A DNA stretch of 49,541 nt, taken from contig CABXST010000003.1 of assembly GCA_902514885.1 (NCBI GenBank), positions 1 to 49,541 on the forward strand. Reading direction: 5' to 3'. Under the pieces are notes generated by a model. That model ran no database searches. It was not told the origin of the DNA and saw only the letters and a program-made list of their open reading frames with translations. Each line of letters starts with the position of its first letter. Position 1 is the stretch's first letter. The position numbers were made by a program, and so were the translations under genes. This document shows, one piece after another, positions 1-49,541 of this stretch. This DNA comes from an uncultured Alphaproteobacteria bacterium. Its GTDB lineage: Bacteria; Pseudomonadota; Alphaproteobacteria; HIMB59.

Positions 1-3000
1 GGCGTTGAGGCACTTAAAGCTGTTTTTCACAGAGGAGCTGTTGATGCTGATGGAAAGACTGGTGATGGTGCAGGTATCATGCTTGAAGTATCAAAAGCAT
101 TTTTTAGCAAACAAGTTTTAAGAACTGGGCACAAAACGAATGAAGAGAGTGTTTTGGGTGTAGGTATGATATTTTTGCCTAAAAGAGATTTTGGTGCTCA
201 GGAAAAATGTAGAGCAATAGTCGAATATGAAATTATTAAAGCTGGTATGGTCATTTTTGGCTGGAGGCAAGTTCCTGTTAATACTGAGATACTTGGGGAA
301 AAGGCTAATTATACAAAACCCGAAATTGAACAAATTATTTTTTCACCCAAAGAGTCACAAGATGACTTAGAGAAAAAACTATATTTAACTAGAAGAAGAA
401 TAGAAAACAAAATCAAATCACTGAACATTAATGACTTCTATATTTGTTCTCTTTCTACAGAAACAATCGTTTATAAAGGTATGTTTTTAGCTGAACAACT
501 TTCAGAATTTTATAAAGATCTCTTGGACCCTGATTTTAAATCTAAGTTTGCGATATATCATCAGCGCTATTCTACAAATACCTTTCCCACCTGGTCTCTT
601 GCTCAACCTTTTAGAGTCTTAGCTCACAATGGAGAGATCAATACATTAAAAGGTAATATTAATTGGATGAGTGCCCACGAACCAAGAATTACTCACCCTT
701 TTTTTAATGAAAGGATTAATGATTTAAAACCTATTTTAGATTCTGATGCTTCTGACTCAGCTTCTCTGGATGGAGCTTTTGAATTATTAGTTCAAATGGA
801 CAGAGATATGCCAATGGCTAAGTCCATGATCATACCAGAAGCTTGGTCAAACCGCTCAGATATTCCAGAAAAATTGAAGGATATGTATGCATATTGCAAT
901 GCGGTTATTGAACCATGGGATGGACCTGCTGCCGTATGTGGAAATTTTGGAGATTGGATAATATCGGGTATGGATAGGAACGGTTTAAGACCTCTTCGAT
1001 ACATTCTTACAAATGATGACTTACTAATTTCTGGCTCAGAAGTGGGTATGGTAAATATTGATGAAAAAAATATTCTTAAAAAAGGTCGAGTTGGTCCTGG
1101 AGAACTTATTGGAATTAATTATAAAGAAAAAAAGTTTTATGAAAGCAGCAAACTTAAAAGTCTACTAAGTGAGAGACAAGATTTTTCAGAATGGAATAAA
1201 AAAACCATCCAATTAGATACAATTATTGGAAATAAAAAAATTTCTAAGCCCTCCTCACCTATTGATAATGCCTACTATCAAATAGCCAAATCATTTAATC
1301 TTTCATTAGAGACCCTTGATCTTATTTTAGATCCTATGGTAAAAACTGGACAAGAAGCTATCGGATCTATGGGAGACGATACTCCTTTAAGCGTTCTTAC
1401 TGAAAGATATAGAGGACTTCATAGTTTTTTTAAACAAAACTTTAGCCAAGTTACAAATCCACCTATTGATAGTCTAAGAGAGCAGGTTGTAATGAGCCTT
1501 AAAACAAGATTAGGAAACTTAGGTAATATTGTTGAGGAGGACTCAGAACAATGTAATTTAGTTCTTTTAGAAAGCCCTGTTTTACTTGACGATGAGCTCG
1601 AAACATTAAAAGAAAATTTAGGTCAATACACCACAGAAATTGACTGTACCTACAATATAAATGACCAGTCTAATTTTTTAAATGAAATTCAAAGAATTTG
1701 TTTAGAGGCAGAACAGGCTGTTAGATCTGGTACTCAGCACTTAATTATTTCAGATAAAAAAATTAATAAAGAAAGGATAGCACTACCTATGATATTAGCT
1801 ACTAGTGCAGTTCATAGTTATTTGATTAAGAATAATTTAAGAACCTTTACTTCGTTGAATGTTTCATCCTTGGAGTGTTTTGATGTTCATTATTTTGCTG
1901 TATTAATTGGAGTAGGTGCAACTACAGTTAACGCATCTTTAATTGAAAAAATTGTTTGTGATAGATTAAATAAAAATATTTATCAAAATATAGAATATTC
2001 AACTCTTTTACTTAATTTAAAAAAAGCTATTGAGAAAGGTCTTAGAAAGATTATCAGTAAAATGGGTATCTCAATAATCAGCTCCTATCGTGGTGGGAGA
2101 AATCTAGAAATAATTGGTCTAAGTCGTAGTATGGTTGAAAGTTTCTTCCCTGGAATGCCATCTAGGATTTCTGGTATAGGATTAGAGGGTCTGGAAAAGA
2201 GAGTTAGAAGGCAACATAAACTATCTTTCAATGGAAGTAGAACAGTTTTAGATATTGGAGGTGAATTTAGATATAGAGCAAATAGCGAAACCCACGCCTA
2301 TGAGGGTGTCTCTATACATATGCTTCAACAAGCAGTTACACGAGACTCTTACAACTTATACAAAAATTATACTAAAAGAATTTATGACTCAAAACCAATA
2401 CATATTCGGGACCTTCTAAAATTTAACGAGTCGAAAAAAGTAATAAAACTCGACTCTGTTCAGAGTATTTCTGAAATTAGAAAGAGTTTTGTATCTCCTG
2501 GTATATCACTAGGTGCCCTTAGCCCTGAAGCACATCAGACATTAGCAGTGGCAATGAATAGAATTGGTTCAAAGTCAGATAGTGGTGAGGGTGGAGAAGA
2601 CTCCAATAGATATAACAAACTAAAAAATGGTGATAACCCAAGTTCTTCCATAAAGCAAGTAGCTAGCGGAAGATTTGGTGTAACTGCAGAATATTTAAAT
2701 AATTGCTCAGAAATTGAGATTAAGATAGCACAAGGTGCTAAACCTGGAGAAGGAGGACAACTTCCTGGTTTTAAAGTAACTGATTTAATAGCAAAACTAA
2801 GACACAGTACAAAAGGTGTAACACTTATTAGTCCACCTCCCCACCATGATATTTACTCAATTGAAGATTTAGCCCAATTAATTTATGACCTAAAACAAAT
2901 AAACCCTATAGCAAAAGTATGCGTTAAATTAGTTGCACAATCTGGTATTGGAACAGTCGCTGCTGGAGTTGCTAAAGCAAAAGCAGATGTAATATTAGTA

Positions 3001-4365
3001 TCTGGTCACTCCGGTGGAACAGGTGCCAGTCCTCAATCTAGTATTAAATATGTTGGGTTACCTTGGGAGTTAGGAATCAGTGAAGTTCATCAACTCTTAT
3101 CACTAAATGGTTTAAGAGATAAGGTTATCCTTAGAACAGATGGTGGAATAAAAACTGGTCAAGATATTGTTAAAGCAGCAATTTTAGGAGCAGAAGAATA
3201 TGGAATTGGTACTGCTTCTCTAGTTGCTATGGGATGTATTATGGTAAGACAATGCCACTCTAATACTTGTCCGGTTGGTGTCTGCACCCAAGATGAGGAG
3301 TTAAGGGAAAAGTTTGGTGGTAGTCCTGAAAAAGTAATCAACTTATTTTCATTTATTGCTGAAGAGGTAAGAGAGATACTGGCCTCATTAGGTTACGCAT
3401 CACTGAAAGATATTGTAGGTAAAACAGAATTATTATCTCAGGCTCATTATGGTTCAAGTGACCTAGACAATTTGGATCTCAATCCAATACTAACAAAAAT
3501 AGATGATGGAAAAGTCTATGACTATCATTCTGAAAAAAAGAGAAATGAAGTTCCAAAAACCCTAGATGATTTATTTGAAAAAGACGGAAAAGAATTTATT
3601 CAATCAGGTCAAAAGATCGAACTTACATATAATATTCAAAATACCCTTAGAACAATAGGTACAAAAATCTCCTCTTTCATTACAAGAAATTATGGAATGA
3701 ATTCTCTTTCAGAAGACCATGTCACTTTAAAGCTCAGAGGGTCAGGTGGAAATTCACTTGGGGCCTTTGCTGTTAAAGGTTTGACTCTAAAAGTATTTGG
3801 AGACTCAAATGATTATGTGGGCAAGGGTCTTTCTGGTGGAAAAATTATAGTTCAACCACGTAATTCTTTTAATCAACCAAGTCATGATAACGTGATCATA
3901 GGAAATGTAACTTTATATGGTGCTACAGCTGGTGTTCTTTATGCATCTGGCCAAGCAGGAGATAGGTTTTGTGTAAGAAACTCTGGCGCTTTAGCTATAG
4001 TCGAGGGATGTGGAGCAAATGGTTGTGAATATATGACTGGAGGCTCTGCAGTTATATTAGGAAATATTGGAGATAATTTCGGAGCTGGTATGACTGGTGG
4101 ATCTGCTTTTATTTACTCCGAACAAAAAAATCTCTCTGAAATGATTAATAAAGAGACAATTGAACTATATGATATTGAAAATAATGATTGGAGAGATCAT
4201 TTATTAAATTTATTAAATGATTTCCACAAAGAGACTAAATCTAAAAGAGCTGAGTTTATTATTGAAAATTATGACTCTGAAATCAAAAAATTTGCCCATG
4301 TGGTACCTGATGAAGTGGTTGATAAACTAGAATTTCCAGTTACAAAAAAATCAAAAATAGCTTAA
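1..4365 (+). CDS. gltB: Glutamate synthase large subunit, 5' end cut by window
   Basis: Makes two glutamates from glutamine and 2-oxoglutarate, using electrons passed from the small subunit GltD. The reading frame is open from base 1, with recognisable GltB sequence before the first ATG at 79, so the true start and the N-terminal catalytic Cys lie upstream of the window. Visible in order: class II glutamine amidotransferase domain (RYSTNTFPTW and AHNGEIN near 560-650), central domain, FMN-barrel synthase domain (GEGGED near 2590; PGEGGQLPG near 2740), three Cys codons at 3235, 3253 and 3268 in the CX5CX4C spacing of the 3Fe-4S site, and the Gly-rich C-terminal helix (GXGXG repeats about 3740-4110). 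No gltD is present in the window. It ends convergently, sharing a TTAA with the next gene. Confidence 0.97.
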   Translation, partial: GVEALKAVFHRGAVDADGKTGDGAGIMLEVSKAFFSKQVLRTGHKTNEESVLGVGMIFLPKRDFGAQEKCRAIVEYEIIKAGMVIFGWRQVPVNTEILGEKANYTKPEIEQIIFSPKESQDDLEKKLYLTRRRIENKIKSLNINDFYICSLSTETIVYKGMFLAEQLSEFYKDLLDPDFKSKFAIYHQRYSTNTFPTWSLAQPFRVLAHNGEINTLKGNINWMSAHEPRITHPFFNERINDLKPILDSDASDSASLDGAFELLVQMDRDMPMAKSMIIPEAWSNRSDIPEKLKDMYAYCNAVIEPWDGPAAVCGNFGDWIISGMDRNGLRPLRYILTNDDLLISGSEVGMVNIDEKNILKKGRVGPGELIGINYKEKKFYESSKLKSLLSERQDFSEWNKKTIQLDTIIGNKKISKPSSPIDNAYYQIAKSFNLSLETLDLILDPMVKTGQEAIGSMGDDTPLSVLTERYRGLHSFFKQNFSQVTNPPIDSLREQVVMSLKTRLGNLGNIVEEDSEQCNLVLLESPVLLDDELETLKENLGQYTTEIDCTYNINDQSNFLNEIQRICLEAEQAVRSGTQHLIISDKKINKERIALPMILATSAVHSYLIKNNLRTFTSLNVSSLECFDVHYFAVLIGVGATTVNASLIEKIVCDRLNKNIYQNIEYSTLLLNLKKAIEKGLRKIISKMGISIISSYRGGRNLEIIGLSRSMVESFFPGMPSRISGIGLEGLEKRVRRQHKLSFNGSRTVLDIGGEFRYRANSETHAYEGVSIHMLQQAVTRDSYNLYKNYTKRIYDSKPIHIRDLLKFNESKKVIKLDSVQSISEIRKSFVSPGISLGALSPEAHQTLAVAMNRIGSKSDSGEGGEDSNRYNKLKNGDNPSSSIKQVASGRFGVTAEYLNNCSEIEIKIAQGAKPGEGGQLPGFKVTDLIAKLRHSTKGVTLISPPPHHDIYSIEDLAQLIYDLKQINPIAKVCVKLVAQSGIGTVAAGVAKAKADVILVSGHSGGTGASPQSSIKYVGLPWELGISEVHQLLSLNGLRDKVILRTDGGIKTGQDIVKAAILGAEEYGIGTASLVAMGCIMVRQCHSNTCPVGVCTQDEELREKFGGSPEKVINLFSFIAEEVREILASLGYASLKDIVGKTELLSQAHYGSSDLDNLDLNPILTKIDDGKVYDYHSEKKRNEVPKTLDDLFEKDGKEFIQSGQKIELTYNIQNTLRTIGTKISSFITRNYGMNSLSEDHVTLKLRGSGGNSLGAFAVKGLTLKVFGDSNDYVGKGLSGGKIIVQPRNSFNQPSHDNVIIGNVTLYGATAGVLYASGQAGDRFCVRNSGALAIVEGCGANGCEYMTGGSAVILGNIGDNFGAGMTGGSAFIYSEQKNLSEMINKETIELYDIENNDWRDHLLNLLNDFHKETKSKRAEFIIENYDSEIKKFAHVVPDEVVDKLEFPVTKKSKIA

Positions 4366-5087
4366 ATAAATTTAGATAGAGTTTTTAAACTTTCTTTATC
4401 AGACAAGCTGTGATCAGCATGTTTAATTAAAATATTTTTAAAGTTTTTAAATTTTTTACTCAAATTAAATTTATCGTTATACCCATATGGTACTGCTTTA
4501 TCTTGACCCCCGTGAAGGAAAATAGTTTCTCCCAAAAAATCACCTTTAATTTTTTCAAGAAGATATTTTTTACTTCTATTAAATAATGCTGGGGAGTAAT
4601 AGTAAGCAAAATCAGAACTAACTTTTTGTTTAACAATTTTGTTATTTTTTATTTTTTTTCTTTGATGAATATTTAAATTTTCCCAAATTAACTTAGCAGT
4701 AAAATCGGGCGCAGGAGCAATACCAATAAGTTTAGTAACTTTTTTTGGGTGCATTAAAGCATAAATGATTGCAACCCATCCACCCATACTACTTCCTATT
4801 AAAATGAAATTTCTTATTTTTAAATATTTTATAATATTATCTAAGTCATCGTACCAATCACTAATCCCAAAATTAGTAAATTCACCACTAGATCGACCAT
4901 GACCTTGAAAGTCAAAACACAAATATGAAATGTTATTTTTTTTGCAATAATTGTTTAAAAAATTAGACTTTTTACCATTCATGTCAGATAATAAACCATG
5001 TAAAAAGATTAGAGTTTTTTTACTTCTTTTGTAGTATCTATAAGATATTTTTACATTACCTTTTTTAAAAAAGTTCAGTTTTGACAC
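4362..5087 (-). CDS. Alpha/beta hydrolase
   Basis: A 241-residue serine hydrolase of the alpha/beta fold; the substrate cannot be read from the sequence. Seen: the oxyanion-loop HG motif (residues 30-31), the nucleophile elbow GSSMG with Ser100, an acid at Asp196 in HGGQDKAVP, and a catalytic His around 226 (HADHS). No signal peptide, so probably cytoplasmic. The start is a GTG at 5085-5087. A later start would remove the HG motif, so this one is preferred although it overlaps the divergent glycosyltransferase start by 7 bases. The 3' end shares TTAA with gltB. The family is sure; an acyl-ester or thioester substrate is only the usual expectation for it. Confidence 0.85.
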   Translation of the reverse strand: MSKLNFFKKGNVKISYRYYKRSKKTLIFLHGLLSDMNGKKSNFLNNYCKKNNISYLCFDFQGHGRSSGEFTNFGISDWYDDLDNIIKYLKIRNFILIGSSMGGWVAIIYALMHPKKVTKLIGIAPAPDFTAKLIWENLNIHQRKKIKNNKIVKQKVSSDFAYYYSPALFNRSKKYLLEKIKGDFLGETIFLHGGQDKAVPYGYNDKFNLSKKFKNFKNILIKHADHSLSDKESLKTLSKFI

Positions 5088-6175
5088 AAATTAAAAATAC
5101 AAAAAAAATTACTTGTTTACAAATAATTCCATCTATGGGTATTGGAGGTATTGAGACAGGAGTAAGGGATATTGCTAATTATCTTAATAAAAAAAATATT
5201 GAAAATTATATTTTATGTGAAAGAAGTGATAAGAACTTTAATATTAAAGGTCTAAAAATTATAAAAATTAATAATTTAAGATTTAAAAATATTTTTGATC
5301 AAAATAAAATAAAAATACTGATTAAAGATTTAATTATAAAAAAAAGGATAAACTTAGTTCACATTTCATCCAGAGCACCTGCTTTTTTTCTTATAAATTT
5401 TATTAAAAACTTAAATATCAAAGTTGTAACTAGTGTTCACAACAAGTATGAGTCTAAGTCTTTGTTAAAAGATTGGTATAACAGTTATTTATTAAAAGGC
5501 GACACTATTATATTTAATTCTAATTTTGTAAAAAAAACATATGCAAATTACTATCCCAAAAAAACTAAAATACATGTAATTCCTAGAGGTATAGATACCA
5601 ACTATTTTCATCCATCAAAAAAAAAAGTTATTGATAGAAATATTTTTATACCCTCAAGAATATCAAATTGGAAAGGACACGAATTATTACTTAATTATTT
5701 CTCATTATTAGAGCAAAAGTATAAAGATCTATTTAAAATTCATTTAATATCTTCAAATCAAAGTAAAGAAGAAAAGAAAATACAATTACTAATAAATAAA
5801 CTCAATTTATTTGAGAAAGTCATAATTCATAAACCAACTTTAGAAATTAATAAATTATATCAAGAGTCTTATTTAATTATTAATATCTCTAAAAGACCTG
5901 AAGGTTTTGGAAGAACTATCTCTGAAGCTTTATCGTCAGGAAAAACTATTATTGCTCCTAATCAAGGAGGTACTAAAGAACAACTTTTTTATTTTGATAG
6001 AAATTTATTATTTAATGTAAATTCATTTCACTCCTTTCAAAAAACTTTTAAATATGCTTTAAAAAATTATCAATCAATTTCCAAAAAAGGCAGATCTTAT
6101 GTAAAAAAAAATTACTCATCTGATCTGATGTGTAGAAAGACTTTAGAGGTTTATAATCAATTAATTAGTTCATGA
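5081..6175 (+). CDS. Glycosyltransferase family 4 (GT-B fold)
   Basis: Probably transfers a sugar from a nucleotide donor onto a growing lipopolysaccharide or other surface glycan, at the inner face of the membrane. 364 residues. The N-terminal strand and Gly-rich loop (residues 11-23, ending GIGG) and the C-terminal donor-site EX7E motif (Glu274 and Glu282 in RPEGFGRTISEAL) are the GT4 signature. It starts with TTG at 5081. The frame needs a start close to this point because the first beta strand begins about 10 residues in, yet the start overlaps the divergent hydrolase by 7 bases. Its ATGA overlap with the next gene indicates translational coupling. Confidence 0.88.
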   Translation: MTQIKNTKKITCLQIIPSMGIGGIETGVRDIANYLNKKNIENYILCERSDKNFNIKGLKIIKINNLRFKNIFDQNKIKILIKDLIIKKRINLVHISSRAPAFFLINFIKNLNIKVVTSVHNKYESKSLLKDWYNSYLLKGDTIIFNSNFVKKTYANYYPKKTKIHVIPRGIDTNYFHPSKKKVIDRNIFIPSRISNWKGHELLLNYFSLLEQKYKDLFKIHLISSNQSKEEKKIQLLINKLNLFEKVIIHKPTLEINKLYQESYLIINISKRPEGFGRTISEALSSGKTIIAPNQGGTKEQLFYFDRNLLFNVNSFHSFQKTFKYALKNYQSISKKGRSYVKKNYSSDLMCRKTLEVYNQLISS

Positions 6176-7080
6176 ATATTTTGATAATTAAACATGGGTC
6201 TTTGGGTGACTTAATCATTTCGTTTGGAGCTATGAAAACATTAAGAGAAAATTATCAAAATTCCAATATTTATTTACTTACTCAGTCTAATTATAAAAAA
6301 AATTTTATAAATTTACCTTATGTTGATGAAATTTTAATTGATAATAGACAAGCAATCTTTTCATCAGTAAATAATCTTTTAAATATAGTTAAAGAAAAAA
6401 AAATTAACCTGGTAATTGATTTACAAAATTCAACTAGAACTGAAATATACAATTTTTTTTTAAAAATATTTACAAAGTGTAAAATTTTATCCGCAAGGAA
6501 ATTTTCAAGTTATAAATATGAGCAAAAAAAACTTGGTATTCAACACATCTCAAAAAATCATCAAGATCAATTAAAACACTTGGGTATAAATCAATTTCTA
6601 CGACCTGATTTAAGTTGGATGTTAAAAGATGATATGAAAGTTTCAAAAAAAGTAATTTTTATACCAGGGGCATCAAAATCTGGTGAATATAAAAAATGGT
6701 CTTCAGATAAATTTGCCCAAGTAGCTAAATATTTAGTACTAAGAAAGTATGAAATTTATTTAACTGGCTCTAATTTGGATTTGAATACTATAAATGAAAT
6801 TATTGAATTGTGTCCTGAGTCTATAAATAAAATTAACGAGTCCAAGATAGAGGATTTCTATCAATTATGTATGACATCTGAGTTAATTTTAACAAACGAT
6901 ACCGGGCCAGCTCATATTGCTGGTCTTACAAATAAAAATGTTATTTGGATAGCAAATGACAATGATATTTCGAGATCGTGCTATCCACTCGGAGATAATG
7001 TGCATAAAATTACATCATCTAACGTAAAAAATATCAGTGTGGACACTATTACTAATAAAATAGAACAAATATTAAAATAA
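6172..7080 (+). CDS. Glycosyltransferase family 9 (heptosyltransferase-like)
   Basis: A 302-residue GT-B enzyme like the ADP-heptose:LPS heptosyltransferases, which build the inner core of lipopolysaccharide in the cytoplasm. Seen: N-terminal HGSLGD (residues 8-13, with the conserved Asp13), a GASKSGEYKKWS donor loop around residue 166, and the C-terminal NDTGPAH motif (242-248). It overlaps the upstream GT4 gene by 4 bases (ATGA), so the two probably act on the same glycan. The exact donor and acceptor cannot be told from the sequence. It is much more AT-rich than the translation genes that follow. Confidence 0.87.
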   Translation: MNILIIKHGSLGDLIISFGAMKTLRENYQNSNIYLLTQSNYKKNFINLPYVDEILIDNRQAIFSSVNNLLNIVKEKKINLVIDLQNSTRTEIYNFFLKIFTKCKILSARKFSSYKYEQKKLGIQHISKNHQDQLKHLGINQFLRPDLSWMLKDDMKVSKKVIFIPGASKSGEYKKWSSDKFAQVAKYLVLRKYEIYLTGSNLDLNTINEIIELCPESINKINESKIEDFYQLCMTSELILTNDTGPAHIAGLTNKNVIWIANDNDISRSCYPLGDNVHKITSSNVKNISVDTITNKIEQILK

Positions 7081-7093
7081 TTTATATTTACAA

Positions 7094-7123
7094 TTGAATT
7101 ATCTTTGTTAATAATCCTAAAAT
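7094..7123 (+). promoter_or_regulatory. Candidate promoter upstream of infC
   Basis: In the 114-base gap before infC, TTGAAT (7094-7099) is followed after 18 bases by TAAAAT (7118-7123), a fair match to sigma-70 -35/-10 boxes. In a genome this AT-rich such matches arise often by chance, so the placement is tentative. Nothing else recognisable lies in 7081-7194. Confidence 0.3.
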
Positions 7124-7194
7124 GATTTTATTTAAGCAATCCCTAGGATATTTATAATTGCAAACTTCCTTACCTTTTTTTTACATATAATATT

Positions 7195-7740
7195 TTGAAT
7201 AGACCCTTCCAAAGAAATAATAATTTTCGTGGCAAAAGAGATCTTCATAAGATAAATAATTTTATATCTGCAGCTGACGTAAGAGTAATTTTAGACGATG
7301 GTGAACAATTGGGGGTTATGAAAAAAAATGAAGCTATAGACATTGCTAAAGGCAGAGGCATGGATTTAGTTGAAATTGCTCCAAATAACAATCCTCCAGT
7401 TTGTAAAATAGTAGACTATGGAAAATTTAAGTATCAAGAACAAAAGAAGAAAAATGAGGCAAAAAAGAAACAAAAAGTAATTGAAACTAAAGAACTTAAG
7501 ATTAGACCAGGTACTGGTGAACATGACTATCAAGTCAAAATTAGAAATGCGCAGAAGTTTATAAAAGAGGGAAATAGAGTTAAATTTAGTTTGAGATTTA
7601 AGGGTAGGGAAATGGAACATTCTAATTTGGGTATCAATATGCTTAAAAGGGTTAAAACAGACCTTGGTGAACTTATTAGAGTTGAAATGGAACCTAAAAT
7701 TGAAGGAAGACAAGCTTTCCTCGTTGTTGCGCCTAAATAA
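7195..7740 (+). CDS. infC: Translation initiation factor IF-3
   Basis: Binds the 30S subunit, keeps it apart from 50S and checks start-codon choice. 181 residues, the usual length, with the N-domain (RVILDDGEQLGVM, then DLVEIAPNNNPPVCKIVDYGK), a Lys-rich linker about residues 80-98, and the C-domain (IRPGTGEHDY, RFKGREM). No ATG begins the frame. TTG at 7195 is directly preceded in frame by ATT at 7192, and there is no Shine-Dalgarno. infC is known in Escherichia coli to start at AUU and to be repressed by its own product through that rare codon. The real start here could be ATT or TTG. First gene of infC-rpmI-rplT-pheS-pheT-lepA. Confidence 0.97.
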   Translation: MNRPFQRNNNFRGKRDLHKINNFISAADVRVILDDGEQLGVMKKNEAIDIAKGRGMDLVEIAPNNNPPVCKIVDYGKFKYQEQKKKNEAKKKQKVIETKELKIRPGTGEHDYQVKIRNAQKFIKEGNRVKFSLRFKGREMEHSNLGINMLKRVKTDLGELIRVEMEPKIEGRQAFLVVAPK

Positions 7741-7768
7741 ATTATATGATATTTAATTGACCTCAACT

Positions 7769-7807
7769 GGTCGAACAGGCTTTTAAACAAGGGTATGCCT
7801 TAAGACC
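7769..7807 (+). promoter_or_regulatory. Candidate r-protein leader hairpin between infC and rpmI
   Basis: GGTC (7769-7772) can pair with GACC (7804-7807), and inside it AGGC (7777-7780) with GCCT (7797-7800). This gives a two-step hairpin with an A-containing internal loop, 28 bases before the rpmI start. In several bacteria L20 represses rpmI-rplT by binding a leader that imitates its 23S rRNA site. Position and shape fit such an element, but the stems are short and no U-tract follows, so it is not a terminator. Confidence 0.35.
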
Positions 7808-7834
7808 TAATTAGTTCACTCAAAAGGAGATAAA

Positions 7835-8035
7835 ATGCCCAAACTAAAAACAAAAAGTAGCGTTAAAAAACGCTTTAAAACTTCCTCTTCAGGAAAACTA
7901 GTGGTCGGAAGCGTTGGTAAACGCCATGGCATGTCCAAAAGAACAAATTCTTTTATCAGAAATTCTAAAGGTACAAGAGTCTTATCAAAGTCTGCATCAA
8001 TAATAATTGAATCAATGATGCCATATTCCAAATAG
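7835..8035 (+). CDS. rpmI: 50S ribosomal protein L35
   Basis: Small basic protein of the large ribosomal subunit. 66 residues, standard length, starting [15 protein letters not shown] and containing the [10 protein letters not shown] core. A clear Shine-Dalgarno (AAAGGAGAT, 7821-7829) precedes the ATG, in contrast to infC. It lies between infC and rplT, the canonical order. Confidence 0.98.
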
Positions 8036-8051
8036 GTAAAGGAGATATAAT

Positions 8052-8411
8052 ATGCCAAGAGTAAAAAGAGGAGTTACAGCAAGAGCTAAACATAAAAAAG
8101 TTTTTGAATTTACAAAAGGTCATCGAGGTCGAAGAAAAAATGTCTACCGTGTGGCTACACAAAGCATGGATAAAGCACTCCAATATGCTTACCGTGATAG
8201 AAGAAATAAAAAAAGAGATTTCAGAGGTTTATGGATACAAAGAATTAATGCTGGTGTTAGAGAGCATGGCCTCACATATGCCAAGTTTATTGATGGATTA
8301 AAAAAAGCAAATATTGAAATTAATAGAAAAATTCTATCTGAAATTGCATTTCATGAACCAGCTGCGTTTAAAACAATAGTTGAGAAAGCTAAGGCTAATA
8401 TAGCCGTTTAA
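8052..8411 (+). CDS. rplT: 50S ribosomal protein L20
   Basis: Binds 23S rRNA early in assembly of the large subunit and in some bacteria represses its own operon. 119 residues, with the basic N-terminal arm ([15 protein letters not shown]), the GHRGRRKN segment and the [18 protein letters not shown] globular start. AAAGGAGAT lies 7-9 bases before the ATG. It follows rpmI by 16 bases and precedes pheS by 8. Confidence 0.98.
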
Positions 8412-8419
8412 AATTTAAA

Positions 8420-9469
8420 ATGGACATTAAAAAAGTCCTTAATGAAGCTACAAAAGAAATAGAGCAAAGCTCTAATCAACTTGATTTACAAAATGTTAAA
8501 GTAGCCTATTTAGGAAAAAAAGGAAAAATTACAGAGTTACTTAAAAGTCTAAAAGATTTATCATTAGACGAAAAAAAATCTACAGGCGCTGAATTAAATC
8601 AATTAAGAGGTGAGGTTGATAATCTCATTAAGAGTAAATTTAATCAGATAAAAGTTGAAGAAATTAACTCTAAGTTAAGAAGTGAATCTTTAGATTTTAG
8701 TTTTCCCCCACCAAATTCAATTTCCCCAAAGGTTCATCCAATATCAAAAACATTTGATGAGGTTATAACGATTTTTGGATCAATGGGTTACTCAGTTGCT
8801 GAAGGCCCAGACATTGAGACAGATTATTTTAATTTTTCTGCATTAAATATTCCTGAAAACCATCCTGCCCGTGAAATGCAAGATACATTTTATATTGATG
8901 ATAAGGATAAAGATGGAAAACCCTTCGTTTTGCGAACACATACAAGTCCAGTTCAAATCAGAACTTTATTAAATGAAAAACCTCCAATTAAAATAATAGC
9001 TCCTGGAAGAACTTATAGGTGTGACTCAGATTCAACGCACTCTCCTATGTTTCATCAGGTTGAGGGATTGTTTATCAATGAAAATGCAAACATGGGCGAT
9101 TTAAAAGGAACCTTGATTGAATTCTGTAAACAATTTTTTAATGTGCAAGATTTAAAAGTTAGGTTTAGACCTAGTTATTTTCCTTTTACAGAACCGTCTG
9201 CAGAAATGGATATAGCCTATGAGATAGTTAACAACAAGATTAAATTAGGTCAAGGTGATCGTTGGCTTGAAATTCTTGGATGTGGAATGGTAAATCCTAT
9301 TGTTTTAGAAAATTGCAATGTTGATACAAAAAATTTTCAAGGTTTTGCATTTGGAATGGGCTTAGATAGAATTACAATGTTAAAATACGGCCTAACTGAC
9401 ATAAGATCATTTTTTAGTGGAAACTTAAATTGGATTGCTAATAACGGTTTTAGCATAGGAGATTTTTAG
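8420..9469 (+). CDS. pheS: Phenylalanyl-tRNA synthetase alpha subunit
   Basis: Catalytic subunit of the alpha2beta2 class II synthetase that charges tRNA-Phe. 349 residues: an N-terminal coiled-coil arm (about 1-85), motif 1 region, motif 2 with PGRTYRCDSDSTHSPMFHQ (about 195-215) and motif 3 FAFGMGLDRITML near the end, which holds the class II Arg. The stop TAG shares its last base with the GTG start of pheT (TAGTG), so the two subunits are translationally coupled. Confidence 0.98.
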   Translation: MDIKKVLNEATKEIEQSSNQLDLQNVKVAYLGKKGKITELLKSLKDLSLDEKKSTGAELNQLRGEVDNLIKSKFNQIKVEEINSKLRSESLDFSFPPPNSISPKVHPISKTFDEVITIFGSMGYSVAEGPDIETDYFNFSALNIPENHPAREMQDTFYIDDKDKDGKPFVLRTHTSPVQIRTLLNEKPPIKIIAPGRTYRCDSDSTHSPMFHQVEGLFINENANMGDLKGTLIEFCKQFFNVQDLKVRFRPSYFPFTEPSAEMDIAYEIVNNKIKLGQGDRWLEILGCGMVNPIVLENCNVDTKNFQGFAFGMGLDRITMLKYGLTDIRSFFSGNLNWIANNGFSIGDF

Positions 9470-11862
9470 TGAAGTTTAGTTATAGTTGGTTGTGTGAACA
9501 TTTAGAGACAGATAAAAATGCAACTGAAATTGGAGACGCTCTCACAAACATAGGCCTTGAACTGGAGAATTTAAGTGACTATTCCTCATACTTAAACTTT
9601 GTTGTCGCAACAATTAAAGATTTTAAAAAACATCCTAACGCAGATAGATTGAACATTTGTAAAGTTGATGACGGAACTAATACTTATCAAGTAATTTGTG
9701 GTGCAAATAATGTTAAGAAGGGATTAAAAGGAATATTCGCTAAAGAAGGAATGTATATTCCTGGAACACAAATACATTTAAAAAAAGGTAAGATTCGAGG
9801 TGAAACATCTGAAGGAATGCTTTTATCAGAGAGAGAACTCAATTTGAGTGATGACCACGAAGGTATTATCGAGCTGTCAGAGAATTTTAAAAATGGTACC
9901 TCTGCAGTAGAAGCACTTAAACTAGATGATCCTATTTTTGAGATAGGCATTACACCTAACAGAGGAGACTGTCTCAGTATCAGAGGAGTTGCTAGAGATC
10001 TTTCTGCAAAAGGTATTGGAAAACTTAAGCCGTTAAAATACGAAAAAATAAAAAAATTAGAATTTGAAAGCCCAATTAGTTGGAGTATCAAAAATGATGA
10101 TAATAGCTGTGAGTATGTCGTTAGTAGATACTTTAAAGATGTAAATAATACAAAGTCTCCAGAATGGTTGCAAAAGAAATTAATTAGCCTCGGACTAAGA
10201 CCAATCAATGCATTAGTTGATATAACAAATTTTATTACTGTCGATTTAGGTAGACCATTGCATGTATTTGATGCAGATAAAGTCGGAAAAAAACTTGATA
10301 TGAGACTTGCAAACTCTAATGAAAAAATTCTTGCACTGGATAATAAAGATTACACTTTGGACGGCAGCTCAACCGTAATTGCTGATAGTAATAATGCTCT
10401 CGCGATTGCGGGAATTATTGGAGGGGATCACAGTGGATGCACAGAAAATACCAAAAACGTGTTTCTAGAAGTAGCTATATTTAATCCAAATAGTGTGGCA
10501 AAAACAGGGAGATCTCTTGGAATTAATTCTGATGCCAGGTACCGTTTTGAAAGAGGTTTAGATAAAAATATGGTCCTTGAAGGTTTAGAATATGCTTCTT
10601 ACCTGATAAACAAAATTTGTGGAGGATCTGTTAGTAAAAATACTGATGCTGGAAAATTAGACACTAATGAACACAAAATAAAATATGACTTTAATTATTT
10701 TAATAAGGTAATTGGTTTAGATTTAGAACCACAAATACAAGTCAAAATCTTAAAAGACTTAGAATTTCAAATTAATGAGAGAAGTGATAATGAATGCGAT
10801 GTACTGGTACCATCATGGAGAAATGATGTTAAAAATAATATTGATATCGTTGAGGAAATTATAAGAATTTATGGATACGATAATATCAATGTAAGTGTAC
10901 CCATCTCGTCAAGAGATGAGATTAAAAAAATTGAAAATTCATTAGTTAATAAGAAATTTAAAATAATATCGAAACTTAAAAAAACCTTAGTATCTAATGG
11001 AATTTCAGAAGTTATAACTTTCTCTTTTCACTCAAACAGAGCTCAAGAAATCCTCACCGGTGATACATCTTTAAAAATTTCTAATGCAATTAGTGACGAC
11101 CAATCTTTCATGAGAAATTCAATGATCTTTAATCATTTAGAAAGTGCAGAGTTAAATTTTAAAAAAGGAATAAAAAATATTCAATTATTTGAAATTGGAC
11201 CTATTTATAATTCATCTCAATCTCAAGAGAATATACTTTCTTTACTTATTTCATCCCAAGATGACACAAACTCAATTTATAAATCTGTAAATTTTAACTT
11301 TTACTCTTTAACAGAACTCGCATCAAAATTAATTAGTTCATTAAACTTTGATATAAAACATTTTAATATTTCAAGATCAACTTCAAATATCTATCATCCA
11401 GGACAATCTGCAGAGGTTCATATGGGAAAAAAATTAATAGCTAGATATGGAAAAGTTCACCCTTTAATTATGGAGGAATTTCCTAAACTTAAAAATACCT
11501 ATGCAATTGAGTTGTTTTTTGAAAATCTCCCAATAGAGTCTATATCTAGAATTAATTCTATCAATATCTCAGACTCTCAATTTCAGTTTAGTGAAAAAGA
11601 CTTTTCATTTATATTTGAAAAAGAACAAAACCTTTATGAAGTGCAAAGATATGTCACGGGTATAGATAAAAACTTAATTAAGAATGTGGAATTCTTTGAC
11701 CTCTATGAGTCAAAAGACTTAGGAGATAGTAGTAAAAGTGTGACATTCAGAGTTACTATTCAATCAAAAGAAAAAACTCTTGAAGAAAAAGACTTAGAAC
11801 AGCTTCATAAAAATATTTTAGAAAAAGTATCTAATAAATTTAAAGCAAAAATCAGAACTTAA
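9469..11862 (+). CDS. pheT: Phenylalanyl-tRNA synthetase beta subunit
   Basis: Partner of PheS: tRNA recognition, structural support and editing of mischarged Tyr-tRNA. 797 residues, close to the 795 of Escherichia coli. Domains in order: EMAP-type tRNA-binding domain (about 40-150, with [13 protein letters not shown]), B3/B4 editing domain (about 215-380), B5 (about 400-475), the inactive catalytic-like core, and the C-terminal ferredoxin-fold anticodon-binding domain (about 705-797). GTG start at 9469, one base inside the pheS stop. The TAA stop shares its last base with the lepA ATG (TAATG). Confidence 0.97.
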
Positions 11863-13658
11863 TGGAAATTTCTAAAATAAGAAATTTTTCTATTATAGCC
11901 CACATTGATCACGGTAAATCTACTTTAGCAGATAGGATTATTGAAATTTGCGGAGGTATGGATGACAGAACTAAAAAAGATCAAGTCCTCGATTCAATGG
12001 AGATTGAAAGAGAAAGAGGCATTACTATAAAAGCACAAACTGTGAGATTGAATTATAAAAACAAAAATGGAGATGAATATCAGCTAAATATTCTTGATAC
12101 ACCCGGGCATGTAGATTTTTCTTATGAGGTTTCAAGATCGTTATCTGCATGTGAGGGCTCAGTTCTTGTAGTTGATAGCACTCAAGGTGTTGAGGCTCAA
12201 ACACTTGCAAATGCTTATCAAGCAATTGATGTCAACCATGAAATACTCCCAGTCCTTAATAAAGCTGATCTTCCTGCATCTGAACCTGAGAGAGTAAAAG
12301 AAGATATTGAGCAAACAATTGGAATAGATACCTCAGAAGCCCACCTGGTCTCTGCAAAAACAGGATTAGGTGTTGAAGGTTTATTGGAGCAAATTATTGA
12401 AAAACTCCCAGCTCCAAATACCAATGAAAAGACTCTAAAAGCTCTGTTAGTTGATAGTTGGTACGATAATTATTTAGGAGTGACTGTTTTAGTCAGAATT
12501 CTTGATGGGGTAATGAAAAAAGGAATGAAGGTTAAGTTTCTATCTAATAACCAACATTACAATATAGATAGAATTGGATATTTCAGTCCTGAAATTAATT
12601 ATTGTAATGAGCTTGGTCCGGGAGAAATAGGTTTTATCAATGCTAGTATAAAGTCGGTTGCTGATTGTAAAGTTGGAGACACAATTGCTGAACTTAATGA
12701 TCAAAAAATTAAACCACTTCCTGGATTTAAGCCCTCTCTGCCAGTTGTGTTTTGTGGAATTTATCCTGTAGACACCTCCGATTATGAAAGATTAAAAGAA
12801 AGTTTTGAAAAATTGGCCTTAAATGACTCTAGTTTCACTTATGAAAATGAAACTAGTGCTGCTTTAGGTTATGGTTTTAGATGTGGCTTTCTAGGGTTAC
12901 TTCACTTAGAGGTAACTACGGAAAGACTGAGAAGAGAATTCGATCTAGATTTAATTACAACAGCACCTGGCGTTGTCTATAAACTAATAGATAGAAACAA
13001 AAATAAACTTGTTATAAGAAACCCATCTGAACTTCCTGATCCTGCAGAAATTGATCAAATATTAGAACCTTGGGTTAAATCAACAATCATTGTTCCCCAA
13101 GATTATTTAGGAACTGTTATAAATCTTTGTATTGAAAAAAGAGGTAAGCAGAAGAACTTAAATATCCAAAACAACAGAGCAATTTTAGAAATGGAGCTCC
13201 CATTAAATGAGATTGTGATAGATTTTTACGATAAATTAAAATCTTATTCTAAAGGTTATGCTAGTTTTGATTACCAAGTTTATGATTATTTTCAAGGTGA
13301 TTTAGTAAAACTTAATATTTTAGTAAACTCTGAAACAGTTGACGCATTTTCAAATATTGTTCATAAAACAAGAGCAGAAACAATCGGTAGAAGGATATGT
13401 AATAAGCTCAAAGATCTAATCCCTAGACAAAATTTCCAAATTCCAATTCAAGCTGCTATTTATGGAAAAATTATCGCAAGAGAAACTATTAAAGCTTTTA
13501 GAAAAGATGTTACTGCAAAATTATATGGTGGTGATGTTAGTAGAAAGAAAAAACTTCTTGAAAAGCAAAAAAAAGGAAAAAAAAGAATGAAACAGTTTGG
13601 GAATGTTGAAATCCCACAAACAGCATTTTTTGAGGCATTAAAAATTTCTGATGAATAA
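11862..13658 (+). CDS. lepA: Elongation factor 4 (LepA), ribosomal GTPase
   Basis: Membrane- and ribosome-associated translational GTPase that helps initiation or back-translocation under stress. 598 residues (599 in Escherichia coli). G1 AHIDHGKST (residues 13-21), switch [11 protein letters not shown]4 NKAD, then domain II, the EF-G-like domains III and V, and the Lys-rich LepA C-terminal domain ([20 protein letters not shown]). Coupled to pheT by a 1-base overlap. Its last 8 bases overlap a small downstream reading frame. Confidence 0.98.
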
Positions 13659-13833
13659 TTTTTTAAATATAAATTATCGACCTCACCTTTTATTTAAATT
13701 AAAGCAAATATTTAATGAATTATATCCAATGATCTATTCTATCTCAGATGAAAAAAGGATTATAGTTCAACTAATTCAAAAATTTTTTGTTTTAGTTGAA
13801 AAATTAGATAAACATTACTATTTTGAAAAATAA
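13651..13833 (+). CDS. Small hypothetical protein (60 residues)
   Basis: I do not recognise this reading frame. It starts with an ATG inside the last codons of lepA (8-base overlap) and runs 11 bases into the next glycosyltransferase gene, so it bridges the two exactly. That arrangement favours a translated coupling ORF or a real small gene over chance. The product is basic and mixed hydrophobic/charged, probably helical, without a signal peptide or clear membrane span. In DNA this AT-rich a 60-codon ORF can also be fortuitous. Confidence 0.4.
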
Positions 13834-14761
13834 TAATATAGCCATTTATCATGCAGCTCCAAGAATAGGTGATAAGTTAATACATTTAGATTTTTATTAT
13901 TCTATCTTTAAAAAATATAAAAAAAAAATTATATTAATTTGTCATAATAAAGATCAAATAATATCAAAATGTGATTTTTTTTCTGAAATAATTGATCTTG
14001 AAATTAAAAAAGGTCTACCTCAAATATTAAGTTTTATTGAATTTAATAAAATAATTAAAACAAGAAAAATAAACAAAATTTATATTTTTGAAAAAAATTC
14101 TAAACCAGCTTTATTCTCTTTTTTTTCTGGAATTGATAGCATTTATTCATATGGTATTAAAAATATTCAAAAACTATTTATTCATAATAATTCAATTGAT
14201 AAAGAATATTATCCGTTAATTGAGTATGATCAAGCTGATAACTTTTTAAAAAAAATATCAATAAAAAAATATAAATTTTTTTTTAAAAATAATAAATTAC
14301 CTAAAAATCATATTTTTATTTGTAACAAAGCTTCAGATTACTTACGTAAATGGCCCAATCAAAACTTAAAAGAAATTATAATTAAAATTTTAAATTCAAA
14401 TTCTAATTCAAAAATATATTTAAATATTGATCATAAAGACTATTTGGATCTGTCTAAACAAATTAAAAGTAATCTGTACTATACATCTAATTTATCTTTA
14501 ATTGATTTATTTGATGTTATTTCTCAATGCTCTTTCTCTTTAAGTGTAGACACTGGACCCTCACATATATCTTTAAGATTAGGAATAAAAACATACGTTT
14601 TATTTTCAAGAACATTGCCAAATAAATATTCTGATAATTTGATACCTATAATTGACAAGAATATAAAAGATGTTGATAAATCCATAATAACGAATAGAAA
14701 AAGTGATAATATTAATGTTGATTATGTTTGGGATTACATTAAGCATGAATTTAAAAAATAG
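13823..14761 (+). CDS. Glycosyltransferase family 9-like protein
   Basis: 312 residues with a heptosyltransferase-type C-terminal motif VDTGPSHIS (242-250) and an N-terminal APRIGDKLI loop (residues 12-20) in the place of the GxxGD motif. Probably a sugar transferase for a surface glycan; donor and acceptor are unknown. It starts with TTG at 13823, and no ATG is available near the first strand. Its DNA is extraordinarily AT-rich (7 G/C in the 60 bases 13921-13980, against 24 in 12301-12360 of lepA), which suggests a fast-evolving or acquired gene. Its TAG stop ends on the first base of the tRNA-Ser. Confidence 0.78.
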   Translation: MKNNNIAIYHAAPRIGDKLIHLDFYYSIFKKYKKKIILICHNKDQIISKCDFFSEIIDLEIKKGLPQILSFIEFNKIIKTRKINKIYIFEKNSKPALFSFFSGIDSIYSYGIKNIQKLFIHNNSIDKEYYPLIEYDQADNFLKKISIKKYKFFFKNNKLPKNHIFICNKASDYLRKWPNQNLKEIIIKILNSNSNSKIYLNIDHKDYLDLSKQIKSNLYYTSNLSLIDLFDVISQCSFSLSVDTGPSHISLRLGIKTYVLFSRTLPNKYSDNLIPIIDKNIKDVDKSIITNRKSDNINVDYVWDYIKHEFKK

Positions 14762-14850
14762 GAGAGATGGCAGAGTGGTCGATTGCGCTACCTTGGAAAG
14801 GTAGTGTAGGGGCAACCTTACCGTGGGTTCGAATCCCACTCTCTCCGCCA
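14761..14850 (+). tRNA. tRNA-Ser (anticodon GGA)
   Basis: A complete class II tRNA of 90 bases, with encoded CCA at 14848-14850. The acceptor stem GGAGAGA (14761-14767) pairs with TCTCTCC. The anticodon stem CTACC/GGTAG encloses the loop TTGGAAA, so the anticodon is GGA and it reads UCC/UCU. A long variable arm (GTGTAGGGGCAACCTTACC region) is typical of serine tRNAs, and the T-loop GGTTCGAATCC is standard. The first base is also the last base of the upstream gene's stop codon, so the tRNA must be cut from a message that crosses it or have a promoter inside that gene. Confidence 0.97.
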
Positions 14851-14858
14851 GTTTTTAG

Positions 14859-15677
14859 ATGCAATTTAAAACATTAGATAAAGTCAAATATAATATTAGA
14901 AAAATTTTTGAGTACCCTCTAGTGCCTTTATATGATCAAAAGGCGATTAGACCTCCTAACCAAAAAATTACACCAATTGTTTATCAAACATGGGTCGATA
15001 ATAAATTTGGTAAAACACATGCAAAGTCTTTATTGAATTTTAGAGCCATAAATAAAAATTTATCATTTAGAATTTTCTCTAACTCTATGATGGACGAGTA
15101 TATGAAGAAAAGATGGGGAACTGAAAAAATATATACTATTTTTAAAAATTCTTTATTAGGGCCTTTAAAGACAGATATCTTTAGATATTGTATTTTATAT
15201 GATTTAGGTGGATATTATTTTGATATTAGTAGAGCATGTAGAGTTCCTCTAACAAAACTTCACAATAAAAACTCTAAATTTATAATTACTTATGAGGATA
15301 CAGATTGTTATATACCACCGGACAATCCTTTCATTTATTCATTAAAGAGACCATTTTCTCACATGATCCAATGGGGTTTAGCATTTGAAAAAAAAAATAT
15401 TTTTTTAAAATTATTAATAAATGAAATAGTTAAAGCATATCCTTTTTATAAAAATAAAATATTTGAAAATCCAAAATTAGCTATATTAAATTTTACAGGT
15501 CCAGGAATGTATACAAAAGTTATGAGAGATTATATTTCTCAAAATAATAAAAAAGATTTCACAGAATTAGATACTAAATTTGATGGACATGGTATTTTTA
15601 AAGTTCAAGGATCACAAATCAGGTATCATATACAGCCAAGCTATACATATGTTAAAAATAGAAAAATTTGTTTTTAG
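14859..15677 (+). CDS. DXD-type glycosyltransferase (GT32 / capsular polysaccharide type)
   Basis: 272 residues, with the layout of Och1-like and capsular-polysaccharide transferases: PIVYQTW near residue 39, then KTDIFRY (104-110) followed by YDLGGYYFDIS (114-124). The metal-binding DXD is reduced to Asp122-Ile-Ser124 here, so the second acid is missing or supplied elsewhere. Probably adds a sugar to a surface polysaccharide. It starts 8 bases after the tRNA-Ser, with no Shine-Dalgarno, and ends convergently with the next gene sharing TTAG. Confidence 0.8.
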   Translation: MQFKTLDKVKYNIRKIFEYPLVPLYDQKAIRPPNQKITPIVYQTWVDNKFGKTHAKSLLNFRAINKNLSFRIFSNSMMDEYMKKRWGTEKIYTIFKNSLLGPLKTDIFRYCILYDLGGYYFDISRACRVPLTKLHNKNSKFIITYEDTDCYIPPDNPFIYSLKRPFSHMIQWGLAFEKKNIFLKLLINEIVKAYPFYKNKIFENPKLAILNFTGPGMYTKVMRDYISQNNKKDFTELDTKFDGHGIFKVQGSQIRYHIQPSYTYVKNRKICF

Positions 15678-16639
15678 TCTTTAAGGAAATCATCGAGAAT
15701 TTCTTGATATTTTGTTACAGGGAAATTATTTAAATTCTTATATCCATAATCTTTTACTTGTATACTTTGGGAAAATCCTGGTCTAGAAAACTTTTTTTCA
15801 TCTGTAACTCCAAATATTTTAAGAGATTTAATTCCTGCAAATTCAAACATCCAAGCAGTCCCACTATCATTACACAGCAAACAGTGCATTTTTTTTGCTA
15901 AATTCATCGTGAAAGATATATCACTAGCAATTATTTGACCATTCTTCCATTCAGGGCAAATAAATTTATTTTCAAGACATACATTTAAAAAGGATTTCTC
16001 ACTTGGTCCTAAAAAAAAAAATACATTGTACTGTCTATCTCTGAGCTTTTTTGCTATTTGCAAATAATTATCAAATTGCCACTGCCTAATAGGGTTCCCG
16101 GCACCTGGGGCGATAGCAATGTTCTTTTTCTTATCAGTGATAATGTCATCGATAAATTTACTATTGGGGACATGAATACTAGGTATCTTATCTATTACAT
16201 CATCTTGAATAGTTGACAAAATATTAAAGTAAAATTGTTCTATATAAATATGTTTAAATTTCAAATTATTATTATTTTTAAAATCTGAAAATAAAAAATT
16301 AGCAGATGCGCTAAAAAATTTTTTGTGGGGTATTTTTCTTAGATTCAATGTTCTTAACACAACTTTTTGTAAATCAATTATTAAATCAAATTTAACTCTT
16401 GGGATTTTATCATTGCTTCTTAAAAGACCCAGAAGAGAGGAGTCAATTTTATTATTTTCAATAAATTCATGAATAATATCTTTAACTAATGGATTTAATT
16501 TATCTTTAAGAGTTGTTGTTTGACTTGTTGTGTAATAAATTATTGAATCAGGATAAATATTTTTTAACTTTTGAAGAAATGTTATCTTTTGTAAACCATC
16601 TCCTATCTTATCATTGAAACTGTAAATAAGAATTTTCAT
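15674..16639 (-). CDS. Glycosyltransferase family 9-like protein
   Basis: 321 residues resembling heptosyltransferases: MKILIYSFNDKIGD at the N-terminus (GxxGD-like loop), a donor-site loop APGAGNPIRQW, and a C-terminal CNDSGTAW stretch in place of the usual DTGPxH. The last motif is degenerate, so the sugar specificity, or even the activity, is uncertain. It overlaps rmuC by 4 bases on the same strand and shares its 3' end with the GT32 gene. It is the third GT9-type gene within 10 kb. Confidence 0.75.
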   Translation of the reverse strand: MKILIYSFNDKIGDGLQKITFLQKLKNIYPDSIIYYTTSQTTTLKDKLNPLVKDIIHEFIENNKIDSSLLGLLRSNDKIPRVKFDLIIDLQKVVLRTLNLRKIPHKKFFSASANFLFSDFKNNNNLKFKHIYIEQFYFNILSTIQDDVIDKIPSIHVPNSKFIDDIITDKKKNIAIAPGAGNPIRQWQFDNYLQIAKKLRDRQYNVFFFLGPSEKSFLNVCLENKFICPEWKNGQIIASDISFTMNLAKKMHCLLCNDSGTAWMFEFAGIKSLKIFGVTDEKKFSRPGFSQSIQVKDYGYKNLNNFPVTKYQEILDDFLKD

Positions 16640-17598
16640 TCTTTAAAATCTAAGTCTATTTTTGTTTTAGCTCCTAACTCTTTCATTTTATTAGCTCTAC
16701 TAAGCAAACTACCCTTACCGTCCTTAATATATTTTTTTGTTTGACTTATATTTTCTGCAGATTTAATCATGTTAGACTCAGTTTTATCAAGTAAATTTAT
16801 AGCCTTTGCAATTTGATCAAACATTCCACCTGCTATTTCAGCTACTTCTTTTGAATTTTTATTTTGTTTTTCTAATCTCCAAATACTCTCAACTAATTTC
16901 ATACACATAATTAAAGTTGATGGGCCAACTATAATGACTTGTTTTTGTTGAGCATAATTTGAAATACTTTGATCATATTTTTGAGCTGTTATTAGAGCGA
17001 ATTCATGAGGCATAAAAATAAATACATAGTCAGGAGAGTTGACTTTTAAAAGATTAGTATAATCTTTTTTATGTATACTATTAATATGACTTTTCACAGA
17101 ATTTATAAAATTTTTAATCGAGTTAACCTTAGATTGTTCATTATCTGTGTTTTGAAATTCATACCAATCTTTCATTGGTACCTTAGAATCAATGACAATA
17201 TTTCTATTTTCTGGCAAAAAAACTACAACATCTGGTCTAAATACCTGTCCATTTTCATTCTTGTCTGTAAATTGAGTTTTATAGTCTCTGTCTTTAGTCA
17301 TACCACAATCTTCTAAAATATTTTCTAAAATAATTTCACCCATTTCTCCCATATCAGAAATATTTGAGGACATAGCATTAGACATCTTTTTTGTTAGGGT
17401 TCCAATCTCATCTATTTTTGAATTAACATATCCTGTTTGCTCCAAAGTTTTACTGTACAAACTCTCTAAATTTTGGCTCATTTTTCTTATATCAACATCA
17501 AAACCATTATTTGATTTATTAAAAGTATTTTTTACAGTTATTAGTAAAAGTATAATAACAACTACAAGAAAAATAATTATAATGATATCTGTGTTCAT
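16636..17598 (-). CDS. rmuC: RmuC-family protein (DNA recombination-associated)
   Basis: RmuC proteins limit inversions at short inverted repeats and carry a restriction-endonuclease-like core. 320 residues, shorter than the about 475 of Escherichia coli because the coiled coil is reduced. An N-terminal membrane anchor (residues 4-22), a short coiled coil (about 30-85), then the core: GEIILENILEDCGM, FRPDVVVFLP, VIDSKVP (the endonuclease-fold acid/Lys strand), FMPHEFAL and GPSTLIMCMKLVE. Downstream of a small coiled-coil gene by 21 bases, with a 4-base overlap onto the GT9 gene. Confidence 0.92.
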   Translation of the reverse strand: MNTDIIIIIFLVVVIILLLITVKNTFNKSNNGFDVDIRKMSQNLESLYSKTLEQTGYVNSKIDEIGTLTKKMSNAMSSNISDMGEMGEIILENILEDCGMTKDRDYKTQFTDKNENGQVFRPDVVVFLPENRNIVIDSKVPMKDWYEFQNTDNEQSKVNSIKNFINSVKSHINSIHKKDYTNLLKVNSPDYVFIFMPHEFALITAQKYDQSISNYAQQKQVIIVGPSTLIMCMKLVESIWRLEKQNKNSKEVAEIAGGMFDQIAKAINLLDKTESNMIKSAENISQTKKYIKDGKGSLLSRANKMKELGAKTKIDLDFKE

Positions 17599-17619
17599 CT
17601 ATAAATAATTTAATAACTT

Positions 17620-17994
17620 TTAAGAGTAAATCTTATCTATTTTATCAAGACTTTTTTTTAAACTATTTTTTAAATCTTCTATTTTATGATTATCAAAAAG
17701 TTTTTTTTCTAAAAAATTATTAAAATAAGCCTTTAATTCATTTGATAGTTTTTCAATTTTAACAAAATCATCAGGTATCTGATCTTTAAGTTTTAAAATT
17801 TCACTATTAAATTCATTAAGAGCACTTTTAAAGTGATTGTCAGCAAACGTTTCTAATTTATTTTTAATTTTTTTATAATCAAAATTAGTATCTAACTTAG
17901 ATTCCAAATCATAAATCGCTAAATTAAAATAGTCGAACATTTGATCATATAAATCATATAGCTTTGAACTATTTATTATTCTTACAATATTCAT
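17620..17994 (-). CDS. Hypothetical coiled-coil protein (124 residues)
   Basis: Not recognised. The product is highly charged, rich in Lys, Asp, Glu and Leu, and looks almost entirely helical with heptad-like spacing over residues 45-120. No membrane span or signal peptide. It sits 21 bases upstream of rmuC in the same direction, as though it were the first gene of a two- or three-gene unit. RmuC here has a shortened coiled coil, so this could be a separate partner that supplies one; that is only a guess. Confidence 0.65.
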   Translation of the reverse strand: MNIVRIINSSKLYDLYDQMFDYFNLAIYDLESKLDTNFDYKKIKNKLETFADNHFKSALNEFNSEILKLKDQIPDDFVKIEKLSNELKAYFNNFLEKKLFDNHKIEDLKNSLKKSLDKIDKIYS

Positions 17995-18036
17995 TTAATC
18001 TAGATTATTACAGGTAATTTAAATTTCAAATATAAA

Positions 18037-18058
18037 AAGCCCAGCAAAAACTGGGCTT
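18037..18058 (-). terminator. Intrinsic terminator after the DmdA-like gene
   Basis: An 8-bp stem AAGCCCAG (18037-18044) with CTGGGCTT (18051-18058) around a 6-base loop. On the minus strand the stem is followed by TTTTATA, giving a U-rich tail. It lies 13 bases past the stop of the gene at 18071-19375 and closes the methylamine/C1 gene block. Confidence 0.85.
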
Positions 18059-18070
18059 AAAAGGTTAATT

Positions 18071-19375
18071 TTAGTAAGCGGTATCCCTACCTTCGGATTT
18101 TGCGATCTCTCGAGCATTTGGATTAACAGACGGTCTAAAAGGTATTTCAACAATTTCCCCATCAACTGGTTGACCAGGTGTATCACAATATGCATCAGGT
18201 AAATGAAATTTGAATTTGTTTCCAATACCTTTTTTTTCATACGGTACATATCCCATAGCAATATTTGTTTCTAATTCAGGAGAGTACCAAGGAGATGTTA
18301 AGTATCCAACTGGTGTATTACCATCTTCAGAAACTAGCCAAAAATCAGGAGCATATTCATCTATTGGTTTGCCACCTAGAGCGAAGCCAACTAACTGATT
18401 GCTGTAAGGCTTTTCTCCAGCTTCCATTTTGGCTCTCATAGCTTCTAAAGCATCTTTACCAATATAATCATCAGTTTTTTTTCTTGGAACTTGATATCCT
18501 AGGTTGCACTGGAATGGGTATGTCTCTGAGTCAAGATCTTGACCCCAAGATAAAATTCCCGCAGCTATTCTTCTGTGGTGAGCAGGAGCGATTACTTTTA
18601 AATTATGTTTTTTACCTGCATCTAAAACTGCATACCACATATCATCAGCATATAGAGTTGCGTTTTTGAGGTAAATCTCATAACCCTTTTCACCTGTGAA
18701 TCCTGTTTGAGAAATTATACAATCTCTTCCTCCTACTTTAGCTTCCATCAAACCATAATATGGAATATCTCTTACCGCTTCACCAACAAGATCTGCCATT
18801 AAATCAACAGACTTAGGTCCTTGAATTTGAACAGGTGCAGCATCTATTTCATCAATAGTAACATTAAATTTTTTATCATGATTAACACCTTGTAGGAAAA
18901 ACATGATATCAGAGTCAGATAAAGAAAACCAAAATTCATCCTCAGCAACTCTTAACAAGATTGGATCATTCAAAACTCCTCCCTTGCTATTACATAAAAT
19001 TACATATTTACCATTCATAACTTCAATTCTTGAAGCATCTCTTGTAATTACGTAGTTTGTAAACTTTAGTGCATCAGGACCTTTGACTCTAATTTGTCTC
19101 TCTACAGCAACATTCCACATGGTTACATGATTTACAAGTGCATCATACTCTACCATTGCACCACCGTCCTCAGGCTTTACGTATCCTCTAGGATGATACA
19201 TTCGGTTGTAAACAGTACATCTCCAACATCCAGCCTCTACTGATAAATGCCAATAGGCAGATTTTCTAACTCTTGTTGAAATCAACATTTGTTGTGGTGT
19301 TGGACCAGATTGTCTTAAGTTATAAGGGACTTGTCTGTCTGACTGGTCCACTGTGCTTGGTTGTGTTAGCTTCAT
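18071..19375 (-). CDS. GcvT-family folate-dependent methyltransferase, DmdA-like
   Basis: Proteins of this family move a methyl group from an N- or S-methyl donor to tetrahydrofolate; the best known relative is the dimethylsulfoniopropionate demethylase DmdA. 434 residues. CTVYNRM (53-59) and WNVAVERQI (87-95) look like the DmdA branch, and TGFTGEKGYEI (224-234) is the GcvT folate-site motif. It is longer than typical DmdA (about 370), with an N-terminal extension of about 35 residues. The setting beside metF and dimethylglycine/sarcosine genes could equally mean an N-methyl substrate. A strong Shine-Dalgarno (TCCTCC at 19380-19385 read in reverse) and a terminator mark it as well expressed. 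Confidence 0.85.
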   Translation of the reverse strand: MKLTQPSTVDQSDRQVPYNLRQSGPTPQQMLISTRVRKSAYWHLSVEAGCWRCTVYNRMYHPRGYVKPEDGGAMVEYDALVNHVTMWNVAVERQIRVKGPDALKFTNYVITRDASRIEVMNGKYVILCNSKGGVLNDPILLRVAEDEFWFSLSDSDIMFFLQGVNHDKKFNVTIDEIDAAPVQIQGPKSVDLMADLVGEAVRDIPYYGLMEAKVGGRDCIISQTGFTGEKGYEIYLKNATLYADDMWYAVLDAGKKHNLKVIAPAHHRRIAAGILSWGQDLDSETYPFQCNLGYQVPRKKTDDYIGKDALEAMRAKMEAGEKPYSNQLVGFALGGKPIDEYAPDFWLVSEDGNTPVGYLTSPWYSPELETNIAMGYVPYEKKGIGNKFKFHLPDAYCDTPGQPVDGEIVEIPFRPSVNPNAREIAKSEGRDTAY

Positions 19376-19453
19376 TTATCCTCCAGTAAAGCTATTGTAG
19401 CAATGGAAAAAAATTAATTTCTTTTTCTGTTGTATGCAATCAAAATCGTATGG

Positions 19454-20335
19454 TTAAAAAATTTTTTTGTGGAGGACTATTTTACTATTTTCAATTGTAA
19501 ATTCACCACTTTGGACAGCATTTAACCATAAACAAGTTTTTTCAAATCCACCAAAAGGAAAACAGTGAAAGCTTTTTAGTGAATTTTCACCCTGAGCAAA
19601 ATTAGCTAATTCAATAAGCATATCATCATTAGATGTTTTCGTGAGAAGATCAGTTACTTTAGAGGAGTTTTTTTTTAGAAAATTTATCGAATTTCCTACC
19701 CCGCTCATTATTCCAAAGTTTAGTAAGGTCTTAAATGATGCAGGACCTGGGAAACCGACTCTTACTGGTAAATTAATATTTTTAGTCTTTAAATCCTGAC
19801 ACCAGTCTATGAAAGGTGAGGCATTAAAAAAAAACTGTGTTACTAACTCTATATTTAAATTTTTATTTTGAGAAAGATCATACTTTTTATTTAAAAAGTC
19901 ATTAATAGTTTCTTGATTTATATCTGGAGATCCCTCAGGATGTCCAGCAACACCGATCTCAGTGAAATCGTTATCATTTAGCAAATCAGACTCTAATATT
20001 TCTAGAGAAGAGGAGATAGATCCATTCTGATTACCTCCACCTCCAATAACCAATATTTTTTTACTATCAGTTCTTTTTCTAAGTTCTTTCAAAAAACTTG
20101 AAACGTGCTCCAGGTCTTTCATTGTCCTTGCAGGTAAATGAGTAATGGGAACTAAATTTTGATTAGAAACAAATTCAACTGTTTCTAAAATATCTTTTTC
20201 AGTAGCGTCAGGAAGATAAGTAATATAAACATTATTTTTTTTATCTAGTGGAATTGAATTTAATTTATGTCTTACTTTTGGATTTAGTTCGACTGTAAAA
20301 CCATTTAATAAAGATACGATATTATCTTTGCTCAT
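19454..20335 (-). CDS. metF: Methylenetetrahydrofolate reductase-like protein
   Basis: Interconverts 5-methyl- and 5,10-methylene-tetrahydrofolate with FAD. 293 residues, the bacterial MetF length. Barrel landmarks: PITHLPARTM, VIGGGGNQNG, GVAGHPEGSPDI (about 160-171), TQFFFNASPF and VRVGFPGPAS. Beside GcvT-type demethylases the likely direction is oxidation of methyl-THF made by them, not methionine synthesis. It lies 18 bases after the dehydrogenase gene and 78 before the DmdA-like gene. Divergence from standard MetF is noticeable, so a dedicated catabolic isoform is likely. Confidence 0.85.
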   Translation of the reverse strand: MSKDNIVSLLNGFTVELNPKVRHKLNSIPLDKKNNVYITYLPDATEKDILETVEFVSNQNLVPITHLPARTMKDLEHVSSFLKELRKRTDSKKILVIGGGGNQNGSISSSLEILESDLLNDNDFTEIGVAGHPEGSPDINQETINDFLNKKYDLSQNKNLNIELVTQFFFNASPFIDWCQDLKTKNINLPVRVGFPGPASFKTLLNFGIMSGVGNSINFLKKNSSKVTDLLTKTSNDDMLIELANFAQGENSLKSFHCFPFGGFEKTCLWLNAVQSGEFTIENSKIVLHKKIF

Positions 20336-20353
20336 AATTTTAAACTATAACAA

Positions 20354-22828
20354 TTAAGACTTTAATCTATTATTTTCTGGGTCCAACAAAGGCTCTTGAG
20401 TTACCTTTAATGGATATCTTTTTCCAAAATATTCTAATTCTAAAGCTGTCCCATTTTCTGATAACTCTAATGGGAGGTAGCCGTAAACAATATGTTTGTC
20501 TACAAAATATCCATAATTAGTGCTTGTAACATAACCAACAGCCTTGCCGTTACTGTAAATAGGTTCTGTGCCTAAAGCCATTCCCTCAGGGTCTTCTAAA
20601 ATCATACAAGTTAATTTTTTTTGAACTGGTTTTTCCTTAATTTTTTGTAAAGCAGACTTGCCAATAAAGTCGTCATCTTTCTTTAACTTAACAGTAAAAC
20701 CTAAACCAGACTCATAGGGATTATAATTTGTGTGAATATCTGAGCCAAGTGATCTATATCCTTTTTCTAATCTAAGAGACTCAAAGGCACCAGCTCCTGA
20801 GCAAATCATATTAAATTCTCTTGAGGTTTCTCTAAGTTCATCCCATAAAGTTAAACCATATTCTGTAGGAGTGTAAATCTCCCATCCCAACTCACCTATG
20901 TAAGATATTCTTACCGCTACGCATGGAACGTTACTAATTGAAATTCTTTTTATACTAAAAAATGGGAAACCTTCATTTGAGACATCGTCATCATCACAAA
21001 GTTTTTGAAGAGCTAATCTAGAATTTGGACCCCACAAACCAATACCTGCGTAAGCGGAAGTCCAATCAATGATTTGAACACTTCCATCATTAGGAGCATT
21101 AGAGCGAAGCCAATTAATATCAATCATACCATTTCCTGCTCCTGCTAGGACCCAAAATTTGTTTTCTTCTAATCGACTTATAGTAAGATCACTTTTAATT
21201 CCACCATACATATTGGAGATAACGCTATAGACAACTTTTCCAACCGGAACATCAATATTGTTTGTACAGACTTTTTGAAGTAACTTTAAGGCACCTTTAC
21301 CACTTACTTCAATCTTTACAAAACCAGTGATATCAAATTGAGCACCTGTTTGTCTTGTAACTAAATGTTCTGCTGCTTGAATTGGGGACCAATATTTTGC
21401 CGCCCATCCAGTTCGATTAGGAAAGTTTTTTCCTTTCATTAAATCAGCATTAGCCTCATACCATTGCGGACGCTCCCATCCCATAGTTTCAAAAAAATAA
21501 GCTTTTTGGCCCTCTAATCTATTATAAAAAGGACTTCTCCTAAGTGGTCTTGGTTGCTCCATTTGTTGTAAAGGATGAATGATATCGTAAACCTCTTTGT
21601 AATTTTGTTTTCCTCGTGCTCGTAAGTATTTTCTGACGTGGTGGTGCTGATGGAAACGATTTATATCACCTTGACGAACGTCAAGTTCAGGTTCGCCATT
21701 AACAATCCATTCTGCCATAGCCTTTCCAACGCCGCCACTATGCGTAATCCAAACAGCATTTGCTGTCCACAAACCTTTTACTGATGTTTCTCCCATCAAA
21801 GGATTACCATCTGTAGTAAATGAAAACATTCCATTAATCTTTTTAGTTAATTTTTTCTCAGCAAATTTAGGAAATAGCCAATTAGACTCTTTGTGCGCTC
21901 CAGCAAAGTCATCAGGTCTGAAATCTACTAATGAGGGCATCTCCTCCGCCTCTTCAGGTTTTTTTATATCTTCAGACTCTAAAATTCTTGGCTCATGTCT
22001 ATAATTTCCAATTACATAAGAGTCATTCCATTGCCTGAAATAGAGACTGTAATCCTGGTGACGAACTAAAGCATGATCTACCAATGCTTCCTTGTGGTCA
22101 GCCTGATATTCTTTTAATTCTTCAAAAGGCTCAAGCCAAACCATTTGATGTTCACATGGTACCAGAGGTAAAGAGATATTTGCGAGTCTTCCCATTTTGG
22201 GAGCCCAAATACCTGTTGAGACTAAAACAATATCGGCATCATAATCCCCATTTGAAGTCTGCACTCCTCGAATTTGATTATTAGAAATTTTAAAACCGTT
22301 AACAGCTGTATCACCTATAAATTCTCCAGCTTTTAAATCTGTTACATATTTTGCCATTGCTTTTACAGCTCTAACTGGTGCTGCAAGACCATCAGTGGGC
22401 ACATAATATCCACCATGAATTTTTTCAGGATCAATATAAGGACTCATTTTTAAAACTTCATCTGGCGAAATAATTTTAGCATCTTGAAGTCCATAACTAT
22501 GTGCAATTCCAAGTTTTCTATATAAATCCTCATGCCTCTCTTTAGATTTAGAGACCTCAATTCCTCCGACAGTGTGATAACAAGGTTTTCCATCAAAAGT
22601 TAGAGATCTCAAAAGTTCAACAGTATATTGAGCAAATTTGCACATCATTCTAGATGGATTAGTTTGAAATACACCACCTGGAGCATGACTAGTAGAACCT
22701 CCGGTTTCAAATAAAGGACCTTGATCAAGAATTACCATATCTTTCCAGCCTAATTGGGCTAAATGATATGCAGTGCTCGCACCAACTATCCCACTTCCAA
22801 CAATAATAATTCTAGATTTTTTTGTCAT
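20354..22828 (-). CDS. Dimethylglycine/sarcosine dehydrogenase-like flavoprotein (DAO + GcvT fusion)
   Basis: Oxidatively removes an N-methyl group from dimethylglycine or sarcosine and captures it as 5,10-methylene-THF. 824 residues, as in the eukaryotic and bacterial DMGDH family. An FAD Rossmann motif GSGIVG (11-16), the covalent-FAD His in STSHAPGG (His48), the DAO domain to about 385, a linker domain, then GcvT and GcvT C-terminal domains (about 430-824, with SYIGELGWEIY as folate motif). Whether it prefers dimethylglycine or sarcosine cannot be read here. Since a tetrameric sarcosine oxidase is encoded just upstream, dimethylglycine is the better guess. Confidence 0.92.
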   Translation of the reverse strand: MTKKSRIIIVGSGIVGASTAYHLAQLGWKDMVILDQGPLFETGGSTSHAPGGVFQTNPSRMMCKFAQYTVELLRSLTFDGKPCYHTVGGIEVSKSKERHEDLYRKLGIAHSYGLQDAKIISPDEVLKMSPYIDPEKIHGGYYVPTDGLAAPVRAVKAMAKYVTDLKAGEFIGDTAVNGFKISNNQIRGVQTSNGDYDADIVLVSTGIWAPKMGRLANISLPLVPCEHQMVWLEPFEELKEYQADHKEALVDHALVRHQDYSLYFRQWNDSYVIGNYRHEPRILESEDIKKPEEAEEMPSLVDFRPDDFAGAHKESNWLFPKFAEKKLTKKINGMFSFTTDGNPLMGETSVKGLWTANAVWITHSGGVGKAMAEWIVNGEPELDVRQGDINRFHQHHHVRKYLRARGKQNYKEVYDIIHPLQQMEQPRPLRRSPFYNRLEGQKAYFFETMGWERPQWYEANADLMKGKNFPNRTGWAAKYWSPIQAAEHLVTRQTGAQFDITGFVKIEVSGKGALKLLQKVCTNNIDVPVGKVVYSVISNMYGGIKSDLTISRLEENKFWVLAGAGNGMIDINWLRSNAPNDGSVQIIDWTSAYAGIGLWGPNSRLALQKLCDDDDVSNEGFPFFSIKRISISNVPCVAVRISYIGELGWEIYTPTEYGLTLWDELRETSREFNMICSGAGAFESLRLEKGYRSLGSDIHTNYNPYESGLGFTVKLKKDDDFIGKSALQKIKEKPVQKKLTCMILEDPEGMALGTEPIYSNGKAVGYVTSTNYGYFVDKHIVYGYLPLELSENGTALELEYFGKRYPLKVTQEPLLDPENNRLKS

Positions 22829-22891
22829 CTTTATCCTTAGTACTTATCTAAACTAATCAGTTCCAAAATTTGATGTCAATATGAAAAAAAG
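22829..22891 (-). promoter_or_regulatory. Candidate internal promoter before the DMGDH-like gene
   Basis: The 63-base gap between soxG and the dehydrogenase contains a perfect -35 box TTGACA on the minus strand (TGTCAA at 22874-22879) and a Shine-Dalgarno-like AAGGAT just before the start. The -10 match at the right spacing is poor, so this is only a candidate for separate transcription of the dehydrogenase-metF-DmdA-like half. Confidence 0.3.
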
Positions 22892-23413
22892 TTACAGATT
22901 AACCGCGTCAATTAGACGATCTTCTAGGTAATCACTAAATGATCGACCACAGCTTAAAAGTATTACGTTATCTAAATTAAAAATGGAACAATCAATTCTA
23001 GCCAATAAAGTTTGAGCAGCTGTAAGAGGTTTAAAGGATTTTTCACGAAAATCAAAATGTGTGAGTTTATTTAATATCATGGTAGCATTCTCGCCACCAA
23101 CTTGAAAAAATATTTGTGAGTCTGTCAGGTTAGTTGCCAAAATTGAACTAGATTTATTAAAAGTATCACAGAGTTTGTGAAATTTTTTTTGTTCAATATC
23201 TTTCTTAAAAACTAAATTCCATTGATCAAAAGACATTTTAGCTAAAATGAAATTATCATTGGTAACTATTCTCAAATTATCAGAAGGGGGAAGGAGTTTT
23301 AATGCCTTGTTCACAACACCGTTGAACTCTGAGTTACCAGAACTTCTTAAAACAATTTGTTGTGAGATAATTTTTTTAATTTCAATACCATTTGATCGAA
23401 TTACATCCTTCAT
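22892..23413 (-). CDS. soxG: Sarcosine oxidase gamma subunit
   Basis: Smallest GcvT-like subunit of heterotetrameric sarcosine oxidase, which helps hold the folate-binding alpha subunit. 173 residues, of the usual size. Conserved landmarks are weak, as always in SoxG: LRIVTNDNFILAKMS near 50-65, TDSQIFFQVGGENATMILNKL around 97-117, and the C-terminal RSFSDYLEDRL. The position directly after soxA with a 4-base overlap makes the call firm. Confidence 0.9.
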   Translation of the reverse strand: MKDVIRSNGIEIKKIISQQIVLRSSGNSEFNGVVNKALKLLPPSDNLRIVTNDNFILAKMSFDQWNLVFKKDIEQKKFHKLCDTFNKSSSILATNLTDSQIFFQVGGENATMILNKLTHFDFREKSFKPLTAAQTLLARIDCSIFNLDNVILLSCGRSFSDYLEDRLIDAVNL

Positions 23414-26388
23414 GAAGCTAGCTTTGTATTTTCTTTATCATAAAAAATCGGTTCAACTATCTCAACTTCTATTGTTTTCAATTCAGGAGTTGATGCAAAT
23501 GCCTTAGTTCCAATAAGTGACTGACCATTTTTGATAACAGCTAGAGCAAAGTTATGTCCTAAAGTAGGGCTTTGATAACAGGATGTTATATGTCCTAGCA
23601 TTGGAGTTGGAGTTTTTATTTCTTTATCTAAAATGATGTGTTGACCTTCTTCTAACTTCTCATTCTTGTTAGTTGGTAAAATTCCTACAAGCTGCTTTCT
23701 GTCTTTTCTAACTGTATCAGAACGTATTAAAGAGCGTTTTCCTAAAAAATCTTTTTTTGATTTTCCAATCATCCAATCTAAACCTAAATCAAGAGGGGTA
23801 ATTGATCCGTCCGTATCTTGACCAACTATGATGTATCCTTTTTCAGCTCTTAAAAGGTGCATGGTCTCAGTACCATAAGGCTTCAAACCAAACTCCTTTC
23901 CAAAACTTATTATTTTTTCCCATATTTTTAGAGCTTGATTTGAAGGTACATATATCTCATAACCCATTTCTCCAGTAAAACTAGCTCTTAGTATTCTTAT
24001 GGGAGTGTCTTCATATTCATGAAATTGAAATGTCATGAATGGGAAGGCTTCATTACTAAAATTAACCTCTGGGAAAACCTTCTCGATTATATTTCTTGTC
24101 TTTGGACCACTGATATTAAATGTAGCATACTGCTCAGTTATAGAATTCATATAGACATTTAAGTTGGGCCATTCAGTTTGAGCATATTCTTCCATACATC
24201 CTAAAACAGTTGCTGCGCCTCCAGTAGTAGTAGTTGCTATAAAATGCTCATCTGAGATTTTACAAATAATACCATCATCTTTGACCATACCATCCTCTCC
24301 TAACATCAGGGCATATCTTGAGGTGCCAGGTTTCATTTTGGAGAAACTATTTGTATATATTAAATTCATGAAAGCTAATGCATCCTTACCCTTAATCTCA
24401 ATTTTTCCTAAAGTGCTTCCATCCAAGACCCCAGCATTTTCTCTTACATTTTTACTTTCTCGTTGAACGGCATCATTCATAGTTTCATCTTTATTTATTG
24501 GAAAATACCAAGGTCTTTTCCATTGACCAACATCCTCAAAAACAGCACCATTAGATATGTGCCAATTATGAATCGGTGATTTTCTCTCTGGGTCGTAATA
24601 TTCATATGAATTTCTTCCTGCTATAGCAGCAAAACTCAAAGGAGCATAGGGAGGTCTGTAAATTGTTGTTCCTACTTCATTAACTTTCTTATCGAGTAAA
24701 TCAGAAACTATACCCAAAGCATTTATACTACTTATTTTACCTTGGTCCGTTCCCATGCTGTTAGTGGTGTATCTTTTGAGATGTTCAATTCGATCAAAAC
24801 CCTCTGAGATAGCTTGTCTTATATCTTTTGTGGTGACATCATTTTGTAAATCTATAAATGATTTTGACCAAATAGTTTGTTTTTGTGGTAAAACTTCCCA
24901 CAATTTTTCAATTTTAAATTTGTGACTTGTATTTAGTTCTAGTTTAATTTGGACAGGTTTAATGCCAAATACAACTAATTTTTCATTAATTTCCTTATTA
25001 ATGGCATTAAAGTCAAATTGCCCAGAAGCTGAGCCAAGTGTTATAGTGGGTTGAAAAGCTTGAGCGGGCTTATAGGTTAAATCTTTTTCATCCCAATCTA
25101 ATAAGCCTTTGGACTGAGTAAACAAGTGAACATCTGGATTGATACCACCAGACAAACATAAAAAATCTGTTTTAATTTCATTAACTCCCCCTGAACTATC
25201 TTCAACTAATATTTTTTGTAATTTTTTATTTCCGTATGCCCCTTTAATTTGAGAATTAGTATATAAAGGAATGTCATTTTTTCTTATTAAATCAAACAAG
25301 TCTGGTTCAATATTTTCACCTGAGCGTGAGTCGATGTAAGCTTTTGGCTTAAAGCCCTTTTTGATAAGGCTAAATACAAGACTTTCGGAATTAGAGTTAT
25401 TGCTAAAAACAACAGTTTCTTTTGAGGGTATCACCCCATATCTACACATATATTTTTCAAATGATGAGCACAACATAATACCTGGTAGGTCATTATTTTG
25501 AAAAGATAAAAACCTTTCTATATGACCATTGCTTAAAATGACTTGGTCAGTTCTAATTTTATGAAGAGTGCTATTAACTTTGTCTTTCAAAGGTCGAGAT
25601 CCAACAAATTTATCTTCAATAGCAATAAGATGATTAATATAATTGTAAGTTGTCACTAAAGTATTTCTTAATATTTTTATATTTTTAGAGTTTTCGATTT
25701 CTTTAACAGTTTCGCTAATCCAGTCCATTGGTGTTTGATTGTTCACACTTTGAACTTTGCTAGAGTTATTCAAAATACCACCAAGTCGATCATCAAAATC
25801 GATAAGAAGAACACTAAACTTTGTATCAATTAAACTTTTTGCAGCTATAAGCCCGTTTAAACCTCCACCAACAATAGTTATATCGACATTATGATAAAGA
25901 TGAGTGCTAACAGCTTTAAATTCTTTTGGAGGTTTGCCGAGACCCGCGGCTTTTCTAATTATGGGTTCATAAATTTTTTTCCAAAAATTTTTATGAGGGC
26001 CCATAAAAGTCTTGTAATAAAAACCAGCTGGAAAAACTGGTGAAAACATATTGTTTATACTTCCAATATCTGTCTCTAATGAAGGCCATCTATTTTGACT
26101 TTCGATTTCCATACCCTCATAAATCTTTTTTATGGTAGCTCTTGTGTTTGGTTCCGAATATTCACTAATAATTTGTACTAAAGCATTCGGCTCTTCTATT
26201 CCGCAAGTATAAAAACCACGAGGTCTGTGATATTTAAAACTTCTTCCGATTAACTTTATATTATTTCTTAGTAAAGCTGAGGCTATAGTATCACCTTTGT
26301 AACCATAATATTTGACACCATCAAATTTAAATCCTATTTTTTGATGAAATTGGATAAACTTATTATCTGTTAAATTCAAATCACTCAT
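23410..26388 (-). CDS. soxA: Sarcosine oxidase alpha subunit
   Basis: Largest subunit of the tetrameric enzyme that turns sarcosine, oxygen and THF into glycine, hydrogen peroxide and methylene-THF. 992 residues, standard. An N-terminal ferredoxin-like fold (about 1-90, with SFKYHRPRGFYTCGIEEPNA), NAD(P)-binding Rossmann domain (IVGGGLNGLIAAKSL, about 172-186), a second nucleotide/thioredoxin-reductase-like region, then GcvT domains (about 590-992; SFTGEMGYEIYVP as folate motif). Overlaps soxD and soxG by 4 bases on each side. Confidence 0.96.
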   Translation of the reverse strand: MSDLNLTDNKFIQFHQKIGFKFDGVKYYGYKGDTIASALLRNNIKLIGRSFKYHRPRGFYTCGIEEPNALVQIISEYSEPNTRATIKKIYEGMEIESQNRWPSLETDIGSINNMFSPVFPAGFYYKTFMGPHKNFWKKIYEPIIRKAAGLGKPPKEFKAVSTHLYHNVDITIVGGGLNGLIAAKSLIDTKFSVLLIDFDDRLGGILNNSSKVQSVNNQTPMDWISETVKEIENSKNIKILRNTLVTTYNYINHLIAIEDKFVGSRPLKDKVNSTLHKIRTDQVILSNGHIERFLSFQNNDLPGIMLCSSFEKYMCRYGVIPSKETVVFSNNSNSESLVFSLIKKGFKPKAYIDSRSGENIEPDLFDLIRKNDIPLYTNSQIKGAYGNKKLQKILVEDSSGGVNEIKTDFLCLSGGINPDVHLFTQSKGLLDWDEKDLTYKPAQAFQPTITLGSASGQFDFNAINKEINEKLVVFGIKPVQIKLELNTSHKFKIEKLWEVLPQKQTIWSKSFIDLQNDVTTKDIRQAISEGFDRIEHLKRYTTNSMGTDQGKISSINALGIVSDLLDKKVNEVGTTIYRPPYAPLSFAAIAGRNSYEYYDPERKSPIHNWHISNGAVFEDVGQWKRPWYFPINKDETMNDAVQRESKNVRENAGVLDGSTLGKIEIKGKDALAFMNLIYTNSFSKMKPGTSRYALMLGEDGMVKDDGIICKISDEHFIATTTTGGAATVLGCMEEYAQTEWPNLNVYMNSITEQYATFNISGPKTRNIIEKVFPEVNFSNEAFPFMTFQFHEYEDTPIRILRASFTGEMGYEIYVPSNQALKIWEKIISFGKEFGLKPYGTETMHLLRAEKGYIIVGQDTDGSITPLDLGLDWMIGKSKKDFLGKRSLIRSDTVRKDRKQLVGILPTNKNEKLEEGQHIILDKEIKTPTPMLGHITSCYQSPTLGHNFALAVIKNGQSLIGTKAFASTPELKTIEVEIVEPIFYDKENTKLAS

Positions 26389-26735
26389 TTTTTAACTGTA
26401 AAATTACCTGACCCTAAGTTTGGTTCCCCTGATGGAGTTTTTACATTATTTTTAAAACTATCTAGTTTTGGTCTTTCTTCATCAATTTTATATATTTTTA
26501 ATATTTCATCAGTAGACGTATCTCTTACACAATTAAACCATTTTCGGCATCCATGAGAATGAACCCATCTTTCATAAAAAATTCCTTTTGGATTTGCTCT
26601 GATAAAAACATATTCACCCCATTCTCGATCTCCAATTTCAGCTGATCCATCGGGCCGCTTGACATGAGCTTCCCCACCGTTAGAAAATTCGGATTGGTCT
26701 CTTGGACCGCAGTACGGACAGTCGATAATAAGCAT
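26385..26735 (-). CDS. soxD: Sarcosine oxidase delta subunit
   Basis: Small zinc-binding subunit of tetrameric sarcosine oxidase. 116 residues. Cys6 and Cys9 (DCPYCGPR) with His59 and Cys63 (HSHGCRKWF) form the family's zinc site. EWGEYVFIRANPKG and ERWVHS are typical. Six bases after soxB and overlapping soxA by 4, in the standard BDAG order. Confidence 0.96.
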   Translation of the reverse strand: MLIIDCPYCGPRDQSEFSNGGEAHVKRPDGSAEIGDREWGEYVFIRANPKGIFYERWVHSHGCRKWFNCVRDTSTDEILKIYKIDEERPKLDSFKNNVKTPSGEPNLGSGNFTVKK

Positions 26736-26741
26736 GATGAA

Positions 26742-27992
26742 TTAATGGGCTACTGCTGCAGCCCCATGCTCATCAACTAGTTTTCCGCTTGCAAATCTAT
26801 CTAAATTAAAAGCACTATTTATTTGATGGGCCTCATTTTTAGCAATCGTATGCGCAAATACATTAGCACTTCCAGGTGTCGCTTTAAAACCACCTGTGCC
26901 CCAACCACAATTAAAAAATAATCCCTCAATGTCACATTTACTTATTATAGGACTAGCATCAGGACAAATATCCACTATCCCTCCCCACTGACGTAACATT
27001 TTCATTTTTCCAAAAACGGGGTAAAGCTCGACCATTGCTCTCACAGTCTCCTCTATAATGTCAAAACCACCACGCTGCGTGAATGAATTATAACCATCTG
27101 TTCCTGCACCTATTACAAGTTCACCCTTATCAGACTGGCTTACATAAGCATGAACAGCAGATGACATTACAACAGTATCAATAATTGGTTTTATTGGCTC
27201 AGAAACTAAAGCTTGAAGAGGTTTGCTTTGTAGTGGAAGTCTGATACCAGCAGTCTCAGCAAGAACACCTGTGTGTCCTGATGCAACTACCCCAACTTTA
27301 TTAGCTCGAATAAAACCTTTAGATGTTTCTACACCCTCTATTTTTCCATTTTTAGTTTTAATTTGATGCGCCTCACAGTTCTGAATTACATCTACTCCCA
27401 TTTCATCTGCACGCATAGCAAATCCCCAAGCAACAGCATCATGTCTAGCAGTTCCACCTCTTGGTTGGTAAGATGCGCCAAGAACAGGATAGCGAAGATT
27501 ATCGGTATTCATGATAGGAACCTTTTTTTGAATTTCTTCTTTAGAGAGCCAAAGCGAGTCTATGCCATTTAAATTATTTGCACTTACTCTTCTTTTAATT
27601 TCTTTTATATCATGTTCATTGTGAGCAAGGTTCATCACACCTCGTTGACTAAACATAACATTATAATTTAATTCAGTTGATAAATTTTCCCAAAGTTTAA
27701 GAGAATGCTCATACAAGTGAGCGCTGTCATCCCACAAATAATTTGATCTTATGATAGTAGTATTTCTCCCAGTATTACCTCCACCAAGCCAACCTTTTTC
27801 AATTACAGCAATATTTTTTAAACCATGTTCTTTAGCTAAATAGTAGGCAGTACCAAGACCGTGACCACCACCACCAATTATTATAACATCATAAAATTCT
27901 CTTGGTTCTGGACTTCGCCACATTTTCGGCCAATCCTTATGACCCTTTAAAGCATTTTTGGCAATACTAAATATGGAATATTTTTTCTTCAC
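26742..27992 (-). CDS. soxB: Sarcosine oxidase beta subunit
   Basis: Flavin subunit that oxidises sarcosine; it carries non-covalent FAD and covalent FMN. 416 residues. The Rossmann motif [13 protein letters not shown] (40-52) follows a short N-terminal arm. His184 in ARHDAVAWG is where the family attaches FMN. The C-terminal [14 protein letters not shown] is the substrate/flavin end. First of the four sox genes, 28 bases after the oxygenase gene, probably in one transcript with it. Confidence 0.96.
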
Positions 27993-28020
27993 GTATGCAA
28001 ATTAGCAAAAAAATTTTTAC

Positions 28021-28851
28021 TCATCTAGTAAATTTCAAAGGCGAATTGTCATTGATATTTCTAAAAATTTTAGGAAATTGCCATTTTAGCTCACAATCAG
28101 TATTTGGAGCTTGTGATTTATCATCCAAATCTTGTTGACAAATAGTGCGAATTTCAAAGCTAAACCTTGTTTTTTCTGATTTTTGCTTAGATGAGCTATG
28201 AAGATGACATCCAGAAAAACAAAGTATTTCCCCTGGCTGGATAGTTACTGGAAGAATTTTAACTTGTTCAGGTAATTCCTCTAACATTTGAGGGGCTGAT
28301 GGATAAGAAAAATCATTTCTTTTTCTATGGTCTAAGTAGGTATTGAGGTCCCAAGTAGATGTAGAATTTTTTACAGGTTTAGAAAAGAATTCAGGATAAA
28401 AAATCATTGTATTTGTTTCGTCAACAGAACTAATAGGTCCCCACCAATTAATTTGTTGATGAATATTTGTTCCCCATGTATCTCGATGTGAGCTAATTCT
28501 TGAAGCCTCTCGGTAATTAAATCTATCTTCAGCAGGTGCAATTCTAATTCTAAACTGGTCCCAATAAGAATTATTATTATAAAAACCTCTTTCTATTAAA
28601 AAACTCTTAAATAGTTCTTTAAAAATCTTTGAATTTTTAAGATTTGATACAAGGTTCGTACTAATTGCTTCACATTCATCTAAGTAATGAATTTTTTCTA
28701 GCTCTCCATCATACTCACTACTAATCTCAGTCTTAATTTCTTGAATTAAATCGAGAGTGAATTGTGATTTTTGAAAAACAAAAATTTTTCCTTTAAATAT
28801 TTCTTCTTTAAATTTTTTTAAGTCTAAGATCTTTTCTATTGCCTCAAACAT
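28021..28851 (-). CDS. 2-oxoglutarate/Fe(II)-dependent oxygenase, phytanoyl-CoA dioxygenase-like
   Basis: 276 residues. The iron-binding triad is visible as His122-x-Asp124 (SSHRDTWGTN) and a distal His216 or His218 (SGCHLHSS), with Arg229 (TRFSFEIR) placed to bind 2-oxoglutarate. Members oxidise small molecules, sometimes removing N- or O-methyl groups through a hydroxylated intermediate. The gene abuts pfkA upstream (no gap) and lies 28 bases before soxB. Context suggests a role in making or processing an N-methylated substrate that feeds sarcosine oxidase. The substrate is unknown, and I recognise no characterised close relative. Confidence 0.75.
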   Translation of the reverse strand: MFEAIEKILDLKKFKEEIFKGKIFVFQKSQFTLDLIQEIKTEISSEYDGELEKIHYLDECEAISTNLVSNLKNSKIFKELFKSFLIERGFYNNNSYWDQFRIRIAPAEDRFNYREASRISSHRDTWGTNIHQQINWWGPISSVDETNTMIFYPEFFSKPVKNSTSTWDLNTYLDHRKRNDFSYPSAPQMLEELPEQVKILPVTIQPGEILCFSGCHLHSSSKQKSEKTRFSFEIRTICQQDLDDKSQAPNTDCELKWQFPKIFRNINDNSPLKFTR

Positions 28852-29934
28852 TTAGTCTATATCGCCGACATAAACTCCTAAAGCAAGTGCAGTTTCAATA
28901 AGTGGGTCTGATCTATCAACTACTTTATAAGTTGATATGCCCTCACTAATTGGAACATCAACAACCTTCCTATCTCTCCAAGCAACCATTCTCCCCATTT
29001 TACCTTGTGCTATCAAATCAACTGCGTACACACCAAAAGCACTAGCAAGAATTCTATCTCTTGGAGTAGGAGGAGCACCCCTTTGTACATGACCAAGAGA
29101 TGTTACTCTGCACTCTATATCTGTCATTTTCATAATCTCTTCAGACAAGTAATTTCCTATACCGCCAAGTCTTTTTTGTCCGTCTGCAAATTCCACAGTA
29201 TAGCTTCTACCTTCTTCCGTTTTAACAGCCTCAGCAACAACAATTAAAGAGTGAACAATCCCTCTATTTTTCATTTCAGTAAGTTTATTAACGATCCCTT
29301 TGATAGAATATTTAATTTCAGGGATTAAAATAGCATCAGCACCACCAGCAATACCCGCATTAATTGCAATGTGCCCTGCATCTCTTCCCATAACCTCTAA
29401 GATCATTGTTCGTTGATGACTGGCGGCAGTCGTTTGAAGGTTATCAAGTGCCTGTGTAGCAACATTTACAGCTGTATTAAATCCAATTGAACTCTCTGTT
29501 GCACCAACATCGTTGTCGATTGTTTTTGGTATTGCAACAATATTTAAATTTCCTCGTTTTGCTATTTCTGTAAGAATGGACATACTTCCGTCTCCACCAA
29601 TTACAATCAATCCTTCAAGACCCAACTCATGATATCCATCGATTATTTCTTGGGAGCGGTCTTTAAATTTTCCATCTGGCATTGGAAATTTAAAGGGGTT
29701 GCCCTTACTCGTTGTGCCTAAAAAAGTACCACCTTGTCTTAGTAGAGATCCGCTAAAGGTTTGATAATCGAGCGGTAAGTAAGCTACAGGTCTTTGCATT
29801 AAACCTACAGTACCGTCACGTATTCCAAGCACTTCCATGTTATAGGTATTCTTTGCTCGAAAAAAAATAGATCGAACGGCAGCATTTAAACCACCACAAT
29901 CTCCTCCACTTGTAAGTATTCCTATTTTTTTCAT
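28852..29934 (-). CDS. pfkA: 6-phosphofructokinase, probably ATP-dependent
   Basis: Phosphorylates fructose 6-phosphate to fructose 1,6-bisphosphate, the committed step of glycolysis. 360 residues. GGDGS at 113-117: the Gly at 116 matches Escherichia coli Gly104, which marks ATP use, whereas PPi enzymes have Asp. PKTIDND at 136-142 carries Lys137 where ATP-type PfkA has Gly124. This Gly/Lys pair is known from a separate group of ATP enzymes. Asp140 is the catalytic base, and MGRDAGH lies at about 189. It abuts mak upstream and the oxygenase downstream without gaps. Confidence 0.93.
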   Translation of the reverse strand: MKKIGILTSGGDCGGLNAAVRSIFFRAKNTYNMEVLGIRDGTVGLMQRPVAYLPLDYQTFSGSLLRQGGTFLGTTSKGNPFKFPMPDGKFKDRSQEIIDGYHELGLEGLIVIGGDGSMSILTEIAKRGNLNIVAIPKTIDNDVGATESSIGFNTAVNVATQALDNLQTTAASHQRTMILEVMGRDAGHIAINAGIAGGADAILIPEIKYSIKGIVNKLTEMKNRGIVHSLIVVAEAVKTEEGRSYTVEFADGQKRLGGIGNYLSEEIMKMTDIECRVTSLGHVQRGAPPTPRDRILASAFGVYAVDLIAQGKMGRMVAWRDRKVVDVPISEGISTYKVVDRSDPLIETALALGVYVGDID

Positions 29935-30861
29935 TTAGAATTTATCTGAGTCCCACAACCATGCTGCTCCTCGTACGCCGCTAGAGTCACCATGAGTGTT
30001 TCGTAAAATCTTATTTCTTATTTTATCACTAAAAGTATATTTAGGAAGAAGTTTTGGAATATTTTCATAAATTCTTCCTACATTTGACATTCCTCCACCT
30101 ATCACAATTACATCCGGATCTATTATGCCGATCATAACTGAAATTAATCTTGCAAATCGATCCTCGTATAATTCAAATTCTTTTTTTGCTCTTTCATCAC
30201 CATTTGCTTCTAGGGCAACAATCTCTCTTGTTCTAAAATTTGTTCCATATTTAGAGTTAAATATTTTAGTAAAACCAATTCCTGATATAAATTGTTCTGC
30301 ACATAGTGGCCGTCCACAATTTCCAACCTCGCACTTTGGATTTAATTCATATTCCTCTTGAGTGGGATAGGGAAGTGGTTGATGTCCCCAATCTCCTGCT
30401 ACTTGATTAATGCCCTCTATAACCTGTTTTTTATAGACAAATGAACCTCCAAAACCTGATCCAATGATTATTCCCCATACAGATTGGTAATTAGCACCTG
30501 ATCCATCAATTGCTTCTGAGAGCGCAAAGCAATTTGCATCGTTCATCAATTTAATATCTCTATTAAGACTTCTTTCTAAATCTTTATGGAAAGGTCTATC
30601 ATTTATCCATACACAATTTGCGTTGTTAACTAAGCCTGTCTCTTTTGAAGAAAATCCAGGAATACAGACCCCGACAGTGTTAGTTGAATTTGTATGTCTG
30701 TCAAATTCTTCAATCAAAGATTTTACAGTATCAATACCATTTTCATAATTTTTTTCATATGTTGACCTTTTTCTTAAAATCTCATTACCCTCATTATCCA
30801 TGAGAATACCCTCAATTTTAGTGCCACCATAATCAATACCCACTTTAAAATTTTTTGACAT
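29935..30861 (-). CDS. mak: Fructokinase, ROK family
   Basis: Phosphorylates fructose (and perhaps mannose) to the 6-phosphate. 308 residues, strikingly like Escherichia coli Mak: IDYGGTKIEG (9-18, phosphate loop), MNDANCFALSEA (catalytic Asp), GHQPLPYP and the zinc-type Cys cluster CEVGNCGRPLC, DPDVIVIGGGMSNVGRIYE, and the C-terminal HGDSSGVRGAAWLW. The next gene in the operon, pfkA, uses its product. First gene of the minus-strand run, facing a 91-base divergent promoter region. Confidence 0.95.
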   Translation of the reverse strand: MSKNFKVGIDYGGTKIEGILMDNEGNEILRKRSTYEKNYENGIDTVKSLIEEFDRHTNSTNTVGVCIPGFSSKETGLVNNANCVWINDRPFHKDLERSLNRDIKLMNDANCFALSEAIDGSGANYQSVWGIIIGSGFGGSFVYKKQVIEGINQVAGDWGHQPLPYPTQEEYELNPKCEVGNCGRPLCAEQFISGIGFTKIFNSKYGTNFRTREIVALEANGDERAKKEFELYEDRFARLISVMIGIIDPDVIVIGGGMSNVGRIYENIPKLLPKYTFSDKIRNKILRNTHGDSSGVRGAAWLWDSDKF

Positions 30862-30952
30862 TACTTTTGTGAACTATTATATGAATATAAAAACATAATA
30901 CACATATATATTAATTCAATGATATAACATAACTGCTTAGATTTAGTCTTGT
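30862..30952. promoter_or_regulatory. Divergent promoter region between mak and the Gfo/Idh gene
   Basis: A 91-base, almost pure A/T gap between divergent genes. A perfect TATAAT for the minus strand is at 30876-30881 (read as ATTATA), though only about 15 bases before the mak start. TATAAC at 30923-30928 could serve the plus strand. No convincing -35 boxes, operator or terminator are seen. Confidence 0.4.
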
Positions 30953-31960
30953 ATGAAAAAAAAAGTTATTAATTGGGGTATTATTAGTTCAGCAAAAATT
31001 GGATGGGAACATGTTATTCCAGCTATCATAAAATCCAAAAATAGTAATTTATTAGCTATTGCTAGTAGAAGTAAAGGCAAAGCAACAAAACTTCAAAAAA
31101 AATTTAATATCACTAAAAGTTATGGTTCATATGATGAACTTTATCTGGATCCCGATATTGATATTGTCTATAACCCTTTACCAAATCATTTACATATCAA
31201 AACAAGTTTAAAGGCTTGTGCTCATGGCAAACACATTCTCTTAGAAAAACCACTATCATTAAAAGCAAAGGATATTAATCCATTAATTAAAAAAGCAGCA
31301 AAACATAAAATTATAATTAAAGAAGCTTTTATGGTAAGACATCACCCTCAATGGCAATGGATAAAAAAATACATCAAATCTGGAAGTATTGGAAAAATAT
31401 CAAACATATCCTCAGTCTTTTCTTATTTTAATAAAGACCCAAATAATATTAGAAACATACAAAAATACGGCGGTGGTGCAGTTTATGATATTGGTTGTTA
31501 CCCAACTGTAATTTCGAGATACTTACTGGACAAAGAACCAAAAAGAGTTGTTGCTACCGCAATTAAAGATAAAAATTTTAAGACAGATATTTTATCAACT
31601 ACTTTGTTAGATTTTGATGGTGTATTCTCATCTTATACTGTTGCTACCCAAAGCACTAACTCTCAAAAAGTTATCATTTTAGGAACAAAAAAAACGATAG
31701 TAGTTGAAAATCCTTTCAATGCAATAAAGAGCAAACCTACAACAGTTGTCATTTATAATGGCCGGTCAATATACAGAAAAGATAATACAATAAAAGTATT
31801 TAAGCCATCTGATCAATATGAACACCAAGTCACCGCTTTTTCTGATCATCTTTTAAAAAAAACAAAAGTTGATTATGATTTAAAAGATGCAAAAAAAAAT
31901 ATGAAAGTGTTAGATGCTACTTTTAAATCGATAAAAAGAAGTAAGTGGATTAAAGTTTAA
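30953..31960 (+). CDS. Gfo/Idh/MocA-family oxidoreductase
   Basis: NAD(P)-dependent dehydrogenase acting on a sugar or cyclitol hydroxyl; the substrate is unknown. 335 residues. N-terminal Rossmann half (VINWGIISSAKIGW), catalytic-lysine motif LLEKPLS with Lys99, then the substrate half with GGGAVYDIGCYP (about 177-188). It stands alone on the plus strand and overlaps the convergent SGNH hydrolase by 11 bases. The surrounding genes suggest pentose or deoxy-sugar oxidation. Confidence 0.9.
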   Translation: MKKKVINWGIISSAKIGWEHVIPAIIKSKNSNLLAIASRSKGKATKLQKKFNITKSYGSYDELYLDPDIDIVYNPLPNHLHIKTSLKACAHGKHILLEKPLSLKAKDINPLIKKAAKHKIIIKEAFMVRHHPQWQWIKKYIKSGSIGKISNISSVFSYFNKDPNNIRNIQKYGGGAVYDIGCYPTVISRYLLDKEPKRVVATAIKDKNFKTDILSTTLLDFDGVFSSYTVATQSTNSQKVIILGTKKTIVVENPFNAIKSKPTTVVIYNGRSIYRKDNTIKVFKPSDQYEHQVTAFSDHLLKKTKVDYDLKDAKKNMKVLDATFKSIKRSKWIKV

Positions 31961-32615
31961 TTCTATCTACTATTAAATCAGCTACTTTTTTACCAAAAGT
32001 TTCATGAGTTTTTTTAGACCAGTGTATTGGATCTAGACTTGACGACTCTATATACTGATTACTATTAATTAAATAAATTTTTTCTTCATCAGTAACATGT
32101 TTTAAGGAGTTAAATAATTTTTTAGACTTATCAAAAGCTCCTTCCCATTCGATATAGTTTGACCATTGTAAATCATTAGATAGCTTTCCAAGAACTGGAG
32201 GGCAAATTACTACTATTTCTGATAAATTTTGATCATGCCAGGTTCCTTTTCCCGAAAATGTATGTTTGGCAATATTAATAAGTTCTTTGACTCCTTTAGC
32301 TACTTCATCAGAGGACCTGTTAAATCTTTTTTTTAAATCGTTAGTTCCAAGCATTATTATTATTAAATCAATTGGTGAGTGGGATAATAAACAAGATTTA
32401 AAAATAGAAGCTCCATTTAAATGGGATCCATCTCGCATATCGTTAACATTAGTAGTCCTACCGGGCAGGGAGTCTTCTTTTACAGAACAGTTTAAACGAG
32501 CATTTGCTAAATTGTTAGATAATTCAATAGGCCATCTTTTATCATATCTTTTACCCTCATCTTCATCTGTATATCCCCAACTATTGGAGTCACCGAAAAC
32601 TAAAATGTTAATCAA
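31950..32615 (-). CDS. SGNH/GDSL-family hydrolase
   Basis: An esterase of the arylesterase / sugar-acetylesterase type. 221 residues. Block I FGDSNSWG with nucleophile Ser10, a Gly in block II (about residue 69, SHLNGAS), block III GTND (90-93) and the block V pair Asp195 and His198 in DPIHW. No signal peptide, so it would act on imported substrates, for example to de-acetylate a sugar before the enzymes of this island. The start overlaps the upstream aldo-keto reductase gene by 4 bases. Confidence 0.85.
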   Translation of the reverse strand: MINILVFGDSNSWGYTDEDEGKRYDKRWPIELSNNLANARLNCSVKEDSLPGRTTNVNDMRDGSHLNGASIFKSCLLSHSPIDLIIIMLGTNDLKKRFNRSSDEVAKGVKELINIAKHTFSGKGTWHDQNLSEIVVICPPVLGKLSNDLQWSNYIEWEGAFDKSKKLFNSLKHVTDEEKIYLINSNQYIESSSLDPIHWSKKTHETFGKKVADLIVDRIKL

Positions 32616-33637
32616 TAGGAGCTAGATGGAGCCCAGATATTGATATCTCCATCTTTTGCCTTTTGATTAATTTTTTTTATTTCTTCTTTACCAAATTTCA
32701 AATTATCAAGAGAAGCAAGACAATCTCTTAGTTGAGTAACAGTTCTGGCACCAATTAAGGCTGAAGTGATGGCTTTGTTATTTAACACCCAAGCCAAGGC
32801 CATCTGAGATAAATTTTGGCCTCTTTTTTTTGCTAGTTTATTTAAATCATTAATAATCTTTGTATTTTTTTTAGTAATTAATTTTTTACTAAATGAGCTA
32901 TTTTCACTAGCTCTAGTACCCTTAGGTAGTCCGTTTAAGTATTTATTTGATAAAAAGCCCTGCGCTAAAGGGGAGAAAGCGATACATCCTACTCCATTTT
33001 TCAAAAGAGTTTTAGTAAGGCCTTTTTCAATCCAACGATTAATTAAAGAATAAGAAGGTTGATGGATAAATAATTTAATTCCTCTTTGTTTAAGAATTTT
33101 CATCATTACGTTAGTTTTTTTTTCTGAGTAAGAGGAAATTCCAATATAAAGAGCTTTTCCTGAACGGTATATACTTTCGAGAGCATCTGCCGTTTCCTCT
33201 AAAGGTGTATTTGGATCAAAACGATGAGAGTAAAATATATCTACATAATCTAAGTTCATTCTCTTTAAACTTTGATCACAACTAGCAATAACATGTTTTT
33301 TTGATCCCCATTCCCCATAAGGACCATCCCACATATCATAACCAGCCTTAGATGAAATAATCATTTCATCTCTATATTTTCCTAAATCACTTTTCATAAC
33401 TTTGCCAAAATTAGTTTCGGCACTGCCATAGGGTGGTCCATAATTATTTGCTAAATCAAAATGAGTAATTCCAGAGTCAAAAGATTCAAATAATATCTTT
33501 TTAGACTCTGAGGACATTCCATTTCCACCAAAATTATGCCAGAGCCCAATAGAAATTAAAGGAAGCTTTAATCCACTCTGTCCACAATTTCTATATTGCA
33601 TTTTGGTATATCTTTTTGCATTAGCTAAATAACTCAT
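32612..33637 (-). CDS. yghZ: Aldo-keto reductase, YghZ (AKR14) type
   Basis: NADPH-dependent reductase; the Escherichia coli relative reduces L-glyceraldehyde 3-phosphate and methylglyoxal. 341 residues. The N-terminus MSYLANAKRY, then QSGLKLP, and HFDLANNYGPPYGSAE follow YghZ closely. The catalytic tetrad is Asp61, Tyr66, Lys97 and His138 (IFYSHR). The family's detoxification of reactive aldehydes fits a cell that splits sugars by aldolases. Overlaps both neighbours by 4 bases, so it is part of one operon with rbsK. Confidence 0.94.
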   Translation of the reverse strand: MSYLANAKRYTKMQYRNCGQSGLKLPLISIGLWHNFGGNGMSSESKKILFESFDSGITHFDLANNYGPPYGSAETNFGKVMKSDLGKYRDEMIISSKAGYDMWDGPYGEWGSKKHVIASCDQSLKRMNLDYVDIFYSHRFDPNTPLEETADALESIYRSGKALYIGISSYSEKKTNVMMKILKQRGIKLFIHQPSYSLINRWIEKGLTKTLLKNGVGCIAFSPLAQGFLSNKYLNGLPKGTRASENSSFSKKLITKKNTKIINDLNKLAKKRGQNLSQMALAWVLNNKAITSALIGARTVTQLRDCLASLDNLKFGKEEIKKINQKAKDGDINIWAPSSSY

Positions 33638-34551
33638 TTTATACTCTCCTCAATTTCTTTTTTGGTTGGCATTGAATTTGCAGCACCTTCTTTTGTCACA
33701 GAAATTCCTGCAACTAAATTAGCAAACTCTATCGACTGTTTGTAGGTTTTATTTTGAGACAGAGCAACACTCAGGGCTCCATTAAAGGCATCACCAGCTC
33801 CAGTTGTGTCGACAACTGGCTTATTTAACTTAGATGCAGGCATTAAAAATTCTTCATCATTGTTTTTAAAATAACAACCTTTTTCCCCAAGGGTAATTAA
33901 TATATTTTTCACACCTTTTTCTAAAAAAAATTTTCCAGCATCTTTACAACCATCCTCATTTTCGACAGGCTTATTAAAATAAAAACTTGCTTCAGTTTCA
34001 TTGGGAGTAAAAAAATCAAAAAATTGGAAGTAATCATCTGGTATTTCGCTCGATGGAGCTGGATTTAAAATTGTAATACAATTTTGACTCTTGGCTTCTT
34101 TTAGAGCGTACAATGTAACATCTTTAGGAGTTTCTAATTGTGTTAAAAAAATTTTTGAATTTTTAATTATACTTAAACTTTTATCAATTAAATTTTTACC
34201 TATAGTTCCAGCAGCACCAGGTACGACGTTAATAGCATTTTCCCCTGTTTTTCTATTTATAAAAATTCCCGCAGATCCGGTTGACTCATTTTCATCGATT
34301 TCTAAACCATCGTAGTTGATACCAGTATCTTTATATAAAGAAATTGCTATATCTGCGTAATTATCTCTACCTACCTTACTAATAAAAGAAACCTCTCCAC
34401 CAGCTCTAGCTGCAGCAATTGCCTGGTTTGAACCTTTGCCGCCAGGTCCAATTATATATTTGTCACCTAATATCGTTTGGCCAGCCACTGGAATGCTATC
34501 AGCAAAAAAACAGATATCTGCTACAAAAATACCAAAAACACAAATACTCAA
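33634..34551 (-). CDS. rbsK: Ribokinase (PfkB family)
   Basis: Phosphorylates D-ribose, or another pentose, at O5. 305 residues. GPGGKGSNQAIAAARAG (35-51) is the first PfkB signature, NPAPSS follows at 163-168, and the anion-hole/catalytic motif DTTGAGDAFNGAL (248-260, Asp254) is the second. TPNETEA is a ribokinase-type stretch. It overlaps the mutarotase gene by 4 bases, an order that matches rbsD-rbsK pairs, so the substrate is probably the sugar that the mutarotase opens. Confidence 0.9.
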   Translation of the reverse strand: MSICVFGIFVADICFFADSIPVAGQTILGDKYIIGPGGKGSNQAIAAARAGGEVSFISKVGRDNYADIAISLYKDTGINYDGLEIDENESTGSAGIFINRKTGENAINVVPGAAGTIGKNLIDKSLSIIKNSKIFLTQLETPKDVTLYALKEAKSQNCITILNPAPSSEIPDDYFQFFDFFTPNETEASFYFNKPVENEDGCKDAGKFFLEKGVKNILITLGEKGCYFKNNDEEFLMPASKLNKPVVDTTGAGDAFNGALSVALSQNKTYKQSIEFANLVAGISVTKEGAANSMPTKKEIEESIK

Positions 34552-35006
34552 TTATTTAATATCCAAACAGAACCATCAGGCTTAACAACTCCTTTAGTTA
34601 AAATAAAGCAACCAAAAGGTCTAGTTTCGTTTGTCGTAATAATTGCAAAAGCTTTTTTGGCTTCCTCGTAAAACTTAAATCTCTCAATTGATCCTATTTT
34701 CCAATTTTCACCTGCAACACTTCTAGTGACTTCCATTATTTCTCGATGAACATCATTCACTTCGTCAGGCTTGTTATCGATTTGCATTCTAAGTATTGGA
34801 AACTCCACAAAACTATCTAGAGGAAATATAGATAATATAGCTTTAGCCGCTCGAGCAGCATCAACCCCGTCTAAACGATGAACTAGCGAATTCATAGAAT
34901 AAGCTGGAAAGTTTGAGTCACATAAAATTAGTTTATCTCCATGTCCCATGGCGCGAAGTGTGTGAAGCACCTCAGGTCCTATTATAGGATCTATATTAAT
35001 AAGCAT
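34548..35006 (-). CDS. fucU: RbsD/FucU-family sugar mutarotase
   Basis: Interconverts cyclic forms of a monosaccharide so that later enzymes receive the right anomer or ring form. 152 residues. RAMGHGDKLILCDSNFPA (18-35) holds the active His22, and IERFKFYEEAKKAFAIITT in the C-terminal half is typical of FucU, not RbsD. L-fucose is the known FucU substrate, but the linkage to ribokinase makes ribose possible. First gene of the unit 35006 to 31950, 40 bases from the upstream dehydrogenase. Confidence 0.88.
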   Translation of the reverse strand: MLINIDPIIGPEVLHTLRAMGHGDKLILCDSNFPAYSMNSLVHRLDGVDAARAAKAILSIFPLDSFVEFPILRMQIDNKPDEVNDVHREIMEVTRSVAGENWKIGSIERFKFYEEAKKAFAIITTNETRPFGCFILTKGVVKPDGSVWILNN

Positions 35007-35046
35007 AAACCTATAGAACTAAATTAATTAACCATATTCAATATAA

Positions 35047-36063
35047 TTAATTTATATCTACTGGTTTTGAACGTAAATTTTTAACTGTTTCTAATTCTGC
35101 TCGGCGACAAAGTCTAGGTGGCAGCCCTTTTGTCATTAAAAGTAAATCTTCATAAACGATATCTCCCATTTCAAAAAAAACACTCTCTAAAGCACCAGCT
35201 CTATGAGCAGAGAAAAGAATATTTTTCTGTTTTCTAATCGGGTCATTTTTTGGCACTGGTTCTTGAGGAAATACATCTGTAGCAACTTTAATTTTATCTT
35301 TATTTAAAATTTCATTTAAATCTTGAAAATTAATAACACTAGCTCTGCTTAGGATTAGCAAGCAGGTATCTTTCTTCATTAACTTCAAAAGTTTTTTATC
35401 TATCATACTCTTATTTTTTGTAGTTATTGTTGCAAGAACATAGACGACTTCACAATCTTTAAAAATTTCTTTCAATGACGCTGATTTACATCCATTGGCC
35501 TCTATTAACTTATTCGGGAGCCAAGGATCATAAACTTTAAAATTAGATGTGTATGGCATTAACATAGGCTTAAGACTTTTAGCCAAGTCTCCGAAACCAA
35601 TAAAACCGATTTTGTTATCTAGTAACAAACTACTTCGTAAATTACTCTCTAAACCATATTTCTCTTTTTTCTGAAAAAAATCTAAATGAGATTTGTGTAT
35701 ATCCCGTTTTAGAGAGATTGTTAAACCAACAGCAATTTCCGCAACACTTTGTGCAAAAACAGGAGCTGTAGATAAAACATAAATATTATTTTTAAAACAG
35801 TAATCGTAATCCATGTTATCCATAAAATTACTTTCAACATTAAAAATTGCTTTTAAATTTTTGGCTTTTTTTAATATTGATATTGGTAAATATGGTTGTC
35901 CAATAATAAAATCTGCTTTAGAGATATTTTGTTCATAAAAAAGGTCTTTATCTCTTTTCGTTACATAAATAAGTTGGAATTTTTTTTTTAGTTTTTGTAG
36001 CTTTTCCTTTGAAAAAATTAAATCCATTTTTCTGGGGAAGGGATCTATAATAATTTTTTTCAT
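35047..36063 (-). CDS. D-isomer-specific 2-hydroxyacid dehydrogenase
   Basis: NAD(P)-dependent reductase/dehydrogenase of the phosphoglycerate/glyoxylate/hydroxypyruvate type. 338 residues. Rossmann motif IGFIGFGDL (152-160), catalytic Arg240 (LSRAS), Glu268 (PQEP) and His287 (AHRAG). In a sugar-splitting setting, glycolate, glycerate or a sugar acid could be the substrate; the sequence does not decide. It begins 46 bases from the divergent D-lyxose isomerase gene and may share a promoter region with it. Confidence 0.88.
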   Translation of the reverse strand: MKKIIIDPFPRKMDLIFSKEKLQKLKKKFQLIYVTKRDKDLFYEQNISKADFIIGQPYLPISILKKAKNLKAIFNVESNFMDNMDYDYCFKNNIYVLSTAPVFAQSVAEIAVGLTISLKRDIHKSHLDFFQKKEKYGLESNLRSSLLLDNKIGFIGFGDLAKSLKPMLMPYTSNFKVYDPWLPNKLIEANGCKSASLKEIFKDCEVVYVLATITTKNKSMIDKKLLKLMKKDTCLLILSRASVINFQDLNEILNKDKIKVATDVFPQEPVPKNDPIRKQKNILFSAHRAGALESVFFEMGDIVYEDLLLMTKGLPPRLCRRAELETVKNLRSKPVDIN

Positions 36064-36109
36064 TATATGATTATATCAATTATTTTAATTTTTGATAATC
36101 TAAGTTGAA

Positions 36110-36778
36110 ATGAAAAGATCTGAGATTAATAAATCTATAAATGAAGCAAAAGAAATGATTGAAAAATACTCATGGGTACTCCCTAAGTGGGGTTATTGGT
36201 CATTAAAAGATTATGATGCTAACCCTTCTATAAAAAAATATTTAAAAGATCACCAAATGGGCTGGGATGTAACGGACTTTGGTAAAGGACAATTTGATAA
36301 AAAAGGTATTACTTTATTTTGTATAAGAAACGGTATTCAAGGAAATTCTGATGACAAACCCTATGCTGAAAAATTATTGTTTATGAAAGAAGGTCAAGAA
36401 ATACCGTTCCATAGCCATAAAGTTAAACTTGAAGACATTATAAATCGTGGTGGTGGAGATTTAGCTCTAGAATTTTTAGAAATTGATAAAAAACAAAATG
36501 AAAATATTAGTGAAATTAAAGTTTTAGTTGATGGCGAAATAGTAAAAATTAAACCTCGACAACCATTGATATTAAAGAGAGGCCAGAGCGTGACAGTTGA
36601 AAGAAACATATATCATAAATTTTATGCAGTAAAAGGCACTGGCATGGTTATGGCGGGTGAAGTGTCCCAAGTTAACGATGACAACAATGATAATTATTTT
36701 TTAGAACCTCTAGGTAGATTTACTGACATTGAAGAAAATGAAGAAGCTATTCATCCTTTATGGAATGAAGTGAAATAA
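36110..36778 (+). CDS. D-lyxose isomerase (cupin type)
   Basis: Converts D-lyxose to D-xylulose, and some members D-mannose to D-fructose. 222 residues with the family's start MKRSEIN and the WDVTDFGKG, FCIRNG and EDIINRGGGDL stretches. The metal site is visible as His101, His103, Glu108 and His169. It abuts the PfkB kinase gene with no gap, so both belong to one unit. Xylulokinase, which could use the product, is encoded 2 kb away. Confidence 0.92.
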   Translation: MKRSEINKSINEAKEMIEKYSWVLPKWGYWSLKDYDANPSIKKYLKDHQMGWDVTDFGKGQFDKKGITLFCIRNGIQGNSDDKPYAEKLLFMKEGQEIPFHSHKVKLEDIINRGGGDLALEFLEIDKKQNENISEIKVLVDGEIVKIKPRQPLILKRGQSVTVERNIYHKFYAVKGTGMVMAGEVSQVNDDNNDNYFLEPLGRFTDIEENEEAIHPLWNEVK

Positions 36779-37762
36779 ATGACCAGAAAAGGCATCATAG
36801 CTGCGGGTATTTGGTGTGTCGACATATCTTATAAAATTAAAAATTGGCCCTCAGAAGGTAAGACCTCAATAGTTGAGAGAAAGATTGATGGAGCGGGTGG
36901 AGGCCCTTCGAACGTTCTAACTAATTTAGAGTATTTAGGATTTAAATTTCCTAAAATAGCACTGGGATGCATAGGTAATGATGATGAATCTGATATTATA
37001 AAAACACATAATAAAAAAAATAATATTATCTCTAAATATCTAACAGTCTTAAAAAAAATCAAAACCTCCTATACTTTAATAATGTCTGAAGGTGGAGGAG
37101 AAAGAACTTTTTTTCATTTTCCAGGAGCAAATGATAGTCTGAGTATTAAAAATATAAAATTATCAAATATTAAAAAATATAATCCTAAAATTTTTTATGT
37201 AGGTTACTTAACTTTTCTTGGAAAGCTTGATCATTTTGATAAAAATGGTGAGACCAATTTATGTACAATTTTAAGAAAAACAAAAAAATTGGGAATGCTT
37301 AATTGTGTAGACTTAGCATCGTATGATCACAACAATTATAAAAAAATAATAAAAAGTGCTGCTAAATATTGTGATTATCTTTTTCTTAACGAGGTTGAGG
37401 CAGAACTAGCAACAGGTTTTAAAATTCTTGTAAAAAAAAAATTTAATAAAAAAAATGCTTTATTGGCAACAAATTTTTTATTAAAAAATGGTGTCAATAA
37501 AGCTGTTATTTTGCACTCACCACAATCCACACTATGGATGGATCAAAATATGAATTCGTTTTGGCATCAATCTGAATTAATCAATCAAAAAGAAATTGTA
37601 AGTAAAGTAGGTGCCGGCGACGCCTTTTGCGCAGCATGCCTATTTGGAATACATCAAGAGTGGCCAGTTGCTAAAATATTAAAAAAGGCTCATTTAGCAG
37701 CTATTTCAATTCTTAAAACAGAATTTTCAAGTGGTGATATACCAAATATAAAATCTCTTTAA
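36779..37762 (+). CDS. PfkB-family carbohydrate kinase
   Basis: 327 residues. The first PfkB region is DGAGGGPSNVLTNL (37-50), and the second holds the catalytic GAGD at 278-281 (VSKVGAGDAF). An ERTFFHFPGAND stretch (108-119) shows a substrate-lid type different from ribokinase. The substrate is unknown. Directly following D-lyxose isomerase, it may phosphorylate a ketopentose or ketohexose. Its stop codon abuts the stop of the convergent aldolase-like gene with no base between. Confidence 0.87.
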   Translation: MTRKGIIAAGIWCVDISYKIKNWPSEGKTSIVERKIDGAGGGPSNVLTNLEYLGFKFPKIALGCIGNDDESDIIKTHNKKNNIISKYLTVLKKIKTSYTLIMSEGGGERTFFHFPGANDSLSIKNIKLSNIKKYNPKIFYVGYLTFLGKLDHFDKNGETNLCTILRKTKKLGMLNCVDLASYDHNNYKKIIKSAAKYCDYLFLNEVEAELATGFKILVKKKFNKKNALLATNFLLKNGVNKAVILHSPQSTLWMDQNMNSFWHQSELINQKEIVSKVGAGDAFCAACLFGIHQEWPVAKILKKAHLAAISILKTEFSSGDIPNIKSL

Positions 37763-38752
37763 CTAGAGTTTAAGAATCTTGTCAGTAATTTGTAAATCTC
37801 GATTTAAATTTAAATCTGGAGTAATTTTTTTCTTTTTGAGCTTGTCATGATAAAATTTAACCCCCTCTGAAGAGGACATTCCTTCAATTATATATCTCAT
37901 AGTTTGAACTATTAAGTTTTGATCCTCAGATAAATTTATTTTTCTTCCAAAAAGAGCAACTTTTGCACCATATTTACTAGACTTCGAAATAAGTTCGAAA
38001 CAATCTCTAGTTGTACCTTTTCCCCCTCCAAGTATACCTACAATTAAGTTATTAGGGTCATAGCTTGATAATTCTTCCATTGCCTTTGGTCCGTTATATT
38101 GAATTTTAAGAAATAATGGTCTTTCAGTACTAATCTGACCAGCAAGTGTCTTTAAAATACAGTCATTCACATACTCACCTAATTGTAATTGATTAAGACC
38201 AGTTCTTGTTTGTGGGTTAAATACTTCTAGAAAATGATTTAATTTAAATTTAATAGCCTCTTCTCTAAAATCCCTATATGCATTTAGCATTTCTAGATCT
38301 GATTTTAAATTTTTAGAGAAAGTCACAGAAAATAATCCTAGGTTAGCAAACCTCTTAACTGATCTTATTTGGGCTGTTCTAAAAGGCGTTGCTAAATTCT
38401 TTTTATATTCCCCATGTCTTATCCCCCATATGTCTGAGGTATCATTCATTCTTACAGCAGGAGTAACTGATGAATTTTTGAATAAACCTTTTTTTACTAA
38501 CCTTTCAGCATTGGAAGCTGACATTAACATAATATCAACAAGACCTGATTTAGTCATTGACTCTATTGATTCTATATAGCCATCTAAGCTTTTATATTGT
38601 TTTAATTTTCTTCCTTTATAATCTCTTTTATTTCCAGGGGCGGGCACACCTCCACCCATATCCGCATCTTTCGCGTCTGCAATAATAAAATCTTTTGACA
38701 TAAATTTACCATTAGTAATATTATTTAATTTTTTATTTAGAGAGTTTTTCAC
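37763..38752 (-). CDS. Aldolase-like TIM-barrel protein
   Basis: 329 residues. I see a barrel-type pattern close to class I DeoC/FbaB/LsrF aldolases: an N-terminal IIADAKDADMGGG strand, GLVDIMLMSASNAERL, HFLEVFNP, LFLKIQYNG with a candidate Schiff-base Lys, GILGGGKGTTRDCFELI and GAKVALFGRKINLSEDQ. No characterised family name comes to mind, and the catalytic residue is not certain. Flanked by a PfkB kinase (convergent) and xylulokinase (divergent), it could split a sugar phosphate into two smaller units. A member of an uncharacterised barrel family is the alternative. Confidence 0.6.
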   Translation of the reverse strand: MKNSLNKKLNNITNGKFMSKDFIIADAKDADMGGGVPAPGNKRDYKGRKLKQYKSLDGYIESIESMTKSGLVDIMLMSASNAERLVKKGLFKNSSVTPAVRMNDTSDIWGIRHGEYKKNLATPFRTAQIRSVKRFANLGLFSVTFSKNLKSDLEMLNAYRDFREEAIKFKLNHFLEVFNPQTRTGLNQLQLGEYVNDCILKTLAGQISTERPLFLKIQYNGPKAMEELSSYDPNNLIVGILGGGKGTTRDCFELISKSSKYGAKVALFGRKINLSEDQNLIVQTMRYIIEGMSSSEGVKFYHDKLKKKKITPDLNLNRDLQITDKILKL

Positions 38753-38812
38753 AACTTAAAACTATAGCTTAATTTTTTTTAGTAAAGTAAAATAGGATCT
38801 GGAGGAATTGAA

Positions 38813-40255
38813 ATGTTTTTAGGTATTGATTTAGGAACTTCATCAATGAAATGCCTGCTAGTTGATGATGAACAGAATATTTTGAGTAGTGTCTCATCAA
38901 ATATTGAAATTTCCAATCCTAAGAGTGGTTGGTCAGAACAAAATCCAAAGTTTTGGATAGATGCTTTAGATGATTGTTTAAAAACTTTATCACAAAAAAA
39001 TAAAATATCTGAAATAAAGGCTATATCATTTTCTGGACACATGCATGGTGCAACCTGTTTAGATAAAGATTTCAATATAATTAGACCATGTATTCTATGG
39101 AATGATACGAGAAGCTTTGATGAGTGTGAGACTATAATGAAAGATAGATCTGTTTTAGATATCTCTGGAAATCTTGCAATGCCAGGATTTACTGCACCAA
39201 AATTATTATGGATGAAAAAAAATGAACCAAAGAAATTTAATCAAGTTGCAAAAGTTTTATTACCAAAGGACTATCTAAGATTTATTTTAACTGGAGAGTT
39301 TTACAGTGACTTGTCTGATGCTTCTGGAACATATTGGTTGGACGTTGGTAAGCGGGAGTGGTCTAAAAAATTACTTGATGACACTCATATGAATATTAGT
39401 CAAATGCCTAATCTGTGTGAAGGAACTGAACAAACAGGTATCGTAAATAAACATTATCAAAAACAATATGGTTTTAATAATAATTGTAAAGTTTATGGAG
39501 GTGCTGGTGATAATGCAGCAGCTGCAGTTGGTCTTGGAATTTTTGAAGAAGGAAATGTATCTCTCTCTTTGGGTACATCTGGAGTAATTTTTGCTTCTAC
39601 TAATAGTTTTTTAAAAAATTATGATGAAGCTATTCACTCCTTTTGTCATTGTTTGCCAAATACTTGGCACCTTATGTCTGTAATGCTTTCATGTACATCA
39701 AATATAAACTGGTTCATAGATACTTTTAACTCATCAATTAAAGAAATTAATTTAGAACTAGAGAATTTATTGAAAAATTACTCTGATGTGAAAAATTTTC
39801 CATTTTTCCTTCCATATTTATCTGGAGAGAGAACCCCAATAAATGATCCACATATTAGGGCAAGTTTTCATGATATGGGCATCGAAACAACGAGGGTATC
39901 TTTAATATATAGTTTAATAGAGGGAATATCATTTGGTCTAAAGGATAATTATGAAGCATTAAAAAAAACAAATATCAAACTTGATAATATTTATGTCATA
40001 GGTGGTGGATCAAATAGTAGATATTGGATAAAATTATTGGCTAACATATTAAATAGAGATCTTTTAATAACTGAGGCCTCTGATACCATGGCCGCATTTG
40101 GTGCAGCTAGACTCGCTTTTATGGGTTATAACAAAGTTCAGCCCAATGAGATATTATCTAACCCTAGAGTAATTGATCAAGTTAAACCAAATCACGTTAA
40201 TGATATGTTAATTAATAATAGATATCAAAAATGGAAGACATTTTATTTAAATTAA
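38813..40255 (+). CDS. xylB: Xylulokinase (FGGY family)
   Basis: Phosphorylates D-xylulose to xylulose 5-phosphate. 480 residues and close to Escherichia coli XylB along its whole length: IDLGTSSMKCLL (5-16), SGHMHGATCL in the substrate loop, ILWNDTRSFDEC, GNLAMPGFTAPKLLW, LLPKDYLRF, the catalytic Asp in GAGDNAAAA, and LPYLSGERTP. A strong Shine-Dalgarno GGAGGAA (38801-38807) precedes the ATG. With the D-lyxose isomerase it completes a lyxose-to-pentose-phosphate route. One base separates its stop from the next start. Confidence 0.95.
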   Translation: MFLGIDLGTSSMKCLLVDDEQNILSSVSSNIEISNPKSGWSEQNPKFWIDALDDCLKTLSQKNKISEIKAISFSGHMHGATCLDKDFNIIRPCILWNDTRSFDECETIMKDRSVLDISGNLAMPGFTAPKLLWMKKNEPKKFNQVAKVLLPKDYLRFILTGEFYSDLSDASGTYWLDVGKREWSKKLLDDTHMNISQMPNLCEGTEQTGIVNKHYQKQYGFNNNCKVYGGAGDNAAAAVGLGIFEEGNVSLSLGTSGVIFASTNSFLKNYDEAIHSFCHCLPNTWHLMSVMLSCTSNINWFIDTFNSSIKEINLELENLLKNYSDVKNFPFFLPYLSGERTPINDPHIRASFHDMGIETTRVSLIYSLIEGISFGLKDNYEALKKTNIKLDNIYVIGGGSNSRYWIKLLANILNRDLLITEASDTMAAFGAARLAFMGYNKVQPNEILSNPRVIDQVKPNHVNDMLINNRYQKWKTFYLN

Positions 40256-40256
40256 A

Positions 40257-40898
40257 ATGGATCAGAATACTTTTAAATATGATGATTTAGTAAAAAAATT
40301 AAAGTCTTTATTATCATTATCTAAAAATACAAAAAAACGAGTCTTTATAGGTATCAATGGCGCACCTGCCTCAGGAAAAAGCACTGTATCTTTGAAGTTA
40401 AAAATTGATTTAGAGTCTCCACAAATAAAACCAGATATCTTACAAATGGATGGATTCCACTTTGATGACGAGATACTAAAAAAGAAAAACTTACTCATCA
40501 AAAAAGGCTCTCCTGAAACTTTTGATTCATTAGGATTAATAAATTTTATGAAGAGATTAAATAATGAAGAAAATGTTGCTGTGCCTATTTTTGATCGTTC
40601 TTTAGAACTATCAAGATCTTCAGCATATATTATTAATTCCGACATAAATTTAATTATTGTAGAAGGTAATTATCTCTTACTTAAAAAAAAACCATGGGAA
40701 AAATTAAGAAATTTTTTTGACTACACAATTTCTATTAAATGTTCTTTAAAAGCCTTGGAGAAAAGATTGATTGATAGATGGAAATCATTTGGTATCGATG
40801 ATGAGATAGTAAATAAAAAAGTATTTGAAAACGATCTACCAAATGGTCAATTTGTGGTAGACAATAGTTCAGAACCAAACTTTTATTTATTAAATTAA
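40257..40898 (+). CDS. frcK: FrcK-like P-loop kinase
   Basis: 213 residues of the nucleoside/pantothenate-kinase-like P-loop group. Walker A GAPASGKST (35-43), LQMDGFHFDD as the Asp-containing second strand, KKGSPETFD, a Walker-B-like LIIVEGNYLL, and ERWxxxG-like RWKSFGIDD as lid. A kinase of this kind is the fourth gene of the fructose operon frcBCAK of Sinorhizobium meliloti. Here it lies beside frcA but on the opposite strand, sharing a TTAA stop overlap, and it follows xylB by one base. The natural substrate is unproven. Confidence 0.78.
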   Translation: MDQNTFKYDDLVKKLKSLLSLSKNTKKRVFIGINGAPASGKSTVSLKLKIDLESPQIKPDILQMDGFHFDDEILKKKNLLIKKGSPETFDSLGLINFMKRLNNEENVAVPIFDRSLELSRSSAYIINSDINLIIVEGNYLLLKKKPWEKLRNFFDYTISIKCSLKALEKRLIDRWKSFGIDDEIVNKKVFENDLPNGQFVVDNSSEPNFYLLN

Positions 40899-41683
40899 TT
40901 AGATGGAGGAGCTTTTGCTCCTGTCATGTAAGCAACTGCATCAGACATTGAATTTTCTTTAGGATTAATTACGCATAACCTTTGACCCAATCTATGTATA
41001 TGTATTCTATCTGATACTTCAAACACATGGGGCATGTTGTGAGAAATTAGTATAATAGGAATTCCTCTTGCCTTGACTTCACCTATTAATTCTAGAACTC
41101 TTCTACTCTCTTTTACACCCAAAGCTGCGGTGGGCTCATCCATAATAATAACTTTTGTACCAAATGCAGTGGCCCTTGCTACGGCAACACCTTGTCTTTG
41201 TCCTCCAGACAGTGTTTCAACTTGTTGGTTTATATTTTGTATCGTTAGTAGACCTAGCTCAGATAATTTTTTTCGAGCCATTTCTTGCATCCCTGACTGG
41301 TCAAGAAATCTTAAAAATTTTCCCATAAAACCTTTTTTGTAAATTTCTCTTCCTAAAAACATATTATCAGCAATGGTAAGAGCAGGGGAAAGTGCTAAAT
41401 TTTGATAGACAGTTTCAATTCCTGTTTTTCGAGCTTCAATTGGAGAGTCAAAAGTAACTGTTTTCCCATCCAAAAGAATTTCCCCAGAATCTGGTTGAAC
41501 AGCCCCACACAAAGCTTTAATTAGTGTTGATTTTCCTGCACCATTATCACCAATAACTCCTAGCACCTCATTTTTATATAATTCTAAATCAGCATTATCT
41601 AACGCTACAACTTTTCCATACCTTTTATTTATTCCTTTTGCTTGTAATACAGGTTCCATTAATTTGAGATCCTTCTTATCCAT
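40895..41683 (-). CDS. frcA: Sugar ABC transporter ATP-binding protein (FrcA-like)
   Basis: Single-domain ATPase that powers sugar import. 262 residues. Walker A GDNGAGKST (45-53), Q-loop YQN (93-95), signature LSGGQRQG (158-165), Walker B VIIMDEP (178-184), and H-loop ISHNM. Most ribose-type transporters have a double-length ATPase; the half-size form is what FrcA has. It overlaps the permease gene by 25 bases. Confidence 0.93.
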   Translation of the reverse strand: MDKKDLKLMEPVLQAKGINKRYGKVVALDNADLELYKNEVLGVIGDNGAGKSTLIKALCGAVQPDSGEILLDGKTVTFDSPIEARKTGIETVYQNLALSPALTIADNMFLGREIYKKGFMGKFLRFLDQSGMQEMARKKLSELGLLTIQNINQQVETLSGGQRQGVAVARATAFGTKVIIMDEPTAALGVKESRRVLELIGEVKARGIPIILISHNMPHVFEVSDRIHIHRLGQRLCVINPKENSMSDAVAYMTGAKAPPSN

Positions 41684-42741
41684 TGATCAATACCTACAGC
41701 TATAATTATAAGACAACCAAGAGCAAATCTTTGCCATAAAACGTCAAGACCAGCTATTGAAAGTCCTGAACTAAAAACTCCAACAATAAGAGCACCAAAG
41801 AGTGCGCCAACAATTGATCCTCTTCCACCAAACAATGATGTACCACCGATAACAACAGCAGTAATTGAGTCTAAGTTTCCCTCATAAAAACTTGTTGGAG
41901 ATACAGATCCCACTCGCCCTATGGAAACCCAAGCCCCAAGAGCTAATATAACACCAGCAACAGTATAAACTGAAAGAAGCATCCTATCGGTCCTAATACC
42001 AGAGAGTTCAGCCGCCTCCTTATCATCACCTACAGCATAGACATGTCTGCCCCAAGCTGTTTTATTTAAAACAAACCACAAAACTACAAAAATTAAAATC
42101 ATAAGGAACGACCCATATGTAAATTGCGCTCCAAGAATTTTTACTCTTTCTCCAAAAAAATGAAGAAGGGGTGCATTAGCCTCAATATCTCTAGATCTAA
42201 TTGATTGAGAACCACTGAAAAAAATGACCAAAGCAAAAAATATATTCCAAGTTCCAAGTGTAACTATAAAAGGAGGAAGACGAAATTTGGTAACTAACCA
42301 ACCGTTTAAATATCCACAAATCGCTCCACTGGCCATGCCAACCATTATTGCTACTGATGTAGGTATGCCCATTTGCACAGAAAGCTTTCCCATAAAAACT
42401 GAGGCCAAAACCATTATTGCAGCCACACTTAAATCAATACCAGCAGTAAGAATTATTAATGTCTGAGCCGCAGCAAGAATACCAACTATTGTAACTTGTT
42501 GAATGATAAGAGATAAATTGAATGCAGAAAAGAATTTTCCACCGGCAATCATACCAAAAGCGGAAACACTCAAAATTAAAATTATTACAGGAATCATGGT
42601 AGGGTTGCCATGAAGAAAATTTTGTATTTTTTTTAAGGTATTTGGTTTTTCTATCTCAAAAGTATGATGTTCCTGACTTTTATCGCCAATTTCTTCTTGA
42701 AATTTTGGCTGTTCTTTAAGGTCTTTAGAAATATCACTCAT
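41659..42741 (-). CDS. frcC: Sugar ABC transporter permease (FrcC-like)
   Basis: Integral inner-membrane subunit of the importer. 360 residues: a charged cytoplasmic N-terminus (about 1-48), then eight to ten hydrophobic spans beginning TMIPVIILILSVSAFGMIAG, with the conserved loop ELSGIRTDRMLLSVY and the VVIGGTSLFGGRGSIVG segment that contacts the ATPase. Order binding protein - permease - ATPase matches frcBCA. The gene starts 73 bases after the binding-protein stop, with a hairpin in between. Confidence 0.93.
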   Translation of the reverse strand: MSDISKDLKEQPKFQEEIGDKSQEHHTFEIEKPNTLKKIQNFLHGNPTMIPVIILILSVSAFGMIAGGKFFSAFNLSLIIQQVTIVGILAAAQTLIILTAGIDLSVAAIMVLASVFMGKLSVQMGIPTSVAIMVGMASGAICGYLNGWLVTKFRLPPFIVTLGTWNIFFALVIFFSGSQSIRSRDIEANAPLLHFFGERVKILGAQFTYGSFLMILIFVVLWFVLNKTAWGRHVYAVGDDKEAAELSGIRTDRMLLSVYTVAGVILALGAWVSIGRVGSVSPTSFYEGNLDSITAVVIGGTSLFGGRGSIVGALFGALIVGVFSSGLSIAGLDVLWQRFALGCLIIIAVGIDQWIRRISN

Positions 42742-42766
42742 ACTTTTACAAAAATAGTTTTTAATA

Positions 42767-42792
42767 AGAAAGGCGGCCTATACCGCCTTTCT
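42767..42792 (-). terminator. Intercistronic hairpin between frcB and frcC
   Basis: A perfect 10-bp stem AGAAAGGCGG (42767-42776) with CCGCCTTTCT (42783-42792) around a 6-base loop. On the minus strand it follows the binding-protein stop and is not followed by a clean U-tract, so partial termination or protection of the upstream message is more likely than a full stop. Such hairpins often keep binding protein in excess over permease. Confidence 0.75.
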
Positions 42793-42814
42793 CTTTTAAT
42801 TAATTAATGAGACT

Positions 42815-43846
42815 TTAGCCCCAACATCTATCCATACCTTCTTTTGTATCGATAGAAGGTACGCCTGAAGCTGGGAAATCAGTAACTAAGTTTACACCAG
42901 TATCAAAGAAATCTAATCCTGGGGTATTAGCAGGCTTAACTCCATCTTCAGCCCAAGCTTTAATAGCTTCAACACCAAGTGATGCCATTAAAAGTGGGTA
43001 CTGTTGAGATGTAGCTCCAATAACACCATCAGCAACGTCTTGAACACCAGGGCAACCACCGTCAACGGAAACAATTAAAATTCCATCATCAGCTTTACCA
43101 GCTGCTTTTAAAGCTTCATATGCTCCTGCAGCTGCAGGTTCATTAAGTGTGTAAACAACATTGATATCTGGGTTCTTTTGAAGAAGTTTTTCCATAGCGT
43201 CTCTTCCACCTTCTTCATTACCATTTGTTGGCTCGTTACCAACGATTCTAGGGTCATCTTCATCTCCCCATCTAGTAATGTCTTTTGTATCAATACCAAA
43301 TCCGGTTAAAAAACCTTGGTCTCTTAAAACATCGACTGATGGTTGACTTATGTTTAAGTTTAACATTGCAATAATGGCTTTTGAAGTATCACCAAAAGAT
43401 GATGCTGCCCATTCACCAATTAACTTACCAGCTTTAAAATTATCAGTTGCAAAAGTTGAGTCTGCTGCACCAATTGGCTCAAGAGGAGTGTCTAGTGCGA
43501 TAACAAGCAATCCTGCATCTTGAGCTTGACCTAAAACAGTTGTAATGGCTTTAGTATCAGAAGCAGCAATTAAAATACCGCTTGCTCCAGAAGCTATGCA
43601 AGTTTCTACAGCTTTTACTTGTGTTTCATGGTCGCCGTCAATTTTTCCTGCAAACGTGGAGAGTTTAATACCAAGCTCATCAGCTTTAGCTTTAGCACCC
43701 TCTTTCATTTTTACAAAAAATGGATTGATATCCGTTTTTGTAATCAAACAAGCTTCAATAGCATGACTTCCTGCTTTTGCTGGTAGAGTTGCAAAAGTAA
43801 AAGCGACTGCCATAAGTGAAGCTAAGACTAGAGATAATTTTCTCAT
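42815..43846 (-). CDS. frcB: Sugar ABC transporter substrate-binding protein (FrcB-like)
   Basis: Periplasmic binding protein that hands fructose-type sugars to the permease. 343 residues. Signal peptide of about 25 residues ([18 protein letters not shown], cleavage near PAKAGS), then [58 protein letters not shown] and [12 protein letters not shown], which match FrcB of rhizobia closely. The Shine-Dalgarno AGGAGGA (43854-43860 reversed) is strong. Richer in G/C and optimal codons than neighbours, as expected of an abundant protein. Rhizobial FrcB is known for fructose, with ribose and mannose as weaker ligands. Confidence 0.94.
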
Positions 43847-43924
43847 AGTTATGTCCTCCTATGTATATATACGACTTAAGAATAGCTTAAAAAGTAGGTC
43901 TTAATCTAGATAATTTTTTAATTT

Positions 43925-45397
43925 TTAATGTTGATTTTTAAGAAAATGTTTATCAATTATTTCCTTCCATTGATCATATGTGCTTTGTGCTGCTTTATTT
44001 TTTTTTGGACTTACTATTGTATTATTAAGCTTAAATCTCTTTAAATCGTTTAAATTTGTTATTTTATGTTGGTATTGTAAACCAAATAATAAGGCTCCAT
44101 AGGAAGACATATCCTCCATTTCTGGAATGATGACATCAGTTTGAGATAAATCTGCAATTAATTGAGTAAAAAATTTATTTTTAACCATCCCACCATCTAT
44201 TGAAAGATTATTTAATGAAAAATTTTTTGATTTTTGTAAAAATTCCAAATACAAAAACATTTGAAATGCTACTGATTCAAGAGCAGCACGAATTAAGTGT
44301 CTTTTATTTGTTGCAGCATTAATGCCAAAAATAGCAGCACGAATATCTGAAATCCAAAAAGGTGGGCCTAGACCCGAAAAAGCTGGAACAAAATAAACAC
44401 CATTACTACTCTCCACATCTGAAGAAAACGTTTCACTTTCATCAACAGATTTTATTAATTTTATATTATCCATTAGCCAAGAAATTGTCCCTCCAGCAAA
44501 AGAACCTAGACATTCTGAAGCAAAAGTATTTTGTTTATTTGTATAAGCTAGAGAGGTGAAAGAATTATCATCTAGTAGTAATTGATTACCAATATTTGTC
44601 TGTATATTAAAGCCAGTACCAGTAGTAATTTTAGTATCACCCTGTTCAAAACAAAAGTTAGCAAACAATGATGCTTGTGCATCACCTACTACGCCTATTA
44701 TAGGAATTTTTTTCTCAAAACTTCCATTAAAATGGCTTTCACCAAAAATTTCAGAGCTTTTTTTAATCTCTGCAAATTGAATGTTCCTTATATTAAATAT
44801 AGACAATAACTCATCGTCCCATTTATTGTTCAGGCAATCAAATAAAAGAGTCCTAGAGGCATTAGTTGTATCAGTTACAAAAGACTCTAAATCAGTTAAG
44901 CGATATATGAGATACGTTTCAATTGTTCCAAAGCAAATCTCTTCATTTTCTATTTTTGAATTTATTTCAGAATTATTTTCAATAATCCAATTTAATTTAC
45001 TTCCAGAAAAAAAGGTATTTGGTTGGAGACCAGTCTTCTTTTTAATAGTTTGAGTTAATTCCCTATTACTCAAAAGATCATCACAAATTTTTTGCCCTCT
45101 TGTGCATTGCCAAACAATTGCATTATGTATGGGCTTACCTGTTTTTTTTTTAAATAATGAAAAAGTTTCTCTTTGATTTGTAATACTTATAAACCTAGGG
45201 TCAGGCGATAAAAGAGAAGCTTGTTTTACAAGTTCAATTAAATTTTGAAAGATTTCCTCAAGGTCATGCTCAATGTATCCTTCTTTTGTATAAATTTGTT
45301 TGTGTTCTTTTTGAAATTTTTTTAAAACTTTTAAATTATCGTCGAAAACTAATACTGTTGTAGAGGAAGTGCTTGAGTCAATAGTTATATATCCCAT
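43925..45397 (-). CDS. FGGY carbohydrate kinase, glycerol-kinase-like (candidate apulose-type kinase)
   Basis: 490 residues. IDSSTSSTTVLVFD at the N-terminus, ITNQRETF (Arg76, Glu77), AIVWQCTRG, TTNASRTLLFD and the catalytic Asp239 in VGDAQASLF place it near GlpK. But residues that contact glycerol in GlpK differ: the Tyr of PYFSG is Phe129, and the first Gln after the catalytic Asp is Ala240. So glycerol is unlikely, and a four- or five-carbon ketose or branched sugar is a better guess. It shares one base with the transketolase C-half gene, and its product would be a sugar phosphate for that enzyme. Confidence 0.85.
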   Translation of the reverse strand: MGYITIDSSTSSTTVLVFDDNLKVLKKFQKEHKQIYTKEGYIEHDLEEIFQNLIELVKQASLLSPDPRFISITNQRETFSLFKKKTGKPIHNAIVWQCTRGQKICDDLLSNRELTQTIKKKTGLQPNTFFSGSKLNWIIENNSEINSKIENEEICFGTIETYLIYRLTDLESFVTDTTNASRTLLFDCLNNKWDDELLSIFNIRNIQFAEIKKSSEIFGESHFNGSFEKKIPIIGVVGDAQASLFANFCFEQGDTKITTGTGFNIQTNIGNQLLLDDNSFTSLAYTNKQNTFASECLGSFAGGTISWLMDNIKLIKSVDESETFSSDVESSNGVYFVPAFSGLGPPFWISDIRAAIFGINAATNKRHLIRAALESVAFQMFLYLEFLQKSKNFSLNNLSIDGGMVKNKFFTQLIADLSQTDVIIPEMEDMSSYGALLFGLQYQHKITNLNDLKRFKLNNTIVSPKKNKAAQSTYDQWKEIIDKHFLKNQH

Positions 45398-46335
45398 TAA
45401 CCTAGCATTTTAGAAGACAAAGCTGCTATTTTTTCAGGGCTCATATTATAGTGATCTAGTACATCGGCTTGGGAGCCATTAACTATATATTCATCTGGTA
45501 TTCCAAGAATTTTGAAATCAAGATTAATCTTATTTTGAGCAATGATATTTGCGCATTGTTCACCTAAACCCCCATAAATACTGTGCTCTTCAATAGATAT
45601 CAAGACCTTGGATTTTTTAGCCATTTTTATTAAAATATCGTTATCAAAGGGTTTTATTGTGTGCATACTTATTATAGTGGGATTAATACCCTTTGTTTTT
45701 AAAATCTCTCCTGCTAATACAGCTCTTTGAACAGTTTCGCCTGTAGAAACTAAAGTAATGTCTTCTCCTTCTGAAACTGTTATCGCTTTCCCAATTTGAA
45801 AATTAGTTCCTGGAGAATGAATACTCATCATTGGTTTTTTTCCATACCTTATATATAGAGGTTTGTCATAACCAACTGAGGCTTTAATAATCTCCGAAGC
45901 TTCAAAGTTATCTGCTGGAGCAACAATCGAGATGTTGTTAAATGTTCTTAAAGATGCAAAATCATGAATGGAATGATGTGTTGAGCCAAGTTGCCCATAA
46001 CTAATACCTGCACTTATGCCAACTAGGACCACAGGTTGATTTGAATAACAGATATCATTTTTAATTTGTTCAATAGACCGAGCTGTAAGAAAGCTTGCTG
46101 GAGACACACCAAATACCTTTTTACCACCTGCTGAAAGACCTGCAGAAATTCCTACTAAATTTTGTTCAGCTATACCTACCTCTATTATTTGATCAGGTAA
46201 TTCTTTTCCAAAATTTACTAGCTTTCCTGATCCTCTCGAGTCACTAGTTACTACTAATATATTTTGGTTTATTTTTGCTTGATCTAAAAGTGTGTCAGCA
46301 AATATTTCTAGATTTGGTTTTCCAATTTTATTCAT
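45397..46335 (-). CDS. Transketolase, C-terminal subunit
   Basis: Pyrimidine-binding and C-terminal half of a thiamine diphosphate enzyme split over two genes. 312 residues. The catalytic Glu57 in GIAEQNLVGISAGL activates the cofactor. FGVSPASFLTARSIEQIKNDI, GSTHHSIHDFA and APADNFEASEII are typical of split transketolases. It overlaps the N-terminal half gene by 8 bases and the kinase gene by one, so all three are made together. Split forms are often dedicated to catabolic pathways, not the central pentose pathway. Confidence 0.92.
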   Translation of the reverse strand: MNKIGKPNLEIFADTLLDQAKINQNILVVTSDSRGSGKLVNFGKELPDQIIEVGIAEQNLVGISAGLSAGGKKVFGVSPASFLTARSIEQIKNDICYSNQPVVLVGISAGISYGQLGSTHHSIHDFASLRTFNNISIVAPADNFEASEIIKASVGYDKPLYIRYGKKPMMSIHSPGTNFQIGKAITVSEGEDITLVSTGETVQRAVLAGEILKTKGINPTIISMHTIKPFDNDILIKMAKKSKVLISIEEHSIYGGLGEQCANIIAQNKINLDFKILGIPDEYIVNGSQADVLDHYNMSPEKIAALSSKMLG

Positions 46336-47161
46336 ATTTACTTAATTTTTCATCCAATTCTTTAATTGCTTTTTTATACTCTTCATCAGTTGGAACCTTA
46401 TGATGCCAAGAGATTTCATTTTCAATAAAGCTTATTCCACAACCCTTGATTGTATTAGCAATGATTGCACTTGGTTTATCAGCAGTAAAAGGAACTTTTT
46501 GAAATATTTCCAGAAGCTCAAAAATATTATTTCCATTTACAAATTCTACGTTAAAACCAAAAGATTTAAATTTCTCATCTAAAGGTTCAATTGGATTAAC
46601 ATCTTCTGTTTTACCAGTGATTTGTAAATGATTTCTATCAACAATGACAATGAGATTATCCAATTGATATTTACTTGCTGATGTACAAGCCTCCCAAACA
46701 GACCCTTCAGAAAGTTCTCCATCTCCTAGTAAAGCAAACACCTTTTTTTTTGATTTATCTTTTTTCTTAGCCAGAGCTAATCCTACGGCAACTGAAAGCC
46801 CGTGCCCTAGTGCACCAGTATTGTGCTCAACACCTAAAACTTTTTTTGTTGGATGGCCAATGAAATGAGAGTCAAACGCATTTAGAGTATCTAGATCTTC
46901 TTTTTTAAAAAAACTTAAATCACACAAAACAGTGTAAAGGGCCTCAACTGAGTGGCCTTTACTATGAATGTAATTATTTCTTTCAATAGTAGTGAAATTA
47001 TTGGGTGTAATTTCTAGAAAACCATTATAAAGAACATTCAAGATGTCTATACAGGATAAACTTCCACCCGTATGCCCAGCTCCTGAATTGTAAATAATTT
47101 CTATAATCGTCCTTCTATATTCCAAGGATTTTTTTTCTAAGAATTTTTGATCTACACTCAT
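46328..47161 (-). CDS. Transketolase, N-terminal subunit
   Basis: Diphosphate-binding half of the split transketolase. 277 residues. SGAGHTGGSLSCIDIL (26-41), SKGHSVEALY, GALGHGLSVAVGLAL and the thiamine-diphosphate motif GDGELSEGS starting at 146 with ending Asn (RNHLQITG) about 30 residues on. It forms a heteromer with the C-half encoded directly downstream. It lies 39 bases after the isomerase gene in the same direction. Confidence 0.93.
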   Translation of the reverse strand: MSVDQKFLEKKSLEYRRTIIEIIYNSGAGHTGGSLSCIDILNVLYNGFLEITPNNFTTIERNNYIHSKGHSVEALYTVLCDLSFFKKEDLDTLNAFDSHFIGHPTKKVLGVEHNTGALGHGLSVAVGLALAKKKDKSKKKVFALLGDGELSEGSVWEACTSASKYQLDNLIVIVDRNHLQITGKTEDVNPIEPLDEKFKSFGFNVEFVNGNNIFELLEIFQKVPFTADKPSAIIANTIKGCGISFIENEISWHHKVPTDEEYKKAIKELDEKLSKYE

Positions 47162-47200
47162 TTTAAGATTATCAATTGAAAATAATAACTTTGATTTTTT

Positions 47201-48190
47201 CTAGTCTCGAGCTAAATGTTTATACAGAGCCTTTTGTGCAATTTTTAACGCACCCATAGCATCATGATTGGCTTGTGCCTTAGATAGAGCATCGTAATCT
47301 AAGTCATCAAGTGCCTTATCAACTGATTTTAGAAAATCTATCGCCATATCTGCCATTTCAACACTATCTTCACGAAATGGGAACTGATCTAACTGCCAAA
47401 CTCCCTGCCAATTATTTTTTCTTAAGACATAAAAAAATTCAAAAAGCTCCATTGGATGAAGGCTCCCTGCTAAAAGATCATCATCCCAAGATCTATAATT
47501 ATCGTTTACATCCATCCCAAATAACCTTCCGTGATCAATAGCTAATTGAGCAGAGTCAGCCGCTGACTCTCCACCATAAATTGCATGACCAAAGTCTAAA
47601 AGTACTCCTATATTAGGTAAGCCTATTTGTTCAATCCCAAGTAACGTTCTAGTCATCGAGTCGTAAATCATTTTCACCCTTGGCTCGCGAGGTTTGTATT
47701 CGATTACAAATTTTAAATCAGAATTTTCAGTTGCTAAGCTCCCAACCCCATCCATTGAATTTTTCCATATTGCTTTATGGTCAACTTGAAATGGATAATC
47801 CCATCCATCCTGACCTGGCCAAAGTTTTACATAAGAAGCCTTAAAGAAACGAACTGCTTCACACGCCTCAGTAATTAATTCATGGGCTCTTTTTCTGACA
47901 CCAGGATCTGGATTAGTAAAAGCACCTTTTGAAAATTCTCTTGTATAAATTTCAGGGGTGATACCAATTACTTTTAATCCTGCTTTATCGAGGGCTTTTT
48001 TAATTTGCTCATTTGAAAATTCTCCTCCAAAATATGGATAGTTAATATCAACATAAGACAAATCTTGAACTTTTCCGGCAAGCTCAATAGCTTCAATAAC
48101 ACTTCGTGGTTCTCCATAACCATCAGTTGCATACCTATCGAGATAAGTAGCGAAGTGCCAGATACCCGCTCCAAACTCTTGTTTTTTCAT
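47201..48190 (-). CDS. Xylose-isomerase-like TIM-barrel sugar isomerase/epimerase (candidate apiose-type isomerase)
   Basis: 329 residues of the AP-endonuclease-2 / xylose-isomerase-like barrel superfamily. Likely metal ligands at strand ends: Glu164 (FVIEYK), Asp199 and His202 ([10 protein letters not shown]), Asp227 (GMDVND) and Asp268 (WQLDQF). It starts [20 protein letters not shown], a pattern I associate with sugar isomerases but not with one proven substrate. As first gene of an operon with a split transketolase and an FGGY kinase, it probably makes the ketose that is then phosphorylated and split. Confidence 0.75.
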
Positions 48191-48380
48191 AATTACATCT
48201 TCTATTATTTAAATAATTTTATCTATCAATAATTTTAAATGCTTTATCGCTCTATTTATGCACATTTATGCTCGATAATTTTGTCGCAAATACAGATATT
48301 ACATGGTTTTTTATTCACATTTGTTTGGATTTACACCGAAAATTTAATAGTATGCAACGGTTATAATTAAGGAGGAATTA
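48191..48380. promoter_or_regulatory. Divergent promoter region with TTTATGC direct repeats
   Basis: The largest gene-free stretch (190 bases), between the isomerase operon and a second sugar transporter. ATTTATGC occurs at 48254-48261 and 48264-48271, exactly one helical turn apart, with a third near copy TTTATCGC at 48243-48250. Such a cluster could bind a regulator. For the plus strand TTGGAT (48325-48330) and TAGTAT (48348-48353) are spaced 17 bases as -35/-10. A strong GGAGGAA lies at 48371-48377. No regulator gene is encoded in the window. Confidence 0.5.
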
Positions 48381-49283
48381 ATGAAAAAAATAATTCTTAC
48401 AATTCTTGTTTCATTCCTATCTCTTTCTGCATTTGCTGAAAGAATAGTTATGGTAACACACGGTGAGGGTAAAGACCCTTTCTGGCCTGTTGTGCAAAAA
48501 GGTGGTGAAGATGCTGCTAGACACGTAGGTGCGGATTTTGAATATATCTTTAACCCATCTGGAGATCTAGGTGATATGGCTAAGTCAATTGCAGCTGCTG
48601 CTGCTACTCAGCCTGATGGTATGGTAGTTTCACTTCCAGATCCTGAAGCATTAGGTCAAGCAATCAAAGACGCTGTAGCAGCTGGTATCCCAGTTATTAC
48701 AATGAACTCAGGTTTAGAATCTTCTGCTTCTTTAGGTGCACTTATGCACGTTGGACAGCCAGAATATCTTGCTGGTCAAAAAGCAGGTGAAAGAGCTAAA
48801 GCTGAAGGTGCAACAAAAGCACTTTGCATGATCCAAGAAGCATACAACACTGCTCTGACAGACAGATGTGGTGGATATGCTGAGATGCTTCCAACAACTA
48901 ATGTTGATACATCTAATGACCCAGCGTCTATTCCAACAAGAGCAGCTGCTGGTTTACAAGCTAACCCAGATGTTGATGCTGTTCTTTCAGTTGGACCACA
49001 CGTTTGTTCAGGTGTTCAAGCAGCGATTGACGATCTAGGTATGTCAGTTCACCACTCATGTTTTGACTTAAGCCCAGAAGTTATGGACTTAATCAACTCA
49101 GGTAAAGTTGCATTTACAATTGATCAACAACAAAGATTACAAGGTTATATGCCTGTTGTTGTTATACACTTGTACAACAATGGTGCTGGTCTTCTTCCTG
49201 GTGCAAACATTCCATCAGGTCCAGGATTTGTTGATAAGTCAAACGCATCATCAGTTTCTGCTTTAGCAGGTATTGATAGATAA
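48381..49283 (+). CDS. Sugar ABC transporter substrate-binding protein, ribose/autoinducer-2 type
   Basis: Periplasmic binding protein of the class that serves ribose-type importers. 300 residues. Signal peptide of 19 residues (cleavage after SLSAFA), then HGEGKDPFWPVVQKGGEDAA as the first ligand strand, FNPSGDLGDMAKSIAAAAA, IPVITMNSG and GQPEYLAGQKAGERA. A strong Shine-Dalgarno and rich codon use suggest high expression. The ligand is unknown. Its divergence from the isomerase/transketolase operon hints that it imports that pathway's sugar. Confidence 0.92.
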   Translation: MKKIILTILVSFLSLSAFAERIVMVTHGEGKDPFWPVVQKGGEDAARHVGADFEYIFNPSGDLGDMAKSIAAAAATQPDGMVVSLPDPEALGQAIKDAVAAGIPVITMNSGLESSASLGALMHVGQPEYLAGQKAGERAKAEGATKALCMIQEAYNTALTDRCGGYAEMLPTTNVDTSNDPASIPTRAAAGLQANPDVDAVLSVGPHVCSGVQAAIDDLGMSVHHSCFDLSPEVMDLINSGKVAFTIDQQQRLQGYMPVVVIHLYNNGAGLLPGANIPSGPGFVDKSNASSVSALAGIDR

Positions 49284-49298
49284 TCTAAATATCTTATA

Positions 49299-49322
49299 AA
49301 GTGGGCAGTTTACTGCCCACTT
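49299..49322 (+). terminator. Intercistronic hairpin after the binding-protein gene
   Basis: A perfect 10-bp stem AAGTGGGCAG (49299-49308) with CTGCCCACTT (49313-49322) around the loop TTTA. It is followed by A-rich, not T-rich, sequence, so it looks like a message-stabilising or attenuating hairpin between binding protein and permease, not a full terminator. The same arrangement is seen in frcB-frcC. Confidence 0.75.
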
Positions 49323-49372
49323 AACAAAAAAATTTACGAGAAAGATAGATATTATTTTAATATTCTTAAAAT

Positions 49373-49541
49373 ATGAATACATCCACAACACAAAGAAAAG
49401 AAGCAGATAGACACCAAGAAAAGTCATGGTTTTCAAAACTAATTTCAAGACCTGAGATTGGCCCAATTGGAGTGATGCTCTTATTATTTGGTATGCTTGG
49501 ATATTTCTCCATCCCCGCTGGAGAAATGTCATGGAACCCTT
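49373..49541 (+). CDS. Sugar ABC transporter permease, 3' end cut by window
   Basis: ATG at 49373 opens a frame of 56 codons that runs off the window. It encodes a charged N-terminus (MNTSTTQRKEADRHQEKS) followed by SRPEIGPIGVMLLLFGMLGYF, the first membrane span of ribose-type permeases. It follows the binding-protein gene by 89 bases, with a hairpin in between. The reading frame on the other strand at 49263-49532 is a shadow. Confidence 0.85.
   Translation, partial: MNTSTTQRKEADRHQEKSWFSKLISRPEIGPIGVMLLLFGMLGYFSIPAGEMSWNP

Follow-up and report, generated by a model that had tools for sequence, protein, structure and literature searches.

Which sugar is broken down by the products of an isomerase, split transketolase and FGGY kinase operon harbored by a member of the HIMB59/AEGEAN-169 clade? 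The operon is located in contig CABXST010000003.1, whose 49,541 nucleotides, i.e., the whole stretch of DNA that was analysed, are referred to as the window. A sequence-only reading had proposed that it serves the use of apiose, a branched plant sugar, or of a close analogue. The genes of the operon and those flanking it are the following.

47201..48190, minus strand: aldose isomerase with a barrel fold, 329 aa, assigned by its membership of the 3ktc family
46328..47161, minus strand: N-terminal half of a transketolase, AptA-like, 277 aa, with a Transketolase_N domain, ThDP-binding, carrying the GDGELSEG...N motif
45397..46335, minus strand: C-terminal half of the transketolase, AptB-like, 312 aa, with Transket_pyr and Transketolase_C domains, pyrimidine-binding, carrying the EVGIAEQ motif
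43925..45397, minus strand: GlpK-derived FGGY kinase, proposed apulose kinase, 490 aa, with FGGY_N/C domains
42815..43846, minus strand: FrcB-type sugar-binding protein of an ABC transporter, assigned by its identity to alphaproteobacterial homologues
41659..42741, minus strand: FrcC-type permease, assigned by position, best family scores and frcBCA gene order
40895..41683, minus strand: FrcA-type ATPase, single domain, 262 aa, in the same order as in an annotated frcBCA
48381..49283, plus strand: second sugar-binding protein, divergent, of the rhizopine/inositol type, assigned by its matches to NF052284 and PDB 4ru1

The four ORFs of the operon and the spacing first reported for them (39, −8 and −1 bases, in the order isomerase, transketolase N-terminal half, C-terminal half and kinase) were all recovered on the minus strand, and the Pfam and NCBIfam profiles agree with an isomerase barrel (AP_endonuc_2), with both transketolase halves and with a GlpK-like FGGY kinase. 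Linkage of the isomerase, transketolase and kinase genes is conserved in two families within the order, as well as in several contexts with a changed arrangement; their arrangement is not due to chance.

The same types of enzymes form the non-oxidative transketolase route of Pectobacterium carotovorum and E. coli STc131 (MetaCyc PWY-8089, D-apiose degradation I): the isomerase family known from Pectobacterium, an FGGY kinase and a two-subunit transketolase are all present in the window. The operon is quite likely to represent a mosaic form of this pathway for the branched pentose D-apiose, for which we infer the substrate and each of the reactions. The barrel isomerase would convert D-apiose, possibly taken up through the adjacent FrcBCA-like transporter, into D-apulose; carbon 3 bears two hydroxymethyl groups, one of which the GlpK-derived kinase would phosphorylate, yielding apulose 4-phosphate; and the two-subunit transketolase would use glyceraldehyde 3-phosphate as the acceptor of a two-carbon unit, the products being xylulose 5-phosphate and dihydroxyacetone phosphate, both of which would feed central metabolism.

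The isomerase belongs to the ApsI/3ktc family. In a PDB search, its closest solved structure was 3ktc (63.8% identity, E 5e-136), and a Pectobacterium-type genome encodes an isomerase that matches 3ktc at each of the 320 aligned residues, in a cluster having the order ABC-TKA-TKB-kinase-isomerase. The putative assignment of 3ktc as ApsI rests on this identity and on the published data (PMC13001218). In the isomerase tree, the window protein is sister to the rhizobial copies (100/99), together with those of Devosia, all located in isomerase/transketolase/FGGY operons, and 104 residues are invariant among 26 members of the family. The plasmid-borne isomerase-TKA-TKB-FGGY operons of Rhizobium and Sinorhizobium show a gene order identical to that of the window and contain the isomerases closest to the window's from outside the order (79% identity; 78.9% for the Rhizobium copy). 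However, their transketolases and kinases are only 38-45% and 28-30% identical, respectively, to those of the window, the transporter is of a different type, and in one of the rhizobial operons a triose-phosphate isomerase gene is attached. Lone homologues of the isomerase also exist in Pantoea, Marinomonas and Croceibacterium, with no transketolase or kinase gene nearby, and this counts against the apiose reading.

In the tree constructed on the concatenated transketolase halves, 27 pairs from apiose contexts form a single clade with respect to 24 other split transketolases (100/96). This clade embeds the window pair, the Pectobacterium-type pair and aptA/aptB of E. coli SE15, a strain whose corresponding kinase gene is named aplK; strains possessing the cluster grow on D-apiose (PMC13001218). 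The window pair joins those of Listeria and Monoglobus (100/98), followed by the E. coli and Pectobacterium-type ones (99/97). Both the Listeria and the Monoglobus cluster have the organization FucI-like isomerase-TKA-TKB-'glycerol kinase'-apiosidase, and their apiosidase-domain genes score 313 and 60 bits, respectively. They differ from the window in having a FucI-like isomerase rather than the barrel enzyme, and a PTS or extracellular hydrolases. Since the lyxose isomerase, xylulokinase and other sugar genes at 36110-40898 lie beside the transporter in an order that is conserved in many sister genomes, the operon might be seen as a part of a D-lyxose isomerase/xylulokinase locus, channeling a common pentose into xylulose 5-phosphate. 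Nevertheless, this locus includes an isomerase and a kinase of its own, and it does not accompany the transketolase-kinase unit in family f2 or in two further genomes (G012 and G023). Moreover, the cell would have no need of a second, dedicated split transketolase, because another transketolase-family gene, with an open frame of 626 aa, exists elsewhere in the window's genome. Such pentose scavenging is very improbable.

As far as the kinase is concerned, glycerol kinases are its top NCBIfam and PDB matches, so that it might be an ordinary glycerol kinase placed by chance next to the isomerase and the transketolase. However, its score against TIGR01311, still its best NCBIfam model, is 457 bits, under the cut-off of 590, and Q246 and F270 of the glycerol pocket, invariant in all the sampled GlpK sequences, are replaced by A and N, respectively. 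In addition, a true GlpK is encoded separately in two sister genomes, and the kinase accompanies the transketolase in every examined arrangement where the contig shows both. Since cut-off, pocket and context all disagree with it, a literal glycerol kinase role was ruled out, and a chance neighborhood of this kind is extremely improbable. As the window's genome is 58% complete, the lack of another GlpK in it is no evidence. In the kinase tree, the window protein joins the kinases of the Listeria and Monoglobus clusters (96/93), and this group is sister to GlpK. In the best tree, it lies outside the AplK clade (reference ECSF_RS02700 of E. coli SE15), with which it shares 28-31% identity; a joint clade was not rejected (AU p 0.10). 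According to the best tree, the window kinase would represent a GlpK-derived lineage apart from AplK, unlike in the PWY-8089 systems. The comparison with characterised apiose proteins that the sequence-only reading had called for thus supports the isomerase and the transketolase, whereas the best tree sets the kinase apart. None of the proteins falls into a clade of proven other specificity, which favors the apiose reading.

The comparison of 60 related genomes revealed that the entry enzyme has been exchanged repeatedly. No genome has both the window-type isomerase and an unrelated FucI-like protein; 28 of the 30 genomes harboring the transketolase contain either one or the other, the two usually occupy the same slot, and at least three swaps can be counted on the transketolase tree. 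This pattern counts in favor of the apiose reading. The HIMB59 FucI-like protein is 25-27% identical to the FucI-like isomerases of Listeria and Monoglobus. As SftI is its best model match, the sulfoquinovose transketolase pathway was also considered and rejected, the score being only 97 bits with respect to a cut-off of 700. To our knowledge, that route needs no kinase. In two of the related genomes (G012 and G019), the two dehydrogenases known from the apiose cluster of E. coli adjoin the isomerase and the transketolase (57% and 53% identity), which favors apiose as the substrate. These two enzymes, proposed to substitute for ApsI in E. coli, recur beside the same transketolase/kinase genes in HIMB59 and in rhizobia.

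The claim that two sugar ABC transporters adjoin the operon holds in full for the downstream one (40895-43846), which is complete and FrcBCA-like. Its binding protein shares 70-73% identity with alphaproteobacterial homologues, one of which is annotated as frcB, and the order frcB-frcC-frcA is the same; unlike the known FrcBCA fructose transporters, it sits behind an apiose-type catabolic unit. Of the upstream transporter, the window contains only the binding protein; the permease and ATPase that go with it are present in sister genomes. This protein (244.5 bits against NF052284, cut-off 420; best PDB match 4ru1) probably belongs to a separate transport locus. It is unlikely to be an apiose receptor, because its nearest models are rhizopine/inositol ones and because it adjoins the isomerase slot regardless of which isomerase fills it. 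Neither transporter is of the type found in the known apiose clusters, and a specificity of the two for apiose is not supported. The E. coli and rhizobial clusters contain a binding protein/DUF2291-type ABC transporter, whereas the window operon possesses neither a DUF2291 protein nor a regulator, and its binding protein is only 26-28% identical to that of the DUF2291-type transporter. The latter belongs to the accessory rather than the enzymatic features of the apiose pathway.

The pocket of the kinase raises the question of whether the isomerase, the kinase and the transketolase might act, with the same chemistry, on a different aldose, perhaps a branched sugar other than apiose or an aldose of four or five carbons. 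Positions 246/270 are occupied by S/S in the AplK-type, Listeria, Monoglobus and family f2 kinases, and the combination F135, A246, F269 and N270 of the window subclade is unlike even that of the other apiose-type kinases, a finding that speaks against the apiose reading. The FrcBCA-like transporter, the replacement of the isomerase by a member of the FucI family, which has several substrates, and an open-ocean habitat without an established apiose source likewise speak for another aldose. Nevertheless, the similarity of the isomerase to the rhizobial copies, the position of the transketolase within the apiose clade, the apiosidase-domain genes clustered with its nearest relatives and the dehydrogenase pair in related genomes render a different aldose unlikely. 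A little less probable still is that the window subclade uses the operon not for plant apiose but for a branched sugar in open-ocean DOM that has so far gone unrecognised, to which the pocket would have adapted, the ApsI and FucI types being interchangeable entry enzymes.

Seagrasses had been suggested as a marine source of apiose, which is not supported. The clade inhabits surface waters of the open ocean (PMC11366302), and a search of the 60 related genomes for an apiosidase gene gave no hit, a result that also counts against the apiose reading. Free sugar of a different origin is therefore at least equally probable.

Most descriptions of apiose breakdown concern plant-associated and gut bacteria (PMC13001218); the process is not mentioned in the literature that we found on sugar use in HIMB59/AEGEAN-169. 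The non-oxidative apiose pathway proposed here would also predict that the FucI-like proteins of the HIMB59, Listeria and Monoglobus clusters represent a second, non-homologous apiose isomerase. In the South Pacific Gyre, this streamlined clade can make up several percent of all cells (PMC11366302); if our interpretation is correct, these abundant bacteria would feed on apiose or a near analogue, and such a sugar must therefore be supplied in open-ocean water.

The sequence-only reading had described a four-gene unit on the minus strand with spacings of 39, −8 and −1 nucleotides, and both the coordinates and the spacings proved to be as claimed. Domain searches assigned the encoded proteins to a xylose-isomerase-like barrel, the N and C halves of a transketolase (TKA and TKB) and an FGGY kinase. 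The adjoining genes for a binding protein, a permease and an ATPase are probably a further part of the operon:

47201-48190, minus, isomerase
46328-47161, minus, transketolase N half
45397-46335, minus, transketolase C half
43925-45397, minus, kinase
42815-43846, minus, FrcB-type sugar-binding protein (70-73% identity to FrcB-type proteins)
41659-42741, minus, permease (gene order as in the annotated frcBCA operon)
40895-41683, minus, ATPase (gene order as in the annotated frcBCA operon)
Upstream of the operon, divergent, second binding protein of the rhizopine/inositol type

The adjoining transporter differs in type from those of the E. coli and rhizobial apiose clusters. A second sugar locus (36110-40898), conserved as a neighbour of the operon across many HIMB59 genomes, encodes a member of the D-lyxose/D-mannose isomerase family, a PfkB kinase, a xylulokinase scoring over its model's cut-off and a PRK/uridine-kinase-like protein. 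Between its PfkB and xylulokinase genes lies a conserved 329-aa protein (37763-38752, minus), 57-77% identical in sister genomes, with no match to Pfam or NCBIfam models.

In the tree of the concatenated transketolase halves (51 rows), every pair from an apiose-type context falls in one clade (100/96), apart from the 24 other split transketolases included. The nearest neighbours of the window pair are the Listeria and Monoglobus pairs (100/98), followed by those of E. coli SE15, a Pectobacterium-type genome and Gilliamella (99/97); the grouping was unchanged with a smaller outgroup set. The E. coli SE15 genes are named aplK, aptA and aptB, and cluster-positive strains grow on D-apiose (PMC13001218). 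The Listeria and Monoglobus clusters contain a FucI-like isomerase, TKA, TKB and a "glycerol kinase", together with a protein that matches the Apiosidase domain of Pfam (Listeria 313 bits, Monoglobus 60 bits), and look like unannotated apiose utilisation loci (L126:3765-11555 and L160:3726-10620). The transketolase copy of a Streptomyces plasmid sits amid pectinesterase, GH28 and arabinofuranosidase genes. Such surroundings point to apiose-bearing plant polymers.

The best structure match of the window isomerase is 3ktc, of the D-apiose isomerase (ApsI) family (E 5e-136; 63.8% identity). The isomerase of the Pectobacterium-type genome, from the same phylum, agrees with 3ktc at every one of 320 aligned residues. 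Its cluster (binding protein, ABC genes, TKA, TKB, kinase, isomerase), whose transketolase subunits are 71-79% identical to aptA and aptB of E. coli SE15, agrees with the Pectobacterium apiose cluster carrying apsI (PMC13001218), and the genome would be that of a Pectobacterium. The window isomerase is closer (78.9%) to a Rhizobium plasmid copy, with the order isomerase-TKA-TKB-kinase, and the HIMB59 copies are sister (100/99) to rhizobial and Devosia copies, all located within isomerase/transketolase/kinase-type operons. Homologues with 62-71% identity and no transketolase or kinase nearby occur in Croceibacterium (L033), Marinomonas (L018) and Pantoea (L084, L085); a distant relative (about 35%) in a second family of the order (L155:8795-9790; L154) is part of a different sugar locus, which also has an ABC transporter, an FGGY kinase and PfkB kinases.

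The best model for the kinase is glycerol kinase, whose cut-off it misses (457 versus 590 bits), and its identity to the rhizobial, E. coli, Gilliamella and Devosia cluster kinases is 28-31%. In the tree, the HIMB59 kinases fall together with the Monoglobus and Listeria ones (96/93), this group being sister to true GlpK (100/97), and the AplK-type kinases make up a separate clade (100/100); a tree uniting HIMB59 and AplK kinases was not rejected (p 0.10), and some of the branches are long. Residue numbers are those of E. coli GlpK in its glycerol complex, transferred by alignment. Q246 and F270 occur in every GlpK sampled; serine occupies both positions in kinases of the AplK type, of Listeria, of Monoglobus and of the second family, those of G012 and G023 have serine and cysteine, and those of the window subclade alanine and asparagine, a pocket unlike all others in the set. 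With Q246 and F270 replaced, the pocket is not that of a glycerol kinase. A true GlpK is encoded separately in G028 and G029. Since C3 of D-apulose bears a hydroxyl and two hydroxymethyl groups, and is thus glycerol-like, it would be chemically sensible for an apulose kinase to have arisen from GlpK. In G008 (L151) the kinase is broken into two ORFs, 70% and 55% identical to that of the window, possibly through a frameshift or assembly error.

Families and context suggest that the isomerase would convert D-apiose to D-apulose, the kinase would yield apulose 4-phosphate, and the transketolase would cleave this with glyceraldehyde 3-phosphate as acceptor, so that xylulose 5-phosphate and dihydroxyacetone phosphate result. 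Two rhizobial clusters have a triose-phosphate isomerase gene attached, which fits a route that consumes glyceraldehyde 3-phosphate and produces dihydroxyacetone phosphate.

Relatives have one of two proteins in the slot that separates the transketolase from the second binding protein: the barrel isomerase or, in opposite orientation, a FucI-like protein (467 aa). The 60 genomes searched contain the isomerase in 16 cases, the FucI-like protein in 13 and both in none; exactly one is present in 28 of the 30 transketolase-bearing genomes, the exceptions being G002, with a dehydrogenase module at the contig end, and G011, cut by the contig end. On the transketolase tree the label switches four times, and well supported branches require at least three of these switches; the same exchange occurs at a second chromosomal place in G012 and G023. 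This pattern is strong evidence that the two proteins share one function. As a third kind of entry module, G012 and G019 carry a pair of short-chain dehydrogenases and an ABC transporter of the ribose type next to isomerase and transketolase; in G002, one of the two dehydrogenases was recovered beside the transketolase. The module is found between isomerase and transketolase at:

L077:10954-15977 (locus in G019)
L076:3956-9001

Its dehydrogenases are orthologous in type to the pairs of the E. coli SE15 apiose cluster (57% and 53% identity) and of a Rhizobium transketolase-kinase cluster (58% and 66%). The E. coli dehydrogenases have been proposed as a replacement for ApsI (PMC13001218).

No apiosidase gene was found in the 60 related genomes, and the cell would therefore need the free sugar. 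The source genome (836 kb, 58% complete; the window is its contig 3) has marine single-cell genomes as near relatives, G028 being of the same genus; AG-916-M14 is the reference genome for genomospecies HIMB59-1.A (PMC10734472). The clade to which it belongs, AEGEAN-169, inhabits the surface open ocean and has unusually broad sugar transport (PMC10308909, PMC11366302), and apiose is on record from seagrass pectin, green algae and a few bacteria (PMC5607165, PMC7644952). Apiose itself is quite probably the substrate; because of the transporter type, the kinase pocket, the absence of an apiosidase gene from the genomes searched and an as yet hypothetical open-ocean source, we word the assignment as "apiose or a near branched analogue". 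This kind of pathway is already known. New are its predicted presence in an abundant open-ocean clade, its apparent mosaic make-up, in which an isomerase of proteobacterial type is combined with transketolase and kinase of the Listeria/Monoglobus type, and what the trees indicate to be recurrent swaps between the isomerase and a protein unrelated to it.
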